From Caulobacter vibrioides (GTDB lineage Bacteria > Pseudomonadota > Alphaproteobacteria > Caulobacterales > Caulobacteraceae), in contig NZ_PJRR01000004.1 of the NCBI RefSeq assembly GCF_002858865.1, positions 1 to 64,000 of the forward strand: 64,000 nt of DNA, in the 5' to 3' direction. Position 1 is the stretch's first letter; every line of letters starts with the position of its first letter. This document shows, piece after piece, positions 1 through 64,000 of the stretch. The position numbers were made by a program, and so were the translations under genes. The notes under the pieces were generated by a model that was not told the DNA's origin, ran no database searches, and was given only the letters and a program-made list of their open reading frames with translations.

Positions 1-656
1 TGGAAGCGCAGCGTGTCGCTGATCTTGCCGCCGTAGTCGGCGTCGAGGCGCTTTTCGCCGTAGTTCAGGCCGTAGGTCCCCTGGACCGCGCCACCCTCGG
101 TGTCGCCGGTCTTGGAGATCAGGTTGATCACGCCGCCCGGCGAGTTCGACGCAAAGGTCGAGGCCGAACCGCCGCGGATCGTCTCGATCTGCGAAAGGTT
201 CAGGTCGCTGCGCATGAACATGTCGGAGGTGAACTGCAGCATATCGCCGAATTCGAGGACGGGCAGGCCGTCTTCCTGCAGCTGCACGTACTTGGAGCCG
301 GTGCCCGACAGCGGCAGGCCGCGGATCGAGTAGTTCGCGTTGCCTTCACCGCCTGCGTACTCGGCGCGGATGCCGGGGATGTTGCGCAGCACTTCGCCCA
401 GCGAGCGGGCGCCGTAGGTCTCAAATTCCGAAGCGCGCAGGGCGCTGGTGGACGTGGCGCTGTCGAGGCGGTCGCGGCCCTTGGCGACGCCGGTCGAGAA
501 CACCGCCTCGCCATGGTTCTTGCCGCCGGCGCTTTGGACAGCCTTTTCAGCCGCGGGCTTGGCCTCGGCGGCGGCGTCGGCGCTCAGAGCCTCTGCGTTC
601 GCAAACGAGAACATCAAAAGCGGCGCGATCGCAGCGGTCGCGAGCAGATATTTCAT
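1..656 (-). CDS. TonB-dependent receptor, N-terminal part (cut by window edge)
   Basis: This is the first 218 codons of an outer-membrane TonB-dependent receptor; the beta-barrel lies beyond the left edge. It starts at the ATG at 654-656 with GGAG eight bases upstream. The N-terminus is a signal peptide (MKYLLATAAIAPLLMFSFANA), followed by an Ala/Lys-rich linker and the plug domain, where the RGLPLSGTGSKYVQ and GGVINLISKTG segments are visible. It is a tandem paralogue of the complete receptor at 1015-3528. Bases 1-509 are identical to 2885-3393, while the signal-peptide and linker region differ clearly, including a four-residue insertion (ADAAAEAKP against ADAKP). The substrate cannot be told from sequence. 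Confidence 0.9.
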   Translation of the reverse strand, partial: MKYLLATAAIAPLLMFSFANAEALSADAAAEAKPAAEKAVQSAGGKNHGEAVFSTGVAKGRDRLDSATSTSALRASEFETYGARSLGEVLRNIPGIRAEYAGGEGNANYSIRGLPLSGTGSKYVQLQEDGLPVLEFGDMLQFTSDMFMRSDLNLSQIETIRGGSASTFASNSPGGVINLISKTGDTEGGAVQGTYGLNYGEKRLDADYGGKISDTLRF

Positions 657-765
657 GAGAGGGCTCCGTACGTCTCTGTATGCGTTGTGTAACTTGAGGT
701 TATGTTGGCGTACGGGTTATAACGATAAGGTAAATCTGGACTTATGCTTTGCCGCACTTGGGTGC

Positions 766-776
766 GACATTGTGTC
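766..776 (-). promoter_or_regulatory. GACA-N3-TGTC palindrome upstream of receptor 1
   Basis: The sequence GACATTGTGTC forms a 4+3+4 inverted repeat 110 bases upstream of the ATG of the truncated receptor. Read on the minus strand it is GACACAATGTCGCACC. The same minus-strand word recurs at 3637-3647 (GACATAATGTCGCACC) at the same distance from the second receptor, and at 5790-5800 (GACACTATGTCGCA) upstream of the chemoreceptor. The binding factor is unknown. Confidence 0.5.
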
Positions 777-951
777 CTAATTTCTATTGCTACACTTGAT
801 ACAACTTTGCGAGCATCGCGCCACTCACGCGCGAGTGCGGTGTTGCAGCGCCCTGCTCTCACTCGACTGGACGTCTGATGTCGTCGTGGGGAGCAGGGTC
901 TGGGCCGATGGGCGCCTTGCTGTCGCCAGCCGTCGAACCTGCATCACAAAA

Positions 952-985
952 AGCAGCGGCCGGGATGCGTGAGCATCCCGGCCGC
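952..985 (-). terminator. Rho-independent terminator of TonB receptor 2
   Basis: A 13-bp perfect stem (956-968 with 973-985) closes a GTGA tetraloop. On the minus strand it is followed by CTGCTTTTTG, so the T-run fits termination of the receptor gene ending at 1015. The plus side has only a weak CTTTG. Confidence 0.8.
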
Positions 986-1014
986 CTTTGTTCCAGAGTC
1001 TCTGGTGCAGCGTC

Positions 1015-3528
1015 TTAGAAGCTGTAGCGCAGCGTCGCCGAAGCCGTCCGGCCTGCGTAGGCCCGGCCGAGGATGACGCCGCTGGCCGGGATGGCGGCCT
1101 GTTCGGAGTCGACCATGGCCAGGGTGTTGAACACGTTGTTGACGTTCAGCATCAGCTGCACGTTCTCCATCGGGCGGATCTGCACGAAGGCGTTGACCAG
1201 CTTGTAGCCCGGCAGCTTCAGCTGGTTGGTGTCCTGCGCGTAGCTGCTGGTGGTGCCGATCACGTTGAAGCCCACCGTGGCGTTCTTCAGCTCGACCTGC
1301 GGCGTCACCGAGTAGATGAAGTCGGCCTGGTGGCGCGGCTTGTTGCCGATGAGAGTCGCGCTCTGGTCGGCGCTGGTGATCTTGGCGTCGGTATAGGTGG
1401 CGCCGGCGGTCACGCTGAACGGGCCCTTGCTGACAGCGGCTTCCAGTTCGACGCCCTTGGCCTTGTAGCCGCGAACGATGTTCAAGACGTCAGTGGTGCC
1501 GTCGGAGCCGCTGACGACCTGGATGTTACGCTCGCCGGTCTTGGCCGAGAAGCCGGTGACGTTAAAGGTCACGCCCGAGATCCGGTACTTCAGGCCCAGC
1601 TCGGCCTGCTTGACGGTGTCGTAGGCGCTATCGGCATCCACCAGCTTGCCGGTGTTGTAGTCGACCGCCGGCGTGAACAGGAGCTTTTCGGCCGAAGAGC
1701 GACCACCCCGGCTATAGCGGGCGAAGACGGCCAGCTGCTCGGCGACGCGATAGTTCACGCCCGTCGAATAGCTCAGATAGTTGTAGTCGTAGTCGACGCG
1801 GCCAGGCTGGCCCAGCGGCAAGGCGGCGGTCTTGGTTTCCGCCAGCGAGATCACGCCGTCGCTGTTCATGTCGCGCGAGATCACACCCACGCGGCTACCG
1901 CCCAGTTCGGCGCCGTAGAGGGTGCCGTCGACCTTGCCCATGTCGTAGCGCAGGCTGCCGCCCACGGAGATCTTGCCGATGTGGTAGTTGATCGAGGCGT
2001 ACGGCGCATCGACGCTGTTCGTCACGTCGTAGGTGCGGTGAAAGAGCGCGCCGCCAACGCCGTAGGCCACCATGCCGTCTTGCGTAGCGGCCACGCCGGT
2101 GGCCGTGCGGACGTTGATCAGCGATGTCTGGCCGTCGCCGTTGACGTCGGTCAGCGTGTTCATGAACGACCAGTAGGAGCCGTAGTCCTGCGACGACTTG
2201 TAGTAGCCGACCGTGGTCGTCAGGTTGCCTTCACCCACCTTCCACACGCGGCTGGCGCGCAGATCGTTGGTGATGTTGTCGAGGCTGTCGATATCGCTCT
2301 TGATCTTCACCGCCGACGTCATCAGGCCGTTGCCGTTGAGCGCCGTAGGGTTGGCGATCGCCTGGCCGACTTGCGGACCGGTGGCGAAGCTGAGCGCGCC
2401 ACCGACGCCGCCGTAGACGAAGGCGAGTGCGGCCGCCGGGGCCACAGCGATGGGGCGGACCTGCCGGACGCCGCCCGAGATCTTCGAGATGCGGAACTTC
2501 TCGCTGATGGTCCAGCCGTTCAGCTCAATCTGCGAGTCGAGACCAACAGAGGCGACCTTGGAGCGCTGGCCTTCGCGGATGTCGTCGCGCGCGATGTTGT
2601 TGTTGGCGTCCAGCGTGACGATGTTGCTGGTGTAGGGCGACAGCAGCGAGTCGGTCTTGATGTTGAAGTTGGCCGGGTTCGAGAAGGTCGGATCGGCGTT
2701 GGTGCCGGTCACGCGGATCGGCACGAACTGGTAGGACGGCGTGCGATCGTCCATCAGCTTGGCGTAGACGCGCACATAGCCGTTCTCGAGCGTCTTGGTG
2801 AGGTTGGCCTTGATCTGGCCGCCCTTGTAGGCGGTGTAGCCGACGTCGCGCGGACCTTCACCCTGGCGATAGAAGCCGCCGATGTGGAAGCGCAGCGTGT
2901 CGCTGATCTTGCCGCCGTAGTCGGCGTCGAGGCGCTTTTCGCCGTAGTTCAGGCCGTAGGTCCCCTGGACCGCGCCACCCTCGGTGTCGCCGGTCTTGGA
3001 GATCAGGTTGATCACGCCGCCCGGCGAGTTCGACGCAAAGGTCGAGGCCGAACCGCCGCGGATCGTCTCGATCTGCGAAAGGTTCAGGTCGCTGCGCATG
3101 AACATGTCGGAGGTGAACTGCAGCATATCGCCGAATTCGAGGACGGGCAGGCCGTCTTCCTGCAGCTGCACGTACTTGGAGCCGGTGCCCGACAGCGGCA
3201 GGCCGCGGATCGAGTAGTTCGCGTTGCCTTCACCGCCTGCGTACTCGGCGCGGATGCCGGGGATGTTGCGCAGCACTTCGCCCAGCGAGCGGGCGCCGTA
3301 GGTCTCAAATTCCGAAGCGCGCAGGGCGCTGGTGGACGTGGCGCTGTCGAGGCGGTCGCGGCCCTTGGCGACGCCGGTCGAGAACACCGCCTCACCGCTC
3401 GCCTTGCCGCCGGCGCTTTGCACGGCCTTTTCAGCCGCGGGCTTGGCGTCAGCGCTCAGCGCTTCTGCATTCGCGGACGAAAACATCAGGAGCGGCGCGA
3501 TGGCGGCGGTTGCGAGCAAGTACTTCAT
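1015..3528 (-). CDS. TonB-dependent receptor, complete
   Basis: An 837-residue outer-membrane active transporter energised by TonB-ExbBD. A signal peptide of about 21 residues ends in SSANA. It is followed by a Lys/Ala linker, a plug domain (residues about 65-190, with RGLPLSGTGSKYV and GGVINLISKTG), and a 22-strand-type barrel ending in the aromatic outer-membrane signature LRYSF. GGAG eight bases before the ATG supports the start. The substrate is unknown. The plug is identical at nucleotide level to the adjacent partial paralogue. The chemoreceptor gene lies directly upstream on the same strand, but each has its own leader with a shared palindrome, so joint control is likely rather than one transcript. 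A terminator follows the stop codon. Confidence 0.93.
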   Translation of the reverse strand: MKYLLATAAIAPLLMFSSANAEALSADAKPAAEKAVQSAGGKASGEAVFSTGVAKGRDRLDSATSTSALRASEFETYGARSLGEVLRNIPGIRAEYAGGEGNANYSIRGLPLSGTGSKYVQLQEDGLPVLEFGDMLQFTSDMFMRSDLNLSQIETIRGGSASTFASNSPGGVINLISKTGDTEGGAVQGTYGLNYGEKRLDADYGGKISDTLRFHIGGFYRQGEGPRDVGYTAYKGGQIKANLTKTLENGYVRVYAKLMDDRTPSYQFVPIRVTGTNADPTFSNPANFNIKTDSLLSPYTSNIVTLDANNNIARDDIREGQRSKVASVGLDSQIELNGWTISEKFRISKISGGVRQVRPIAVAPAAALAFVYGGVGGALSFATGPQVGQAIANPTALNGNGLMTSAVKIKSDIDSLDNITNDLRASRVWKVGEGNLTTTVGYYKSSQDYGSYWSFMNTLTDVNGDGQTSLINVRTATGVAATQDGMVAYGVGGALFHRTYDVTNSVDAPYASINYHIGKISVGGSLRYDMGKVDGTLYGAELGGSRVGVISRDMNSDGVISLAETKTAALPLGQPGRVDYDYNYLSYSTGVNYRVAEQLAVFARYSRGGRSSAEKLLFTPAVDYNTGKLVDADSAYDTVKQAELGLKYRISGVTFNVTGFSAKTGERNIQVVSGSDGTTDVLNIVRGYKAKGVELEAAVSKGPFSVTAGATYTDAKITSADQSATLIGNKPRHQADFIYSVTPQVELKNATVGFNVIGTTSSYAQDTNQLKLPGYKLVNAFVQIRPMENVQLMLNVNNVFNTLAMVDSEQAAIPASGVILGRAYAGRTASATLRYSF

Positions 3529-3636
3529 GAGAGAACTCCGTGTATTTCTTAGTTATATATACTTTTGGGTGCTTGTTGATTTTTCTACTATAACAACAAG
3601 GTAAACCCGAGCTTATCAGCAGCGACTTTGTGGTGC

Positions 3637-3647
3637 GACATTATGTC
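3637..3647 (-). promoter_or_regulatory. GACA-N3-TGTC palindrome upstream of receptor 2
   Basis: GACATTATGTC lies 109 bases before the receptor start codon, almost exactly the spacing seen at 766-776. The conserved core extends to GACATAATGTCGCACC on the minus strand. The flanking leader also keeps the TTTACCTT and GTTATA blocks. It is a candidate operator for an unidentified regulator. Confidence 0.5.
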
Positions 3648-3673
3648 GTGGTTACAATCGCCATGATCTGCAG

Positions 3674-3734
3674 CGCGAGCTCTGGCTCGCGAGGCGAAAG
3701 CGTGCCGGCGCGAGCGCTCCGGTGGGGGCGCTCG
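3674..3734 (-). other. Two stem-loops between chemoreceptor and receptor 2
   Basis: Stem CGCGAGC/GCTCGCG (3674-3680 with 3685-3691) and stem CGAGCGC/GCGCTCG (3711-3717 with 3728-3734) lie downstream of the chemoreceptor stop codon on the minus strand. Neither is followed by a T-run, so they could be a weak or Rho-assisted terminator or an mRNA 3' end. Confidence 0.35.
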
Positions 3735-3794
3735 ACGCTATAGCTATGGATGGATGGATTGATGGAGGGGGCGGCGGCGGCGCCGCCGCCGGGG

Positions 3795-5636
3795 TTAGCC
3801 CCGACCGCCTGCAGCCCTCAGGGAGCGCGCGGCGGGCGCCGCGGCCTGGCCGAAATCCGCCGAGCGCAGCCGGAAGCGCGCGACCAGGGTGGCCAGCTCG
3901 TCGGCTTCGCCGGCGAGGCTGCGTGCGGCCGCCGTCGCTTCCTTCACCATCGACGCGTTTTGCTGGGTCATGCTGTCCATGCTGGCGACGGCGCTGCTGA
4001 CCTGCTTCAGATTGTCGGCTTGGGTCTCGGTGTTCAGCGCGATCTCATTGATGAGCGTGTTGGTGTCGACGATCTTCGAGCCGATGAGCGTCAGCATCTG
4101 GCCGGTGTCGCCGACCCGGCGAACGCCGCTGGCCACCTGCTCCGAGGACGTGTGGATGAGGGTCTTGATATCCCGCGCGGCGTCGGCCGAGCGCTGAGCC
4201 AGGGCGCGCACTTCCGAGGCCACGACGGCGAAGCCCTTGCCCGCGTCGCCGGCTCGTGCGGCTTCGACACCGGCGTTCAGCGCCAGCAGGTTGGTCTGGA
4301 AGGTGATGCTGTCGATCAGGTTGATGATCTGGCTGATCTCTTCCGAGCTCGTTTGGATGGCGTCCATCGCCGAGATCGCTTCGTTGACGATCGCGCCGCC
4401 GTCGGCGGCGTTGCCGTTCGCGACCTCGATGGCGGTCCGGGCGTCGGCGGCGCGTTGCGCGGTCTCGCCGACCATGACGGTGACCTGCTGGGTCGCGGTG
4501 GTCGTCTCTTGCAGGCGCGAGGCCTGCTGTTCGGTGCGGCGCGAGAGGTCCTCGGAGGCCGTGTAGATCTCGGCGGCGCCCGAACGCACGCTCTTGGCCG
4601 AGCGGGCGACACCGGAAATGCTCTGCTCGAGCCCTTCCACGGCGCTGTTGAACGACTGGCGCAGGCGCTCGTACTCAGGCTCGAACGGGTTGCTGATGAT
4701 GTGGGTCAGGTCGCCGGACGCCAGAGCCGCCAGGGCGGTGTCCAGGGTCTCGACCACGCGGCGCTGGGCCGCCTCGGCGCCCAGCTTGGCGCGGTCGGCC
4801 TCGGCCTTGGCGCGATCGGCCTCTTCCTTGGCGCGGTCGGCTTCGGCCTTGGCCAGGGCGGCGTCGCGGAACACGAGCACGGCGCGGGCCATGTCGCCCA
4901 GCTCGTCGCCGCGGTTGGCGTCGACGGAGATTTCATTGTCGCCGCGCGCGAGCTGCGTCATGGCGGCGGTCAGAGTCGTGATCGGGCGGGCGATCGAGCG
5001 GCTGAGGATGCGCGAGGCCATCATCGCGATGGTGATCAGGGCGATGCCGCCGATGACCAGGGCCGTGATCGCCGTGACGATGGCGGTCTGCTGACGCGCG
5101 CCGTTCTGGGCGATGTTCTTGACCTCGGCGTTGCGGATCTCGCGCAGCGGCAGCACTGCGGCGCTCACCAGCACCTTCTTGCCCGCGTCGCGGACTTCCT
5201 GCTGCGCGGCGTCGCGCTGGCCGGCCTTAACCACCTCGATCAGGCGATCGCCCCACTCCTTGCGCCAGGCGAGGGTCGCCACGCGCGAGTCTTCGATGTG
5301 CTTGAGCATCTCGGGATCGGTGAGCGTCGAGGCCAGCTTCGCCGAGACCTGATCGTACTCGTCGCGGCCCTCGTAGTAAGACTTCAGGTAGGTGCTGTCG
5401 CCGGTGACCAGATAGCCGCGGAACTGGCTGTTCTGGCGCAGAATGGCCGTCTCGAGCGCCAGCGCGTCCGCGTGGATCTGTTGGCTGTGATTGCTGCTTT
5501 CCGTCGAGGCGCGGATCATCAGGATCGTCGCCAGGAAGACGACCATCATGATGGCTGCGGAAACGCAGATGAAGACGAACGACAGGCTGAGCTTCTTGGG
5601 AATGTTCATGGCGGTCGTCATCGTTCCAATACTCAC
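3795..5636 (-). CDS. Methyl-accepting chemotaxis protein with CHASE3-type sensor
   Basis: A 613-residue chemoreceptor. A transmembrane helix at about residues 17-41 is followed by a helical periplasmic region with the CHASE3-like signature SQFRGYLVTGD, then a second membrane segment near 187-209. After that come a HAMP domain (SRSIARPITTLTAAM), a second HAMP-like stretch, an Ala/Lys/Glu coiled coil built on repeated ADRAK units, and the signalling domain. The hairpin tip reads ITFQTNLLALNAGVEAARAG, with Gly where most receptors have Ala (NAAVEAA). Starts at 5636, 5621 or 5609 are all possible, since Met occurs at residues 1, 6 and 10. The ligand is unknown. The shared upstream motif suggests that it senses something linked to the neighbouring TonB receptors. 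Confidence 0.92.
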   Translation of the reverse strand: MSIGTMTTAMNIPKKLSLSFVFICVSAAIMMVVFLATILMIRASTESSNHSQQIHADALALETAILRQNSQFRGYLVTGDSTYLKSYYEGRDEYDQVSAKLASTLTDPEMLKHIEDSRVATLAWRKEWGDRLIEVVKAGQRDAAQQEVRDAGKKVLVSAAVLPLREIRNAEVKNIAQNGARQQTAIVTAITALVIGGIALITIAMMASRILSRSIARPITTLTAAMTQLARGDNEISVDANRGDELGDMARAVLVFRDAALAKAEADRAKEEADRAKAEADRAKLGAEAAQRRVVETLDTALAALASGDLTHIISNPFEPEYERLRQSFNSAVEGLEQSISGVARSAKSVRSGAAEIYTASEDLSRRTEQQASRLQETTTATQQVTVMVGETAQRAADARTAIEVANGNAADGGAIVNEAISAMDAIQTSSEEISQIINLIDSITFQTNLLALNAGVEAARAGDAGKGFAVVASEVRALAQRSADAARDIKTLIHTSSEQVASGVRRVGDTGQMLTLIGSKIVDTNTLINEIALNTETQADNLKQVSSAVASMDSMTQQNASMVKEATAAARSLAGEADELATLVARFRLRSADFGQAAAPAARSLRAAGGRG

Positions 5637-5969
5637 TGGCGGGTCCTCAGCGCGGCCGCAGCGCTGATCCGTCCTCCAGGCGAAATCGCCTATGCGACGG
5701 ACCTAGCGCCACGCGGCCGTCCCCCAGACCTATAGAAGAGTGATTGCTCGCCTCTTAACGACGTTTCGGTGGCGCCTTCCTAACCATGCGACATAGTGTC
5801 ACCAGACAGACTGGTCGTAATTTATACGGTCTTAAGAGGCGTCGTCGTTAGGTGTCCAAAGTCGCAAGACTAAAAGAATTCCGAGGTTAAGCAGAGGCGA
5901 AGACAGCTTCTGGTGCCTCGAATTGCTCTGTACCACCTTAAGGGCTCTCGCCCGTTGGGATTGTATTTT
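5637..5969. other. Divergent intergenic region, chemoreceptor / DUF2332 gene
   Basis: About 330 bases between divergent genes. It contains the third GACA-N3-TGTC palindrome (5790-5800) and an AT-richer stretch at 5810-5890. No gene, RNA or terminator was recognised. An in-frame ATG at 5913 could extend the DUF2332 gene, but the conserved part begins after 5970. Confidence 0.5.
5790..5800 (-). promoter_or_regulatory. GACA-N3-TGTC palindrome upstream of chemoreceptor
   Basis: GACATAGTGTC reads GACACTATGTCGCA on the minus strand, matching the core of the two receptor-leader motifs. It is about 154 bases upstream of the chemoreceptor start, further than in the receptor genes. It is the only clear similarity between this leader and theirs. 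Confidence 0.45.
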
Positions 5970-7025
5970 ATGATCACGCTCGCAACTGGCGCTAAGTATG
6001 AGTTGGTGCGCCAGGCGGAAAAATGCCGCTCGACGGGCTCTGCCTTCGTCGCCGCCGTTCTGGAGGCCGTCGATCGGCAGCTGCCCCTTGCGCCGCGCAG
6101 CAGCAAGATGATCGAGGGCTGGCGGGGCGACCCCGCTGCAGCCGCTGTTGCGATGCGCGTCAACGGAGCCCTTCACGCCTTGGCGCGTCGGGGGCAGCCG
6201 CGATACCTCGCGGATCTTTACAATGGCGAGCACGACGATTTCGATGGCGCGATCGCCGAGGCGTTGGCGCAGGAAGACCAGTTCATCGCTGACTGGATGC
6301 GCTATCCGACCCAGACCAACGAAGTGGCCCGCGGGGCGGCCGTGATGGCGGCGTTGATGGCGGTGGCCAAGCAGCGGCCGACGCCGTTCCAGATCCTGGA
6401 GCTGGGCTCCAGCTGCGGTCTGAACCTCAATCTTGACCGTTACGCCTATCAGCTGGGCGCAGTCGCTGCGGGCGACGTCTCGTCTCCCGTCCGCATCGCC
6501 CCTGTCTGGCGCGGCGCTGACCCGCCGGTCGCGTACGTGTCGATCGAGTCCGCGCAAGGCGTGGATCTGAGCCCCCTCAGCGCGCTTGACCCCTCGCATC
6601 GCGAGCGGTTGCTTTCCTTCACCTGGGCTGACCAGCCGGCGCGCTCGCAGCGGCTCGAAGCGGCCCTGCAGATCGCCGTCGCCCATCCGCCCCAGGTCCA
6701 TCGCGGGGACGCCAGGCTATGGCTCGCTCAGCGGCTGGCCGAGCGCCAGCCCGAGGGCGTCTGCCGTGCGGTGGTCCACACGATGTTCATCCAGTACCTG
6801 AGCGATCGGGAGCGCCAGAGCGTCGCCAAGATGATGGCCGCCGCCGGCGCGGGGGCCACGGCGGATCGGCCGCTCGTCGAGATCGGTCTGGAATGGACGC
6901 CTGATCGCCGGGAGGTGCAGTTGCGCTGCACGCGTTGGCCGGATGGCGACACGACGATCCTCGCCATCTGCCATCCCTACGGCGAATGGGTCGAGTGGCG
7001 TGGCTTCCCGGACGCGACCTCCTAG
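5970..7025 (+). CDS. DUF2332 family protein
   Basis: A conserved bacterial protein of about 351 residues from the ATG at 5970; an upstream ATG at 5913 would add 19 residues of poor character. The sequence fits the DUF2332 family: an N-terminal helical region, the central motif LELGSSCGLNLNLDRY resembling an S-adenosylmethionine-binding glycine loop, and the C-terminal HTMFIQYLS and CHPYGEWVEW segments. A methyltransferase-like fold is inferred only from the glycine loop, and no activity is established here. It stands alone, divergent from the chemoreceptor and convergent with the aminotransferase at 7166, separated from it by a 105-bp dispersed repeat. Confidence 0.75.
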   Translation: MITLATGAKYELVRQAEKCRSTGSAFVAAVLEAVDRQLPLAPRSSKMIEGWRGDPAAAAVAMRVNGALHALARRGQPRYLADLYNGEHDDFDGAIAEALAQEDQFIADWMRYPTQTNEVARGAAVMAALMAVAKQRPTPFQILELGSSCGLNLNLDRYAYQLGAVAAGDVSSPVRIAPVWRGADPPVAYVSIESAQGVDLSPLSALDPSHRERLLSFTWADQPARSQRLEAALQIAVAHPPQVHRGDARLWLAQRLAERQPEGVCRAVVHTMFIQYLSDRERQSVAKMMAAAGAGATADRPLVEIGLEWTPDRREVQLRCTRWPDGDTTILAICHPYGEWVEWRGFPDATS

Positions 7026-7064
7026 GGCGCGACCTAGGGCGGCGTCTTCTGGAGCCGGGCCGGT

Positions 7065-7165
7065 CTAGAGCATTTTCCGATCTGTTTGGATCGGAGAAAT
7101 GCTCTAGCCCTTTGTATTAACGCATTTTCTGACGACGAACCGGATCCACTTCGTCGGAAAATGCT

Positions 7166-7169
<4 letters not shown>
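7065..7169. repeat. 105-bp CTAG-bounded dispersed repeat, copy A
   Basis: This element begins and ends with CTAG and contains two hairpins: GAGCATTTTCCGATC with its complement, then GCATTTTCTGACGACGAA with its complement. It matches 61649-61753 at 103 of 105 positions. One of the two differences turns GAATC into GGATC (7142-7146), removing the only GANTC methylation site. Its right CTAG supplies the TAG stop of the aminotransferase gene. It resembles the long intergenic repeats with CcrM sites known from Caulobacter. Confidence 0.9.
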
Positions 7170-8485
<1,316 letters not shown>

Positions 8486-8511
8486 GGGCAGCATCCTTGC
8501 GAGCGCTTGCA

Positions 8512-8523
8512 TTGTGATCGCAA
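8512..8523. promoter_or_regulatory. Candidate GntR operator, site 1
   Basis: TTGTGATCGCAA is one mismatch from the perfect palindrome TTGTGATCACAA. It lies between the divergent aminotransferase and GntR genes. A near-identical word, CTGTGATCACAA, lies before the aldehyde dehydrogenase gene at 9269-9280. The pairing of both sites around the regulator gene suggests that they are its operators. Confidence 0.65.
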
Positions 8524-8562
8524 TTCAGGGCCAACTGGCAAGGCCTTCTTGGAAACCCATGC

Positions 8563-9234
8563 ATGAAGACCCGCCGGCCTCTCGCCGATTCCACAGCCGT
8601 TCACGACCAGGTGTACGAGGCGATCCGGCAGGCGCTGATCACAGGGCGGATCGCGCCGGGCAAGGGGGTCTCTCTGCGCAGTCTCGCCGCCGAGCTGGGC
8701 GTATCGCCCATGCCCGTCCGCGACGCCGTGCGGCGGCTGGTGGCCGAGCGGGCCTTGGCGATCAACCCGGCCAACAAGCGCCTTCTGGTGCCGTCGCTCA
8801 CCGCCGACCGGCTGGAGCAGCTCTCCCTGGCGCGCCTTTGGGTCGAGCCGGAACTGGCCGCGCGCGCCGCTGCGAGGGCGGACACCGGCCTCGTCCGGCA
8901 GCTCCAGGCCATCGACGCAGACCTCGACGAGGCGCTGCGACTGGGGGATGTCGACCGCTATATGGCGGCCAACCACGCGTTCCACTTTGCTTTGTATGAG
9001 CGCGCGGACGCCGAGATCCTGCTGGCCATGGCGGGCGGTCTCTGGCTGCAGATCGGGCCGTTCATGCGGGTGGTGTTCGGCCGGGTCGGCGCCGATGTGC
9101 TGGTCGCTGACCGCCACGCTGAGGCGATCGAGGCGGTCAAGGCCGGCGACGCCGACGGCGCCCGCCGCGCCATCGCCGCTGACCTTTCCGAAGGCATGGA
9201 CAAGATGCGTCTCGCCGTCGAGGCGGCCGCCTAG
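8563..9234 (+). CDS. GntR-family (FCD-type) transcriptional regulator
   Basis: A 223-residue regulator. The N-terminal winged helix (residues about 13-80) contains QVYEAIRQALITGRIAPG and the recognition-helix stretch LAAELGVSPMPVRDAVRRL. The all-helical C-terminal effector domain of the FadR/VanR (FCD) type contains the metal/ligand-site pattern D..YMAANHAFHFALY and RHAEAIEA. It is divergent from the omega-aminotransferase and directly upstream of the aldehyde dehydrogenase. Both flanking promoter regions carry the palindrome TGTGATCRCAA, so it probably represses or activates the locus in response to a polyamine-derived molecule. That effector is an inference from context. Confidence 0.88.
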   Translation: MKTRRPLADSTAVHDQVYEAIRQALITGRIAPGKGVSLRSLAAELGVSPMPVRDAVRRLVAERALAINPANKRLLVPSLTADRLEQLSLARLWVEPELAARAAARADTGLVRQLQAIDADLDEALRLGDVDRYMAANHAFHFALYERADAEILLAMAGGLWLQIGPFMRVVFGRVGADVLVADRHAEAIEAVKAGDADGARRAIAADLSEGMDKMRLAVEAAA

Positions 9235-9243
9235 GGCGAGTGC

Positions 9244-9280
9244 TTGACACGCCGCCGGATGCGGAAAACTGTGATCACAA
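9244..9280 (+). promoter_or_regulatory. Candidate promoter with overlapping GntR operator, site 2
   Basis: TTGACA at 9244-9249 is a good -35 element. Seventeen bases later the -10 position falls on the palindrome CTGTGATCACAA (9269-9280), which matches the site at 8512-8523. An operator over the -10 region fits repression of the aldehyde dehydrogenase operon by the adjacent GntR protein. Confidence 0.55.
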
Positions 9281-9316
9281 CAGTATGGATTGCCCCGCGT
9301 GACCCTTCTCGCCGAC

Positions 9317-10789
9317 ATGACCGAGCGCCTCGCCAAGCTTGCGCCGCCCAGCCAGGCGGTGATCGACGGCGCCTTGGTCGAAGCGGCGTCGGGCGCGACG
9401 TTCCATAATGTCTCGCCGCGTGACGGCCAGGTGCTGAACCTGGTCACGGCCTGCCAGGCCGACGACGTGGAGCGCGCGGTCGCCGGCGCCCGGGCCGCCT
9501 TCGAGGACGGCCGCTGGCGTGATCAGGGGCCACGCCAGAAGAAGGCGGTGCTGTTCCGTCTGGCCGAACTGATGGAGCGCGACGCCGACGAACTGGCGCT
9601 GCTGGAAAGCCTGGATGTCGGCAAGCCGATCAGCGACGCGCGAAATGTCGACATCCCGCTCGCGATCAACACCTGCCGCTGGTACGCCGAGGCGCTGGAC
9701 AAGGTTTATGGCGAGGTCGGGGCTTCGCCGGCGGATCGACTGAGCTATGCGGTCCATGAGCCGCTGGGCGTGATCGGCGCCATCGTGCCGTGGAACTTCC
9801 CGCTGCACATGGCGATGTGGAAGGTCGCCCCGGCGCTGGCCATTGGCAATTCGGTCGTCCTCAAACCCGCCGAGCAGTCGCCGCTCACGGCGCTCAAGCT
9901 GGGTGAACTGGCGCTCGAGGCGGGGTTGCCGCCAGGCGTGTTGAACGTCGTTCCGGGGCTCGGCGGCGTGGCCGGCGAGGCGCTGGCTCTGTCGATGGAC
10001 GTCGACATGATCGCCTTCACCGGTTCTGGGCCCGTGGGGCGCCGGCTGATGGAGTATTCGGCGCGCTCGAACCTGAAGCGCGTGTCCCTGGAGTTGGGCG
10101 GCAAGTCGCCTCAGATCGTCTTCGCCGACTGCCCGGACCTAGAGGCCGCCGCCCAGGCCGCCGCCTGGGGCGTGTTCTATAACCAGGGCGAGGTCTGCAC
10201 CGCCGCCTCGCGCCTGCTGGTCGAGGCCCCGATCAAGGAAGCTTTCCTCGCGCGGGTGATCGAGGTCGCCAAGGGCATGAAGGTCGGCGATCCGCTGGAT
10301 CCGTCGACCCAGTTCGGGGCCATGGTCAGCGAGCGGCAGATGAACACCGCGCTCGACTACATCGCCACCGCCGACAGCCAGGGCGCGAGGCGTGTGCTGG
10401 GCGGCCAGAGGGTGCGCCAGGAGACCGGCGGTTTCTATGTCGAGCCGACGATCTTCGATCAGGTGCGACCCGACCAGACCCTGGCGCGGGAAGAGGTGTT
10501 CGGCCCCGTGCTGGGCGTGATGACCTTCTCGTCCGAAGACGAGGCGATGCGGCTGGCCAATGACACGGTCTATGGCCTGGCTGCAGGCCTGTGGACCGCC
10601 GACGTCAGCAAGGCCCTGCGCGGCGCGCGGCGGCTGAAAGCGGGCCTTGTCTGGGTCAACGGCTGGGACGCTTGCGACATCACCATGCCGTTCGGAGGCT
10701 TCAAGCAGTCGGGTTTTGGCCGCGACCGCAGCCTTCATGCGTTGCACAAGTACGCCGACCTGAAGTCGGTGTCCGTGACGCTGAGGTGA
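9317..10789 (+). CDS. puuC: Gamma-glutamyl-gamma-aminobutyraldehyde dehydrogenase-like (PuuC type)
   Basis: A 490-residue NAD(P)-dependent aldehyde dehydrogenase. Visible residues are PWNFP (Asn160), the nucleotide-binding stretch FTGSGPVG, the general base in LELGGKSP (Glu259) and the catalytic Cys in NQGEVCTA (Cys294). The stretch RWYAEALDKVYGEV and the ending PFGGFKQSGFGRDRSLHALHKY resemble E. coli PuuC closely. It would oxidise gamma-glutamyl-gamma-aminobutyraldehyde, the product of PuuB, to gamma-glutamyl-GABA. The start is uncertain: no good ribosome site precedes the ATG at 9317, the GTG at 9299 or the TTG at 9290, and the preferred ATG matches the length of the family. gabD follows six bases after the stop. 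Confidence 0.85.
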   Translation: MTERLAKLAPPSQAVIDGALVEAASGATFHNVSPRDGQVLNLVTACQADDVERAVAGARAAFEDGRWRDQGPRQKKAVLFRLAELMERDADELALLESLDVGKPISDARNVDIPLAINTCRWYAEALDKVYGEVGASPADRLSYAVHEPLGVIGAIVPWNFPLHMAMWKVAPALAIGNSVVLKPAEQSPLTALKLGELALEAGLPPGVLNVVPGLGGVAGEALALSMDVDMIAFTGSGPVGRRLMEYSARSNLKRVSLELGGKSPQIVFADCPDLEAAAQAAAWGVFYNQGEVCTAASRLLVEAPIKEAFLARVIEVAKGMKVGDPLDPSTQFGAMVSERQMNTALDYIATADSQGARRVLGGQRVRQETGGFYVEPTIFDQVRPDQTLAREEVFGPVLGVMTFSSEDEAMRLANDTVYGLAAGLWTADVSKALRGARRLKAGLVWVNGWDACDITMPFGGFKQSGFGRDRSLHALHKYADLKSVSVTLR

Positions 10790-10794
10790 CCTGT

Positions 10795-12243
10795 ATGACC
10801 GCCCTGAACCTTGCCGAAACCGCAGCCTTGATCGACGGACAATGGGTCCGGGGCGAGGCGAGCTTTGACGTGCTCAATCCCGCCGACGGGACGCTGATCG
10901 CCGCCGTCGCCGACCTCGGTGCGGCCGAGACGACGCTGGCCATCGACGCGGCGCATCGCGCCCTCCCGGCCTGGGCCGCCCGGACCGCCAAGGAGCGCGG
11001 CGCGATCCTGCGCCGGTGGAGCGAACTGATCCTCGCCCACGCCGACGATCTGGCGCGGCTGATGACCGCCGAGCAGGGCAAGCCGCTGGCCGAGGCCAGG
11101 GGTGAGGTGGTTTATGGCGCGTCGTTCATCGACTGGTTCGCCGAGGAGGCCAAGCGCGCCTACGGCCACACGATCCCGACGCCCATGCCGGGCAAGCGTC
11201 TGGCCTCGATCAAGCAGCCGGTGGGGGTTTGCGCCGCCATCGCGCCATGGAACTTCCCGATCGCCATGATCACCCGCAAGGTCGGCCCGGCCCTGGCGGC
11301 CGGCTGCACGGTGGTGGTCAAGCCGGCGGCCGAGACGCCGCTCAGCGCCCTGGCCATCGCGCGCCTGGCCATCGAGGCGGGCGTACCGGCGGGCGTGCTG
11401 AACATCGTCACCACCACCCGCTCGAGCGAGGTCGGCAAGGTGCTGTGCGACGACAGCCGGGTGCGGAAGCTGTCGTTCACCGGCTCTACGCCCATCGGCA
11501 AGGTGCTCTACCAGCAGTGCGCCGGCACGATGAAGAAGCTCTCGCTGGAGCTGGGCGGCAACGCGCCCTTCATCGTCTTCGACGACGCCGACCTGGAGGC
11601 CGCCGTCGATGGGGCGATCGCCAGCAAGTACCGCAACGCCGGCCAGACCTGCGTCTGCGCCAATCGCCTCATCGTGCAGTCCGGCATCCACGACGCCTTC
11701 GCCGCGCGCCTGGCTGAAAAGGTCGCCGCGCTGAAGGTGGGTCCCGGCACGGGCGAGGGCGTGCAGATCGGTCCGCTGATCAATGAGAAGGCCCTGACCA
11801 AGGTGGTGGGTCTGGTCAGCGGCGCCGTGCAGGGCGGGGCCGAGGTGCTGACCGGCGGCGACGTCCACGGTCTGGGCGGGCACTTCTACCAGCCGACCGT
11901 GCTGGTCGGGGCGACGCCGGAGATGCGGATCTTCCAGGAGGAGATCTTTGGCCCGGTCGCCCCGATCGTGAAGTTCGAGACCGAGGCCGAGGCGGTCGAG
12001 CTGGCCAACGCCACGCCCTTTGGCTTGGCGGCCTATTTCTACAGCCGCGATGTCGGCCGCTGCTGGCGCGTGGCCGAGCAGATCGAGGCCGGCATGGTCG
12101 GCATCAATGAAGGCCTGATCTCCACCGAGGTCGCGCCGTTCGGCGGGGTCAAGGAAAGCGGCCTCGGCCGCGAAGGCGCCTCCGAGGGGCTCGAGGAGTA
12201 TCTGGAGACCAAGTACCTGTGTTTCGGCGGGGTGGCCGGATGA
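10795..12243 (+). CDS. gabD: NADP-type succinate-semialdehyde dehydrogenase
   Basis: A 482-residue aldehyde dehydrogenase of the GabD group. It has PWNFPIAMITRK, FTGSTPIGK, LELGGNAPFIVFDDAD (Glu252) and the GabD-specific NAGQTCVCANR with catalytic Cys286. The C-terminal GINEGLISTEVAPFGG and KESGLGREG stretches are also typical. It oxidises succinic semialdehyde to succinate, the last step from GABA. The ATG at 10795 is chosen because the upstream extension in this frame is the shadow of the preceding gene. Its TGA stop overlaps an ATG (ATGA at 12240) that opens a 61-codon frame through a repeat to the next gene. Confidence 0.93.
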   Translation: MTALNLAETAALIDGQWVRGEASFDVLNPADGTLIAAVADLGAAETTLAIDAAHRALPAWAARTAKERGAILRRWSELILAHADDLARLMTAEQGKPLAEARGEVVYGASFIDWFAEEAKRAYGHTIPTPMPGKRLASIKQPVGVCAAIAPWNFPIAMITRKVGPALAAGCTVVVKPAAETPLSALAIARLAIEAGVPAGVLNIVTTTRSSEVGKVLCDDSRVRKLSFTGSTPIGKVLYQQCAGTMKKLSLELGGNAPFIVFDDADLEAAVDGAIASKYRNAGQTCVCANRLIVQSGIHDAFAARLAEKVAALKVGPGTGEGVQIGPLINEKALTKVVGLVSGAVQGGAEVLTGGDVHGLGGHFYQPTVLVGATPEMRIFQEEIFGPVAPIVKFETEAEAVELANATPFGLAAYFYSRDVGRCWRVAEQIEAGMVGINEGLISTEVAPFGGVKESGLGREGASEGLEEYLETKYLCFGGVAG

Positions 12244-12273
12244 GGCTGTTCAGCGCCGCCATCTCAAAAGCTC

Positions 12274-12404
12274 CGTCATCCCGCGCTTCATGCGCGGGAC
12301 CCATTTGTCCGCCGCACGTGCGGGAGGGATTGGGCTCTGCTGATCCGCTTCGTTCTCGCGTGCGGGCTGAACCATGGGTCCCGCGCATGAAGCGCGGGAT
12401 GACG
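12274..12404. repeat. GTCATCCCG palindromic repeat between gabD and aminomutase-like gene
   Basis: Long inverted repeat with arms GTCATCCCGCGCTTCATGCG (12274-12293) and its complement ending at 12403, plus internal CCCATNTGT/ACCATGGG material. It belongs to the same broad family as the copies at 19718, 34868, 48813 and 54474, with a different inner arm. A frame from ATG 12240 (overlapping the gabD stop) stays open for 61 codons through the repeat and ends in the ATGA of the next start. Confidence 0.8.
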
Positions 12405-12421
12405 GTGGTGGAGGCGGTGGG

Positions 12422-13774
12422 ATGATCGCTGAGCTCGCCAAATCCCTCTCCGATCTGCTGACCGCCGAGCGCGCCCGCTTCACGGCCGAGCACCCGCGCT
12501 CGGTCGCCATGGCCAAGGCGGCGGGCGCCCACTGGCGGGGCGGCGCGCCGATGCACTGGATGAACGACTGGGCCAGCCCCAGTCCGATCTTCGCCGCCCA
12601 GGGCGTCGGGGCTCAGATCACCGATGTCGACGGCAAGCTCTATGACGACTTCTGCCTAGGCGACACGCCGTCGATGTTCGGGCATGGCGATCCGTCGGTG
12701 GCGGCGGCCGTCGCCGACCAGATCAAGCGCGGGGCGGGCTTCATGCTACCGACCGCCTCGGCCGCGATCGTCGGCAAGCTTCTCTCCGAACGTTTCGGCC
12801 TGCCGCTGTGGCAGGCGGCGACCACGGCCAGCGACGCCAACCGCGCGGCCATCCGCTGGGCGCGGGCGGTCACCGGCCGGTCGGTGATCCTGGTCTTCGA
12901 CGGCTGCTACCACGGCATGGTCGACGACGCCTTCGTGGTGCTGAAGGACGGCGCCCCGGTGATGAAGCCGGGTCTGCTGGGCCAGGTGCATGATCTGACC
13001 GCCACCACCCGCGTCGTGCCGTTCAACGATCTGGCCGCCCTGGAAGCCGCTCTGGCGCCGGGCGATGTCGCCGCCGTCCTGGCCGAGCCGGTGATGACCA
13101 ACTGCGGCATGATCCTGCCCGAGCCCGGCTTCCTTGAGGCGCTGCGTCGACTGACGCGCGAGGCCGGAACGCTGCTGGTCATCGACGAGACCCACACGAT
13201 TTCGACCGGCCCCGGCGGCTACACCCGCGCCCACGGCCTGGAGCCCGACGTCTTCGTCTTGGGCAAGGCGGTCGCGGGCGGCGTGCCGGCGGCGGTCTGG
13301 GGCGTCACCGCCGAGCTTTCGGCGCGGATGGACGCGGCTCAGCAAAGGATCGGTCCTGGCCAGTCGGGGATCGGGACCACCTTGTCGGGCAACGCCCTGG
13401 CCATGGCCGCCATGCGGGCCATGCTGAGCGAGGTCATGACCGAGGCGGCCTATGGCAAGATGCTGGCCGGCGCCGAGCGGCTGGTGGCGGGGCTGAACGC
13501 GGTGATCGCCGCCCGCAAGCTGCCCTGGTCGGTGGTCCATGTCGGGGCCCGGGTGGAGCTGGTCTTCGCCGATCCGCCGCCAAAAAACGCCGCTCAGATG
13601 CGGAAAGTGCTGGACCACGAGGCGGTGGAAGCGCTGCATTTGTGGCTGATAAACCGGGGCGTCCTGATCGCGCCCTTCCACAACATGATGCTGGTCTCGC
13701 CCGTCACCGAAGACGCGGCGATCGACCGACTGGTCGCGGCCGTCGACGGTTTCGCGGCGGCGATGGGGGAATGA
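12422..13774 (+). CDS. Glutamate-1-semialdehyde aminomutase-like class III aminotransferase
   Basis: A 450-residue PLP enzyme closest in pattern to glutamate-1-semialdehyde 2,1-aminomutase relatives. It has MHWMNDWASPSPIF, the glycine-rich start DGKLYDDFCLGDTPSMFGHG, DGCYHGMVDD, VIDETHTIS (Asp255) and VLGKAVAGG (Lys282). The phosphate loop reads TTASDANRAA in place of the usual SGTEA. The position inside a polyamine operon argues against a haem-synthesis role and suggests transamination of a polyamine-derived intermediate, but the substrate is unknown. The start at 12422 forms an ATGA overlap with the mini-ORF crossing the upstream repeat. Its own stop overlaps the next start (ATGATG). Confidence 0.75.
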   Translation: MIAELAKSLSDLLTAERARFTAEHPRSVAMAKAAGAHWRGGAPMHWMNDWASPSPIFAAQGVGAQITDVDGKLYDDFCLGDTPSMFGHGDPSVAAAVADQIKRGAGFMLPTASAAIVGKLLSERFGLPLWQAATTASDANRAAIRWARAVTGRSVILVFDGCYHGMVDDAFVVLKDGAPVMKPGLLGQVHDLTATTRVVPFNDLAALEAALAPGDVAAVLAEPVMTNCGMILPEPGFLEALRRLTREAGTLLVIDETHTISTGPGGYTRAHGLEPDVFVLGKAVAGGVPAAVWGVTAELSARMDAAQQRIGPGQSGIGTTLSGNALAMAAMRAMLSEVMTEAAYGKMLAGAERLVAGLNAVIAARKLPWSVVHVGARVELVFADPPPKNAAQMRKVLDHEAVEALHLWLINRGVLIAPFHNMMLVSPVTEDAAIDRLVAAVDGFAAAMGE

Positions 13775-15153
13775 TGAGCGCTGTAGCCGACATCCAGGAG
13801 TGCCGCGACTTCCTCGCCGCCCATCCGCAGGTCAAGTTCGTCGAGGTGTTCTTCACCAGCATGACCGGCGTGCCGCGCGGCAAGCGGCTGCGGGTGCACG
13901 AGCTGGAGGCCATCTACGAGTACGGCCGGTTCCTGCCCGGGTCGGTGCTGGTGGTCGACACCAACGGCGCTGACTGCGAGGACACGGGCCTGGTCTGGGA
14001 AGACGGCGACGCCGACCGCCGCGCGCGACCTGTGCCGGGAACCCTGACCCTGGCGCCGTGGCTGGGCCCCGACGTCGCCCAGGTCATGCTGTCGCTGTAC
14101 GAGCTGGACGGGACGCCCAATGATTTGGATCCCCGCCATGTGCTGCAGCGGGTGCTGGACCGCTACGCCGCCGATGGCCTGACGCCGGTCGCGGCCTGCG
14201 AGCTGGAGTACTATCTCGTTGACTTGCAGCGCGGGCCGAACGGCGAGCTGCTGCCCGCCAAGTCGCTGCAGACCGGTCTGCGGCCGACCGGCATCCAGGT
14301 CTATGGCCTGCCGGAACTGGAGGCCCACGCCCCGTTCCTGCGCGAGCTGTGGGACGTGGCCGACACCCTGGGCGTGCCGCTGGAAGGCGCGATCTCGGAG
14401 TTCGCCCCGGCCCAGGTGGAGCTGACCCTCAAGCACAAGCCCGACGCCCTGCGCGCCGCCGACGACGCGGTGCTCTACAAGCGCGCGGCCAAGGGCGTGG
14501 CCCTGCGTCACGGGATGGAGGCCACGTTCATGGCCAAGCCGTGGAGCGACCGGGCCGGCAACGGCTTCCACGTCCATCTCAGCGTCAATGACGCGGCGGG
14601 AAACAACCTCTGCGCCAGCGAGGATATCGAGGGCTCGGACCTGCTGAAGCACGCCATCGGCGGCATGAAGGTGCTGCTGGGCGAGGGCATGGCGATCCTG
14701 GCGCCGAACGCCAACAGCTATCGCCGCTTCAAGGCCAACAGCTACGCCCCGGTGGCGCCGACCTGGGGTGTCAACAATCGCACCGTATCCTTGCGCGTGC
14801 CGGCGGGGCCGCCCAAGACCCGTCACGTCGAGCATCGCGTGGCCGGCGCGGACGGCAATCCGTATCTGGTCTTGGCCGTGCTGCTGGCCAGCGCCCACCA
14901 CGGGATCACCAACAAGATCGATCCAGGTCCCGCGGTGATCGGCGACGGCTACGCCGCGGCCGCCAAGGAGAACATCCGGCTACCCAACAACTGGTTCGCC
15001 GCCGTGGACCTGTTCGAGCAGTCGAGCGTGCTGCGCGACTACCTCGGCGACCGTTTCGTGGACATGTTCGTGTCGGTGAAGCGCACGGAACAGGCGCGTT
15101 TCTTCGAGGTGGTCACCGAACTGGATTTCGACTGGTACCTGCGCAACGCCTGA
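13771..15153 (+). CDS. Gamma-glutamylpolyamine synthetase-like glutamine synthetase family protein
   Basis: A 460-residue member of the glutamine synthetase superfamily (PuuA-like group), expected to join glutamate to an amine using ATP. The beta-grasp N-domain (RGKRLRVHELE) is followed by the catalytic domain with ACELEYYLVD, EFAPAQVELTL, GNGFHVHLSVND, NANSYRRFKANSYAP and RVEHR-type residues (VEHRVAGADGNPY). It differs enough from the second copy (22543) that the two probably prefer different amines, for instance diamine against polyamine or monoamine. The ATG at 13771 overlaps the previous stop; the ATG at 13774 is equally possible. The gene precedes the polyamine transporter. Confidence 0.82.
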   Translation: MMSAVADIQECRDFLAAHPQVKFVEVFFTSMTGVPRGKRLRVHELEAIYEYGRFLPGSVLVVDTNGADCEDTGLVWEDGDADRRARPVPGTLTLAPWLGPDVAQVMLSLYELDGTPNDLDPRHVLQRVLDRYAADGLTPVAACELEYYLVDLQRGPNGELLPAKSLQTGLRPTGIQVYGLPELEAHAPFLRELWDVADTLGVPLEGAISEFAPAQVELTLKHKPDALRAADDAVLYKRAAKGVALRHGMEATFMAKPWSDRAGNGFHVHLSVNDAAGNNLCASEDIEGSDLLKHAIGGMKVLLGEGMAILAPNANSYRRFKANSYAPVAPTWGVNNRTVSLRVPAGPPKTRHVEHRVAGADGNPYLVLAVLLASAHHGITNKIDPGPAVIGDGYAAAAKENIRLPNNWFAAVDLFEQSSVLRDYLGDRFVDMFVSVKRTEQARFFEVVTELDFDWYLRNA

Positions 15154-15230
15154 CGGCGTGGCGATGTAGCGTGAACTCAGCTGCGGGCCCCGGCCTGCAT
15201 TCAACGAAGCGATAGGGGAGTTTCGAAACG

Positions 15231-16337
15231 ATGAGCACGATCACCCAGCGAGGCCTCAACAAGGCGGGCCTGAGCCGCCGCTCGCTCTTGACCGCCACCG
15301 GCGCCGCCGCGATCGGCCTGACCTTCACCGCCTGCGGCGAGAAGCCCAAGGCCGCGCCCGGCGCCGAGGAGGCCAAGCTCAACTTCTACAACTGGGACAC
15401 CTATATCGGCGAGACGACGCTGGGTGACTTCAAGAAGGCCACCGGGATCGACGTGAACATGAGCCTGTTCGCGACCAACGACGAACTGTTCGCCAAGCTG
15501 AAGGCGGGCAATCCGGGCTTCGATGTCGTGGTGCCGTCGAACGAGTTCGTGACGCGGATGAGCCAGGGCGGCCTTCTGGAGCCGCTGGATCACGCCAAGA
15601 TCCCGAACATGAAGAACATCGATCCCAGCTTCTTGAACCCTGAGTTCGATCCCGGGCGGAAGTTCTCCATGCCCTACACTTGGCTGCTGCTGGGCATTGG
15701 CTACCGCAAGAGCAAGGTCAAGGGTGTTCCCGATAGCTGGAAGTGGCTGTTCGACAGCGACCAGTACAAGGGCCGCATCGCCCTGCTGTCGGAAAGCGCG
15801 GACTTGGTGCGCCTGTCGGCCAAGTATCTTGGCCACTCGGTCAACAACATCCCGCAGGACATGCTGCCCAAGATCGAGCAGATGCTGATCAAGCAGAAGC
15901 CCTTTGTGAAGGCCTTCCACGACGACAACGGCCAGGACATGCTGATGTCGGGCGAGGTTGATCTGGTGCTCGAGTACAACGGCGACATCGCTCAGGCGAT
16001 GAAGGAGGATCCGGACCTCGACTTCGTCGTGCCCAAGGAAGGCAGCCTGATCAACTCCGACACCCTGTGCATCCCCAAGGGCGCGCCGCGGCCGAACAAC
16101 GCCCACGCCTTCATCAACTATCTGCTGGACGCGCAGGCCGGGGCCGAGATCAGCAAGACGATCCTGTATCCGACCCCGAACGCGGCGGCCAAGGCGCTGA
16201 TGCCGGAAGACTACAAGAACAACCCGGTGATCTTCCCGCCGGCCGACGTCATGGCCAAGTGCGAGTACGGGGCCTTCGAGGGTGCGGAAAAGGCCAGCCA
16301 GTATGAGGAACTGATCACCCGGGTGCGGGCGGCTTAA
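15231..16337 (+). CDS. potF: Polyamine ABC transporter substrate-binding protein (PotF/PotD type)
   Basis: A 368-residue periplasmic binding protein for putrescine/spermidine-type ligands. The N-terminus carries a twin-arginine motif (SRRSLLTATGAAAIGLTF) ending in TAC, so it looks like a Tat-exported lipoprotein with Cys36 as the lipidation site. The mature part begins with LNFYNWDTYIGE, the typical PotF/PotD opening, and continues with FDVVVPSNEFV, MPYTWLLLGIGY and EYNGDIAQAM. GGGGAG lies before the ATG. The permease and ATPase genes follow, separated by palindromic repeats. The repeat after the stop could stabilise the message of this highly needed component. Confidence 0.9.
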   Translation: MSTITQRGLNKAGLSRRSLLTATGAAAIGLTFTACGEKPKAAPGAEEAKLNFYNWDTYIGETTLGDFKKATGIDVNMSLFATNDELFAKLKAGNPGFDVVVPSNEFVTRMSQGGLLEPLDHAKIPNMKNIDPSFLNPEFDPGRKFSMPYTWLLLGIGYRKSKVKGVPDSWKWLFDSDQYKGRIALLSESADLVRLSAKYLGHSVNNIPQDMLPKIEQMLIKQKPFVKAFHDDNGQDMLMSGEVDLVLEYNGDIAQAMKEDPDLDFVVPKEGSLINSDTLCIPKGAPRPNNAHAFINYLLDAQAGAEISKTILYPTPNAAAKALMPEDYKNNPVIFPPADVMAKCEYGAFEGAEKASQYEELITRVRAA

Positions 16338-16346
16338 GGCGCGGAA

Positions 16347-16461
16347 AATCCTCCCCCCGGAGGGGGAGGAGGCCGAAGGCCGGAGGGGGAAGTCCGGACT
16401 GTCCGGGTTCTTCCCCCTCCGTCGCCTCCGGCGACACCTCCCCCGCTAGGGGGAGGATTTG
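16347..16461. repeat. CCTCCCCC/GGGGGAGG palindromic repeat, potF-potH gap
   Basis: Inverted repeat with outer arms AATCCTCCCCC and GGGGGAGGATT and inner arms CGGAGGGGGAA and TTCCCCCTCCG. It belongs to the most abundant repeat family of the window (also 36702, 45449, 47849). Here, unlike the other pot gaps, neither the upstream stop (TAA) nor the downstream start (ATGG) shows an overlap. The right arm supplies the GGAGG near the potH start. Confidence 0.85.
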
Positions 16462-16470
16462 GAGGGCTCC

Positions 16471-17379
16471 ATGGAACAATCCTGGAAACAGGCGAAAGCC
16501 GTGTTTGCCGCGGCGCTGGGACCGCCGCTGGTGTGGCTGGTGCTGTTCTTCCTCGCGCCCATGGCGATCGTCTGGGCCTACAGCTTCGGCCACAATGTCG
16601 GGCTGACCGAGATCGCCATCAGCGGCACGTTCCACAACTATGCGCGCGCCATCGAGCCGCTGTACCTGAAGATCTTCCTGAAGTCGGTCTGGGTCGCAGG
16701 CCTGACGACAGGCCTGTGCCTGGTCATCGGCTTCCCGGTCGCCCTGGCCATCACCTTCGCCTCCGACAAGGCCAAGGCCTGGCTGCTGCTGCTGATCATG
16801 CTGCCGTTCTGGACGAACCTTCTGATCCGCACCTACGCCCTGATCGCGGTGCTGCGCACCGAGGGCTACGTGAACCAGGGGCTGGAGTGGTTCTGGAAGG
16901 GCGGAAGCGGTCTGGCCACGCTGATCGGCCTGCAGCCGCTGGGCGACTTCCAGCCGCTGGAGCTGCTGCACAACAATTTCGCGGTGATCCTGGGCCTTGT
17001 CTATGTGCACCTGCCCTTCATGGTGTTGCCGCTCTATTCGGCGCTGGACCGCCTGGACAAGTCGTTGCTGGAAGCCAGCCTGGACCTGGGCGCGGGGCAT
17101 CTGCGCACCCTGTTCAAAGTGGTCGTGCCTCTGGCCATCCCGGGCATCGCCTCGGGCGTGTTGATCACCTTCATTCCCGCGCTCGGCGCCTATCTGACGC
17201 CGGACCTCTTGGGCGGCCCCGACAGCCAGATGATCGCCAACATCATCGAGCGCCAGTTCAAGCGCGCCAATGACTGGCCGTTCGGCGCGGCCCTGTCCTT
17301 CCTGCTGATGTACCTGACCTTCATCGCCATCGCGATCCAGGCGGTGCTGAACAGGAAGACCCCGGAGGCCAAGGGATGA
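16471..17379 (+). CDS. potH: Polyamine ABC transporter permease (PotH/PotB type)
   Basis: A 302-residue inner-membrane permease with about six transmembrane segments. A long first loop after PMAIVWAYSFGHN is typical of the PotB/PotH group. The ABC-coupling EAA loop reads EASLDLGAGHLRTLFKVVVPLAIPG. It would form the channel with PotI and be driven by PotG. The ATG at 16471 follows GGAGGG; the TTG at 16459 would add four residues. Its TGA stop overlaps an ATG (17376) that opens a 51-codon frame running through the next repeat to potI. Confidence 0.92.
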   Translation: MEQSWKQAKAVFAAALGPPLVWLVLFFLAPMAIVWAYSFGHNVGLTEIAISGTFHNYARAIEPLYLKIFLKSVWVAGLTTGLCLVIGFPVALAITFASDKAKAWLLLLIMLPFWTNLLIRTYALIAVLRTEGYVNQGLEWFWKGGSGLATLIGLQPLGDFQPLELLHNNFAVILGLVYVHLPFMVLPLYSALDRLDKSLLEASLDLGAGHLRTLFKVVVPLAIPGIASGVLITFIPALGAYLTPDLLGGPDSQMIANIIERQFKRANDWPFGAALSFLLMYLTFIAIAIQAVLNRKTPEAKG

Positions 17380-17388
17380 AGCGCTGCA

Positions 17389-17526
17389 TGACGCCCCCTC
17401 CGTCTCGCTGCGTATTCGCAGCGATCCACCTCCCCCGTTTCACGGGTGAGGAGAACAAAGCTCCCTCCTGCCCCGCTTGCGGGGGAGGTGGCGCGTCGCC
17501 AGCAGGCGACGTGACGGAGGGGGCGT
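17389..17526. repeat. CCCCCTCCGTC palindromic repeat, potH-potI gap
   Basis: Inverted repeat with outer arms CGCCCCCTCCGTC and GACGGAGGGGGCG and inner CACCTCCCCCG and GGGGGAGGTGG blocks. The frame from ATG 17376, which overlaps the potH stop, has no stop codon until TGA 17529-17531, and that TGA shares its A with the potI ATG. The repeat is thus inside a 51-codon translatable linker. The right arm provides GGAGGGGG as the potI ribosome site. Confidence 0.85.
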
Positions 17527-17530
17527 TCTG

Positions 17531-18388
17531 ATGACCAAGAAATCCGCTCCCGGCCCCCTCGAATACCTCCGCCGCTGGCAGATGCAGGCGTGGCTGGCGG
17601 CCGTGTTCATCTTCCTCTACGCGCCGTTGATCGCGCTGATGGCGTTCAGCTTCAACGACAGCAAGCGCAACATCGTCTGGAAGGGCTTCACGCTCAAATA
17701 TTACGAGAAGCTGTTCAACAATTCCGAGCTGCTCGAGGCGTTCGGCAACAGCCTGACGATCGCGGCGGCGTCGACGGTGATCAGCCTGTTCCTGGGCGCG
17801 GCCGTGGCCCTGGCGTTGTGGCGGTTCCGCTTCCCCGGCAAGACGGCGGTGGACGGGGCGATGGCCCTGCCGATCGTGGTGCCGGAGATCTGCATGGGCG
17901 TGGCCATGCTGGTGTTCTTCGCCAAGGTGCTGCCCTGGCCGCAGGGGATGCCCTGGCCGCTGAACCTGGGCGCGATCATCATCGCCCACGTCTCGTTCTC
18001 GTTCCCGTTCGTGGCGGTGGTCGTCCGCGCGCGGATGGCCAGCTTCAACCGCGAGATGGAGGAGGCCGCCCGCGACCTGGGGGCGGGCGAGTTCCGCACC
18101 ATCAAGGACGTGATCCTGCCGCACATGGCGCCGTCGCTGATCGCCGGCGCGCTGCTGGCCTTCACGCTGAGCCTCGATGACTTCGTCATCACCTTCTTCA
18201 CCGCAGGTCCGGACACCGTGACCTTCCCGGTGAAGGTCTATTCGATGGTCCGCTTCTCGGTGACGCCGGAGGTCAACGCGGCCTCGACGGTGCTGATCGT
18301 GCTGACCGTGCTGCTGACGGCGGCGGCGCTGAAACTGCAGGGCAACCCCGCAGCTGCGGCGGGACACGGGGCGAAGGACGGCAAATGA
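17531..18388 (+). CDS. potI: Polyamine ABC transporter permease (PotI/PotC type)
   Basis: A 285-residue permease with about six transmembrane helices. The PotC/PotI hallmarks are FSFNDSKRNIVWKGFTLKYY after the first helix and the EAA loop EEAARDLGAGEFRTIKDVILP, followed by SLDDFVITFFTAGP. It pairs with PotH in the inner membrane. The ATG at 17531 is chosen over an in-frame upstream start at 17477 because that extension is translated repeat. The GGAGGGGG ribosome site is part of the repeat arm. Its stop overlaps a new ATG (ATGA, 18385-18388). Confidence 0.92.
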   Translation: MTKKSAPGPLEYLRRWQMQAWLAAVFIFLYAPLIALMAFSFNDSKRNIVWKGFTLKYYEKLFNNSELLEAFGNSLTIAAASTVISLFLGAAVALALWRFRFPGKTAVDGAMALPIVVPEICMGVAMLVFFAKVLPWPQGMPWPLNLGAIIIAHVSFSFPFVAVVVRARMASFNREMEEAARDLGAGEFRTIKDVILPHMAPSLIAGALLAFTLSLDDFVITFFTAGPDTVTFPVKVYSMVRFSVTPEVNAASTVLIVLTVLLTAAALKLQGNPAAAAGHGAKDGK

Positions 18389-18400
18389 GCGTGTTCGCAG

Positions 18401-18536
18401 CGCCCCCTCCGTCTCGCCGCTTCGCGTCGATCCACCTCCCCCGTTTGACGGGTGAGGAGGGTGCGGCTTCTTCCTCCCACGCAAGGCGGGGGAGGTGGCG
18501 CGATGCGAATACGCATCGTGACGGAGGGGGCGCTTT
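18401..18536. repeat. CCCCCTCCGTC palindromic repeat, potI-potG gap
   Basis: Same family as 17389-17526, with GCGCCCCCTCCGTC at the left and GACGGAGGGGGCGC at the right. An ORF from ATG 18385 (ATGA overlap with the potI stop) reads 62 codons across the repeat and ends at TGA 18571-18573, inside the GTGA that starts potG. Confidence 0.85.
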
Positions 18537-18569
18537 GTTCGGAAACTTGTGTGTCGGGGGGCAATCGAA

Positions 18570-19688
18570 GTGACCAAACCCATCATCACCTTCGAGAACG
18601 TCACCAAGCGGTTCGGCAAGCTGGCGGCCGTCGACAACGTCTCGCTGACGGTCAACGAGGGCGAGTTCTTTGCGCTCTTGGGCCCATCGGGCTGCGGCAA
18701 GACCACCCTGTTGCGGATGCTGGCCGGCTTCGAGACGCCCACCGAGGGGCGCATCCTGATCGATGGCCAGGACATCTCCAACGTGCCGCCCAACAAGCGG
18801 CCGGTGAACATGGTGTTCGAGTCCTACGCGGTGTTCCCGCACATGACTGTCGCCGATAACGTCGCCTACGGCCTGAAGGTCGACAACGTGCCCAAGGCCG
18901 AACGCGAAGCCCGCGTCGCCGAGGCGCTGGAGTTGGTGCAACTGGGCGGCCTGGGCGGGCGCAAGCCTGACCAGCTGTCGGGCGGCCAGCGCCAGCGGGT
19001 CGCGCTTGCCCGAGCCCTGGTCAAGCGCCCCCGCGTACTGCTGCTGGACGAGCCGCTGTCGGCCCTGGACGCCAAGCTGCGCGAGCAGATGCGCACCGAG
19101 CTGTGCACCTTGCAGGAGAAGGTCGGCATCACCTTCATCATGGTCACCCACGACCAGGACGAGGCCCTGGCCTTGGCCTCGCGCTGCGCGGTGATGAGCA
19201 AGGGGCTCCTGCAGCAGGTGGCCACCCCCAGCGACCTCTACGAGTTCCCCAACAGCCGGTTCGTGGCCGACTTCATCGGTCAGGTGAACCTGTTCGAGGG
19301 CGTGCTGGCGGTCGACGAGCCCAGCCACGCGGTGATCAAATCGCCCGACCTGCCGGTCGACATCTTCCTGGATCACGGCGTCACTGGCCCGCGCGGCGGC
19401 ACGGTGTGGGCGGCGATCCGTCCCGAGAAGATCGAGCTGCACAAGAAGACCGACGACACCCCGCCCAACCTCGGCGACGCGCCCAAGGGGACCAACGCTG
19501 TCGAGGGCGTGATCAAGCACGAAGCCTATCTGGGGGGCTCGTCCACCTATGAGGTCGAGATCGCTGGCGGTCGCCGGGTCAAGGTCCAGCGCTCGAACCT
19601 GACCCGTTGGGACCAGGAAGACTTCAAGCTGGGCGAGACCGTCTGGCTGTGCTGGCACGCCTGTTCACCGGCGGTGCTGTTGTCGTGA
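18570..19688 (+). CDS. potG: Polyamine ABC transporter ATP-binding protein (PotG/PotA type)
   Basis: A 372-residue ATPase subunit. Walker A is GPSGCGKTT (about residues 38-46), the signature is LSGGQRQRVALARAL, Walker B is LLLDEPLSALD and the switch is THDQDE. A C-terminal TOBE-type domain is visible (AAIRPEKIEL, YEVEIAGGRRVKV). The Q-loop reads MVFESYAVFPHM, so the usual glutamine (FQ.YA.FPHM in E. coli PotG) is glutamate at residue 84. The GTG at 18570 is preferred because it forms the GTGA overlap with the mini-ORF ending at 18573; a GTG at 18549 is possible. Its own stop forms GTGA at 19685. Confidence 0.92.
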   Translation: MTKPIITFENVTKRFGKLAAVDNVSLTVNEGEFFALLGPSGCGKTTLLRMLAGFETPTEGRILIDGQDISNVPPNKRPVNMVFESYAVFPHMTVADNVAYGLKVDNVPKAEREARVAEALELVQLGGLGGRKPDQLSGGQRQRVALARALVKRPRVLLLDEPLSALDAKLREQMRTELCTLQEKVGITFIMVTHDQDEALALASRCAVMSKGLLQQVATPSDLYEFPNSRFVADFIGQVNLFEGVLAVDEPSHAVIKSPDLPVDIFLDHGVTGPRGGTVWAAIRPEKIELHKKTDDTPPNLGDAPKGTNAVEGVIKHEAYLGGSSTYEVEIAGGRRVKVQRSNLTRWDQEDFKLGETVWLCWHACSPAVLLS

Positions 19689-19717
19689 CCCACATCCTTC
19701 AAGCCAACCAAAGCTTG

Positions 19718-19814
19718 TCATCCCGGCCGCAGCGAAGCGGAGAGCCGGGATCAAGGGGCGACCGCAATGCGCCGGCCCCTGGGTCCCGGATAGCGCTACG
19801 CGCTTCCGGGATGA
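19718..19814. repeat. GTCATCCCGG palindromic repeat, potG-puuD gap
   Basis: Arms GTCATCCCGG (19718) and CCGGGATGAC (ending 19814) enclose GGGATCAAGGGGC/GGCCCCTGGGTCCC. It is the same family as 34868, 48813 and 54474. A frame from GTG 19685 (overlapping the potG stop) is open for 55 codons through the repeat and ends at TGA 19850-19852, overlapping the puuD ATG. Confidence 0.85.
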
Positions 19815-19848
19815 CGAGCGAAATGGAGCCAGAAGGGGTGTTTTGCTC

Positions 19849-20601
19849 ATGACCGCCCGCCCCGTCGCCGGGATCATCTGTTGCACCCGCACCGTCGGGG
19901 TCGAGCCGGCCCAGGCGGTGATGAGCCGCTATGTCGACGCGACCATGGCCTATGGCGATGTGGCCGCGCTGCTGATCCCCTCGCTGCCGGGGCGGATGCG
20001 CGCGGCCGAGGTGGCCGGCCGCCTGGACGGCCTGATGCTGACCGGCAGCCCCTCGAACCTTGATCCCGCCCTCTACGGCGAGGAGATCGGCGACGCGCCG
20101 GGGCCGTTCGACGCGGCTCGCGACGGCATGACCGCCGACCTGATCAAGGCCATGCTGGACCTGGGCAAGCCAGTGTTCGGGATCTGTCGGGGTTTCCAGG
20201 AGATCAATGTCGCGTTCGGCGGCACGCTGCGGCGGGACATGGCCGCCAGTCCTGACCTGATCGCGCACCACGCCCCCGATGACGTCGACTTCAACGGCAT
20301 GTTCGACCACCTCCACGACGTGGCCCTGACCCCGGGCGGGGTGCTCTCGCGTGCGTTCGAAGCCGAGGCCGCGGTAGTGAACTCGGTCCACTACCAGGGC
20401 GTTGATCGTCTGGGCGAGGGATTGGCCGTGGAGGCCCGCGCGCCCGACGGCGTGGTCGAAGCCTTCTCCGCCACCGTCAACGCCGCGCCTGTCCTCGCCG
20501 TCCAATGGCACCCCGAATGGAAGCCGGCGCAGAACCGGCAGTCGCAGATCTTCTTTGAAATTTTCGGACGCGCCCTCAGAGGCGCGCCACTCGTCGCGTA
20601 A
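19849..20601 (+). CDS. puuD: Gamma-glutamyl-gamma-aminobutyrate hydrolase
   Basis: A 250-residue class I glutamine-amidotransferase-like peptidase (C26 family). The nucleophile elbow is GICRGFQEIN with Cys113, and the catalytic dyad partners are in WHPEW near residue 222. LMLTGSPSNLDP and SVHYQGVDRLG are also typical of PuuD. It splits gamma-glutamyl-GABA into glutamate and GABA, releasing the carrier glutamate used by PuuA. AGAAGGGG lies ten bases before the ATG. The start shares ATGA with the mini-ORF that crosses the upstream repeat. The aminotransferase gene follows 17 bases after the stop. Confidence 0.92.
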   Translation: MTARPVAGIICCTRTVGVEPAQAVMSRYVDATMAYGDVAALLIPSLPGRMRAAEVAGRLDGLMLTGSPSNLDPALYGEEIGDAPGPFDAARDGMTADLIKAMLDLGKPVFGICRGFQEINVAFGGTLRRDMAASPDLIAHHAPDDVDFNGMFDHLHDVALTPGGVLSRAFEAEAAVVNSVHYQGVDRLGEGLAVEARAPDGVVEAFSATVNAAPVLAVQWHPEWKPAQNRQSQIFFEIFGRALRGAPLVA

Positions 20602-20618
20602 GGCCCAGGAGCCCCCGT

Positions 20619-22022
20619 ATGAACGCCCCCATCCGCAACCACGACGTCGCCGAGCTCAAGCGCCTGGACCTGGCGCACCACCTGCCGGCCCAGGCCGACC
20701 ACAAGGTCATCGCCGAGCTGGGCGGCAGCCGCATCGTGACCCGCGCCGACGGCTGCTACATCACCGACGGCGACGGCCATCGCATCCTGGACGGCATGGC
20801 GGGCCTGTGGTGCGTGAATGTCGGGTACGGCCGCAAGGAACTGGCCGACGCGGCCTACGAGCAGATGCTGGAGCTGCCCTACTACAACACCTTCTTCAAG
20901 ACCGCGACGCCGCCGACCGTGAAGCTGGCGGCCAAGATCGCCGAGAAGATGGGCGGCCACCTGACCCACGTGTTCTTCAACTCTTCGGGGTCGGAGGCCA
21001 ATGACACGGTCTTCCGTCTGGTCCGCCACTATTGGAAGCTGAAGGGCCAGCCCAACCGCACGGTCTTCATCAGCCGCTGGAACGCCTATCACGGCTCGAC
21101 GGTGGCGGGCGTGTCGTTAGGCGGCATGAAGCACATGCATGTGCAGGGCGACCTGCCGATCCCGGGCGTCGAGCATGTGATGCAGCCCTACCCATTCGGC
21201 GAGGGCTTCGGCGAGGATCCGGCCGCCTTCCGCGATCGCGCCGTGAAAGAGATCGAGGACAAGATCCTCGAGGTCGGGCCTGAAAACGTCGCGGCCTTCA
21301 TCGGCGAGCCGGTGCAGGGGGCGGGCGGGGTGATCATTCCCCCCGACGGCTATTGGCCCGCCGTCGAGGCCCTGTGCCGCAAGTACGGGATCCTCTTGGT
21401 CTGCGACGAGGTGATCTGCGGCTTTGGGCGCCTCGGCCAATGGTTTGGCCACCAGCACTACGGGATCAAGCCGGACCTGATCGCCATGGCCAAGGGCCTG
21501 TCGTCGGGCTACCTGCCGATTTCGGCCGTGGGCGTGGCCGACCACATCGTCGCCGAACTGCGCGAGAAGGGCGGCGACTTCATCCACGGCTTTACCTATT
21601 CGGGCCATCCGACCTGCGCGGCCGTGGCGCTGAAGAACATCGAGATCATCGAGCGTGAGGGTCTGGTCGAGCGCGCCCGCGAGGACGCTGGCCCATACCT
21701 CGCCAAGGCGCTGGCCAGCCTGAACGACCACCCGCTGGTCGGCGAGACCCGGTCGCTGGGTCTGATCGGCGCGGTCGAGATCGTCCGCGAGAAGGGGACC
21801 AATCATCGCTTCCTCGACAAGGAAGGCGAGGCCGGGCCGATCGTCCGTGACATCTGCATCCGGAACGGCCTGATGGTTCGCGCCATCCGCGACAGCATCG
21901 TCTGCTGTCCGCCGCTGATCGTCAGCCACGCCGAGATCGACGAGCTGGTCGGGATCATCGAAAGGTCGCTGACCGAAGCCGAGCCGATCCTTCGTGCGCT
22001 GAAGCCGAAGGCTGTGTCATGA
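20619..22022 (+). CDS. Putrescine/polyamine:pyruvate aminotransferase (SpuC-like, class III)
   Basis: A 467-residue PLP aminotransferase. It shows MAGLWCVNVGYGRKEL, NSSGSEANDT (phosphate loop), YHGSTVAG, VCDEVICGFGR with Asp263, and MAKGLSSGYLP with the PLP Lys292. Long N-terminal arm and overall pattern fit the putrescine-pyruvate (SpuC) and taurine/aminobutyrate-type branch. It offers a second, glutamylation-free entry for diamines, yielding aminoaldehydes. AGGAG precedes the ATG. The gene ends convergently two bases from the antisense ParE gene. Confidence 0.88.
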   Translation: MNAPIRNHDVAELKRLDLAHHLPAQADHKVIAELGGSRIVTRADGCYITDGDGHRILDGMAGLWCVNVGYGRKELADAAYEQMLELPYYNTFFKTATPPTVKLAAKIAEKMGGHLTHVFFNSSGSEANDTVFRLVRHYWKLKGQPNRTVFISRWNAYHGSTVAGVSLGGMKHMHVQGDLPIPGVEHVMQPYPFGEGFGEDPAAFRDRAVKEIEDKILEVGPENVAAFIGEPVQGAGGVIIPPDGYWPAVEALCRKYGILLVCDEVICGFGRLGQWFGHQHYGIKPDLIAMAKGLSSGYLPISAVGVADHIVAELREKGGDFIHGFTYSGHPTCAAVALKNIEIIEREGLVERAREDAGPYLAKALASLNDHPLVGETRSLGLIGAVEIVREKGTNHRFLDKEGEAGPIVRDICIRNGLMVRAIRDSIVCCPPLIVSHAEIDELVGIIERSLTEAEPILRALKPKAVS

Positions 22023-22024
22023 GG

Positions 22025-22300
22025 CTAGAGAGGTCGACGCGCCCCATGGCGTACGCTGCCAATGACGACACGGTCGCCGACAATGCGGTAGCGCAGAACG
22101 TAGGGCGAAATCGCGACGATCTCTCGCCGTCCTTGAGTGCTCACGCGCCCGCGTTCGGGATAGGTCGCCAGGCTAGCGCCGGTGTCGAACAACCTCTTGG
22201 CCAGGCGCTGGGCCGCGAGAGGACGCGACTGCTCGGAGATATGGCCGACGATGGCGTAAACATCGGCCATCGCTCGTTGGGTCCAGACTACTTGCGCCAC
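22025..22300 (-). CDS. parE: ParE-family toxin
   Basis: A 91-residue RelE/ParE-superfamily toxin. The sequence [18 protein letters not shown], the helical [24 protein letters not shown], and the C-terminal strands [24 protein letters not shown] are the typical ParE layout. ParE proteins generally poison DNA gyrase. The GTG at 22300 is chosen because it overlaps the antitoxin end by 13 bases, as expected for a coupled pair, and keeps family length; an ATG at 22270 is possible. The gene is antisense to the surrounding polyamine operon and ends next to the aminotransferase stop. Confidence 0.85.
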
Positions 22301-22467
22301 GAATATGGTGGCGGTGTCTGGTGCGGCGTGCCCAACGTCTTGAGCCACTCGCCCACACGCTCGTGCGGAACAGTTCTACCGGCTTCGAAGTCGGCGTCAG
22401 CCTCGGCGTCAGCCGCCAGGATCGCTTCATCGTCCTCGTCGAAGATGTCGGGGTCAGGCTCGGCCAT
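22288..22467 (-). CDS. Antitoxin partner of ParE
   Basis: A 59-residue acidic protein upstream of and overlapping the ParE gene. The N-terminal half is very Asp/Glu/Ala-rich, followed by [22 protein letters not shown], a pattern typical of small antitoxins paired with ParE toxins. The end [11 protein letters not shown] is basic/aromatic. It would bind and neutralise the toxin. Its start is 75 bases from the divergent puuA start, so the two promoters share a short region containing the inverted repeat GAGCTT-N6-AAGCTC (22513-22530). Confidence 0.75.
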
Positions 22468-22512
22468 GCCCCACGATAACAGAAACCTTTCGAGAACAAA
22501 TCCGGAAAAACC

Positions 22513-22530
22513 GAGCTTTCGGCCAAGCTC
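22513..22530. promoter_or_regulatory. Inverted repeat between antitoxin and puuA
   Basis: GAGCTT at 22513-22518 and AAGCTC at 22525-22530 form a perfect inverted repeat with a TCGGCC spacer, extended by outer CCG/CGG. It sits in the 75-base divergent promoter region, a likely place for antitoxin autorepression or for control of puuA. Confidence 0.35.
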
Positions 22531-22542
22531 TCGGAGCGCGTC

Positions 22543-23940
22543 ATGAAGCCCAAGCACAACAAGGCCAAGCGCGACCAGATCCTGGATCGTGGCGTCTCGA
22601 CGATCGAGGAGGCCAAGGACTGGTTCGCCCGCCAGCACATCGAGGAGATCGAGTGCGTGGTGCCCGATCTGGCCGGCGTGGCGCGCGGCAAGATCATGCC
22701 GGTGCGCAAGTTTCTGGGCTCGCCGTCGATGAACCTGCCGCTGGCGGTGTTCTACCAGACCATCACCGGCGACTTCCCCGAGTTCGAGGGGGCGGTGAAC
22801 GCGGTGCAGTCCGACACCGACATCTTCCTGACCCCAGACTTCGCGACCCTGGCGGCTGTGCCCTGGGCGCAGGATCCCACGGCGCAGGTGATCCACGACG
22901 CCTTCCACCCCGACGGCCGTCCCGTCGAGGAGGCTCCGCGCCAGGTGCTGCGCCGCGTGCTGGCGCTCTATGCCGACAAGGGCTGGCATCCGATCGTCGC
23001 GCCGGAGATCGAGTTCTATCTGGTCGATCGCAACACCGATCCGGACTATCCGCTGAAGCCGCCGATCGGGCGGTCCGGCCGTCCGGAAACGGGGCGGCAA
23101 GGCTATTCGATCAGCGCGGTCAACGAGTTCGACGCCCTGTTCGAGGACATGTACGAATACTCCGAGCGCCAGGGGCTGGAGATCGACACCCTGATCCACG
23201 AAAGCGGCGTGGCGCAGATGGAGATCAACCTGCAGCACGGCCATCCGCTGGAGCTGGCCGACCAGGTGTTCATGATGAAGCGCACGATCCGCGAGGCGGC
23301 GCTGGAGCATGAGATCTACGCCACCTTCATGGCCAAGCCGATGGCCAATGAGCCCGGCAGCGCCATGCACATCCACCAGTCGATCGTCGACAAGAAGGGC
23401 CGCAACCTGTTCTCGGATGAGGACGGGGCGGAGTCGGCGATGTTCCACGGCTTCATCGCCGGCCAGCAGACCTATCTGCCGGCGATCATGGCCATCCTGG
23501 CGCCTTACGTGAACAGCTACCGCCGCATCTCGCGCGACAGTGGCGCGCCGGTGAACACCCAGTGGGGCTATGACAACCGCACCTGCGGCCTGCGCGTGCC
23601 GCCGTCGGGACCCAACAACCGCCGGGTCGAAAACCGCATCCCGTCATCGGACGCCAATCCGTACCTGGCCATCGCCGCATCGCTGGCCGCGGGCTATCTC
23701 GGCATGGTGCAGGGGCTGAAACCCAGCGAGCCGGTGTCGATCGACGCCGGCGCTCGCGGGATCGAGCTGCCGCGCAGCCTGTCGGACTCGCTCCGCCTGT
23801 TCGTCGCCTGCCAGCCGCTGGTCGAGATCCTGGGCCCGACCTTCTGCGCCGCCTATGACCGCGTGAAGCAGGCCGAGTACGAAACCTTCATGCGCACGAT
23901 CAGCCCGTGGGAGCGGGAGTTCCTGCTGCTGAATGTGTGA
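22543..23940 (+). CDS. puuA: Gamma-glutamylputrescine synthetase
   Basis: A 465-residue glutamine-synthetase-superfamily ligase, the second in this locus. N-domain IECVVPDLAGVARGKIMP, catalytic stretches VAPEIEFYLVDRNTD, HESGVAQMEINLQHG, GSAMHIHQSIVDKKG, VNSYRRISRDSGAPVNTQWG and RVENRIPSSDANPY are close to PuuA. It would glutamylate putrescine at ATP cost, protecting the amine for PuuB. The ATG at 22543 lacks a strong ribosome site. Because the toxin-antitoxin pair interrupts the collinear operon, this gene probably has its own promoter in 22468-22542. Confidence 0.9.
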   Translation: MKPKHNKAKRDQILDRGVSTIEEAKDWFARQHIEEIECVVPDLAGVARGKIMPVRKFLGSPSMNLPLAVFYQTITGDFPEFEGAVNAVQSDTDIFLTPDFATLAAVPWAQDPTAQVIHDAFHPDGRPVEEAPRQVLRRVLALYADKGWHPIVAPEIEFYLVDRNTDPDYPLKPPIGRSGRPETGRQGYSISAVNEFDALFEDMYEYSERQGLEIDTLIHESGVAQMEINLQHGHPLELADQVFMMKRTIREAALEHEIYATFMAKPMANEPGSAMHIHQSIVDKKGRNLFSDEDGAESAMFHGFIAGQQTYLPAIMAILAPYVNSYRRISRDSGAPVNTQWGYDNRTCGLRVPPSGPNNRRVENRIPSSDANPYLAIAASLAAGYLGMVQGLKPSEPVSIDAGARGIELPRSLSDSLRLFVACQPLVEILGPTFCAAYDRVKQAEYETFMRTISPWEREFLLLNV

Positions 23941-23945
23941 GGTGA

Positions 23946-24066
23946 TGGTCACCTTCTCCCAGAGGGAGAAGGGGGGACCCGCGCCGCAGGCGTGGGGGGA
24001 TGAGGGGTTACACCCATGACCGCCCAAACCCCTCACCCCTACCCCTCTCCCTATGGGAGAGGGAAT
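23946..24066. repeat. CTTCTCCC/GGGAGAAG-type repeat overlapping the puuB start
   Basis: Left hairpin CCTTCTCCCAGAGGGAGAAGG (23952-23972), then GATGAGGGGT/ACCCCTCA arms, then CCCTCTCCCTATGGGAGAGGG at the right end. The right part lies within the puuB coding sequence and encodes residues 5-16 of the protein. A related element is at 62604-62736. Confidence 0.85.
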
Positions 24067-25305
24067 TGGTACGCGGACACGGTGACTGACGTTCCGGCCT
24101 CGCCGCCGCTGGACGGCGACGTCGCCGCCGAGGTCTGCATCGTCGGTGCTGGCTTCACGGGCCTGGGCGCGGCGCTGGCGCTGGGCAGCCGCGCCGTCGT
24201 GCTGGAGGCAGGCCGGGTCGGCTGCGCCGCCAGCGGGCGGAACGGTGGCCAGGTCCATACCGGGCAGAGGCGCGATCAGGCCTGGCTGGAAAAGACTGTG
24301 GGCCGCGACGACGCCCTCGCGCTCTGGCGCCTGGCCGAGGACGCCCGCGCCCACTTCAAGACCCTGGCCCAGGCGATCGACTGCGATTGGCGGCCGGGCA
24401 TGATCCACGCACGCCACAAGCCGGACGGCGAGGCCGAGGATGCGGACTATCTGGCGCTGATGGCCGAGCGCTACGGCTATGACCAGCTTGAGCTGATCGG
24501 CGAGGAAGCCCTAGCGGATGAGCTGGGCACGGGCGTCTATCACGGCGGCCTCGTCGACCACGGCGGCGGTCACGTTCATCCGCTCAAACTGGCCCAAGGC
24601 ATGGCGGCCCGGGCGATGGCCTCCGGCGCTATGATCCACGAGCACACCCGCGCCGAGACCTGGCGACGCGAAGGCGGCAAGATCGTGATCGAGACCGCGA
24701 CCGGCCGCGTCACCTGCGATCAGTTGATCCTCAGCGGCGATGGCCTGCTCAACCGGATGGCCGGCCCGGCGCAGGCGCGGGTGATGCCGATCAACAACTT
24801 CATCGCCGTCACCGCGCCGCTGGGGGCGCTGGCCGACGAGATCATCCGCTCGAACGCGGCCGTTTCGGACAGCCGCTTCGTCGTGAACTACTTCCGCAAG
24901 ACGCCGGACGGCCGCCTGCTGTTCGGCGGCGGCGAGAACTATCGCCCCGGCTTTCCGCACGACATCGCCGGCCTCGTGCGCAAGAACCTCGCCAAGATCT
25001 ATCCGCGCCTGGCGGACGTGGAGATCACCCACGCCTGGGGCGGGACCCTGGGGATCACCTTCAGCCGTATGCCGTTCGTGGGCGAGGTGGCGCAGGGGGT
25101 GCGGGTCGCCGCCGGCTACTCAGGCCAAGGCGTCATGCTGGCGCCCTATGTCGGCAAGCTCTTGGCCAAGGCCGCCTTGGGCGAGACGGGTCCGGTGGAC
25201 CTGCTGTCACGCCTGCCCACGCCGCCGTTCCCGGGCGGACGCCTGCTGCGCTGGCCGCTGACGGTGGCGGGGCTCAGCTGGTACGCGCTGCGGGATCGGT
25301 TGTGA
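24016..25305 (+). CDS. puuB: Gamma-glutamylputrescine oxidoreductase
   Basis: A 429-residue FAD-dependent amine oxidase of the DAO/GlcD-like fold. The dinucleotide-binding motif VCIVGAGFTGLGAALAL starts near residue 40, and SGRNGGQVHTGQR, AWGGTLGITFSRMPFVG and AAGYSGQGVMLAPY follow the PuuB pattern. It oxidises gamma-glutamylputrescine to the aldehyde used by PuuC. Residues 5-16 (TPHPYPSPYGRG) are encoded by the palindromic repeat, giving an N-terminus unlike that of relatives. The start ATG forms ATGA with a 24-codon frame beginning at 23945. The next in-frame Met is far inside the protein, so the repeat-encoded start is probably real. Confidence 0.9.
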   Translation: MTAQTPHPYPSPYGRGNWYADTVTDVPASPPLDGDVAAEVCIVGAGFTGLGAALALGSRAVVLEAGRVGCAASGRNGGQVHTGQRRDQAWLEKTVGRDDALALWRLAEDARAHFKTLAQAIDCDWRPGMIHARHKPDGEAEDADYLALMAERYGYDQLELIGEEALADELGTGVYHGGLVDHGGGHVHPLKLAQGMAARAMASGAMIHEHTRAETWRREGGKIVIETATGRVTCDQLILSGDGLLNRMAGPAQARVMPINNFIAVTAPLGALADEIIRSNAAVSDSRFVVNYFRKTPDGRLLFGGGENYRPGFPHDIAGLVRKNLAKIYPRLADVEITHAWGGTLGITFSRMPFVGEVAQGVRVAAGYSGQGVMLAPYVGKLLAKAALGETGPVDLLSRLPTPPFPGGRLLRWPLTVAGLSWYALRDRL

Positions 25306-25387
25306 CGCTGCAATCCTCCCCCGCCAGGGAGAGGATTTGGCGAAGCCGCGATTGACACCCCCACCCTGACCCCGCTCTCCTGACCCC

Positions 25388-27409
25388 ATGACCACGACGA
25401 CCGCCCAGCCCGCCGCCAGTCTCGCCGCGGCGCTCGAACATGCCGAGCGCCTGCTGGAGGTCGATCCCGTCATGGCGGCCGAACAGGCGCGGGCGATCCT
25501 GGAGGTCGTGCCGCGTCATGCCGACACCACGCGCGTTCTGGCCGCCGCCCTGCGCCTGTCCGGGGACGCCGAGGGCGGGCTCGCCACCGTCGCGCCGCTA
25601 GCCATGGCCCTGCCCAACCTGCCTCTGGCCCAGCTGGAACTGGCCCTGTGCCTGGAGCGCCTGGGGCGCACCGCCGAGGCCGCCCGCGCCTTTGACCGCG
25701 TCAGCGCGCTGGAGCCGCGCCTGTCCGAAGCCTGGCGAGGCCTGTCGGAAAGCCTGGAGCTTCTGGGGGACCGTCAAGGCGCCGAACGCGCTCTGGCCCG
25801 GCAGCTACGCGCCTCCACTCGCGACCCGCTACTGGTCGAGGCGGCGACGGCCCTTGCGGAGGATCGCTTGGGCGAGGCCGAACGTCTCCTGCGGGATCGC
25901 TTGAAGGCTGACGCCGGCGACGTGGCGGCGATCCGCATGCTGGCCGAGACCGGCGCGCGCCTGGGCCGCTACGCCGACGCCGAGGCCCTGCTGACCCGCT
26001 GCATGGAGCTGGCCCCCAACTTCGCCGCCGCCCGTCACAACCTGGCGACCATGCTCTATCGCCAGAACAAGAACCTCGAGGCGCTGGCGCAGATCGAGCA
26101 GCTGGTGGCCAAGGACGCCCGTCATCCCGGCTACGCCAATCTCTACGCGGCGATCCTGGCGCGGCTGGGCGAGTATGATCGCGCCATCGCCGTCTATGGC
26201 CAGGTGCTGGCAGACTATCCCAACCAGCCCAAGGGCTGGATGAGCTATGGCCACGCTCTGAAGACGGTCGGTCGCCAGGCCGACAGCGTCGCGGCCTATC
26301 GCAAGGCCCTGGATCTGGCGCCGGCCCTGGGTGAGGTCTGGTGGAGTCTGGCCAACCTCAAGACTGTCAGGTTCACGCCGGAAGATCTGGCCGCTATGAG
26401 TCAGGCGCTTGAGGCTGAGGGGCTGTCGGAAGACGATCGGCTGCATCTGCACTATGCGCTCGGCAAGGCGCAGGAAGACGCCCAGGACTGGGACGCCTCG
26501 TTCCAGCACTACGCCGCCGGCGCGGCCATCCGGCGCGAACAGCTGGACTATGATGCCGACGAGAACACCGCCGACACGGTCCGGACCAAGGCGGTGTTCT
26601 CACCCGCCTTCATCGCGGCGCGGGGAGGGCAGGGCTGCGCCGCGCCGGATCCGATCTTTGTCGTGGGCCTGCCGCGTTCGGGCTCGACCCTGGTCGAGCA
26701 GATCCTGGCCAGCCACTCGCTGGTCGAGGGCACGATGGAACTGCCCGACCTGATCGTCATGGCCCGTCGCCTGGGCGGCAAGACCGCCAAGCGCGCTGAG
26801 TCGACCTATCCCGAAAGCCTTGCCGAGCTCTCGCCCGAGGACCTCCGGGCGCTGGGCGAGGAGTTCCTGGAGCGCACCCGCATCCAGCGCAAGACCGACA
26901 GGCCGTTCTTCATCGACAAGATGCCGAACAACTTCGCCCACACCGGCCTGATTCATCTGATCCTGCCCAACGCCAAGATCATCGACGCGCGGCGCCACCC
27001 GCTGGGCTGCTGCTTTTCGGGCTTCAAGCAGCATTTCGCGCGGGGCCAAACCTTCAGCTACGACCTGACCGATATCGGCCGCTACTATGCCGACTATGTC
27101 GACCTGATGGCCCATTTCGACGCCGTGCTGCCGGGGCGTGTGCATCGCGTGATCTATGAGCGGATGATCGCCGATCCGGAGGCGGAGATTCGCGCCCTGC
27201 TGGATCACTGCGGCCTGCCGTTCGAGGCGGCCTGCCTGTCGCCGCACGAGAACGACCGTGCGGTGCGCACCGCCAGTTCAGAACAGGTGCGCCGGCCGAT
27301 TTTCAAGGACGCGGTCGAGCACTGGCAGAAATTCGAATCGTATCTGGGGCCGCTCAAGCAGGCATTGGGGCCGGTGCTTAGCGCGTACCCGGATGCGCCC
27401 GTTATTTGA
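25388..27409 (+). CDS. TPR-repeat sulfotransferase family protein
   Basis: A 673-residue protein in two parts. Residues about 10-390 are tandem tetratricopeptide helices (for example YDRAIAVYGQVLADYPNQPKGWMSYGHAL and the following ADSVAAYRKALDLAP). Residues about 415-660 are a sulfotransferase domain with the PAPS 5'-phosphosulfate loop GLPRSGSTLVEQILASH near 425 and the later FIDKMPNNF and ARRHPLGCCFS segments that resemble the 3'-phosphate-binding region. No signal peptide is seen, so it should be cytoplasmic. Such fusions often lie beside TonB receptors in this bacterial group, as here (next gene). The acceptor is unknown. The ATG at 25388 has no strong ribosome site. Confidence 0.85.
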   Translation: MTTTTAQPAASLAAALEHAERLLEVDPVMAAEQARAILEVVPRHADTTRVLAAALRLSGDAEGGLATVAPLAMALPNLPLAQLELALCLERLGRTAEAARAFDRVSALEPRLSEAWRGLSESLELLGDRQGAERALARQLRASTRDPLLVEAATALAEDRLGEAERLLRDRLKADAGDVAAIRMLAETGARLGRYADAEALLTRCMELAPNFAAARHNLATMLYRQNKNLEALAQIEQLVAKDARHPGYANLYAAILARLGEYDRAIAVYGQVLADYPNQPKGWMSYGHALKTVGRQADSVAAYRKALDLAPALGEVWWSLANLKTVRFTPEDLAAMSQALEAEGLSEDDRLHLHYALGKAQEDAQDWDASFQHYAAGAAIRREQLDYDADENTADTVRTKAVFSPAFIAARGGQGCAAPDPIFVVGLPRSGSTLVEQILASHSLVEGTMELPDLIVMARRLGGKTAKRAESTYPESLAELSPEDLRALGEEFLERTRIQRKTDRPFFIDKMPNNFAHTGLIHLILPNAKIIDARRHPLGCCFSGFKQHFARGQTFSYDLTDIGRYYADYVDLMAHFDAVLPGRVHRVIYERMIADPEAEIRALLDHCGLPFEAACLSPHENDRAVRTASSEQVRRPIFKDAVEHWQKFESYLGPLKQALGPVLSAYPDAPVI

Positions 27410-27539
27410 CCACCTGCCCAACACCTCGCCATTTCTGCAACACTCACAGGAATTGACGACAAACCGAAAATTCAATCTTGCCCACCGGTTAGGCACGGGT
27501 CGAACATCGTTCCTTCAAAGCCGTAAGGGGAGCGACTGT

Positions 27540-29906
27540 ATGTCGTCGGGATCGGTTCGTTTAAAGAAGGCGGGGGTCTACTCCGCCGCATTGTTGGCCA
27601 GCACCATGCTGTCGGGCGTCGCCTACGCCCAGGCGCAGTCCAGCCAGAACACCGCGCTTGAGGCGGTGGTCGTCACGGCTCAGAAGCGCAGCGAGAACCT
27701 GCAGGACGTGCCTGTCAGCATCCAGGCGCTGGGCGGCGAAAAGCTGGATCAGCTGCAGATCAGCGCCTTCGCTGATTACGTGCAGTATCTGCCCAGCGTG
27801 TCGTTCACCAGTTCGGGCCCGGGCTTTGGCCAGGTGTATATGCGCGGCGTCGCCAGCGGCGGCGACGGCAACCACTCGGGCTCACTGCCCAGCGTGGGCG
27901 TCTATCTGGACGAACAGCCGGTCACCACCATTCAGGGCGCGCTGGACATCCACGTCTACGACGTCGCCCGGGTCGAGGCGCTGGCGGGGCCGCAAGGCAC
28001 GCTGTACGGCGCCAGCTCGCAGGCGGGCACCCTGCGGATCATCACCAACAAGCCGTCGACGGCGGGCTTCGCCGCCGGTGTGGACGTCGAGCTGAACAAG
28101 GTCGCTCACGGCGACTCGGGTCACGCGCTGGAAGGCTTCGTGAACATGCCCCTGTCCGACAAGGTCGCTGTGCGCCTGGTCGGCTGGGATGTCCGCGACG
28201 GCGGCTACATCGACAACGTGGCGGGCACGCGCACCTATACGCGCGGCGACAGCAACCCGACCAACGACTTCACGATCAACAACAAGGCTCGGGTCCGCGA
28301 CGACTACAACAGCGTCTACACCCAGGGCGGTCGCGCCGCCCTGCGGGTCGAGCTTGACGACAACTGGGTGATCACCCCCCAGGTGATGGGCCAGGTTCAG
28401 AAGTCGAACGGCTCGTTCTCCTATGACCCCAAGGTCGGCGACCTGAAGGTCAAGCGCTTCTATCCGGAAAGCGCCAAGGACAAGTGGTACCAGGCGGCCA
28501 TGACCATCGAGGGCCAGGTGGCCAATCTCGACGTCACCTATGCGGGCTCGTACCTGAAGCGGAAGACGGACACCAACTCCGACTACACCGACTACTCGTT
28601 CTTCTATGATCAGGTCGGCTACGGCTTCTACTGGACCGACAACGCCGGCAACCTGGTCAATCCTTCGCAGTTCATCCAGGGTCAGGACGACTACAAGAAG
28701 GAAAGCCACGAAATCCGCATCGCCTCGCCGCAGGACAAGAAGCTGCGGTTCGTGGTCGGCGGCTTCTACCAGAAGCAGACGCACGACATCTTCCAGAACT
28801 ACCGCATCGCCGATATCGGCAGCAGCATCTCGGTGCCGGGCTACACCGGCACGATCTGGCTGACCAAGCAGCAGCGTATCGACCGTGACAAGGCCGCTTT
28901 CGGCCAGGCCGAGTACGACATCACTGACAAGCTGATGCTGACCGCCGGCATTCGTTTCTTCGAGGCGCACAACACGCTGGTCGGCTTCTACGGCTACGGA
29001 AAGGGCTATGGCTCTACGGGCGAGCGGGCCTGTTTCAAGGCCGCAGTGGTCCCGGGCTCGCCCTGCACCAATCTCGACAAGGGCGTGAAGGAAAGCGGCA
29101 ACGTCCCGAAGGTGACGCTGACCTACAAGCTCGACAGCGACAAGCTGATCTACGCCACCTACTCCAAGGGCTTCCGTCCGGGCGGCATCAATCGGCGCAG
29201 CACCCTGCCGCCGTATCAGGCCGACTTCCTGAAGAACTATGAGGCGGGCTGGAAGACCACCTGGCTGAACAACAGCTTCCGCTGGAACGGCGCGGTGTTC
29301 ATGCAGGACTGGAACAACTTCCAGTTCTCGATCCTGGGGGCCAACGGCCTGACCGAGATCAAGAACGCCAACCAGGCCAAGATCAAGGGGATCGAAAGCG
29401 ACGTCACCTGGGTTCCCGTCCAGGGTCTGACGATCAATGCGGCGGCCGCCTATACCGACGCCAAGCTGACGGCGAACTACTGCGGCTTCACCGATACCGC
29501 CGGCAATCCGGTCACCAGCTGCCCCTCGCCGCAAGCGCCGGACGGCACCTCGCTTCCCGTCACCCCGAAGCTCAAGGCGAACCTGACGGCGCGCTACGAC
29601 TTCAGCTGGGGCGAATGGGACAACTACGTGCAGGGGTCGATGGTCGCTCAGAGCGCGACCTGGACCGATCTGCGCCTGGCTGACCGCGCGGCGCTCGGCA
29701 AGCAGAAGGGCTGGGAGACCGTCGATCTGTCGGGCGGCATGGAGAAGGACGGTCTGACGATCGGCTTCTACGTGAAGAACGTGTTCGACAAGCGGGCCAG
29801 CCTGGATCGCACCGCGCAATGCGCGATCAGCGTCTGCGGGGCTCAGTCCTACATCGTACCCAACCAGCCTCGCACCATGGGGATCAAGTTGGGCAAGGCC
29901 TTCTAG
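27540..29906 (+). CDS. TonB-dependent receptor
   Basis: A 788-residue outer-membrane receptor. The signal peptide (VYSAALLASTMLSGVAYAQAQ) is followed by a TonB-box-like EAVVVTAQKR, the plug domain (PVSIQALGGEKLDQL, VYMRGVASGG, RVEALAGPQGTLYGASSQAGTLRI) and a barrel ending GIKLGKAF. The PQGTLYGA motif marks the large subfamily used for organic ligands and carbohydrates rather than classical siderophores. The ATG at 27540 has AAGGGGAG just upstream; the longer frame from 27258 is a shadow of the sulfotransferase. A strong terminator follows. Ligand unknown; the neighbours suggest a peptide or amino-acid conjugate. Confidence 0.92.
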   Translation: MSSGSVRLKKAGVYSAALLASTMLSGVAYAQAQSSQNTALEAVVVTAQKRSENLQDVPVSIQALGGEKLDQLQISAFADYVQYLPSVSFTSSGPGFGQVYMRGVASGGDGNHSGSLPSVGVYLDEQPVTTIQGALDIHVYDVARVEALAGPQGTLYGASSQAGTLRIITNKPSTAGFAAGVDVELNKVAHGDSGHALEGFVNMPLSDKVAVRLVGWDVRDGGYIDNVAGTRTYTRGDSNPTNDFTINNKARVRDDYNSVYTQGGRAALRVELDDNWVITPQVMGQVQKSNGSFSYDPKVGDLKVKRFYPESAKDKWYQAAMTIEGQVANLDVTYAGSYLKRKTDTNSDYTDYSFFYDQVGYGFYWTDNAGNLVNPSQFIQGQDDYKKESHEIRIASPQDKKLRFVVGGFYQKQTHDIFQNYRIADIGSSISVPGYTGTIWLTKQQRIDRDKAAFGQAEYDITDKLMLTAGIRFFEAHNTLVGFYGYGKGYGSTGERACFKAAVVPGSPCTNLDKGVKESGNVPKVTLTYKLDSDKLIYATYSKGFRPGGINRRSTLPPYQADFLKNYEAGWKTTWLNNSFRWNGAVFMQDWNNFQFSILGANGLTEIKNANQAKIKGIESDVTWVPVQGLTINAAAAYTDAKLTANYCGFTDTAGNPVTSCPSPQAPDGTSLPVTPKLKANLTARYDFSWGEWDNYVQGSMVAQSATWTDLRLADRAALGKQKGWETVDLSGGMEKDGLTIGFYVKNVFDKRASLDRTAQCAISVCGAQSYIVPNQPRTMGIKLGKAF

Positions 29907-29927
29907 GTCTTTGTCGGTAGCGTATCA

Positions 29928-29954
29928 GGGGCGGTCCATTGGGCCGCCCCTTTT
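29928..29954 (+). terminator. Terminator after TonB receptor
   Basis: GGGGCGG (29928-29934) pairs with CCGCCCC (29944-29950), closing a nine-base loop and followed by TTTT. It separates the receptor from the amino-acid transporter gene. Confidence 0.85.
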
Positions 29955-29972
29955 GCTTTGGGGGGAGCAAAG

Positions 29973-31274
29973 ATGACGGCGGTAAGGTCCAAGCCTCTGG
30001 GCGTATGGATGTGCGCGGCCCTGGTCGTCGGCAACATGATCGGCTCGGGCGTGTTCATGCTGCCGGCGTCCCTGGCGCCGTACGGCTGGAACGCCGTCAT
30101 CGCCTGGATACTGACCATCGGCGGTTCGCTGTGCCTGGCCTATGTCTTCGCCAAGCTGGCGGGGGCGTTTCCGCGCGCGGGAGGACCGTTCGCCTATACC
30201 GAGGAGGCTTTCGGCCGCGCGCCGGGGTTCCTCGTGGCCTGGTCGTACTGGATCTCTGTGTGGGTCGCCAACGCGGCCATCGCCATCGCCGCGATCAGCT
30301 ATCTCAGCGTCTTTCTGCCGGTGATCGCCAAGGTCCCGGCGCTGCCGGCCCTGCTCACCGTCGCGGTGGTCTGGACGGCGACCGCGATCAACTGCGCCGG
30401 GGCGCGCTCGGCCGGCTGGACCCAGGTGGTGACCACGGTGCTGAAGCTGGTTCCCCTGATCGCGGTGGCGGGTCTGGCCGTCAGCGTCCTGCTTCGGAAA
30501 GGGCCCGCGGCGATCACCCCGTTCGAGCCCTCGGCGCTTTCCGGGGCGTCCATCACCGCCGCCGCGGCGCTCACCCTGTGGGCCCTGCTGGGGGTGGAGA
30601 CGGCGACCATTCCCGCCGACAAGGTCAAGGACCCGGCCCGGACGATCCCGCGCGCAACCCTGGCCGGCACCGCCTTCGCGGGTCTGGTCTATCTCGTGGT
30701 CTCGTCGGGCGTGCTGCTGCTGACGCCGACCGCCGTGCTGCAAGGCTCCAACGCGCCGTTTGTCGACTTCGTCAGCTATCATGGCGGCGGGGATTTCCGC
30801 CTGGCGCTGGCGGCCTTCGCAACGATCAGCGCGCTGGGCGCCCTGAACGGCTGGTCGCTGATCCAGGGCGAGTTGCCGGCCGCCATGGCGCGCGAGGGCG
30901 TGTTCCCCGCCTGGTTCGCCAAGACCTCGGCCAACGGCACGCCCGTGCGCGCGCACCTGGTCTCGAGCGTCCTGGTGACGATCCTGGTGCTGATGAACTA
31001 CGCCAAGTCGATGGCCGACGCTTTCACCTTCATGGCCCTGTTGTCGACGACCTCGACCCTGTTCGCCTACCTGTTCTGCTCTCTGGCGGTGCTGCGATTG
31101 CAGGGGCAGGGACGCATGGACCGCTCCAAGGCCCTGACCGTCGTCGCAGGGCTGGGCGCGCTCTACTCGGTGTGGACCTTCTCCGGCGCGGGATGGTCGG
31201 TCACCCTGTGGGGCCTGGTGCTGCTGGCTGTCGGCGCGCCGATCTACTGGCTGATGCGGAGAGCCGCCCGATGA
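29973..31274 (+). CDS. APC-family amino-acid/amine transporter (antiporter-like)
   Basis: A 433-residue inner-membrane protein with about twelve transmembrane helices. Helix 1 contains GNMIGSGVFMLPASLAPYG, the substrate backbone-binding signature of the APC superfamily. It resembles the arginine-agmatine / basic amino acid antiporter branch in length and in the FPRAGGPFAYTEEAFG stretch. The ATG at 29973 follows GGGGGAG. Its TGA overlaps the start of the amidohydrolase (ATGA at 31271), so the two are translationally coupled. Together they suggest release of amino acids from conjugates followed by uptake or exchange. The exact substrate is not evident. Confidence 0.85.
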   Translation: MTAVRSKPLGVWMCAALVVGNMIGSGVFMLPASLAPYGWNAVIAWILTIGGSLCLAYVFAKLAGAFPRAGGPFAYTEEAFGRAPGFLVAWSYWISVWVANAAIAIAAISYLSVFLPVIAKVPALPALLTVAVVWTATAINCAGARSAGWTQVVTTVLKLVPLIAVAGLAVSVLLRKGPAAITPFEPSALSGASITAAAALTLWALLGVETATIPADKVKDPARTIPRATLAGTAFAGLVYLVVSSGVLLLTPTAVLQGSNAPFVDFVSYHGGGDFRLALAAFATISALGALNGWSLIQGELPAAMAREGVFPAWFAKTSANGTPVRAHLVSSVLVTILVLMNYAKSMADAFTFMALLSTTSTLFAYLFCSLAVLRLQGQGRMDRSKALTVVAGLGALYSVWTFSGAGWSVTLWGLVLLAVGAPIYWLMRRAAR

Positions 31275-32566
31275 AACTGCACGTGTTTTGCGTCGCCGCC
31301 CTCGCAACGCTGCTTCCGGCTGTCGCCGCAGCGCAGGTCTCGTATGTCCGCGCCGGCAAGCTGGTCGATCCCCAGGCCGGCAAGGTGCTGACCGACCAGA
31401 TCCTCCGCATCGAGGGCGAGCGCATCGTTTCGGTGGGGCCCTGGAAGGGCGCGCCCAAGGACGGCCCCAAGGACGCCAAGGTCACCGACTGGTCGGGTCT
31501 GACCGTGCTGCCCGGCCTGATCGACATGCACACCCACCTCGTCGACGACGAGCAGAGCGAGAACATCGCCCTGCCGCTGCTGCGCTCGGCCGCCCAGCAG
31601 GCCTATATCGGCGCGGGCCATGCGCGCACGACCCTGATGGCGGGTTTCACCAGCGTTCGTGACGTCGGAACCTGGCGGGCGCTCGGCGATGCGGCCCTGC
31701 GCGACGCCATCACCGAGGGGCTCGTGCCCGGACCGCGCATGTCGGTGGCCGGCGCCTATGTCACCGCGCCGGGCGGGGGCGGGGAGATCACTGGCGTCGC
31801 GCCCGACGTGGCGATCCCCGCCGAGATGCGGCGCGGCGTGGTCGAGGACGCCGCCGACGTCCACAGAAAAGTCCGCGCCCTGCTGGTCGGCGGCGCCGAC
31901 TTCATCAAGCTGATCGCCACCGGCGCCGTCCTGACCGAGGGCACCGAGCCTGGCCAACTGGAGCTCTCCGAAGACGAGATCCGCGCCGCCGTCGACGAGG
32001 CCGCCAAGCGCGGGACCTATGTCACCGCCCACGCCCACGGCGCCGAGGGGATCAAGATCGCCGTCCGCGCTGGGGTGCGGTCGATCGAGCATGGCTCGCT
32101 GATCGACGACGAGGGGATCGCCCTGATGAAGGCCAAGGGCGCGTTCCTGGTGGCCGACATCTACAACGGCGACTTCATCGACACCTATGGCCGCGAGCAC
32201 GGCTGGCCCGCCGGCATGATCCGCAAGAACCGCGAGACCACCGACGCCCAGCGCGAGGGCTTCCGCAAGGCGGTCAAGGCCGGGGTCAAGATCGCCTACG
32301 GCACCGACGCCGGCGTCTATCCGCACGGCTGGAACGCCCGGCAGATGCCCTACATGGTCAGGTACGGCATGACGCCGATGCAGGCGATCCAGTCAGCGAC
32401 CACCGTGGCGGCCGAGCTGATGGGCAAGACCGGCCAGGTCGGCTGCCATGCGCCCGGCTGCTACGCCGACCTGATCGCCGTGGCGGGTGATCCGCTGGCG
32501 GATGTTTCGGTGCTGACCAAGGTCGCGAAGGTCATGAAGGGCGGGACCGTGGTCAAGGACGACTAG
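31271..32566 (+). CDS. Secreted amidohydrolase (COG1228; Xaa-Arg/Lys dipeptidase-like)
   Basis: A 431-residue metal-dependent amidohydrolase with a signal peptide ending VAAAQ. The metal ligands of the family are visible: DMHTH near residues 84-88, the carboxylated Lys in FIKLIATG near 212, HAHG near 253, the His in IEHGS near 272, and the Asp in GTDAG near 345. COG1228 enzymes of this type, often mislabelled imidazolonepropionase or prolidase, include characterised Caulobacter carboxypeptidases that cut Xaa-Arg/Xaa-Lys dipeptides. That specificity is therefore likely but not proven here. It is coupled to the upstream transporter by an ATGA overlap. Confidence 0.85.
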   Translation: MKLHVFCVAALATLLPAVAAAQVSYVRAGKLVDPQAGKVLTDQILRIEGERIVSVGPWKGAPKDGPKDAKVTDWSGLTVLPGLIDMHTHLVDDEQSENIALPLLRSAAQQAYIGAGHARTTLMAGFTSVRDVGTWRALGDAALRDAITEGLVPGPRMSVAGAYVTAPGGGGEITGVAPDVAIPAEMRRGVVEDAADVHRKVRALLVGGADFIKLIATGAVLTEGTEPGQLELSEDEIRAAVDEAAKRGTYVTAHAHGAEGIKIAVRAGVRSIEHGSLIDDEGIALMKAKGAFLVADIYNGDFIDTYGREHGWPAGMIRKNRETTDAQREGFRKAVKAGVKIAYGTDAGVYPHGWNARQMPYMVRYGMTPMQAIQSATTVAAELMGKTGQVGCHAPGCYADLIAVAGDPLADVSVLTKVAKVMKGGTVVKDD

Positions 32567-32684
32567 AACAGCGGCTGGCGCGGCTCATGCATTGTGCGTC
32601 GCAGCGCAATTTCGTTGTGCGATAGCGAAACAACTGTCATGTCCGCGTGCGTAAGTGCATGCTGAGTTGTCCAAGGAGGTCGTC

Positions 32685-32924
32685 ATGACCGAGAACCACT
32701 ACTACGTCCGTCCCGTCGCCGGGGTGTGGCATGTGACCTGGAACGACTCGGCCGATCTGATCGGCGCCTACTCGTCGCAGCACGAGGCCGAGGCCCTGGC
32801 CCAGCTGCTGGCCCGCCACATGCGGGTGCAAGGCCGCAAGGCGGAAGTCCATACCTTCGAGGCCGAGGCGCGCACGCCGTCGTGGGGCCGCAACCGCGCG
32901 GCCAACCAGGTCGCCGTCGCCTAG
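32685..32924 (+). CDS. Small hypothetical protein (DUF2188-like)
   Basis: A 79-residue soluble protein with a perfect ribosome site (AAGGAGG five bases before the ATG at 32685). The N-terminal strand pattern HYYVRPVAGVWHVTW with SQHEAEALAQLLARHM after it resembles the short DUF2188 fold, in which a query of the form YHV-P-GGWAV is followed by an amphipathic helix. The tail is basic and Ala-rich. A function is not known. Its TAG stop forms the left end of the following inverted repeat. It stands alone between the amidohydrolase and a convergent TetR gene. Confidence 0.65.
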   Translation: MTENHYYVRPVAGVWHVTWNDSADLIGAYSSQHEAEALAQLLARHMRVQGRKAEVHTFEAEARTPSWGRNRAANQVAVA

Positions 32925-32973
32925 AGCCCGTCTGGTTTAGAGGGAACCATCTAAGCCAGATAAACAGGCTCTA
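32922..32973. repeat. TAGAGCC inverted repeat
   Basis: TAGAGCC at the left and GGCTCTA at the right enclose the paired arms TCTGGTTTAGA and TCTAAGCCAGA around GGGAACCA. It may act as a bidirectional terminator between convergent genes. Like the 105-bp element, its end supplies the TAG stop of the gene on its left. Confidence 0.65.
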
Positions 32974-32984
32974 AAATCAACCAC

Positions 32985-33584
32985 TTAGAGCCAGCCGTCG
33001 AGCGCGCGGGTCACGATCGCGCGCGCCTCGTCCGGACTGAAGGTCGCAGGATCCAGGCACAGTTCCAGCCACAGTCCGTCCACGCTCGCCGTCAGGGCGA
33101 TGGCCGCTAGGCGCGTGTCACGCGCGCCGGCCTTGGCCAGCAGGGTCTCGAGCCGCGCTCGGAAGTCCGCGTACGAAGCGGCATGGATCGCGGCCATGCG
33201 CGGCTTGGTCCTGACCAGCGACCAGAAGCCGACCCAGGCCGCCAGCAACCGCTCATCCAGCACCGGCGGCGCGAAACTGGCGCCCAGATAGGCCAGCAGC
33301 CGCGCGCGGGGATCATTCCCCGCCGCCGCCAGAGTCGCGTCCAGCGCGGCGTCGATCCGCTGCGACACCGCCTCATAGGCCGCCGCGATCAGATCATCGA
33401 CGCCCTCGAAATAGTGCCGCAACAGGCCCGGCGAGACCCCGGCCTCGGCGCAGATAGCGCGCACGCTGGTCCCACCCACGCCCTCGCGCGCCAGCACCGC
33501 CTCGGCGGCGGCGACCAAAGCCTGCCGACGGACATCGGGCGCCTCGCGAGTGAAGGCGGCACGTTTGAGCGCCCCCTCCGTCAC
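32985..33584 (-). CDS. TetR-family regulator (BetI-like)
   Basis: A 199-residue TetR repressor. The helix-turn-helix lies at about residues 18-64 (VRAICAEAGVSPGLLRHYFEGVDDLIAAAYE). The C-terminal domain ends in ALTASVDGLWLELCLDPATFSPDEA, the pattern of the choline-responsive BetI group. It is the last gene of a minus-strand operon with a Rieske oxygenase and an FAD oxidoreductase, and probably controls it. The GTG start at 33584 lies inside the palindromic repeat, and residues 1-6 (MTEGAL) are translated repeat arm. No other in-frame start was seen before the HTH. Confidence 0.85.
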   Translation of the reverse strand: MTEGALKRAAFTREAPDVRRQALVAAAEAVLAREGVGGTSVRAICAEAGVSPGLLRHYFEGVDDLIAAAYEAVSQRIDAALDATLAAAGNDPRARLLAYLGASFAPPVLDERLLAAWVGFWSLVRTKPRMAAIHAASYADFRARLETLLAKAGARDTRLAAIALTASVDGLWLELCLDPATFSPDEARAIVTRALDGWL

Positions 33585-33694
33585 GGCGCGTATCCGCGCC
33601 GCGCCACCTCCCCCGCATCGCGGGTGAGGAGGAAGCTCATCCTCCCCCGTGCAACGGGGGAGGGGGACCGCCGAACGGCGGTGGAGGGGGCGCT
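33570..33694. repeat. CCCCCTCCGTC palindromic repeat, Rieske-tetR gap
   Basis: Same family as the repeats at 17389 and 18401: GCGCCCCCTCCGTCACGG at one end, GGTGGAGGGGGCGCT at the other, with central CCTCCCCC/GGGGGAGG arms. It overlaps the first codons of the TetR gene. A frame beginning at the GTG overlapping the Rieske stop (33706) is open for 41 codons across the repeat and ends in the TGA overlapping the TetR GTG. Confidence 0.85.
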
Positions 33695-33702
33695 AACGAC
33701 GC

Positions 33703-34845
33703 TCACCACCCCTCCGGCGGCCTCGGCATCCGGCTTTCCGGGATCAGGGCCCGCATCTTGCGACCGAAGCTGCGCAAACTGACCTCGCTGGTCGCCAGCG
33801 GCCCGGCGGTGAAGGTGCGTGAGGCCATGCCCTGCTGGACACGGGCCACCAGTTCGGTGTCCTCGGTATTGACCTGCCGGTTGATGCGCCAGTTCAGATA
33901 CCGCGCCGCCTTCATCTCGCGACGATCGTCGGGCAGGGCGTAGGCGATCTCGCGGATCATCGTCTGCTCGGCCGAGATCGGGATGAACTGCATGAAGTCC
34001 ACCTGGTCCGGATAGATGTCGAAGGCGAAGTTCGGCCACAGCTTGAAATAGGTCCACAGCCGCTTGCGGTCGCCTGGCAGGTGCGCAACGTCGGGCAGGA
34101 TGTCCTGATACAGGCGCTCTGACGGGCTTTCGGACGGCTCGTCGATCAGCTGGCCCCACATCTTGTCGACAAAGGCCTCGGCCTCGACCCCATAGCCCTT
34201 GCCGAACAGCCGGGTCAGGCCCGGATGGGCGACGGGGATATGCAGGCCGTCGGAATAGTTGTCGCTGATGTTCTTCCAGTTCACCGCGCGCGGGCGCAGC
34301 GTCACGCGGCCGAACGGCTGCAACTCCTCGAAGCGATAGTGGGCCACCTCGTCTTCGTAGGGCGCCATCATGGTCGCCACCGACGGGCCGTCGCCCTCCA
34401 GCCGCACGAAGACGAAGCCGCGCCAGACCTCGACCTCGATCGTCGCCAGACCCTCCTTGGCCATGTCGAGGGCGGGATAGTCGTCGCGCATCGGCACGCC
34501 GATCAGCCGGCCTTCCAGGTCGTAGGTCCAGGCGTGGTAGGGGCAGACGATCCGCCCGCCACAGCGCCCGACCGGGCCGTCCAGCAGCCGCGCGCCCCGG
34601 TGGCGGCAGACATTGGCGAAGGCCCGCACCCCGCCGTCCTTGCTGCGCACCACCACCAGGCTCTCGCCGATGAAATCGAAGGTGTGGAAGTCGCCGGCCT
34701 TGGGGATGTCGTTCAGATGGCAGACGATCTGCCAGGACGGCCGGAAGACCTTGTCCTGCTCTTCCTTGAAGAACCGCTCGTTGGTGTAGATCCAGCCGGG
34801 CAGGCCCCAGTCGGAGAGGGGGTCGGTGTTGGGGAGGGCGGTCAT
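33703..34845 (-). CDS. Rieske-type aromatic-ring-hydroxylating oxygenase, alpha subunit
   Basis: A 380-residue Rieske non-haem iron oxygenase. The [2Fe-2S] ligands are in CRHRGARLL (CxH) and CPYHAWTYDLEG (CxxH), near residues 90-115. The catalytic iron site is indicated by NWKNISDNYSDGLHIPVAHPG, with two His and an upstream bridging Asp. The overall pattern is that of the choline-monooxygenase/glycine-betaine or carnitine oxygenase group rather than biphenyl dioxygenases, and the adjacent BetI-like regulator agrees with a quaternary-amine substrate. That substrate is inferred. No reductase gene is adjacent. The ATG at 34845 is used; the longer frame is translated repeat. Confidence 0.87.
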   Translation of the reverse strand: MTALPNTDPLSDWGLPGWIYTNERFFKEEQDKVFRPSWQIVCHLNDIPKAGDFHTFDFIGESLVVVRSKDGGVRAFANVCRHRGARLLDGPVGRCGGRIVCPYHAWTYDLEGRLIGVPMRDDYPALDMAKEGLATIEVEVWRGFVFVRLEGDGPSVATMMAPYEDEVAHYRFEELQPFGRVTLRPRAVNWKNISDNYSDGLHIPVAHPGLTRLFGKGYGVEAEAFVDKMWGQLIDEPSESPSERLYQDILPDVAHLPGDRKRLWTYFKLWPNFAFDIYPDQVDFMQFIPISAEQTMIREIAYALPDDRREMKAARYLNWRINRQVNTEDTELVARVQQGMASRTFTAGPLATSEVSLRSFGRKMRALIPESRMPRPPEGW

Positions 34846-34867
34846 GGATTTCCGCTCCAAAACAACG

Positions 34868-34978
34868 GTGTCATCCCGGCCGGAGCGCATAGCGCGGAGA
34901 GCCGGGACCCAGGGGCGGGCGGCAGTGCGTTGACCCCTGGGTCCCGGGTCTCCGCTGCGCTGCGCCCGGGATGACACC
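34868..34978. repeat. GTCATCCCGG palindromic repeat, FAD oxidoreductase-Rieske gap
   Basis: Outer arms GGTGTCATCCCGG and CCGGGATGACACC, inner arms GGGACCCAGGGGC and CCCCTGGGTCCC. A frame on the minus strand from the GTG overlapping the FAD-enzyme stop (35006) remains open for 54 codons through the repeat and ends at the TGA (34844-34842) that overlaps the Rieske ATG. Confidence 0.85.
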
Positions 34979-35002
34979 CTGATTGAACTTTTGAAGTGAA
35001 CA

Positions 35003-36634
35003 TCACCGCCCCACCACCGACAGCTTCACCGCCGTGGCGAAGTCCTTGTCGCGCAGGATCTCCCGCGCCGCGTTCCGCCCCGGATTGCCCGAGACGCCGC
35101 CGCCGGGGTGGGTGCCAGCGCCGCACATATAGAGGCCCGCAATCGGCGCGCGGTGGCTGGCGTGGCCCAGTAGCGGGCGGGTGGCCCATAGCTGATCCAG
35201 CGACATGTGGCCGTGCATGATGTCGCCGCCGATCAGGCCGAACTTCCGCTCCAGGTCCAGCGGCGACAGGATCATCCGCCCCAGCACCGAGGCCTTGAAG
35301 CCCGGCGCCCACTGGTCGACCGTGTCGATGATCAGGTCGGCGGCGGCCTCGCGAGCGTCGTCCCAGGAACGACCATCGGGAAGCTCCGGCGCGAACTGCT
35401 GGCAGAAGAGGCTGGCCACGTGCTGGCCGGGCGGGGCGAGGCTGGTGTCCAGGCTGGACGGGATCAGCATCTCGACGATCGGCGCCTTGCTGATCCCCTG
35501 ACCCTTGGCGTCGCGATAGGCCGCGTCCATGTAGTCGAGGCTGGGGGCGATCACGATGCCCGACTGGTGGTGTTCTGCGGTTTCCTTGCCGGGCAGGCAG
35601 GTGAAGCTGGGCAGCTCCGACAGCGCCACGTTCATCCGGAAGGTGCCCGAGCCGTTCTTGTAGCCGTCGACCGCCTTGCGGAAGTCGGGCGTCAGGGCCG
35701 AGGGCGGCACCAGTTTCTTGTAAAGGAGGACCGGATTGACGTTGGCGCTGACGATCGGCGCCATGATCTGGCGGCCGTCGACCAGCTGCACCCCGGCGGC
35801 CTTGCCGCCGTCGATGTGGACGGCCTCGACCGGGGCGTCGAGCAAGATCTCGACCCCGGTCGCCTCGCACGCTTTCGCCATCGCTTGAGTGATCGCGCCC
35901 ATGCCGCCGACCGCGTGGCCCCAGGCGCCCTTTTTGCCGTTCACCTCGCCGAAGGTGTGATGCAGCAGCACATAGGCCGACCCCGGCGTATCGGGGCTGG
36001 CGAAATTGCCGACCACGGCGTCGAAGCCGAAGGCGGCCTTGACGGGCTCGCTCTCGAACCAGCTGTCCAGCACGTCGCGAGCGCTCTTGGTGAAGAGGTC
36101 CAGCAGGTCGCGCTTGCGCTGACGCGACAGGAAGGCCAGCCGCCCGCCCTGGCGCAGGGCGCGCAGCAGGCCGGGCAGACCATCGCCCAGGTTGGGCGGG
36201 GTTTCCTGGGCCAGATCGCGCAGGATGTCGCCGATCTCGTCCAGCATGGCGTAGTAGGCCGGCAGCACCTCGGCGTCGCGGCGGCTGTACTTGCGGAACT
36301 CCTCCTGGGTGCGCTCCAGCCCGCCGCCCAGCTTGATGTACTTATCGTCGCTGATCGGCAGGAAGTTCGAGATCGGCCGTTCCAGAAAGGTCAGGCCCAG
36401 CTCGCGCAGGCCCATGTCGGCGATCACGCGCGGGTTTAAGAGGCTGACCGTGTAGCTGGCCACCGAGTTGCGGAAGCCGGGGTGGAACTCTTCGGTCACC
36501 GCCGCGCCGCCTACCACGCCCCGCGCCTCGCAGACCGTGACCTTCAGTCCGGCCTTGGCCAGGTAGAAGGCGCAGACGAGGCCGTTATGGCCTCCGCCGA
36601 TGATGACCGCGTCGCGGGTCTGGGTGACCGCCAT
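35003..36634 (-). CDS. FAD-dependent oxidoreductase, phytoene-dehydrogenase-related (PYROXD2-like)
   Basis: A 543-residue flavoprotein. The N-terminal Rossmann motif is DAVIIGGGHNGLVCAFYLAKAG, followed by VCEARGVVGGAAVTEEFHPGF. The C-terminal FAD-binding segment GLYMCGAGTHPGGGVSGNPGRNAA is characteristic of the CrtI/phytoene-desaturase-related group, which includes many non-carotenoid enzymes. No carotenoid genes are nearby, so it more likely oxidises an amine or lipid-like compound together with the Rieske enzyme. First gene of the operon. Its ribosome site (GGGGAG) lies in an 8-bp hairpin, and a 14-bp palindrome stands upstream. Its stop forms a GTGA overlap with the frame crossing the next repeat. 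Confidence 0.82.
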   Translation of the reverse strand: MAVTQTRDAVIIGGGHNGLVCAFYLAKAGLKVTVCEARGVVGGAAVTEEFHPGFRNSVASYTVSLLNPRVIADMGLRELGLTFLERPISNFLPISDDKYIKLGGGLERTQEEFRKYSRRDAEVLPAYYAMLDEIGDILRDLAQETPPNLGDGLPGLLRALRQGGRLAFLSRQRKRDLLDLFTKSARDVLDSWFESEPVKAAFGFDAVVGNFASPDTPGSAYVLLHHTFGEVNGKKGAWGHAVGGMGAITQAMAKACEATGVEILLDAPVEAVHIDGGKAAGVQLVDGRQIMAPIVSANVNPVLLYKKLVPPSALTPDFRKAVDGYKNGSGTFRMNVALSELPSFTCLPGKETAEHHQSGIVIAPSLDYMDAAYRDAKGQGISKAPIVEMLIPSSLDTSLAPPGQHVASLFCQQFAPELPDGRSWDDAREAAADLIIDTVDQWAPGFKASVLGRMILSPLDLERKFGLIGGDIMHGHMSLDQLWATRPLLGHASHRAPIAGLYMCGAGTHPGGGVSGNPGRNAAREILRDKDFATAVKLSVVGR

Positions 36635-36640
36635 GGTGTG

Positions 36641-36662
36641 CTCTCCCCGAGGATGGGGAGAG
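36641..36662 (-). promoter_or_regulatory. Hairpin enclosing the ribosome-binding site of the FAD oxidoreductase
   Basis: CTCTCCCC and GGGGAGAG form an 8-bp perfect stem with a six-base loop. On the minus strand the right arm, GGGGAGAG, is the purine-rich ribosome site, ending six bases before the ATG at 36634. The hairpin could therefore limit translation, as in an RNA thermometer or protein-controlled leader. Confidence 0.5.
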
Positions 36663-36668
36663 TGTTGC

Positions 36669-36682
36669 TATACGATCGTATA
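36669..36682. promoter_or_regulatory. 14-bp palindrome TATACGATCGTATA
   Basis: A perfect palindrome 35 bases upstream of the FAD oxidoreductase start. Its TACGATCGTA core is the kind of site bound by TetR-family dimers. The TetR gene closing this operon (32985-33584) is the natural candidate. Confidence 0.5.
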
Positions 36683-36701
36683 ATAGGCAAGAGGGCAGCC
36701 C

Positions 36702-36820
36702 AAATCCTCCCCCTGGCGGGGGAGGTGGCCGAAGGCCGGAGGGGGAAGTCCTGCCGACCCTGCCTCTTCCCCCTCCGTCGTCTCTTCGAGCCGACACCTC
36801 CCCCGCTGGGGGGAGGATTT
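36702..36820. repeat. CCTCCCCC/GGGGGAGG palindromic repeat
   Basis: AATCCTCCCCCTGGCGGGGGAGG at the left and CCTCCCCCGCTGGGGGGAGGATT at the right, with CGGAGGGGGAAG/CTTCCCCCTCCG in between. It fills the space between the FAD oxidoreductase promoter and the 3' end of the RND gene, ending three bases from its stop codon. Confidence 0.85.
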
Positions 36821-36823
36821 TCG

Positions 36824-39800
36824 TTAGACCGCCTCCGCCTTCTCGCGCGCCGTCAGCCAGTACATCACCGGCGTCGCCACGCGGCTCAGCAGGGTGCTGG
36901 TGATCAGGCCGCCGATGATGGCGATGGCCAGCGGCGAGTAGAGACCCGAGCGCTCCAGGGCCAGGGGCAGCAGGCCGCCGATGGCGGTGACGCTGGTCAG
37001 CAGCACCGGCAGGAAGCGGACCTCGCCGGCCTTTTCGATGGCGTCGTGCAGGTTCATGCCTTCGCGGCGCAGCTGCTCGGTGAAGTCGACCAGCAGGATC
37101 GAGTTCTTGATCTCGATACCGATCAAAGCGATCAGGCCGATCGTGGCGGTGAACGACAGCGAGTTGCCGGTCAGGGCCAGGGCCAGCACCGCGCCGAAGA
37201 TCCCGAACGGGATGATGCCGGCGACCACCAGGGCGGTCTTGAACTTCTGGAACTCCAGGACCAGCACCGCCAGGATGCCGAAGATCGCCACCAGCACCGC
37301 CGCGCCCAGCCCCGCGAAGCTTTCCGACTGGGCCTCGGCCTGGCCGCCCAGCGACAGGCGATAGCCCGGCGGCATGGGAACCTCTTTCTCCAGGCGTTGA
37401 ACGACGTCCTGGGTGACCTTGGCGGTCAGGTAGCCGGTCGCGACATAGCTGGTCACCGTCACCGTCCGTTCGCGGTCGAAGCGGTCGATGCGGGCGGGGC
37501 TGGAGCGCAGGGTCGGGGTGGCGATCGCGCCCAGCGGCGCGGCCTCGCCCTCGGCGGTGGGCACATAGACGCCGTTCAGGGCCGACAGCGGATTGCGCGC
37601 CGCGCCGTCCACCTGGGCCGTGGGCAGGCGCACCCGCACCGCATAGTCGTCACCGTCCGGATCGCGGAAGCGCGCGGCCTCTTCGCCCGACAGCGCCAGG
37701 CGGGTGACGCGGCGGGCCGCGCCGGCCGGCACGCCCAGGGCGGCGGCCTTGGCCTCGTCGACGCCGAGATCAAGGTCGGTGCGGTCCAGGCGCATCGGAT
37801 TGCTGACATCGCGCGCGCCGGGCGTGTCCTTCAGCGCCGCCTCGGTCCGCGCGGCCAGGGCCTTGAGCACCTCAAGGTTCTGGCCGGTGATGCGGATGGC
37901 GATCGGCGCGTCGATCGGCGGACCGTTCTCGAAGGCCACGACGGTGATCCGCGCGCCGGGATACTTGGCGAAGTCGGCGCGCAGGGCGTCCAGCACCTTG
38001 TCGCTCTTGCCCGGCTTCCAGGCCTCGAAACTGGCATAGACCTCGGCGAAGCTGTTGGAGCTCTCGCGCTGGGTCTTGTTGTAGAAGATCTGCGGGTTGC
38101 CGCGGCCCAGATTGCTGGCGCGCCAGAGGATTTCGGGTTCCTTGGCCAGGCGCGCGTCGACGAAGCGCAGCGCCTGGTCGGTGCGGGCCAGCGAAGCGCC
38201 GTCGGGCGTTTCGATCCGGATCAGGAACTGTGGCGTCTCGGCGGGCGGGAACAGCGAGCTGCCGATCACCTTCACCAGCGGCACGGTGGTGGCGCACAGG
38301 GCCAGCATCAGGGCCAGGGCCAGCCAGGGGCGAGCCAGCGAGGCGTGCAGCACCGGGCGATAGAACCGCTGGATGCCGCCGTTCACCGCTCGCAAAAGGG
38401 CGTTGCCCTCAGGATCGGAATGCTTGTCGAGGATCCGGCTGGCCAGGAACGGGATGATGGTCAGAGACACCAGCAGCGAGGCGCCCACCGTGCACAGCAC
38501 CGTCACCGGTAGCGACTTGATATAGGCGCCCGAACCGGCGGGCAGGGCCATCAGCGGCAGGAAGGCCAGCATCAGGGTCGCCGTGCAGCCCACGACCGCC
38601 AGACCGATCTGGCGCGCGCCGTTGACGGCCGCCTCGGTGCGTTCCTCGCCCTCGCGAATACGCCGGGCGATATTCTCGGTGATGACGATACTGTCGTCGA
38701 CCAGCAGGCCCAGAGACAGCACGAAGCCGGCGATCGACAGCTGGTTCAGGGTGAAGCCGAACGCCTGCAGCATCGACAGGCCGATCAGCAAGCTGAGCGG
38801 GATCGACACCATCACCACCACGCCGGCGCGGGGGCCCAGCGGCAGCAGGGTGATCAGCACCAGGACGAGCGCGATGCCGAAGTCGCGGAACAGGTTCTTC
38901 AGGCGATGCTTGACGTTCTCGGCCTGGAAGAAGGCGCGCTCCAGCTTCACCCCGGCGGGCAGGGCGCGCTCGTACTCGTCGAGCACCTTGCGGACTTCCT
39001 GGGTGATCTTGGCGACGTCCTGGCCGTCCTTCTGCTTGACGGTGATGAAGACGGCGCGCTTGCCGTTGAACCGGGTGACGTGGGTGGGCTCCTGCTGGGC
39101 CCAGCCGATGGTCGCCACGTCGGAGACGCGCACCACCTTGCCGCCGATCGAGCGCACCGGCGTGTCGCCGATGGTCTTCAGGTCGCGGAAGGCCCCGCCG
39201 GACTTGACGTTGAAGCGCCGCTCTCCGGCTTGAACCGCGCCAATCGGCGCTTCCGCCCCGGCCGCGCGCAGGGCGTCGGTCACGGCGGTGGCGGGCAGTT
39301 TCAAGGCCGACAGGCGGGCCAGATCCAGCGTGACCTGCACGTCTGACGGCGGCGCGCCCCAGTATTGGGCTTCGCGCACGCCGGGCACGCGGTCCAGCCG
39401 TTCGCGCAGACGGTCGGCGACCTTTTCGAGGCGGCGCATCGGCAGGGTTTCGCTGGTCAGGGCCACCTGCACGACCGAGACCTCGGTGGTGCGGGCGCGC
39501 TGGATGTCGAGGCGGGCCAGACCCGCAGGCAGATTGCCCCGGATCGCGTTCACCTCGCGCACGACCTGGTCGTACTTGCGCTCGGGATCGACGTCCCAGG
39601 TGAAGTGGACCGAAACGACGGCCGCGCCGTCCAGGCTGACCGACTCGACCTTGTCGATATTGTCGAGGCCGTCGACCGCATCCTCGATCGGATCGACGAC
39701 CAACTGCTCCATCTCCGAGGGCTCGGCGCCGGGCAGCACCGCGCGGACGATGACGATCGGGATCGGGAAGTGCGGATCTTCCGAGCGCGGAATGCTGGTG

Positions 39801-39892
39801 AAGGCGTTGAAGCCCAGCATCACCAGCAGGCCAAAGGCCACCAGCGTGAACTGCCAGCGGCGAACCGCGAAGGTCGAGAGGTCGAACTTCAC
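36824..39892 (-). CDS. RND efflux transporter permease (AcrB/MdtC superfamily)
   Basis: A 1022-residue inner-membrane proton-driven pump with twelve predicted helices and two large periplasmic loops. Characteristic stretches are SIPRSEDPHFPIPIVIVRAVLPGA near residue 35, GLLVDDSIVITENIARR (helix 4 with the proton-relay Asp pair) and the late IGIEIKNSILLVDF. It is of the hydrophobe/amphiphile-type or uncharacterised RND group rather than the heavy-metal CusA type. It starts with GTG three bases after the adaptor stop. No outer-membrane factor gene is present in the window, so a separately encoded TolC-like channel is expected. Confidence 0.93.
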   Translation of the reverse strand: MKFDLSTFAVRRWQFTLVAFGLLVMLGFNAFTSIPRSEDPHFPIPIVIVRAVLPGAEPSEMEQLVVDPIEDAVDGLDNIDKVESVSLDGAAVVSVHFTWDVDPERKYDQVVREVNAIRGNLPAGLARLDIQRARTTEVSVVQVALTSETLPMRRLEKVADRLRERLDRVPGVREAQYWGAPPSDVQVTLDLARLSALKLPATAVTDALRAAGAEAPIGAVQAGERRFNVKSGGAFRDLKTIGDTPVRSIGGKVVRVSDVATIGWAQQEPTHVTRFNGKRAVFITVKQKDGQDVAKITQEVRKVLDEYERALPAGVKLERAFFQAENVKHRLKNLFRDFGIALVLVLITLLPLGPRAGVVVMVSIPLSLLIGLSMLQAFGFTLNQLSIAGFVLSLGLLVDDSIVITENIARRIREGEERTEAAVNGARQIGLAVVGCTATLMLAFLPLMALPAGSGAYIKSLPVTVLCTVGASLLVSLTIIPFLASRILDKHSDPEGNALLRAVNGGIQRFYRPVLHASLARPWLALALMLALCATTVPLVKVIGSSLFPPAETPQFLIRIETPDGASLARTDQALRFVDARLAKEPEILWRASNLGRGNPQIFYNKTQRESSNSFAEVYASFEAWKPGKSDKVLDALRADFAKYPGARITVVAFENGPPIDAPIAIRITGQNLEVLKALAARTEAALKDTPGARDVSNPMRLDRTDLDLGVDEAKAAALGVPAGAARRVTRLALSGEEAARFRDPDGDDYAVRVRLPTAQVDGAARNPLSALNGVYVPTAEGEAAPLGAIATPTLRSSPARIDRFDRERTVTVTSYVATGYLTAKVTQDVVQRLEKEVPMPPGYRLSLGGQAEAQSESFAGLGAAVLVAIFGILAVLVLEFQKFKTALVVAGIIPFGIFGAVLALALTGNSLSFTATIGLIALIGIEIKNSILLVDFTEQLRREGMNLHDAIEKAGEVRFLPVLLTSVTAIGGLLPLALERSGLYSPLAIAIIGGLITSTLLSRVATPVMYWLTAREKAEAV

Positions 39893-39895
39893 GGT

Positions 39896-40960
39896 CTAGC
39901 GCCCCAGCCGTGTGGGATCGACCACGGCCACCGCCTCGCCGTCGGAGACGAAGCCGGCGCCGGCGGTGATGACCTGGGCGCCGTTCGGCAGACCCGAGAC
40001 CAGGGCGTCGTCGCCGTCGAAGCCGCCAAAGCCCACGGCCGTGCGCCGCGCCTTGCCGCCGTCGACGCGGAAGACGAAAGCGCGCTGGCCATTGGCCTCC
40101 AGCACCGCTTCGGCGGGCACGCGGGCGTAGGTGGTGGCGACGCCGGGGGCTGCGCGGACATTGAGCGTGGCGTGGGCCACCTGACCGCTGCGCAAGGTTG
40201 AGGGCGGCGCGGAAAGCTCGATCTCGACCAGAACGGCGCCGGTGCGGGCGTCGGCGGCCTCGCCGACGCGGGTGACGCGGCCGTTCAGGGCGGTCTCGCC
40301 GATCTCATCGACCTTGACCGTGGCGGGGTCCCCGACGCGGATGCGGGCGGCGTCGCGGGCGGCCAGCGGCAGGCGCAAAACGAGCGGGCTGGTCAGGTCT
40401 GCGACCCGCGCGACGACCTGACCCGCGCCGACCACCTCGCCCGCCTGGGCGCGGCGTTCCAGCACGACGCCCGAGACCGGCGAGACCAGATTGGCCCAAC
40501 GCCGGTCGAAATGGGCGGCGTCATAAGCGGCCTGGGCCGCCTTCAGCGCACTTGTCCGGTCGTCGATGCGCTGCCGGCTGACATAGCCCTTCTCGAACAG
40601 CACCTTGTCGCGCTCGAGGTCGCGACGCACGCGCTCGAGGTCGGCCTGGGTCTGTTGCTGGCGGGCGTCGACGCCGGCCGGGTCGATGGCGGCGATCAGC
40701 TGTCCGGCCCGGACGCTGTCGCCGGCCTCGATCTTCATCGTCGTCAGCACGCCGGGGATTCGGAACGACAGCGCCATCTCGCGGCGGCGCTCCAGCGCTC
40801 CCGCGCCGGTCACCGCGCCGGCGGCGTCAGGGGCGGCGACGCGAGCGGCCTCGACCGGCGTCGGCGGGGCCGGCGCATCGGTTTCGGTCTTGCCGCCGCA
40901 GGCGCTCAACGTCGCCGCCAGGAGGAGGGCCGCCAGGGGAGGGAGCGGGGTCCGCCACAT
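39896..40960 (-). CDS. RND efflux periplasmic adaptor (membrane fusion) lipoprotein
   Basis: A 354-residue adaptor. The signal peptide ends in the lipobox LSAC, giving an N-terminally lipidated protein. Barrel-sandwich/lipoyl halves (GDSVRAGQLIAAIDP and LVSPVSGVVLERRAQAGEVVGAGQVVARV) flank an alpha-hairpin of about residues 95-150. It would link the RND pump to the outer-membrane channel. The ATG at 40960 is preferred over the TTG four codons upstream. It is the first gene of the pump operon, whose promoter overlaps the long palindrome at 40974-41004. Confidence 0.92.
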   Translation of the reverse strand: MWRTPLPPLAALLLAATLSACGGKTETDAPAPPTPVEAARVAAPDAAGAVTGAGALERRREMALSFRIPGVLTTMKIEAGDSVRAGQLIAAIDPAGVDARQQQTQADLERVRRDLERDKVLFEKGYVSRQRIDDRTSALKAAQAAYDAAHFDRRWANLVSPVSGVVLERRAQAGEVVGAGQVVARVADLTSPLVLRLPLAARDAARIRVGDPATVKVDEIGETALNGRVTRVGEAADARTGAVLVEIELSAPPSTLRSGQVAHATLNVRAAPGVATTYARVPAEAVLEANGQRAFVFRVDGGKARRTAVGFGGFDGDDALVSGLPNGAQVITAGAGFVSDGEAVAVVDPTRLGR

Positions 40961-40973
40961 AAGCTGTTCCAAA

Positions 40974-41020
40974 TCAATCAGCGATAAGTTATCAGTGATT
41001 GATAACAGCGTATTGTCAAG
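40974..41020. promoter_or_regulatory. 31-bp palindromic operator and promoter of the RND operon
   Basis: 40974-41004 is a palindrome with arms ATCAATCA-NN-GATAA around a single central base and the complementary TTATC-NN-TGATTGAT. Only the two-base spacers fail to match. On the minus strand, TTGACA (41015-41020) is followed at 18 bases by CTGATA within the palindrome, so repressor binding would cover the -10 region. The divergent TetR gene begins at 41050 and is the obvious regulator. Confidence 0.75.
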
Positions 41021-41049
41021 CTGGCGTGACGACGCCTAGGACATCTTGA

Positions 41050-41682
41050 ATGAAGTCACCCAAGACCCGTTCGCCCCGGAAGCCCAAGGGGCATGGGGGC
41101 GAGCGTCGCGAGGAGATTCTCGACGCGGCCCTGACCCTGTTCAGCCAGAAGGGCGTGCAGGCCGTCTCGACCCGGCAGATCGCCGAGATCGCCGGCATCT
41201 CGCAGCCGGCGCTCTACGCCTATTTCGCCACCAAGGACGATATCGCCGCCGAGCTCTGCGTGCGGGCCTTCGCCATTCTGGGTCAGCGCATGGAGGCGGT
41301 GCGCGTCGACTATGTGCCCACCGCCGAGCACTTCGAGCGCTGCCTTAGGGTCTATATCGACTTTGGGCTCGATCATCCCGACGCCTACCGGGTGGCCTTC
41401 ATGCTGGAAAAGAGCGTCGACGGCTCGTTCCTGGAGAAGACCGGTGGCCGGCCCATGATCGCGGGTCAGGCGGTTTTCGCGGTGTTCGCCGAGATCGTGG
41501 CCCAGTTCCACGCCCGTGGCGAAATCGTCAGCGACGACGCCATCGCGGCGACCCAGTCGCTGTGGGCCGGCCTGCATGGCCTGGTGTCGCTGCTGATCGC
41601 GCGCCCGGAGTTTCCCTGGGTGGACCGCGAGCAACTGATCGCCACCCACGTGGCGATGCTGCGCAAAGGCGCGTTGAAGTAA
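41050..41682 (+). CDS. TetR-family repressor of the RND pump
   Basis: A 210-residue TetR regulator. A basic N-terminus (KSPKTRSPRKPKG) precedes the HTH (EEILDAALTLFSQKG, TRQIAEIAGISQPALYAYFATKDDIAAEL). The C-terminal ligand domain has the TetR_C-type sequence DHPDAYRVAFMLE and LWAGLHGLVSLLIARPEFPW. It is divergent from the RND operon across an 89-base region containing the 31-bp palindrome, so it most probably represses both itself and the pump until an efflux substrate binds. Confidence 0.9.
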   Translation: MKSPKTRSPRKPKGHGGERREEILDAALTLFSQKGVQAVSTRQIAEIAGISQPALYAYFATKDDIAAELCVRAFAILGQRMEAVRVDYVPTAEHFERCLRVYIDFGLDHPDAYRVAFMLEKSVDGSFLEKTGGRPMIAGQAVFAVFAEIVAQFHARGEIVSDDAIAATQSLWAGLHGLVSLLIARPEFPWVDREQLIATHVAMLRKGALK

Positions 41683-41747
41683 GGCCTGTGCTTCTCTAGA
41701 TGAGCGCCTCGTTCTCTCGGCCCACGCTCTCTCGGGAAGGATCCCCC

Positions 41748-41948
41748 ATGGCCAAGCTCCTGCCGCTTCAATCGTTCAGCCTGCAGGAGACCGAGGACGG
41801 CTACCGTCTGCTGGTCTCGGCCATCGGCGGCGAGTCGCTCTACGTCTCGATCACGCCCGACCAGATGGACGACATCATCGACAGCCTCGAGAACGCCATG
41901 GGCGGCGAGGCGGACGGCGCCGAGGCCGAGGACGACGACGGCTTCTAG
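41748..41948 (+). CDS. Small hypothetical acidic protein
   Basis: A 66-residue protein starting at the ATG at 41748, supported by GGAAGGA eight bases upstream; the in-frame ATG at 41700 has no such site. The body (FSLQETEDGYRLLVSAIGGESLYVSITPDQMDDIIDSLENAM) suggests strands followed by a helix, and the tail is strongly acidic (Asp/Glu-rich). No family is recognised. It overlaps the convergent MocR gene by four bases at its 3' end. Confidence 0.6.
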   Translation: MAKLLPLQSFSLQETEDGYRLLVSAIGGESLYVSITPDQMDDIIDSLENAMGGEADGAEAEDDDGF

Positions 41949-43291
41949 GGGGCGCTCAGCGTCGCGAGCGCCTTCAAACCCTGCGTCAACGCGGCGCGCT
42001 TGGCCGTCGCGCCCAAGGATATTCGCAGGCCTTCGCCCGTAACGCCGGGCGCCCGAAACGCGTTCGCCCCCACCAGCGCCAGGCCCCGCTCGCGCGCCGC
42101 CGGCGGCGCTTCCGCGCCCGCCAGCCAGACATGCAGACTTTCGGCGTCGCCGACCGCGCGCGGCAGCAGGGTCGCCGCCAGGGCCCGGCGCGCGACGGCC
42201 TCGGACCGCACGCCCGCCAGAACCTTGGCCGCCACGCCGTCGCGGATCCATTGGGTGACGATCCCCGCCATCAGCGGCGCCGGCATCTGGGCGATCGCAT
42301 GCAGCGCCTGGGCGAAGCCCTCGGCGCGTCCGGGCGGGGCCACGACATAGGCCAGGCGCAGGCCCGGTGAGAGCGCCTTGGCGGTGGTGGCCACGTGGTA
42401 GACCCCTTCGGGCCAAAGCGCGGCCAGGGCGGGCGCGGGCGAGGCCGGCAACAGCCCATAGGCGTCGTCCTCGAGGATGGTCACGCCGGCCGCCCGCGCG
42501 ATCTCGACCACGGCGGCGCGACGCGCTGGGCTCATCGTGGCGGCGGTCGGGTTCTGGAAGGTCGGAGTGCAGCAGATCAGGCGCGGGCCATGCTGCGCCA
42601 CAAGCTGCGCCAGCGCCTCGGGCTGCAGGCCTTCGTCGTCGAGCGGGCAGGCCACCAAGGTCAGGCCTCGCCGCCGCGCGGTCGCCAGCAGGCCCGGATA
42701 GGTGAAGGCCTCGACGATGATCGTATCGCCGGGCGCGGCCAGGTAATCCAGCAGGGCCGACAGGGCGGTCTGGGCGCCGCCCGTCACCACCACGCGCCCC
42801 GGATCGACCGGGCCCAGGGTCGGCGCCAGCCACGCCGCGCCCGCGCTGCGCTGGGCCAGCGAGCCGGCTCCCGGGTGATAGGCCATCAGGGTGGCCGGTT
42901 CGGTGCGCGCCAGGATGGCGCGGGTGGCGTCCTGCAGAAGACCCGCCAGATTCAGGCCCTCCGGGGGCGGCGGCAGGTTCATCGAGAGGTCGATGAGGCC
43001 GGCCTCGTCTTCATTGATCCGTAGGCGGATAAATGTGCCGCGACCGGCGGTTCCTTCGATCAGGCCGCGCTCGCGGGCTAGGCCGTAGGCGCGGGTCACA
43101 GTGGTGAAATCAACGCCGATCAGCCGCGCGACCTCGCGCTGTGCTGGGATCTGGTCGCCGGCCTGCAATTCACCTTCGGCGACCGCCGCCTCCAGCGCCA
43201 GGGCGATCCGGCGATAGGCCGGGCCATCGAACGCCTCCACGCGCCGCAGCCACGCGGCGGCCGGATTCGGCGATCCCTTAGTTGCGGGCAT
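41945..43291 (-). CDS. MocR/PdxR-family regulator (GntR HTH fused to aminotransferase-like domain)
   Basis: A 448-residue regulator. The N-terminal winged helix (AYRRIALALEAAVAEGELQAGDQIPAQREVARLIGVDFTTVTRAY) is joined to a fold-type-I aminotransferase-like domain. That domain carries CTPTFQNPTAATMS, LEDDAYG and the PLP-lysine candidate in TTAKALSPGLRLAYV. Such proteins sense PLP or amino-compound adducts and regulate a neighbouring gene. The start at 43291 is chosen because the longer forms (43309, 43360) would begin inside or beyond the 30-bp palindrome that forms the presumed operator. It is divergent from the DUF983 gene. Confidence 0.88.
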   Translation of the reverse strand: MPATKGSPNPAAAWLRRVEAFDGPAYRRIALALEAAVAEGELQAGDQIPAQREVARLIGVDFTTVTRAYGLARERGLIEGTAGRGTFIRLRINEDEAGLIDLSMNLPPPPEGLNLAGLLQDATRAILARTEPATLMAYHPGAGSLAQRSAGAAWLAPTLGPVDPGRVVVTGGAQTALSALLDYLAAPGDTIIVEAFTYPGLLATARRRGLTLVACPLDDEGLQPEALAQLVAQHGPRLICCTPTFQNPTAATMSPARRAAVVEIARAAGVTILEDDAYGLLPASPAPALAALWPEGVYHVATTAKALSPGLRLAYVVAPPGRAEGFAQALHAIAQMPAPLMAGIVTQWIRDGVAAKVLAGVRSEAVARRALAATLLPRAVGDAESLHVWLAGAEAPPAARERGLALVGANAFRAPGVTGEGLRISLGATAKRAALTQGLKALATLSAP

Positions 43292-43299
43292 GACGGCAT

Positions 43300-43329
43300 A
43301 TCCATACATTGAGCGCGTAATGTATGGAT
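43300..43329. promoter_or_regulatory. 30-bp perfect inverted repeat between MocR and DUF983 genes
   Basis: ATCCATACATT (43300-43310) and AATGTATGGAT (43319-43329) are perfect complements separated by eight bases. The position, 9 bases upstream of the MocR start and 30 bases upstream of the DUF983 start, makes it a likely MocR operator controlling both genes. Confidence 0.7.
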
Positions 43330-43358
43330 CAATCGTGCGATTGTAGGAAGGGCTTTTC

Positions 43359-43769
43359 ATGGCCGACGCCAGCTATCCCAACGCTCCGACCCCGATCCGG
43401 GCCGGCCTGAAATGCTGCTGTCCCCGCTGTGGCGAGGGTAAGCTCTTCCAGGGTTTCCTGAAGCTGGCGCCGGCCTGCGACCAATGCGGCCTGGACTACG
43501 GCTTCGCCGATCCGGCCGATGGTCCCGCGTTCTTTGTGATGAGCGGTGTCGGCATCCTGGTCACCGCCGTCTTCGCGTGGGTCGAGGTCGTCTATCGCCC
43601 GCCGATGTGGGTGCATCTGGTCACGGTGTTCCCCGGCTTCCTGCTGGGCTGCCTCATGACCCTGCGCCCGGTGAAGAGCTGGCTGGTCGCCGCGCAGTAC
43701 ATCAACAAGGCCGAGGAAGGCCGCTTCGAGAGCCTGGGCCGCCACGACTTCGATTCGCGGCGGCTCTGA
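43359..43769 (+). CDS. DUF983 family membrane protein
   Basis: A 136-residue protein. The N-terminal CPRCGEGKLF with a following CDQCGLDYGF forms the zinc-ribbon-like segment of DUF983, followed by two transmembrane helices (FVMSGVGILVTAVFAWVEVVY and HLVTVFPGFLLGCLMTL) and a short charged tail. DUF983 proteins are common in alphaproteobacteria and often lie near cytochrome oxidase assembly genes; no such gene is near here. GGAAGGG precedes the ATG. The function is unknown. Confidence 0.88.
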   Translation: MADASYPNAPTPIRAGLKCCCPRCGEGKLFQGFLKLAPACDQCGLDYGFADPADGPAFFVMSGVGILVTAVFAWVEVVYRPPMWVHLVTVFPGFLLGCLMTLRPVKSWLVAAQYINKAEEGRFESLGRHDFDSRRL

Positions 43770-43777
43770 GGGCTGAC

Positions 43778-44086
43778 CTACTTCAGCAGCAGCTGCCCGC
43801 GCCGGCTCAGCTCGTCCTTGATCTTACCGGCGGCCATGCCCAGCAGGCCGGGCAGGGAGAGGTCCAGGCGCGCATGGTCGTCCAGCACCTGCACCACGCC
43901 GGTGATCGTCTGGCCCATGGCCACGGCCGAGAAGTTCAGCACGTCGCCCGCCCAGCTCTGGGAAAAGCGCGAGGCGTCGCCGCCGGGGATCTGGCCGGCC
44001 AGTTGCGACAGGCCCTCTTCCAGGCGCCGTTTGGCCTCGGCCGCGCCCAGCTGGTGGGGAATGTTGATGCTGACGGTCTTGGCCAT
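43778..44086 (-). CDS. Polyhydroxyalkanoic acid system family protein
   Basis: A 102-residue protein starting at the ATG at 44086 with GAGGA five bases upstream. MAKTVSINIPHQLGAAEAKRRLEEGLSQL followed by SWAGDVLNFSAVAMGQTITGVVQVLDDHARLDLSLPGLLGMAAGKI matches the small PHA-granule-associated/putative-regulator family in length and pattern. The C-terminal half looks like a steroidogenic-acute-regulatory-type sheet plus helix. It is convergent with DUF983 and divergent from the small membrane protein. The role in polymer storage is inferred from the family name only. Confidence 0.78.
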   Translation of the reverse strand: MAKTVSINIPHQLGAAEAKRRLEEGLSQLAGQIPGGDASRFSQSWAGDVLNFSAVAMGQTITGVVQVLDDHARLDLSLPGLLGMAAGKIKDELSRRGQLLLK

Positions 44087-44201
44087 GGAATCCTCTTCAA
44101 TCGACATCGTTGAAATGCGGGCACAGCGCGGCAAGTTCAATACGTCCGTTTCTGGCGTATGGCCCGGCCAAGGTCGCTTCCATCAGATGAGGGACGACGA
44201 C

Positions 44202-44417
44202 ATGACCGACTTCGCCATGACCCAGCCGTTCGCCGCGCCGCGCCGGTCCGCCCGTTTCGTGCGTCCGGGTCGTCCGGGCGGCCTTTGGGGCGCGGTCCAT
44301 TACGCCGGCGTGGTGCTGGTCTGGCTCATGCTGTTCGTGGTCGACCGGCCCCTGGCCCTGAAGGTGATGGCCGAGCGCCGCGCCGACTCGCCGATCCCGC
44401 GTCACTGGGGCTGGTAG
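44202..44417 (+). CDS. Small single-span membrane protein, hypothetical
   Basis: A 71-residue protein from the ATG at 44202 (GAGGGA upstream; the ATG at 44187 would add five residues). An Arg/Pro-rich N-terminal part is followed by one transmembrane segment (GAVHYAGVVLVWLMLFVV) and a basic tail ending PRHWGW. No family is recognised. It lies 30 bases upstream of the epimerase gene on the same strand. Confidence 0.55.
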   Translation: MTDFAMTQPFAAPRRSARFVRPGRPGGLWGAVHYAGVVLVWLMLFVVDRPLALKVMAERRADSPIPRHWGW

Positions 44418-44447
44418 AGGCCGGCGAACGGCGCCATCCCTGCGGTC

Positions 44448-45449
44448 ATGTCGATCGCCGCTTCCGCTCGCCCGGTCTCGCATCCGCTGAAGGCCCCGTT
44501 CCGCATCTCGCGCGGGGTCAAGACCGCCGCCGAGGTGGTCGAGGTGATCGCGCGGATCGATGGCCATGTCGGGCGCGGCGAGAGCGTGCCCTACGCCCGC
44601 TACGGCGAGACGGTGGAGAGCGTGCTGGCCCAGCTGGCGCCGGCGCTCGCGGCCGATGACGTGGAGGCCGCCTGCGCCGCCTTGCCGCCGGGCGCGGCCC
44701 GTAATGCGCTCGACCTGGCGCTTTGGGACCTGCGGGCGCGGCGCACCGGAGTCAGCGTCGCAGAGGCGACGGGCCTTCCTGTCCCCCGCGATCTCGTCAC
44801 GGCCGTCACCATCAGTCTCGACACCCCTGAGGCCATGGGCGCCGCCGCGCGCGCTGTCGCCGATGCGCCGCTGATCAAGATCAAGCTGTCGGCCGAGGAT
44901 CCCGCCGCGCGCCTGCGCCCCGTGGCCGCTGCGGCGCCGCAGTCCCGCTTCATCGTCGACCCGAACGAGGGCTGGACCTTCGACATTCTCGACGACTTGA
45001 AGCCTCTGCTGGCCGACCTGCCGATCGCCCTCGTCGAACAACCGCTCCCCGCCGGCGAGGACCAGGCGCTGGAGGGCTGGGATCCGCCGTTCACGGTCTG
45101 CGCCGATGAGAGCGTGCATGTCGGCGGCGACCTGGCCGCCCTGCGCGGGCGCTATTCGGCGGTGAACCTGAAGCTGGACAAGACCGGCGGCCTGACCGAG
45201 GCGGTGGCCATGCTCAAGGCGGCCCGCGCCCTGGGTTTCCAGGTGATGACGGGCTGCATGGTGGCGTCGTCCCTGGGCGTCGCGCCGGCGCTGCATCTGG
45301 GCGGCGCCAGCGATTTCGCCGATCTGGACGGGCCCTGGTGGCTGGCGCTCGATCACCCCGGCGGCCTGCGGGTGGAGCGTGGGCGGATCACGCCGCCGCA
45401 GCCGGGGTTTTGGGGGGATGGAGCGGACGGGGAAGGGCTATGGCTCTAA
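44448..45449 (+). CDS. L-Ala-D/L-Glu (dipeptide) epimerase, enolase superfamily
   Basis: A 333-residue enolase-superfamily enzyme. The KxK base motif is LIKIKLS near residue 147. The three metal ligands lie in FIVDPNEGW, LVEQPLP and CADES, and the second base in NLKLDKTGG. This set is that of the muconate-lactonising subgroup, and the sequence fits the dipeptide epimerase (YcjG/YkfB) branch, which interconverts L-Ala-D-Glu from murein with L-Ala-L-Glu. The end GFWGDGADGEGLWL is directly followed by a palindromic repeat, whose first bases overlap the TAA. Confidence 0.87.
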   Translation: MSIAASARPVSHPLKAPFRISRGVKTAAEVVEVIARIDGHVGRGESVPYARYGETVESVLAQLAPALAADDVEAACAALPPGAARNALDLALWDLRARRTGVSVAEATGLPVPRDLVTAVTISLDTPEAMGAAARAVADAPLIKIKLSAEDPAARLRPVAAAAPQSRFIVDPNEGWTFDILDDLKPLLADLPIALVEQPLPAGEDQALEGWDPPFTVCADESVHVGGDLAALRGRYSAVNLKLDKTGGLTEAVAMLKAARALGFQVMTGCMVASSLGVAPALHLGGASDFADLDGPWWLALDHPGGLRVERGRITPPQPGFWGDGADGEGLWL

Positions 45450-45566
45450 ATCCTCCCCCTGTGGGGGAGGTGGTCGCATAGCGACCGGAGAGGGGAGGCG
45501 GCAGGCGCCTCAGAACTTCCCCCTCCGTCGCCTGCGGCGACACCTCCCCCGCTAGGGGGAGGATTC
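45449..45566. repeat. CCTCCCCC/GGGGGAGG palindromic repeat between convergent genes
   Basis: AATCCTCCCCC(TGT)GGGGGAGG at the left and CCTCCCCCGCTAGGGGGAGGATT at the right. The CTA inside the right arm is the TAG stop of the convergent HxlR gene, so the last residues of that protein are repeat-encoded. Confidence 0.85.
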
Positions 45567-46505
45567 AATCCGCGTGTTCCCCGTATCGACTCCGCCGCCG
45601 CAACAACCACATCGCACCACCGGCTCCAGCCGAGCGCCGCAACGATGTGTCAGGATTTCCGGCGGACCCTCGTTTCCTGACAGCCACTTGTCGCCCCAGG
45701 TCATCAGGGCGGCGATCAGGGGGAAGAGATCGCGACCCTCGGTGGTCAGCCGGTATTCCCAGCGCTCAGGCTTTTCCTGGTAGCGGACCTTCTCGAGCAT
45801 GTGGCGCGCCACCAGCCGTTCGAGGCGGTCGGTCAGGATGTTGCTGGCGACCTTCAGTTCGTCCTGGAAATCCTTGAACCGGCGCAGGCCATAGAAGGCG
45901 CCGGCGACCACGTGGGCGGTCCAGCGGTCGCCCAGCACCTCGATCCCACGCTCCAGCATAGGATGCAGCGCCTCGCCGCCGACGTCGTCATGGCTGGCGC
46001 GGCGCGAGTGCCGGGCGCGCGGAGCGGGCTCGAGACCGGCGCCCGGACCCGGCGACAGGGTGATGTCGCGGACTTTCACCGCCTCGCCGCACGCCGCGCA
46101 GCACAGGATCGGCTTCAGCGGCTGGCCGCAGGTCGTGTGGACGATCTGATGCGAGGGGCAGGTGGGATCGAAGCGCCAGCGCATCTCCCAGCCCAGCAGC
46201 ATCAGCGCCGAGTCGTAGAGGTCGCGACCCATCGGCGTCAGGCGATATTCGGAGCGGGGCGGCCGGTCCTGATAGAGCCGACGCGCCAGGACGCCGCTGC
46301 TCTCCAGGCGCTTGAGGCGATCGGTCAGCAGAGAGCGGGCCACGCCGGTCATCTCGACGAAGCCGTCGAAGCGTTTGACGCCCATGAAGGCCGCGTAGAG
46401 CACGAGCAGGGTCCAGCGGTCGCCGATCAGGTTCAGCGCGCGGGCGGCTGAACTGCGGCGCACCAGCGCTGTCCGGGCAGGGTCTGGAGCCGTCGGCGGG
46501 ACCAT
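45552..46505 (-). CDS. HxlR-type regulator with two fused winged-helix domains
   Basis: A 317-residue protein made of two HxlR domains. Domain 1 (about residues 20-110) has LNLIGDRWTLLVLYAAFMG and RSLLTDRLKRLESSGVLARR. Domain 2 (about 182-275) has IEVLGDRWTAHVVAGAFYG and SNILTDRLERLVARHMLEK. Each is followed by a cysteine cluster (CCAACG and CGCCGGG). Most HxlR proteins have one domain of about 110-120 residues and dimerise, so this is effectively an in-line dimer. It is divergent from the thiolase, with half-sites ACAAG in between. The last five residues and the stop codon are encoded by the palindromic repeat. Confidence 0.88.
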   Translation of the reverse strand: MVPPTAPDPARTALVRRSSAARALNLIGDRWTLLVLYAAFMGVKRFDGFVEMTGVARSLLTDRLKRLESSGVLARRLYQDRPPRSEYRLTPMGRDLYDSALMLLGWEMRWRFDPTCPSHQIVHTTCGQPLKPILCCAACGEAVKVRDITLSPGPGAGLEPAPRARHSRRASHDDVGGEALHPMLERGIEVLGDRWTAHVVAGAFYGLRRFKDFQDELKVASNILTDRLERLVARHMLEKVRYQEKPERWEYRLTTEGRDLFPLIAALMTWGDKWLSGNEGPPEILTHRCGARLEPVVRCGCCGGGVDTGNTRIESSP

Positions 46506-46567
46506 GGCGGGCTTGGTGGAGCGTTTCGGTCTGACAAGTCAATGTTCGACGACGGCGTGGACTCCGG

Positions 46568-46604
46568 ACAAGTCGCTTGTATAATCGGACTAACTAAAAC
46601 AAGT
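46568..46604 (+). promoter_or_regulatory. Candidate thiolase promoter with ACAAG half-sites
   Basis: ACAAGTCGCTTGT (46568-46580) is an inverted repeat (ACAAG-N3-CTTGT) directly overlapping TATAAT at 46580-46585. A third half-site, ACAAGT, is at 46599-46604. This fits binding by the divergently encoded two-domain HxlR protein over the thiolase -10 region. Confidence 0.5.
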
Positions 46605-46615
46605 GGGGTGGAGCC

Positions 46616-47839
46616 ATGGTCTACGTACTGGGCGGCTGGCAGAGCGATTTCGCCGCCAACTGGAGCCGCGAAGGCCGCGAGCTGGCCGACGCCTTCGCCG
46701 AAGCGGTGGGCGAGGGCCTGGCCGCCGTGGACCTTGATCCCAAGGACGTCGAGACTGGCCATGTCGGCAACTTCGCCGCCGAGCTGTTCGCCGGCCAGGG
46801 GCACCTGGGCGGCATGTTCGGTCTGGTGCATCCGGCGTTCGACGGCCTGCCGACCGCGCGCCACGAGGCGGCCTGCGCCTCGGGCAGCGTCGCCATCCTC
46901 GCCGCGGCCGCCGAGATCGAGGCCGGGCGCTATGATCTGGCCTGCGTGGTCGGCGTCGAGCAGATGCGCAACGTCCCTGGCCAGAAGGCGGCCGAGAACC
47001 TGGGCAGCGCCGCCTGGGTCGGACACGAGTTCCAGGACGCCCGCTTCCTGTGGCCGCGCGCCTTCTCCGACCTCGCCGACGAGTACGATCGCCGCTATGG
47101 GCTGAAGTACGAGCACCTGATGGGCATCGCCGAGGTCAACTTCGCCAACGGCAAGCGCAATCCCAACGCCCAGACCCGCGGTTGGAACTTCGGGCCCGAC
47201 GCCTTCACCGCCGATGAGGTCGCCAATCCGGTCGTCGAGGGCCGCACCCGCAAGCAGGACTGCGGTCAGGTCACCGACGGTTCGGCCGTCATCTTCCTGG
47301 CCTCGGAAAAGCGCGCCCGGGCCTATGCCGACAAGCGCGGGATCGCGCTTGAGAGCCTTCCCCGCATCAAGGGCTGGGGTCATCGCTCGGCGCCGCTCAG
47401 CTATGCGCGGAAGATCGAAGCCAGCCGCGACCAGGACTACATCTTCCCGCAGGTGCGCCGCGCCATTCTCGACGCCCGCGCCCGGGCCGGGATCGCGCCC
47501 GATGTTTCGGGCCTCGACGCGGTCGAGACCCACGACTGCTTCACCGCCACCGAATACATGGCCATCGACCACCTGGGCCTGACCGCCCCCGGCGAGAGCT
47601 GGAAAGCGGTCGAGAACGGCGACATCGCCATCGGCGGCAAGCTGCCGATCAACCCTTCGGGCGGCCTGATCGGCACGGGCCATCCGGTCGGCGCCACCGG
47701 CGTGCGTATGGTGCTGGACGCCTGGAAACAGACCACCGGCCAGGCCGGCGACTATCAAGTCGAGGGGGCCAAGACGGTCCAGACCCTGAACATCGGGGGA
47801 TCGACCACGACGACGGTGAGTTTTGTCGTGGGGACGTAG
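46616..47839 (+). CDS. Thiolase family acetyl-CoA acetyltransferase
   Basis: A 407-residue thiolase-fold enzyme. The nucleophile cysteine is in HEAACASGSVAIL near residue 86. The C-terminal His and Cys motifs are partly altered: ETHDCFTATEYMAI replaces the usual NEAFA stretch, GGLIGTGHPVGATGVRM holds the catalytic His, and the final NIGGSTTTTVSFV lacks the CxG cysteine. The group thus resembles SCP2-type thiolases, which cleave or condense acyl-CoAs and branched or steroid-like substrates. The start has GGAG five bases before ATG. It is divergent from and probably regulated by the HxlR gene. Confidence 0.85.
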   Translation: MVYVLGGWQSDFAANWSREGRELADAFAEAVGEGLAAVDLDPKDVETGHVGNFAAELFAGQGHLGGMFGLVHPAFDGLPTARHEAACASGSVAILAAAAEIEAGRYDLACVVGVEQMRNVPGQKAAENLGSAAWVGHEFQDARFLWPRAFSDLADEYDRRYGLKYEHLMGIAEVNFANGKRNPNAQTRGWNFGPDAFTADEVANPVVEGRTRKQDCGQVTDGSAVIFLASEKRARAYADKRGIALESLPRIKGWGHRSAPLSYARKIEASRDQDYIFPQVRRAILDARARAGIAPDVSGLDAVETHDCFTATEYMAIDHLGLTAPGESWKAVENGDIAIGGKLPINPSGGLIGTGHPVGATGVRMVLDAWKQTTGQAGDYQVEGAKTVQTLNIGGSTTTTVSFVVGT

Positions 47840-47848
47840 GGATCAAAG

Positions 47849-47965
47849 TCCTCCCCCTGGCGGGGGAGGTAGCGCGAAGCGCCGGAGGGGGAGGTCTTGC
47901 TGATCTTGTCTCTTCCGCCTCCGTCGCCGCTACGCGTCGACACGTCCCCCACGAGGGGGAGGATC
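47849..47965. repeat. CCTCCCCC/GGGGGAGG palindromic repeat
   Basis: TCCTCCCCCTGGCGGGGGAGG at the left and TCCCCCACGAGGGGGAGGA at the right. It sits between the thiolase stop (TAG) and the DUF1295 gene. No start/stop overlap or coupled frame was found here. Confidence 0.8.
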
Positions 47966-48015
47966 CAGTACCGACCTTCGCCCGTATCAACCGCATCTTC
48001 CGCCCAGAGCCCTCC

Positions 48016-48801
48016 ATGTCCCTCCTGACCATCCTCGCCGTCAACGCCGCCGTGTCGGCGGTCGCGTTCCTCGCCCTTTGGGCCGTCAGTCTGCGGACGA
48101 AGGACGTCAGCTTCATCGACGCCTGGTGGGGCCCCAGCATGGCCTTGCTGGCCTGGAGCACCCTGCTGCAGGGCGCCCACACGCCGCATGGCCTGCTGCT
48201 GACGGGGCTCTGCACCCTGTGGGCCGCGCGGCTTGGGCTGTATCTGTTGTGGCGCTGGCGCAAGCACGGCGCGGACCGCCGCTATGTCGCGATCTTCGCC
48301 CACTATGAGAAGACCAAGCGCTGGAACTTCGCCACGACGTCTCTGATCATCGTGTTCGGCCTGCAGGCGGTGCTGAGCTACTTCGTCGCCCTGCCGGTGC
48401 AGCTGGGCCAGGGGCCGGGCGTGCTGGGCGGTCTGGCCTATGCCGGCGCGGCCCTGACGATCGTCGGCATCCTGTTCGAGACGATCGGCGACGCTCAACT
48501 GACCGCCTTCAAGGCCAATCCCGACAACGCCGGCAAGGTCATGGACAAGGGCCTGTGGCGCTATACCCGCCACCCGAACTATTTCGGCGACGCCTGCGTC
48601 TGGTGGGGTCTCTATCTGATCGCCGCCGAGACGGGCCTGGGCGCCTGGGCCCTGCCGGGTCCGCTGCTGATGACCTTCCTGCTGACCAAGTGGAGCGGCG
48701 TGCCGACCACGGAAGGCAAGATGCGCAAGAGCAAGCCGGGCTATGAGGAGTATGTCGCGCGGACCAGCGGCTTCGTGCCGTGGTTTCCGAAGAAGGTTTA
48801 A
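48016..48801 (+). CDS. DUF1295 / steroid 5-alpha-reductase-like membrane protein
   Basis: A 261-residue integral membrane protein with about six helices. The C-terminal half carries the isoprenylcysteine-methyltransferase/steroid-reductase-like signature GLWRYTRHPNYFGDACVWWGLYLIA and the later TTEGKMRKSKPGYEEY, diagnostic of DUF1295. The NADPH- or SAM-dependent reaction is unknown in most members. The RHPNYFG motif is a cofactor-site marker. The ATG at 48016 is used. The gene ends convergently to the DUF72 gene with a repeat between them. Confidence 0.87.
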   Translation: MSLLTILAVNAAVSAVAFLALWAVSLRTKDVSFIDAWWGPSMALLAWSTLLQGAHTPHGLLLTGLCTLWAARLGLYLLWRWRKHGADRRYVAIFAHYEKTKRWNFATTSLIIVFGLQAVLSYFVALPVQLGQGPGVLGGLAYAGAALTIVGILFETIGDAQLTAFKANPDNAGKVMDKGLWRYTRHPNYFGDACVWWGLYLIAAETGLGAWALPGPLLMTFLLTKWSGVPTTEGKMRKSKPGYEEYVARTSGFVPWFPKKV

Positions 48802-48812
48802 ACAAAAATGCC

Positions 48813-48923
48813 GTGTCATCCCGGCCGAAGCGTAGCGTAGAGCCGGGACCCAGGGGCGGCGCGCACAGAGCTCTGTCACCCCCTGGGTCCCGGATAGCCT
48901 CTGCGAGGCTTCCGGGATGACAC
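48813..48923. repeat. GTCATCCCGG palindromic repeat between convergent genes
   Basis: GTGTCATCCCGG (48813) and CCGGGATGACAC (ending 48923) with inner GGGACCCAGGGGC and CCCCTGGGTCCCGG. It is almost a copy of 54474-54582. It could act as a bidirectional transcript end between DUF1295 and DUF72. Confidence 0.85.
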
Positions 48924-48950
48924 GGATTGGACCGGGAAAGAGGGTTTTCC

Positions 48951-49706
48951 CTACGTCCCCAGCTTCCCGATCAACGCCATCGCCGCCGCCGGGTTACGCA
49001 CCTTGGCCCCGGCGATGAAATAGGCGAACACGTCGCCACGCTCCGCCCATTTGTGCGTCTGGGCGACCACCCCATCCAGCTCCTCCGACGTCATGCCCGT
49101 CGGCTCGTCCTCGCGGCTGCACATCAGGCGGGCATAGGTGAAGTCGGCGGTCGGCTGGTCGATGCGCGGCCATTCGGGCGCCTCGTCGTCGACGGCGTAG
49201 ACGATGGCCACGCCGTACTGGGCGCAGAGGTCGTAGAACTGCTGGCAGGCGAAGGTGGGGCTGCGCACCTCCATGGCGTGCCGCAGGCGCACGCCCTTCT
49301 GCTCGTTTGGCAGTAATTTCAGGAACCCCTCGAAATCCGCCGGATCGAACTTCTTGGTCGCCATGAACTGCCAGTTGATGGGGCCAAGCTTGGGACCCAG
49401 CTCTTCCAGGCCCTGGGACAGGAATTTCTCGAGCGAGTCGTTGTTCTCCGACAGCACCCGGCGGTTGGTGCAGAAGCGGCTGGCCTTGACCGCGAACACG
49501 AAGTCGTCCGGCGTCTCGTCGCGCCACTTCATCCAGCTGTTGGGCTTGAAGGTCGAATAGTAGGTGCCGTTGATCTCGATGCTGGTCAGCTTGGACGACG
49601 CGTATTTCAGCTCGTCCTTCTGCTTGAGATCATCGGGATAGAAGGTCCCGCGCCAGGGCTCGAACGTCCAGCCGCCGATGCCGGTTCGGATCTTGCCCAT
49701 GCGCAT
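48951..49706 (-). CDS. DUF72 family protein
   Basis: A 251-residue TIM-barrel-type protein of the widespread DUF72 (YecE-like) family. Typical stretches are IRTGIGGWTFEPWRGTFYP at the N-terminus, LTSIEINGTYYSTFKPNSWMKW, FVFAVKASRFCTN and the C-terminal HKWAERGDVFAYFIAGAKVRNPAAA. The biochemical function is not known; family members are sometimes linked to DNA or nucleotide metabolism. The ATG at 49706 has GGGGAA upstream; a second Met is two codons later. A repeat separates it from the serine dehydratase gene. Confidence 0.88.
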   Translation of the reverse strand: MRMGKIRTGIGGWTFEPWRGTFYPDDLKQKDELKYASSKLTSIEINGTYYSTFKPNSWMKWRDETPDDFVFAVKASRFCTNRRVLSENNDSLEKFLSQGLEELGPKLGPINWQFMATKKFDPADFEGFLKLLPNEQKGVRLRHAMEVRSPTFACQQFYDLCAQYGVAIVYAVDDEAPEWPRIDQPTADFTYARLMCSREDEPTGMTSEELDGVVAQTHKWAERGDVFAYFIAGAKVRNPAAAMALIGKLGT

Positions 49707-49770
49707 TTGTTCCCCTCTTGTTCGCGTTCGGCACCCTAGCAAAAAGAGCGCTGACGGCAAGCCCCGAGCC

Positions 49771-49875
49771 GCCCCCACCTGACCTCGCGTTGCGAGGTCG
49801 TCCGCCCCCAGCGGGGGCGGAAGGAGCCCTTCTTCCCCCTCCGGGGGAGGAGGGCCGTCAGGCCCGGAGGGGGCG
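49771..49875. repeat. Palindromic repeat, CCCCC/GGGGG family
   Basis: A set of nested hairpins: GACCTCGCGTTGCGAGGTC, CGCCCCCAGCGGGGGCG and CTTCCCCCTCCGGGGGAGGAGGGCC. It lies upstream of the DUF72 start and ends six bases from the serine dehydratase stop. It is a degenerate member of the GGGGGAGG family. Confidence 0.7.
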
Positions 49876-49880
49876 AGTGA

Positions 49881-51269
49881 TCAACACTCCACCCGGTTCA
49901 CCGACAGACCCACCGCCAGGCCGCCCATCGAGGTTTCCTTGTAGATCTCGTTCATGTCCTCGCCGGTGCGCTTCATGGTGGCGATCACCTTGTCCAGCGA
50001 CACCGAGTGCTGGCCGTCGCCCAGCAAGGCCAGACGCGCGGCGTCGATGGCCTTGATGGCGCCCATGGCGTTGCGCTCGATGCAGGGGATCTGCACCAGA
50101 CCCCCGATCGGGTCGCAGGTGAGGCCGAGATTGTGCTCCATGCCGATCTCGGCGGCGTTTTCGATCTGGGCGTTGGTCCCGCCCAGCGCGGCCGCCAGGC
50201 CCGCCGCCGCCATCGAGCAGGCGACCCCGACCTCGCCCTGGCAGCCGACCTCGGCGCCGCTGATCGAGGCGTTCATCTTGTAGAGCGCGCCGATGGCGGC
50301 CGCGGTGAGCAGGAACGTGCGGATCTGCTCGGGCGTGCCCTTGTAGAACCTGACGAAGAACCGCAGCACGGCCGGGATCAGCCCCGCCGCGCCGTTGGTT
50401 GGGGCGGTGACGACGCGGCCACCGGCGGCGTTCTCTTCGTTGACCGCCATGGCCCACAGGTTCACGAAGTCCATCGCCGCCAGCGGATCGCTCATCTGGC
50501 GCTCCATCCGGCCCTGGATGGTCTGATGGATCTGGCGGGCGCGGCGCTTGACGGTGAGCCCGCCTGGCAGGACGCCCTCCTGGCGCATGCCGCGATCGAT
50601 ACAGGCCTCCATGGCGCCGAAGATGCGGTCGAGGCCGGCGTTCATCTCGCCCTCGCTCATCCGCGCGCGCTCGTTGGCGGCCATGACCTCGGCGATGGAG
50701 AGGCCCGCCTGCTCGGCGCGTTCCAGCAGGTCAGCGGCGCTCTCGAACGGGAAGGGAATGGCGGGGCCGTCCTCGGGCGGAGCGTTGCGGCCCATCTCGG
50801 CCTCGTCACGGACAAAGCCGCCGCCGATCGAGAAATAGGTGCGCTCGGCCAGGACCTGACCGGCCTTGTCATAGGCGGCGAAGGTCAGGGCGTTCGGATG
50901 CTGCGGCAGGCGCTCATGGCCCAGCCAGACGATGTCTCGCGCCTCGTCGAAGGCGATATCGACCTCACCGCCCAGCTTCAGCGACTGGCTGGCCTGACAG
51001 TCCAGCAGCGCCGCTTCGCCCGCGTCGGGATCGAGGTCAGCGGGCACGAAGCCCATCAGGCCCAGGATCACCGCGCGATCGGTGGCGTGACCGCGACCGG
51101 TCAGGGCCAGCGAGGCGTAGAGCCGCGTCTCCACCCGCGCGACGGCGGCCAGTTTGCCGGCGTCGCGCAGGCGGCCGATGAACAGCACGGCGGCCGTCAT
51201 CGGCCCCATGGTGTGGCTGCTCGACGGGCCGACGCCGAGCTTGAAGAGGTCGAAGACGGAGGCGGTCAT
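49881..51269 (-). CDS. sdaA: L-serine ammonia-lyase (iron-sulfur type)
   Basis: A 462-residue one-chain L-serine dehydratase. The beta domain starts with [20 protein letters not shown]. The alpha domain has [14 protein letters not shown] and [19 protein letters not shown] (cluster cysteine), then [24 protein letters not shown] with two more cluster cysteines. The C-terminus VNRVEC has the terminal Cys that caps the [4Fe-4S] cluster. It converts L-serine to pyruvate and ammonia. The ATG at 51269 is chosen; the longer frame is translated repeat. It forms part of a hydroxy-amino-acid breakdown group with the genes upstream. Confidence 0.94.
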
Positions 51270-51304
51270 GGGGGAACTGTGAATATCTCCGCGCTCATCA
51301 AATC

Positions 51305-51433
51305 CGACCTCCCCGGCGAATGCCGGGGTCCAGATCGAACCCATAAGCGTCTGCCGGGCGGGTAAGGCCGCTGGCGCGTCACCTTCAACCGCTCAGGCTG
51401 AATCTGGGCCCCGGCATTCGCCGGGGAGGTCGG
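51305..51433. repeat. GACCTCCCCGGCGAATGCC palindromic repeat
   Basis: Long inverted repeat: CGACCTCCCCGGCGAATGCC (51305-51324) with its complement ending at 51433, plus inner CCAGAT/ATCTGG. A short hairpin of the same core (CGACCTCCCCGGC-attc-GCCGGGGAGGTCG) recurs at 53219-53248. Located between the M28 peptidase and serine dehydratase genes. Confidence 0.8.
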
Positions 51434-51471
51434 GGGAGAGGGTGGCGACCACCCAGCTCCCCTGCTTCTTC

Positions 51472-53124
51472 TTACTTCCGCTGCGCCTTGGTGGCGTCGC
51501 GCGCGGCTTTGAACTCGGCCCCTTCGCCCCATTCAGGCCAGCGGTTCGATCCGGCCAGATCGCGGCCGACGCTGTAGACCAGAGCGATGTCGGCGCTCAT
51601 GCCGTCCAGGCACCAGCTGTCGTTCCACTCGTCGGCGGGCTGGTGATAGGCGTTGATCCGATAGGCGTCCGAGGCGGCCTTGCCCGCCGCGACGCCGCCC
51701 TCGACCAGGTCCTCGCCCGAGCCGAACGAGATCGCCGGCACGCCGCGCTTGGCGAACGGGAAGTGGTCCGAGCGGTAGAAATAGCCGGCCTCGGTGGCCG
51801 GATCGGGCGTGTAGGTGCGGCCGACGGCCTTGCCCTTGGCGATCAGGTCGTCGAGCAAATCCAGCTTGGCGTTGCCCGAGATGGTGAAGTCCTTGGCCGG
51901 GCCGGTCGGATCCAGAGCGTCGGTGTTGATGACGCCCGCCGTCTTGGCCAGCGGATACAGCGGATTGGACGCGTAGTACTCCGAGCCTAGCAGGCCGCGC
52001 TCCTCGGCGGTCACCGCCAGGAACACCATCGAGCGGTCCGGCTTGGGGCCGCTGGCGGCCAGGCGGCCCATCTCCAGCATGGCGGCGATGCCGGTCGCGT
52101 TGTCGACGGCGCCGTTATAGATCTTGTCGCCCTTGGCGTCCGGCAGGCCGACGCCCAGGTGGTCCCAATGGCCGCTGAAGATCACGGTCTCGTCCGGACG
52201 CTTGGCCCCGGTGACCTTGCCGACGACGTTCTTCGACACGATCGTCTCGTGCTTGACCTTGTAGTCCGCCGAGAAGGTGGCGCCCTTCAGTTCCACCGGC
52301 TTGAAGTCGCGGCTCTGCGCGGCCTTCTTCAGGGCCTCGAAGTCCAGGCCCGCCTTCTTGAACAGGTCGACGGCGACGTCGCGCTGGATCCAGCCTTCCA
52401 TAGGCGGATGTTGCTTGGTCGGGTCCTTGCGGACGATGTCGAACATCGTGTTGGTGTTGGAGTTCTTGACCGTGGCCCAGCCGTACGAGGCCGGCGCGGT
52501 TTCGTGGACGATCAGCAGGCCGGCCGCGCCCAGGCGGGCGGCTTCCTCGAACTTGTAGGTCCAGCGACCATAATAGGTCATGGCCTTGCCGCCGAAGTCA
52601 CCGGAACCGGTCTCGAAGTCCGGATCGTTGATCAGGACGACAACGACCTTGCCCTTGACGTCCAGGTCCTTGAAGTCGTCCCAATTGCGCTCGGGCGCCT
52701 TGACGCCGTAGCCGGCGAAAACGATCGGGGCGTCCTTGATCGAGACGGCGTTCACATGGGTCATCGCCGCGCGGATGGCGACCTGTTCGCCCTGGCTCAG
52801 CATGATGTGGTCGGCGCCGACCATGACGTGGGCGGTCACCGGGCCGTCGATGTCGAACTTGCTGAGCGGCACGTCCTGGGTCCACAGGCGCTTGCCGTCC
52901 TTCAGGTCGCCGCCGGGCTCCAGGCCCACCGCCTTCATCTGCTCGGAGATGTAGGCGACGGTCTTGGTTTCGCCCGCGGTGGCCGGGCCGCGACCTTCGA
53001 AGGCGTCCGAGGACAGCGTCTTGATGTGGGCCGTCAGCTTGGCGGGGTCGATCTTGGGCGCGTCGGACGCGTGCGCCAGCATGGGCGCGGCGATCAGGAC
53101 GGTGGCGAGCAGCAGGCGTTTCAT
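51472..53124 (-). CDS. Secreted M28-family zinc aminopeptidase with PA domain
   Basis: A 550-residue exported peptidase. The signal peptide ends LAHAS. A PA (protease-associated) insertion spans about residues 125-250. The M28 catalytic domain shows the zinc ligands in GHWDHLG, GAVDNATG, TAEERGLLGSEYY (with the catalytic Glu), NTDAL and RSDHFPF. It would release N-terminal amino acids in the periplasm. AGAGGG precedes the ATG at 53124. It lies between the D-amino-acid enzyme and the serine dehydratase, so it may feed the catabolic enzymes. Confidence 0.92.
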   Translation of the reverse strand: MKRLLLATVLIAAPMLAHASDAPKIDPAKLTAHIKTLSSDAFEGRGPATAGETKTVAYISEQMKAVGLEPGGDLKDGKRLWTQDVPLSKFDIDGPVTAHVMVGADHIMLSQGEQVAIRAAMTHVNAVSIKDAPIVFAGYGVKAPERNWDDFKDLDVKGKVVVVLINDPDFETGSGDFGGKAMTYYGRWTYKFEEAARLGAAGLLIVHETAPASYGWATVKNSNTNTMFDIVRKDPTKQHPPMEGWIQRDVAVDLFKKAGLDFEALKKAAQSRDFKPVELKGATFSADYKVKHETIVSKNVVGKVTGAKRPDETVIFSGHWDHLGVGLPDAKGDKIYNGAVDNATGIAAMLEMGRLAASGPKPDRSMVFLAVTAEERGLLGSEYYASNPLYPLAKTAGVINTDALDPTGPAKDFTISGNAKLDLLDDLIAKGKAVGRTYTPDPATEAGYFYRSDHFPFAKRGVPAISFGSGEDLVEGGVAAGKAASDAYRINAYHQPADEWNDSWCLDGMSADIALVYSVGRDLAGSNRWPEWGEGAEFKAARDATKAQRK

Positions 53125-53218
53125 CGGTAAGCCCTCTTGGAGCAAATCTTGTCGTTGGGCGCGGACCCTAGAGGGCTCTTGCCCCTAGGGGAAGTGCGTT
53201 ACCGCTACCCCATACGCC

Positions 53219-53248
53219 CGACCTCCCCGGCATTCGCCGGGGAGGTCG
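53219..53248. repeat. Short GACCTCCCCGGC hairpin after the PLP-enzyme stop
   Basis: A perfect 13-bp stem (CGACCTCCCCGGC / GCCGGGGAGGTCG) around ATTC, three bases beyond the stop of the D-threonine-aldolase-like gene. It shares the core of the repeat at 51305-51433. It could serve as a transcript 3' end but has no T-run. Confidence 0.65.
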
Positions 53249-53250
53249 GA

Positions 53251-54447
53251 CTAGAGATTGCTCACCCTTCTCCCGTCGACCGCCCACCGCTCCAGAGTCT
53301 CCCCGTCCCAGACATGCAGGGCGTCATAGAGGTTGATGGTCGGGTCGCAGTGACCCGGCTGCAGCCAGACGACGTCGCCGACCTTCGGCGCGTCGGCGGG
53401 CCAGGCGCGGGCCGGATCGGCGTCGGCTTCGGCGACGGCCTTGTCGAAGCCCAGCGGATCGCGACCGCCGGCCTTCAGCACGTCGATCAGGCTCAGGTGG
53501 GCGATCATGCCATGCTCGTCGCCCATGGCCCGCCACAGCGAGCCGGGCGCGGCGCCCGCCACGACACGGGCGGGGGGACCGTCCATCGACACAGCCTTGA
53601 AGCCGGCGTCGACGGTGACATGGCTCTTGTGGTTGGCCGAAACCACGGTGGCGGCGATGGCCATCGCCGGCTCGAAGCCCCAGGCCTGCCCGCCCGGCGC
53701 GCCGCAGGCGTCGTACTCGACATCCATCACCGCGTAGGAGCCGGCCTGCAGCTCGGTGTAGACGCCGGAGGCCAGGTCGTAGGTGTGGGTGCCGGTGCCG
53801 CCGCCGGTCACAACCGCCGGGGGAAGGCCTGCTTCGGTCAGCTCGACGACCAGCGCCTTCAGGGTGGCGAAGGCGGCTTCGTCGGCCGACTTGCGCAGGT
53901 CAAGGTCGTCCATGTGCTGGAGGTGGCCCAGATAGGCCTGCAGCCCGGCGAAGCGCAGGCCGGGCGCAGCGTCGGCGGCGCGCGCCAGACGTAGGGCGTC
54001 CTTCGGATAGGCGCCGGCGCGGTGGGTGCCGAGATCCAGATCCACCACGAGGTCCAGCGTCACGCCGGCCGCGACGGCCGCGTCCGACAGCCGATCGATC
54101 TGGCCCTCGTCATCGGCGACTGCGCCGATCCGCGCGCCGGTCTTGGCCAGCGCCGCCAGCCGCGCCGCGCCCCAGGGCGGGGAGGGGGCGGTGACCAGTA
54201 CATCCTGGATCCCGCCCGCCACATAGGCCTCGGCCTCGCCGACGGTCTGGCAGCATAGGCCCACCGCGCCGCGCTCGATGATCAGGCGACCCAGCGTCGA
54301 GCACTTGTGGGTCTTGCCATGCGCCCTCAGGCGCACGCCGGCGGCGTCGCACAGCGCCTGCATCCGGGCGAGATTTCGCTCCAGCGCAGCGCGATCGACG
54401 ACGAGCAGCGGGGTCTGGGGGAGATGCTCTGTGCTCGGAAAGTTCAT
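53251..54447 (-). CDS. D-threonine aldolase / D-serine dehydratase family PLP enzyme (fold type III)
   Basis: A 398-residue alanine-racemase-fold enzyme. It begins TPLLVVDRAALERNL and has RAHGKTHKC (PLP lysine near residue 47), GEAEAYV, a middle barrel, VTGGGTGTHTYDL, and the C-terminal EHGMIAH and LQPGHCDPTINLYD, where His and Cys are the metal ligands of DSD1/D-threonine aldolase proteins. Whether it acts as aldolase or D-serine dehydratase cannot be told. GGAGGGAG before the ATG at 54447 sets the start. It is downstream of the threonine dehydratase and upstream of the peptidase, with sdaA next. Confidence 0.88.
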   Translation of the reverse strand: MNFPSTEHLPQTPLLVVDRAALERNLARMQALCDAAGVRLRAHGKTHKCSTLGRLIIERGAVGLCCQTVGEAEAYVAGGIQDVLVTAPSPPWGAARLAALAKTGARIGAVADDEGQIDRLSDAAVAAGVTLDLVVDLDLGTHRAGAYPKDALRLARAADAAPGLRFAGLQAYLGHLQHMDDLDLRKSADEAAFATLKALVVELTEAGLPPAVVTGGGTGTHTYDLASGVYTELQAGSYAVMDVEYDACGAPGGQAWGFEPAMAIAATVVSANHKSHVTVDAGFKAVSMDGPPARVVAGAAPGSLWRAMGDEHGMIAHLSLIDVLKAGGRDPLGFDKAVAEADADPARAWPADAPKVGDVVWLQPGHCDPTINLYDALHVWDGETLERWAVDGRRVSNL

Positions 54448-54473
54448 GTTGTCTCCCTCCACTCTTCTTATTT

Positions 54474-54582
54474 GTCATCCCGGCCGTAGCGGAGCGGAGC
54501 GCCGGGACCCAGGGGCGGCCCGCACGGCGCTTTGACACCCCCTGGGTCCCGGATAGCCTCTGCGAGGCTTCCGGGATGACAC
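54474..54582. repeat. GTCATCCCGG palindromic repeat
   Basis: GTCATCCCGGCCG at 54474 and CCGGGATGACACC at 54571-54583, with inner GGGACCCAGGGGCGG and CCCCCTGGGTCCCGG. It is nearly the same as 48813-48923. It separates the threonine dehydratase from the D-amino-acid enzyme gene; the stop is TGA preceded by C, so no ATGA/GTGA overlap is present. Confidence 0.85.
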
Positions 54583-54594
54583 CCTGTTTTGCAG

Positions 54595-55572
54595 TCAGAT
54601 TTGACCGCCCAAGACCTGCGCGAACAACCCCGGATCGACATTGCCGCCCGACAGCACGATCGCCACGGTCTTGCCGGCGACGTCGACCTTGCCTGTCAGC
54701 GCCGCCGTCAGGGCCACGCAGCCGCCGGGCTCCACCACCAGTTTCAAGGTCGAGAACGCATAGCGCATGGCCTCGGCCACCTCGGCGTCGGTCACGGCGA
54801 CCACGCCGGACAGGGTCTTTTGATTGATCGGCCAGGTCAGGTCGCCGGGGATCGGGGTCAGCAGGGCGTCGCAGATCGAGCGGGCGTCCTTGTCGATGGT
54901 CTCGCGCCGGCCGCTTTCCAGCGAGCGCCGCGTCTCGTCGAAGCCGGCGGGTTCCACGCCCCAGATCTCGGTGGCCGGCGAGAGGGCCTTCACCGCCGTC
55001 GACGTCCCGGCGATCAATCCGCCGCCGCCGATGCAGCAGATCAGGCTGTCCAGCGTCGCGCCTTGCGCGGCGGCTTGGGCGACGATCTCCAGACCCACCG
55101 TGCCCTGGCCAGCGATGATGTGCGGGTCGTCATACGAGGGCACGACCACGCAGCCGCGCTCGGCGGCGATCTGGTCGGCGATGGCGACGCGATCCTCGGT
55201 GAAGCGGTCGTAGAAGCGGATGTCCGCGCCGAAGCTTCGCGTGCCCTCGACCTTCACGCTCGGCGAATCGGAGGGCATCACGATCAGCGCCGGCACGCCC
55301 AGCAGCCTGGCCGCCAGCGCCACGCCTTGGGCGTGATTGCCGGACGAGAAGGCCACGACGCCGCGCGCCTTTTCAACGTCGCTCAGTTGGCTCAGCCGGT
55401 TGTAGGCGCCGCGAAACTTGAAGGCGCCGGCGCGTTGCAAGGTCTCGGGCTTGAGGAAAATCCGCCCGCCCAGCCTGTCGTTCAAGGCGGGGCTCTCGAT
55501 CAGCGGCGTCTCGACGGCCAAGCCCTTCAGGCGTGCGGCGGCGGCTTGGATATCGGCGAGCGAGACGGTCAT
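54595..55572 (-). CDS. Threonine/serine dehydratase (PLP, fold type II)
   Basis: A 325-residue enzyme with the PLP lysine in GAFKFRGAYNRL near residue 53, the substrate loop SSGNHAQGVALAA, and the phosphate-binding IGGGGLIAG. It ends with the VEPGGCVALTAAL and VVLSGGNVD segments. It lacks the C-terminal ACT-type regulatory domain of biosynthetic IlvA, so it is of the catabolic threonine dehydratase or serine racemase type. With a D-serine/D-threonine-family enzyme and SdaA next to it, racemisation or deamination of serine is plausible. ATG at 55572. It is divergent from the PagL-like gene. Confidence 0.88.
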   Translation of the reverse strand: MTVSLADIQAAAARLKGLAVETPLIESPALNDRLGGRIFLKPETLQRAGAFKFRGAYNRLSQLSDVEKARGVVAFSSGNHAQGVALAARLLGVPALIVMPSDSPSVKVEGTRSFGADIRFYDRFTEDRVAIADQIAAERGCVVVPSYDDPHIIAGQGTVGLEIVAQAAAQGATLDSLICCIGGGGLIAGTSTAVKALSPATEIWGVEPAGFDETRRSLESGRRETIDKDARSICDALLTPIPGDLTWPINQKTLSGVVAVTDAEVAEAMRYAFSTLKLVVEPGGCVALTAALTGKVDVAGKTVAIVLSGGNVDPGLFAQVLGGQI

Positions 55573-55671
55573 AGAGTTAGGCTAGCGTGGCGACGCTGCG
55601 ATCGAAACCCTTTCCGACCTCTGCCGTTACCGCCATATTGGGGTGGGGGCTAAGCTGTTCAGGACGACTTG

Positions 55672-56295
55672 ATGAAGACCGCCACTTTCGCCGCTGTGGC
55701 CTCCTTGATGCTGGGCGCCGCCGGGCTCGGATGCGCGACCTCCGCCTTTGCGGGCGAGGCCTTTGTCGGCGTCTACAAGCACGACGTCACGTTCATCGGT
55801 AACGCCATCGGCCTCGGCGCGGCCGGCCGCGAAGGCGGGGCCGACATCCATCTGGGCTATCGCACCAACCGCATTGAGCGCCTGGACTGGCTGGGCAAGC
55901 CGCAGGTTCACGCCATGGTGTCGATCAACACCAACAATACGTCGAACTTCGCGGCGGTCGGCTTCAACTGGAAGGTCGAGCTGGGGCAGCCCGGCGGCTT
56001 CTATCTGCGACCGGGCATCGGTCTGGCCTATACCGACGGCAAGGCCGGCCTGCCGCCCGCCAACGCGCCGAACCTGACGCCCGAAGAACGCGCCCGCCGA
56101 ACCTGGCTCTACTACAATCGCATCGACTTCGGCTCGAAGGTGCTGTTCGAGCCCGAACTGGCCTTGGGCTATCAGGTCAATGACAAGGTCTCGGTCGAGC
56201 TGTCCTACACCCACCTGTCGAACGGCCAGATCTTCCATCAAGGAAAGAACCAAGGGCTTGACGACGCAGGGGTTCGGCTGGTTTACGCCTTCTGA
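55672..56295 (+). CDS. Lipid A 3-O-deacylase (PagL) family outer-membrane protein
   Basis: A 207-residue protein with a signal peptide ending SAFAG and an 8-strand barrel pattern ending VRLVYAF. The active-site strand YTHLSNGQIF near residue 180 carries the His-Ser pair of PagL-type acyloxyacyl hydrolases. Such enzymes trim the 3-position acyl chain of lipid A. The signal, barrel length and HLSNG motif agree with the family. AGGA lies seven bases before the ATG at 55672. It lies 120 bases upstream of purA on the same strand. Confidence 0.85.
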   Translation: MKTATFAAVASLMLGAAGLGCATSAFAGEAFVGVYKHDVTFIGNAIGLGAAGREGGADIHLGYRTNRIERLDWLGKPQVHAMVSINTNNTSNFAAVGFNWKVELGQPGGFYLRPGIGLAYTDGKAGLPPANAPNLTPEERARRTWLYYNRIDFGSKVLFEPELALGYQVNDKVSVELSYTHLSNGQIFHQGKNQGLDDAGVRLVYAF

Positions 56296-56415
56296 CTTCG
56301 GCTAGGCGCGTGACGCCAAGGCCGTCGCCGCCCAAAATTGAGACCACGTCCGGGGTCGAGTCCTGTCGAAGGACCCTGCGGCGTCACTCGGCAGGCGACA
56401 AGGCGTATCCAAACC

Positions 56416-57702
<1,287 letters not shown>

Positions 57703-57764
57703 GCGTGTTTTGAGCAAGGCTCTCGCGGCCACGCTTAAATGCTTATTGAACTTTGTCGGCGCTA

Positions 57765-57792
57765 ACTCCCGCGACTTTTAGTTCGCGGGAGT
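57765..57792 (+). promoter_or_regulatory. 10-bp hairpin covering the ribosome site of the histidine kinase
   Basis: ACTCCCGCGA (57765-57774) pairs perfectly with TCGCGGGAGT (57783-57792). GGGAG in the right arm lies eight bases before the TTG start of the kinase, so the structure could limit translation. Lack of a T-run argues against a simple terminator for purA, although an attenuating role is possible. Confidence 0.45.
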
Positions 57793-57799
57793 AGAGGGC

Positions 57800-59524
57800 T
57801 TGGCTCTCCGGGATATTCTGGATGACGGCCAGGCGGGCGCGATGCTCGTAGTCACGCGACGTAGCCGCGCGGCTCGGCTGATCGCGACCGCCATGGTCGG
57901 CGGCCTGCTGTTTTTCTATCTTGGTTGGACCGCCCTGATCGTCTGGCTGGTCGCCAACACCATCTGCGAACTTTGGGTCGTCTATCTGGAGCGCGCCTAC
58001 AGGCCCCATTGGGGACAGGGCGTAATTCGCTTCATGCGGATCGGACCGCCCTCGGCCTTCGCCATGGTCTGGTCGTTCATGTCGGCCTACTGCGTCCTCA
58101 ACGGGCCCATGGCGATGCGGTACGCGGCGCTGCTGATCCTGTTCGGCATCGTCGTGGAGGGCGTTCGCTATGCGATGAACAGCCTGGCGGCGATGTTGTC
58201 CCTGACGGTCTGGCCGTTCCTGATGCTGGCCGCTTTGCCCCTGCTGGCCAAGCGCTTCGACCTCCTGGACAGGCTCGCGGCGTTCATGATCCTGCTGGGC
58301 CTCATCGGCTATGTCGCCGACGCGGTCCGCACCATGCGCGCCTCGGCCAAGGCGCGGGAGGAGGCCGAAGCCCAGGCGCTGGAGGCCAGCCGCGCCAAGT
58401 CGGCCTTCCTGGCGATGATGAGCCATGAGTTGCGCACGCCGATGAACGGCGTTTTGGGCCTGGCCCACGCCTTGCGCGGCACCAAGCTGGACGCCCAGCA
58501 GTCCGAGTACCTGGAGATGATCGAGCAGTCGGGCCATGGCCTGATGACGATCCTCAACGACATTCTGGACCTGTCCAAGATCGAGGCCGGAAAGCTCAAT
58601 CTGGAGGTCGCACCGTTCGATCTGCGCAAGCTGGCCCTGCAGACGCGCGCGGTCTGGAGCGAGAGCGCGCGGTTGAAGGGACTGGACCTCATCCTGGAGG
58701 TTAGCCCCAGCGCCCCGCCGTGGGTCAGCGGCGACGCGACCCGCGTGCGCCAGATCCTGATGAATCTGGTCTCCAACGCCCTGAAGTTCACCGAGAGCGG
58801 CCGTGTCGTCATCCGTCTTGGCGGCGAGGCGGGCGGGGTGGTCACCTTGTCGGTCACCGACACCGGGGTTGGGATGACCGCCGAGCAGATCGGCCGCCTG
58901 TTCACGCCCTTTGCTCAGGGCGACGCCTCGATCGCGCGCCGCTTTGGCGGCACCGGCCTGGGGCTCTCGATCTGCCGGCAACTGGCCGAGCTGATGGCGG
59001 GCGAGATCATCGTCTCGAGCGAGCCGGGCGTCGGCTCGACCTTCACCGTGCGTCTCGGCCTGCCGGCGGCGCCGCCGCTGGTGGCGGCGCCGGCTCGCGC
59101 CGCCGTGACCCAGCTCGACGGCGCGCGGGTGCTCGTCGTCGACGACAACCTGGTGAACCAGACGGTCGCGCGCACGATCCTTGAAGCCGTCGGCGCCGCC
59201 GTCGCCGTGGCCGGTGACGGTCACGCCGCCCTCGCCCGGCTGCGCATCGAGGACTTCGACGTCGTGCTGATGGACGTCCATATGCCGGGGATGGATGGGG
59301 TCGAAGCGGTGCGCCGCATTCGCGCGGGCGAGGCCGGACGCACTGACCTTCCCGTCGTGGCCCTGACCGCCGACGCCATGGTGGGCGACGCCGAGCGCCT
59401 GCTGGCTCAAGGCTTTGATGACGCCCATCCCAAGCCGGTGCAGCCCGCCGGGCTGCTCGCCACCGTCGCCAGCCTTCGCAAGGCGCCCACAGAACTGCAG
59501 CGGCTACGCGCGGTGGGGATGTAG
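57800..59524 (+). CDS. Hybrid sensor histidine kinase/response regulator
   Basis: A 574-residue membrane-bound hybrid kinase. Five or six transmembrane segments fill residues 28-175 with no obvious extracellular sensor domain. After a coiled-coil linker come HisKA (SHELRTPMNGV, His209) and HATPase (NLVSNALKF, DTGVGM, GGTGLGLS). A receiver domain follows, with Asp pair VVDDN near 448 and phosphoacceptor Asp492 in LMDVHMPGMDG. The start TTG (57800) gives the full-length N-terminus; the ATG at 57842 is an alternative that still precedes the first helix. A hairpin covers its ribosome site. Downstream lie an unknown protein and an atypical receiver protein. Confidence 0.92.
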   Translation: MALRDILDDGQAGAMLVVTRRSRAARLIATAMVGGLLFFYLGWTALIVWLVANTICELWVVYLERAYRPHWGQGVIRFMRIGPPSAFAMVWSFMSAYCVLNGPMAMRYAALLILFGIVVEGVRYAMNSLAAMLSLTVWPFLMLAALPLLAKRFDLLDRLAAFMILLGLIGYVADAVRTMRASAKAREEAEAQALEASRAKSAFLAMMSHELRTPMNGVLGLAHALRGTKLDAQQSEYLEMIEQSGHGLMTILNDILDLSKIEAGKLNLEVAPFDLRKLALQTRAVWSESARLKGLDLILEVSPSAPPWVSGDATRVRQILMNLVSNALKFTESGRVVIRLGGEAGGVVTLSVTDTGVGMTAEQIGRLFTPFAQGDASIARRFGGTGLGLSICRQLAELMAGEIIVSSEPGVGSTFTVRLGLPAAPPLVAAPARAAVTQLDGARVLVVDDNLVNQTVARTILEAVGAAVAVAGDGHAALARLRIEDFDVVLMDVHMPGMDGVEAVRRIRAGEAGRTDLPVVALTADAMVGDAERLLAQGFDDAHPKPVQPAGLLATVASLRKAPTELQRLRAVGM

Positions 59525-59627
59525 AGCCCCGGCCTGGGGCTCCGATAGATTCGCAGAACGATGTTCGGTTAGCGTTTGTTAGCCAGCTTCACATTACAGG
59601 TCGGTCTCTTCAGGACCTGGGGGATCC

Positions 59628-60767
59628 GTGCTCGCCACCGCGCGCCATCAGTTCAAGCCGGCCAGAGCATCCGACCGGGTGACGCGCAGCCTGCGTGCGC
59701 TGGAGCGGACGGCCTCGACCAGCCGTGTGCTCAACCTGATCGCCATCGAGGCCGAAAGCGGCCATCGGCCTGAGCACTTTCAGGCTCCGCTTTTCAAGAA
59801 CCGGGTGCTGAACACCGCCCTGATCGTCAAGCACCGGGTGCGTCACGACGATATCTACCTGTTCGAGGAAGCACGGGCGACCACGACCAAGGTCATCATC
59901 CCGTTCGACCGCCGGGACCTGACGCTGGGCGGGCAGTCCGTCCTTGTCGGGCAGCGGGGCTGGACCGATCTGTTGATCAACGCCTGCAACGGCGCGGGCG
60001 AGGGCGACCTGTCGGTCCTGCGGATGATCGACAGCTTGCCGTCGCTGGACCCGTTCCTGCTGCGCGAGCACCTGCGTCGCCACGGCGTGTTCGCCGCGCC
60101 CTGCTATTTCGCCCTGTCGCCGGCCGATATCGATGCGATGCAGGGCTTCGTGGCCGTCGAGATCGCGCGCCTGATCGCGCTGGCCTATCGCGACATGGGC
60201 GGGGGCGGAGCGGTCCACGCCACCCGCATGGTCGAGGCCTTGCTGGCGACGGATGTGGATGAACGTCTCGAGCCCCTGCGCGCGACCCTGGCCCTGGAGG
60301 GCGACAGCTTCAAGGAGGGCGTCTTCAGCTGGAAGGGCTTCCTCTACTACAAGTGGATGCTGGAGACCCTGTGGCCGCGTCTGGCCGAGGTCGGCGCCGA
60401 GATCGGTCGTCTCGCGATCAGCGGTCCGCGCGACCCTGAAACGGGCCGCTATCTGGAGGAGGCGCGCCGTCGCTTGCAGACCGGCGTTCTGGTCGAGCGG
60501 AACGCTATCCTCAGGACGCTCAAGGTCTACAACGACGCCTTCGAGCACCTCGTTGAGAACAGCAACGCGCGTGTATTCCGTGAATTTCTGCTTCGAGCTC
60601 CGGAATTGTTTCTGAATCTGGGTGAGCGGGTCGGCGCTATCTCACACATCTCCAGCTACTGGCGTTACCGGTACCCGGCCGGTGGAACATTGACTGCCTC
60701 GGTCGAAGAAGCCCTCGATATCTTCATGGATTTCGAAGCTGGACTGGCCGTACCCTTGCCGGACTGA
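59628..60767 (+). CDS. Hypothetical protein, 379 residues
   Basis: A soluble-looking protein from the GTG at 59628 with GGGG shortly upstream. No domain is recognised. Features visible are an Arg-rich start, a mixed alpha/beta region (about 45-120) with KVIIPFDRRDLTLGGQSV, and a long helical second half (about 140-360) with LARRRLQTGVLVERNAILRTL-like heptads. There is no signal peptide or membrane segment. It sits between the hybrid kinase and the receiver protein, all on one strand, and so may be part of that signalling system. Confidence 0.7.
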   Translation: MLATARHQFKPARASDRVTRSLRALERTASTSRVLNLIAIEAESGHRPEHFQAPLFKNRVLNTALIVKHRVRHDDIYLFEEARATTTKVIIPFDRRDLTLGGQSVLVGQRGWTDLLINACNGAGEGDLSVLRMIDSLPSLDPFLLREHLRRHGVFAAPCYFALSPADIDAMQGFVAVEIARLIALAYRDMGGGGAVHATRMVEALLATDVDERLEPLRATLALEGDSFKEGVFSWKGFLYYKWMLETLWPRLAEVGAEIGRLAISGPRDPETGRYLEEARRRLQTGVLVERNAILRTLKVYNDAFEHLVENSNARVFREFLLRAPELFLNLGERVGAISHISSYWRYRYPAGGTLTASVEEALDIFMDFEAGLAVPLPD

Positions 60768-60842
60768 CGCAAGCCGGCCGGAAGATTATCAAGCGGATTT
60801 TTACACTCTGGGGCGTAGGGTCCGGCCTTACGTTCAGGAGTC

Positions 60843-61652
60843 GTGTTCGTGTTTGACGGCAACGTCCGCACAATCCAGCGTGTCGCCGCGAAGGTGCAGA
60901 GGGTGATGGTCGTCGACTCTAACCCTGCGACCGCACGTCTGTTGACCGAGCATCTTCGGCCTCTGGGCGGGGTGCAGATCTTTCCGGCCCCGACCGCCGA
61001 GAAGGGCTACGCCTTGGCCCGCGCCGCCGATCCGCAGCTGATCTTCGTCGAGCACGGTAGCAGCGGCGTCGACGGTCTGGCGTTCACGCGCAAGCTGCGT
61101 CGCAGCGATCTGACCTGCCGCGAGGCGCCGGTCATCATGTGCACCAGCGAAGCCACGGCCGAGGCGATCTTCGGCGCGCGCGACGCCGGCGTGCACGAGT
61201 TCATGCGCAAACCCTTCAATCTGAAGGACCTGGAACGACGCCTCGAGGCGGTGACCCTGAAGCCGCGCGAATGGGTCGAGGCCGTCGCCTATGTCGGGCC
61301 TGATCGCCGTCGTTTCAACTCGGCGGACTATAAGGGGCCGCGCAAGCGCAAGGCGGACGCCAGCGACACGCCGGCCGCGCGCCTGTCGCAAGCGCTTCGG
61401 ATCGTGAAGTCCGCCGCCCAGGCGTTGGACAGCGATCCGACTCAGGCCCGTCGGGCCCTGGCCGCGCAAGCGCTGGAGCTGCGGCGGGTGGGCGAGGCGG
61501 TCAAGGAGCCGCGTCTCGTTCAAGCCGCCGAGGCCCTGGCCTCCTGCACCCAATCCGACATCACCGGCGCGGATGTGCGCACCGAACTGGTCAAGCGCAT
61601 CGACGCCCTGATGGGGTTCATGGGATCTGAGGACAAGGGGCGCGCGGCCTAG
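60843..61652 (+). CDS. Atypical response-regulator receiver protein (phosphoacceptor Asp replaced by Glu)
   Basis: A 269-residue protein with an N-terminal receiver domain (about residues 20-135) and a helical C-terminal part without a DNA-binding or enzymatic motif. The acidic pair is reduced to VVDSNP (Asp25, Ser26). The phosphoacceptor position in LIFVEHGSSGVDG is Glu70, while Thr101 (IMCTSE) and Lys123 (FMRKPF) are kept. After the receiver comes GPDRRRFNSADYKGPRKR, a basic linker motif common in such proteins. AGGAG precedes the GTG start. It may act as a constitutively active or phosphorylation-independent partner. Its TAG stop is the left end of the 105-bp repeat. Confidence 0.85.
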   Translation: MFVFDGNVRTIQRVAAKVQRVMVVDSNPATARLLTEHLRPLGGVQIFPAPTAEKGYALARAADPQLIFVEHGSSGVDGLAFTRKLRRSDLTCREAPVIMCTSEATAEAIFGARDAGVHEFMRKPFNLKDLERRLEAVTLKPREWVEAVAYVGPDRRRFNSADYKGPRKRKADASDTPAARLSQALRIVKSAAQALDSDPTQARRALAAQALELRRVGEAVKEPRLVQAAEALASCTQSDITGADVRTELVKRIDALMGFMGSEDKGRAA

Positions 61653-61753
61653 AGCATTTTCCGATGTGTTTGGATCGGAGAAATGCTCTAGCCCTTTGTA
61701 TTAACGCATTTTCTGACGACGAACCGAATCCACTTCGTCGGAAAATGCTCTAG
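61649..61753. repeat. 105-bp CTAG-bounded dispersed repeat, copy B
   Basis: Copy of 7065-7169 with two differences. It fits exactly between two convergent genes. The left CTAG provides the TAG stop of the receiver protein and the right CTAG the TAG stop of the alpha/beta hydrolase. Here the second hairpin retains GAATC (61726-61730), a GANTC site for CcrM-type methylation. Related long repeats have been described in Caulobacter. Confidence 0.9.
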
Positions 61754-62466
61754 CGATGTCCGGCGGGACGGGCCAGCCAGTGCCGTAAGGCGCCGTTCAC
61801 GGGGCCTGGGGCCTCCATCGGCGTCATGTGCCCCGTATCGGGGATCACAACCAGGTGCGAACAGCCGATGGCGGCGGCCATCTTGCGGTGTCCCTCCGCA
61901 GGCGTGATCTGGTCGTTCTCGCCGACAATGACCACCAACGGGACACGCAAGGCGCGCAGCGCGGCTTCGCCGTCCTCGCGCTCCAGGCTGTTCTGGCGCA
62001 GGAACACCTCGCGGCCCAGGCGCTGGGTCATGTCGACGATGCGGCGGGTGAGGTCGACGTCGTCCAGGCGCGAGGCGTCGATATAGCTCTTCATGATCGC
62101 CTGGCCGATCCCCAGGAACGTTCCGCCCTTGGCGGCGGCCTTGTTCAACGCGCGGCGCTGGGCGGCGCGCTCGGGCGTGTCGACATGGATCGAGGTATCC
62201 AGCAGGGCCAGACGCTCTATCCGCTCAGGCGCGATCCGGGCGATGTCTTGGGCCACATAGCCGCCCATCGAGAAGCCGGCGAGGGCGAAGGTCGGTTCGG
62301 CGTGGACGAGCACGTGCTCGGCCATCTGGCGGATCGTGGCGTACGGCGAAAGATCCGGAACCCAACAACGCGCGACGTCCGCCAGCCCACGGATCTGGTC
62401 GCGCCAAAGCTCGGCGTCGTTCAGCAGGCCGGGCAGGAGGATCAGCTGGGGGGTAGGAGTGGTCAT
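61750..62466 (-). CDS. Alpha/beta-fold hydrolase
   Basis: A 238-residue hydrolase from the ATG at 62466. The sequence LILLPGLLNDAELWRDQ leads the fold. The nucleophile elbow is AGFSMGGYVAQ (Ser near residue 92), the acid is in VGENDQITP, and the His in IPDTGHMTPMEAP. The cap region QRLGREVFLRQNSLE is short. The substrate is unknown; such proteins include carboxylesterases and haloperoxidase-like enzymes. The TAG stop is inside the dispersed repeat. Two upstream Met codons (62484, 62481) are less likely because family proteins begin close to the first strand. Confidence 0.85.
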   Translation of the reverse strand: MTTPTPQLILLPGLLNDAELWRDQIRGLADVARCWVPDLSPYATIRQMAEHVLVHAEPTFALAGFSMGGYVAQDIARIAPERIERLALLDTSIHVDTPERAAQRRALNKAAAKGGTFLGIGQAIMKSYIDASRLDDVDLTRRIVDMTQRLGREVFLRQNSLEREDGEAALRALRVPLVVIVGENDQITPAEGHRKMAAAIGCSHLVVIPDTGHMTPMEAPGPVNGALRHWLARPAGHR

Positions 62467-62603
62467 GGGCGTGCGTACCATCATTGCCGCTACAAGCTCC
62501 CGCTCACAGTGCTCTGCCGCCTGCTTTGCTCTCCGACGATCAAAGCCGACGCCGAAGACCGGACGTTCCTAAAGGCTGTTGAGGGGGGGGCGGACCTAGT
62601 TTT

Positions 62604-62736
62604 CCTTCTCCCCTTGCGGGAGAAGGTGTCAGCGAAGCTGACGGATGAGGGGTTGAAAAGCATCTCAGGATAGCGGAGCGCGACCCCTCACCCGACCGCC
62701 TTCGGCGGCCACCCTCTCCCTCAAGGGGAGAGGGAA
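62604..62736. repeat. CTTCTCCCC/GGGGAGAG-type palindromic repeat
   Basis: CCTTCTCCCCTTGCGGGAGAAGG at the left, GGATGAGGGG/CCCCTCACCC in the middle, and CCCTCTCCCTCAAGGGGAGAGGG at the right. It is the same family as the repeat that overlaps the puuB start at 23946-24066. Confidence 0.8.
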
Positions 62737-62865
62737 ACACGTCCGCTCAGGGCCGTGGGCAGTCTCCCGCCTGTCTCCAGAAACCCGACCTTCCCGGCGA
62801 CACGTCAGGGCGTCCATCGCCGCGACAGTCTGGCCGGCACGTAGAGGCGCCGATGTTGGCCCAAC

Positions 62866-62890
62866 AAAAAGGGCGCTCCGAAGAGCGCCC
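62866..62890 (-). terminator. rpoH terminator
   Basis: GGGCGCTC (62871-62878) and GAGCGCCC (62883-62890) form an 8-bp stem with a CGAA tetraloop. On the minus strand it is followed by TTTTTG. The plus side is followed by TTTCC, so weak bidirectional use is possible. Confidence 0.88.
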
Positions 62891-62919
62891 TTTCCGTCTC
62901 ACGATCATGAGACAAAGCC

Positions 62920-63807
62920 CTAGGCGTCGACCATGTTCTTGGCGATCGCCGCCTCGCGCATGGTCTTCTGCAGCTTCTCGAACGCGCGCACCTCGATCTG
63001 GCGCACGCGCTCGCGGCTGACGCCGTATTGGGCGGCGAGTTCTTCCAGGGTGGTCGGATCGTCCTTCAGGCGGCGCTCGGTCAGGATGTGACGCTCGCGG
63101 TCGGTCAGCTCGACCATCGCCTCTTCCAGAAGCGACATCCGCAGCGACTTTTCCTCGTCCTCGGCGACGCGGGTCTCCTGGGAGACCTGCTCCTCGTCAG
63201 CCAGCCAGTCCTGCCACTCGCTCTCGCCGTCGGCGCGCAGCGGCGCGTTCAGCGAGGCGTCGGGGCCCGACAGGCGGCGGTTCATCGAGATGACTTCGCT
63301 GTCCAGCACGCCCAGCTTGGTGGCGATCTGGCTGACCTGGTCAGGGTGCAGGTCGCCTTCCTGGAAGGCGGCGATCTGGCTCTTGGCCTTGCGCAGGTTG
63401 AAGAACAGCTTCTTCTGCGCAGCGGTCGTGCCCATCTTCACCAGCGACCACGAGCGCAGGATGTATTCCTGGATCGAGGCGCGGATCCACCACATGGCGT
63501 AGGTCGCCAGGCGGAAGCCCTTTTCGGGTTCGAACTTCTTGACCGCCTGCATCAGGCCGACATTGCCCTCGGAGATGACCTCGCCGATCGGCAGGCCGTA
63601 GCCGCGGTAGCCCATGGCGATCTTGGCTACGAGGCGCAGGTGGCTGGTGACCATCTTGTGGGCCGCTTGCGGGTCCTGATGCTCTTTCCAGCGCTGGGCC
63701 AGCATGAACTCTTCGTCCTTGCTGAGCATCGGGAACTTGCGGATCTCGGTGAGGTAACGCGACAAGCCGCCGTCCGGCGACATCACCGATAGAGAATTCA
63801 CGGCCAT
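62920..63807 (-). CDS. rpoH: RNA polymerase sigma-32 factor
   Basis: A 295-residue heat-shock sigma factor. Region 2 includes GNVGLMQAVKKFEPEKGFRL and ATYAMWWIRASIQEYIL. The RpoH box is seen in QKKLFFNLRKAKSQI, the segment specific to sigma-32 and involved in its turnover and core binding. Region 4 has the HTH TLEELAAQYGVSRERVRQIE. It directs transcription of chaperone and protease genes. The start at 63807 (MAVNSLSVM) is preferred; the ATG at 63816 is too close to the AAGGGG. A terminator follows. Confidence 0.95.
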   Translation of the reverse strand: MAVNSLSVMSPDGGLSRYLTEIRKFPMLSKDEEFMLAQRWKEHQDPQAAHKMVTSHLRLVAKIAMGYRGYGLPIGEVISEGNVGLMQAVKKFEPEKGFRLATYAMWWIRASIQEYILRSWSLVKMGTTAAQKKLFFNLRKAKSQIAAFQEGDLHPDQVSQIATKLGVLDSEVISMNRRLSGPDASLNAPLRADGESEWQDWLADEEQVSQETRVAEDEEKSLRMSLLEEAMVELTDRERHILTERRLKDDPTTLEELAAQYGVSRERVRQIEVRAFEKLQKTMREAAIAKNMVDA

Positions 63808-63875
63808 CTTACTCATATCCCCTTGCGTGCGGATCCGCTCGCCAATCGCGCGCGATCATCCCCCACACAGGAGGG

Positions 63876-63904
63876 TAGATAGTTCACGCTGCGGCAGTTT
63901 GAAG
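63876..63904 (-). promoter_or_regulatory. Possible rpoH promoter elements (weak)
   Basis: On the minus strand CTTCAA (63904-63899) and CTATCTA (63882-63876), 16 bases apart, loosely resemble the heat-shock-type -35/-10 pair, which fits the known autoregulation of rpoH in Caulobacter. The match is poor. An inverted repeat TCCGAG-N7-CTCGGA lies further upstream (63926-63944). Confidence 0.25.
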
Positions 63905-64000
63905 AGCGGTAACGCATTTGTAATGTCCGAGTTTCGGGCTCGGATATTGTACGAATGCGGCGATGGTTTGGACGCGTTGCGGCTGAAGTTGGAGAGAAGT

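Follow-up and report, generated by a model that had tools for sequence, protein, structure and literature searches.

The plug-encoding part of one of two tandem TonB-dependent receptor genes of Caulobacter vibrioides has most likely, on the sequence comparisons presented here, been overwritten by that of its neighbor through ectopic gene conversion, acting mainly from the first gene (T1) onto the second (T2). Both genes lie at the left end of the window, by which we mean the whole stretch of 64,000 bases that was analyzed (bases 1–64000 of C20, a contig of 237,258 bases in a 3.97 Mb genome of 25 contigs, here G000). Direct comparison confirmed what a previous reading of the sequence alone had described, namely tandem receptor genes at this end of the window, with bases 1–509 exactly identical to 2885–3393 over 509 bases and the match breaking at base 510. 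T1 is complete, and T2 is intact once C20 is joined to a second contig, C19 (61,324 bases). That T1 and T2 have exchanged sequence, to whatever extent, we regard as very likely; that the exchange was a complete 509-base conversion, placing the plug of T1 on T2, we regard as probable. The features referred to are as follows.

1015–3528, minus strand: T1, complete TonB-dependent receptor gene, 837 amino acids (open reading frame; Pfam Plug 60–172, TonB_dep_Rec_b-barrel 423–799)
1–656, minus strand: T2, 5' part of the second receptor gene, the remainder lying on C19 (L009 9338 to end; reading frame open at the contig end; 121-bp overlap)
1–509, minus strand: T2 copy of the exact tract, codons 46–215 in T1 numbering (sequence match and domains)
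2885–3393, minus strand: T1 copy of the exact tract (sequence match)
510–656, minus strand: T2 signal peptide and linker, diverged from T1 and 12 bp longer (sequence comparison)
657–1014, no strand: T1–T2 intergenic region (reading frame bounds; partial matches in the related genomes G046, G072 and G070)
761–776, plus strand: conserved element upstream of T2, GGTGCGACATTGTGTC (sequence comparison)
3632–3647, plus strand: conserved element upstream of T1, GGTGCGACATTATGTC (sequence comparison)

The tract covers a conserved EAVFST segment, which appears to be TonB-box-like (our own label), the whole plug, and the first barrel residues. It is the longest of the four direct exact repeats of at least 30 bases in the window, the runner-up measuring 60 bases. 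As the base of C19 that precedes its overlap with C20 differs from base 2884, the tract is exactly 509 bases long in the joined sequence. The abrupt edge noted at base 510 is a property of the signal-peptide side only; there, the divergence and the indel claimed for the next 147 bases are both present, the 147 bases of T2 corresponding by coordinates to 135 bases of T1. On the barrel side, the edge is soft, with four differences at T1 nucleotides (nt) 645–738 followed by divergence at the level of the paralogs. The sequence-only reading had advised looking to the left of the window to see whether identity stops in the barrel, and it does end on that side, if softly; the look leftward leads across a contig end at base 1, beyond which C19 repeats bases 1–121. 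The identity is not due to chance, since 116 variable sites in a row match between T1 and T2, compared with a maximum of 25 in 5000 shuffles; among third positions, 84 variable ones in a row match, the maximum in 5000 shuffles being 32 (assembly as given).

An exact repeat that ends at base 1 of a contig and has a word-sized overlap with a second contig should be treated as the edge of an assembly graph first and as biology second. Base 1 of the window is the end of C20, and C19 ends in 121 bases identical to window positions 1–121 and 2885–3005. Of the 50 contig ends, seven pairs abut through exact 121-base overlaps, further groups of contig ends have terminal words of 121–131 bases in common, and five other pairs of ends have shorter overlaps of 29–74 bases (three N-reading ends, belonging to C16 and C17, were excluded from this comparison). 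The assembly graph presumably used words of 121 bases, and the contigs would have broken at the tract because it is present twice. The adjacency of C19 and C20 is supported by relatives, as the C19 DNA adjoining T2 is located after T2 in G072 and G070 as well, and some of it is in G046. As the graph would merge copies only over at least 121 common bases, both ends of the tract should be identical in the chromosome, and its three parts are to be read differently.

1–121, no strand: tract end with identity in both copies probably guaranteed by the graph (equal to the C19 terminus; overlap)
389–509, no strand: other tract end, identity probably guaranteed by the graph (from the 121-bp overlap)
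122–388, no strand: middle of the T2 tract, outside the graph guarantee (holds 20 of the 23 paralog differences of G046)

The paralogs of the related genomes differ in the middle versus the two ends at 20 versus 3 sites in G046, 26 versus 22 in G072, and 42 versus 31 in G070, and near the two tract ends the G046 paralogs match exactly over 108 and 94 bases. A contig search for a second assembly of the strain, in which near-identical records may be omitted, found none; the two loci returned come from a Caulobacter vibrioides MAG and a Phenylobacterium MAG.

We searched 75 genomes of the genus, G000 included, scoring only four candidates per genome, so that copy counts are minimum values. The same tandem pair is present in three other genomes, G046 and G072, assembled in 2 contigs and 1 contig, and G070, in about 730, with the two genes in the same order as in G000; among the best four candidates per genome, G023 has at least two separate copies, and G013 and G064 have at least one copy each. 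In the mid-barrel tree, T1 of all four tandem genomes stands apart from the rest (support 100/100), and T2 falls among other relatives. Since the T1 barrels group across genomes, the duplication predates these species, and T1 and T2 are old paralogs. The mid barrels of T1 and T2 differ with a dN of 0.26 and a dS of 0.54. Within G000, the two paralogs have a dS of 0.00 over the tract, compared with 0.54 for the mid barrel and 0.23 for the C-terminal part. Tract sites differing between T1 and T2 number 0 of 509 in G000, 23 in G046, 48 in G072, and 73 in G070. Silent sites of the plug do not evolve slowly, since the T1 orthologs of G000 and G046 differ with a dS of 0.12 in the tract compared with 0.07 in the barrel; over eight T1–T1 or T2–T2 comparisons, the tract dS is 0.09–0.32. 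The trees are less discriminating for the plug itself. A clade of both G000 and both G046 copies is rejected by the mid barrel (p-AU 2e-48), with p 0.19 for the plug and p 0.08 for the C-terminal part. The best plug tree contains a T1 clade (75/97), and neither this clade nor the G000 plus G046 clade is rejected. As plug and C-terminal part alike fail to reject the G000 plus G046 grouping, tree topology does not set the plug apart.

Evidence on direction comes from eight tract sites that are fixed between T1 and T2 in G046, G072, and G070. At seven of these (nt 292, 293, 407, 408, 412, 416, and 418), both G000 copies are in the T1 state, and at the eighth (nt 441) both are in the T2 state, the states in the middle of the tract holding for the assembly as given. 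The seven sites of T1 state fall in codons 98, 136, 138, 139, and 140, which in T2 read as follows.

351–353, minus strand: T2 codon 98, Gly, T1-type (Ile in T2 of G046, G072, and G070)
225–239, minus strand: T2 codons 136–140, LQFTS, T1-type (YQLGT in T2 of G046, YQLIA in G072, YQVIA in G070)

At nt 436–437, G000 has the states of G046 T2, which are absent from the other sequences of the 12 outside G000, and the common tract sequence of G000 is thus that of T1 with a T2 patch (T1 nt 436–441). This T2-type material in both copies indicates that exchange probably happened more than once, and also the other way. At the 23 sites that differ between the G046 copies, G000 follows T1 at 13 and T2 at 10, and a split of this kind means that the direction is not clean; 4 of the 10 T2-following sites (nt 240, 339, 471, and 480) are changes private to G046 T1. 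Only 12 bases (nt 424–435) separate T1-type from T2-type sites on the G046 pattern, a spacing so close that the mosaic is unlikely to stem from a choice between graph paths. Finally, at nt 552, which lies in a graph-guaranteed end, T2 has a T that, among the 12 sequences compared, it shares with T1 of G000 and G046 alone.

Three observations thus bear on conversion. The copies are older than the event and have diverged outside the tract (dS, dN, mid-barrel tree); silent-site identity goes beyond rate differences, with no differences in 509 bases of the assembly as given; and, within the tract, one copy carries the diagnostic states of the other, seven of eight being T1-type and one T2-type. 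Recent gene conversion of the plug, the proposal of the sequence-only reading, therefore draws support from the age of the paralogs, from a silent identity that is absent in relatives, and from T1 states in T2; its weaker part is the full 509-base extent, given the assembly break. The collapsed or mis-joined repeat that the same reading named as a threat to its proposal is partly in play, as the tract coincides with a contig break whose two sides overlap by 121 bases. If the two plugs were only similar, the assembler may have merged two middle paths between flanks identical over 121 bases or more and written one middle twice. We consider this unlikely, with the following in its favor: break and overlap lie exactly at the tract start, the same overlap recurs at several other contig ends, and a G046-like pair, in which 20 of 23 differences lie between the two long exact runs, could yield the contig layout of G000 if its flanks were slightly longer. 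Some assemblers merge bulges for isolates at equal depth. A review describes the removal of bulges in de Bruijn assembly (PMC8021871). However, a collapse still requires that two tracts of 121 bases or more be exact, in stretches that differ at 9–18 sites each in G072 and G070 and at 1 and 2 sites in G046; the T1-type state at nt 552 sits in a guaranteed end; and the middle is a T1/T2 mosaic whichever copy it represents. Exchange between T1 and T2 would therefore hold even if the middle had collapsed.

The remaining alternatives concern the source of the identical sequence. Acquisition of the T2 (or T1) plug, or of the whole T2 side, from a relative rather than from the neighboring gene would fit a barrel dS between G000 and G046 of 0.07 for T1 orthologs compared with 0.40 for T2 orthologs, as well as the region downstream of T2, which matches G072 at 91% in a single 5.1-kb piece and G046 in parts only; strain-to-strain replacement has been reported for Caulobacter CB2A (PMC6986707). 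Yet a T2 plug of foreign origin would need to match the local T1 plug exactly over 509 bases, so that the local T1, or a near-identical one, is the likely source, and we judge this explanation improbable. An identical block would likewise be expected if one gene had recently been duplicated and its barrel and 5' end then replaced, but T1 and T2 have the same order in the three relatives and the T1 barrels group together, which leaves this explanation with very little probability. Recent tandem duplication as such was rejected, the barrels being diverged and the pair being present in three relatives. Purifying selection alone might be invoked because the plug is more conserved (dN 0.01–0.04 in six T1–T1 or T2–T2 comparisons among G000, G046, and G072), but it does not account for the matching run of consecutive variable third positions, and the ortholog dS of the plug shows that silent sites do change. 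We rejected it on this silent divergence among orthologs and give it almost no weight.

Whether the same process recurs in relatives is a separate matter, on which the evidence is suggestive in G046 only. Silent plug differences (128 sites assumed) number 11 between the G046 copies, compared with 34 (p 0.0002) and 24 (p 0.03) in the G072 ortholog comparisons, and 30 between the G072 copies, compared with 34 for the ortholog (p 0.67). In the run test for G046, whole-gene shuffles gave 0 of 5000 for all sites and 5 of 5000 for third positions; shuffling inside nt 100–760 gave 135 and 1153 of 5000, and shuffling inside the tract 308 and 2571 of 5000, respectively. As the signal weakens on within-tract shuffling, the whole-gene result mostly reflects the lower rate of the plug. 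Shared states private to one genome, compared among the four tandem genomes, comprise few sites and show no excess limited to the tract: for G000, G046, G072, and G070, respectively, we counted 1, 3, 0, and 2 in the tract, 0, 0, 1, and 4 in the mid barrel, and 1, 1, 3, and 2 in the C-terminal part. A tree-based proof of concerted evolution was discarded, as FastTree joined all four G000 and G046 plugs, a careful tree did not, and neither arrangement was rejected. The outcome of the sister-strain comparison recommended by the sequence-only reading is therefore mixed: in each relative the plugs of the two copies differ, at 23, 48, and 73 sites, respectively, and the comparisons do not establish recurrent concerted evolution.

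Under the preferred reading, ectopic gene conversion, an old tandem pair of TonB-dependent receptor genes would have been the starting state. Homologous recombination in the lineage of this strain, either between T1 and T2 or with imported DNA from this locus, would have transferred the T1 plug sequence to T2, leaving the T2 signal peptide and barrel in place. T2 would thereby have become a chimera with a T2 barrel, a T1 plug, and T1 residues at codons 98 and 136–140. The reverse exchange, from T2 to T1, probably occurred too and would explain the T2-type patch at T1 nt 436–441 in both copies. The exact tract in the assembly, the old divergence elsewhere, and the diagnostic states are observed directly; the main direction, the recombination machinery, the extension of the event over all 509 chromosomal bases, and any effect on ligand choice are what we infer.

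Gene conversion between bacterial paralogs is established, for example for tufA/tufB, and long-lasting concerted evolution in prokaryotes is called rare (PMC6053082). As in ectopic conversion of tufA/tufB, T1 and T2 have a block of identity that includes silent sites and is bordered by differing flanks; unlike tufA/tufB, they have a single, domain-sized identical tract, recurrence in relatives not being established. The T1/T2 tract is a new example of a known phenomenon, gene conversion between paralogs. Among the titles listed in literature searches on gene conversion of TonB-dependent receptors and outer-membrane paralogs, plug mosaics, Caulobacter receptors and recombination, and the upstream core, this locus was absent. 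If the full tract is real, the pair constitutes a natural domain swap, with identical plugs and different barrels, and offers a direct way to ask which part of a receptor sets ligand choice. We tentatively suggest, as a possibility only, that the TonB-facing segment and the plug form a cassette that can be exchanged between T1 and T2 with the barrels kept, so that overwriting of codons 98 and 136–140 would, in this strain, have provided one gate for two different barrels.

Both Pfam domains found in TonB-dependent receptors, Plug (PF07715) and b-barrel (PF00593), score above their cut-offs in T1, and the C19 part of T2 contains the barrel; joined at the overlap, C19 and C20 yield an intact T2 of 2523 bp with a single terminal stop. 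Unlike receptors with an NCBIfam assignment, T1 and T2 match none of the NCBIfam models listed above cut-off, the best being TIGR01783, below its cut-off. The AlphaFold model of the receptor (4 sequences) had a mean pLDDT of 25.3, too low to judge a 22-strand barrel closed by a plug. FecA (1pnz) and CntO (6i96) match the sequence in the plug, at 52–190 and 56–214, and FhuA (8a60) matches it in the C-terminal barrel, at 639–801; these matches are weak (best E across the three 4.6e-9) and give no sign of a common substrate. Taken by itself, the FhuA match in the plug falls short of significance (i-Evalue 0.15). In this weak alignment to FhuA, residue 98 lies beside an arginine and residues 138–139 lie on a Phe-Tyr pair. 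We take the aligned FhuA residues to be the ferrichrome contacts Arg81, Phe115, and Tyr116, and a location of codons 98 and 136–140 at the plug apices is a lead only, drawn from this alignment and from the ferrichrome contacts of FhuA.

Both receptor genes of the tandem pair, T1 and T2, are preceded by the same 16-base element, GGTGCGACATTRTGTC, which starts 119–120 bases ahead of each start codon:

761–776, + strand, GGTGCGACATTRTGTC, before T2
3632–3647, + strand, GGTGCGACATTRTGTC, before T1

These two sites are the only exact matches in the whole genome; with two mismatches, four further genome sites were found, as against one for the reversed control. In the three related genomes that carry the same tandem (G046, G072 and G070), the element again lies 119–120 bases before both T1 and T2, with 0–3 mismatches, and a TGTCGCA core precedes four genes of G023, G013 and G064 (4–6 mismatches). 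The core has no counterpart upstream of the third paralogue in the window genome or of the Phenylobacterium gene. The element is likely a regulator site; among the titles listed by a literature search combining the core with Caulobacter, none was relevant.

Directly past the exact 509-base repeat shared by the two genes (window 2854–2884, T1 nt 645–675), T1 and T2 differ at 4 of 31 bases, and over codons 216–240 T2 is identical to T1 of G046. The real conversion may have extended beyond the repeat, with T1 altered afterwards.

Downstream of T2, on the adjoining contig C19 (stretch L009), positions 4112–9337 match G072 at 91% in a single 5.1-kb piece, while G046 is the nearest genome on L009 1–4021 (97%) and on L011 (96%). 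Among the matches listed, G046 has none for L009 5461–7386 and 8387–9271, which we read as encoding an M56-like peptidase and an EAL protein. The locus has the appearance of a strain-haplotype mosaic. A pectate-lyase-like gene lies at L009 4112–5467, about 3.9 kb from T2; its match to the PelZ model is far under the model cut-off, and its proximity is perhaps a hint at the substrate.

Dispersed short elements occur at L011 6371–6485 (about 115 bases) and L009 4030–4110 (about 80 bases), and each is found many times over in all three related genomes that were searched. The window also contains two exact direct repeats, one of 60 bases (at 7083 and 61667) and one of 47 bases (at 48877 and 54536).
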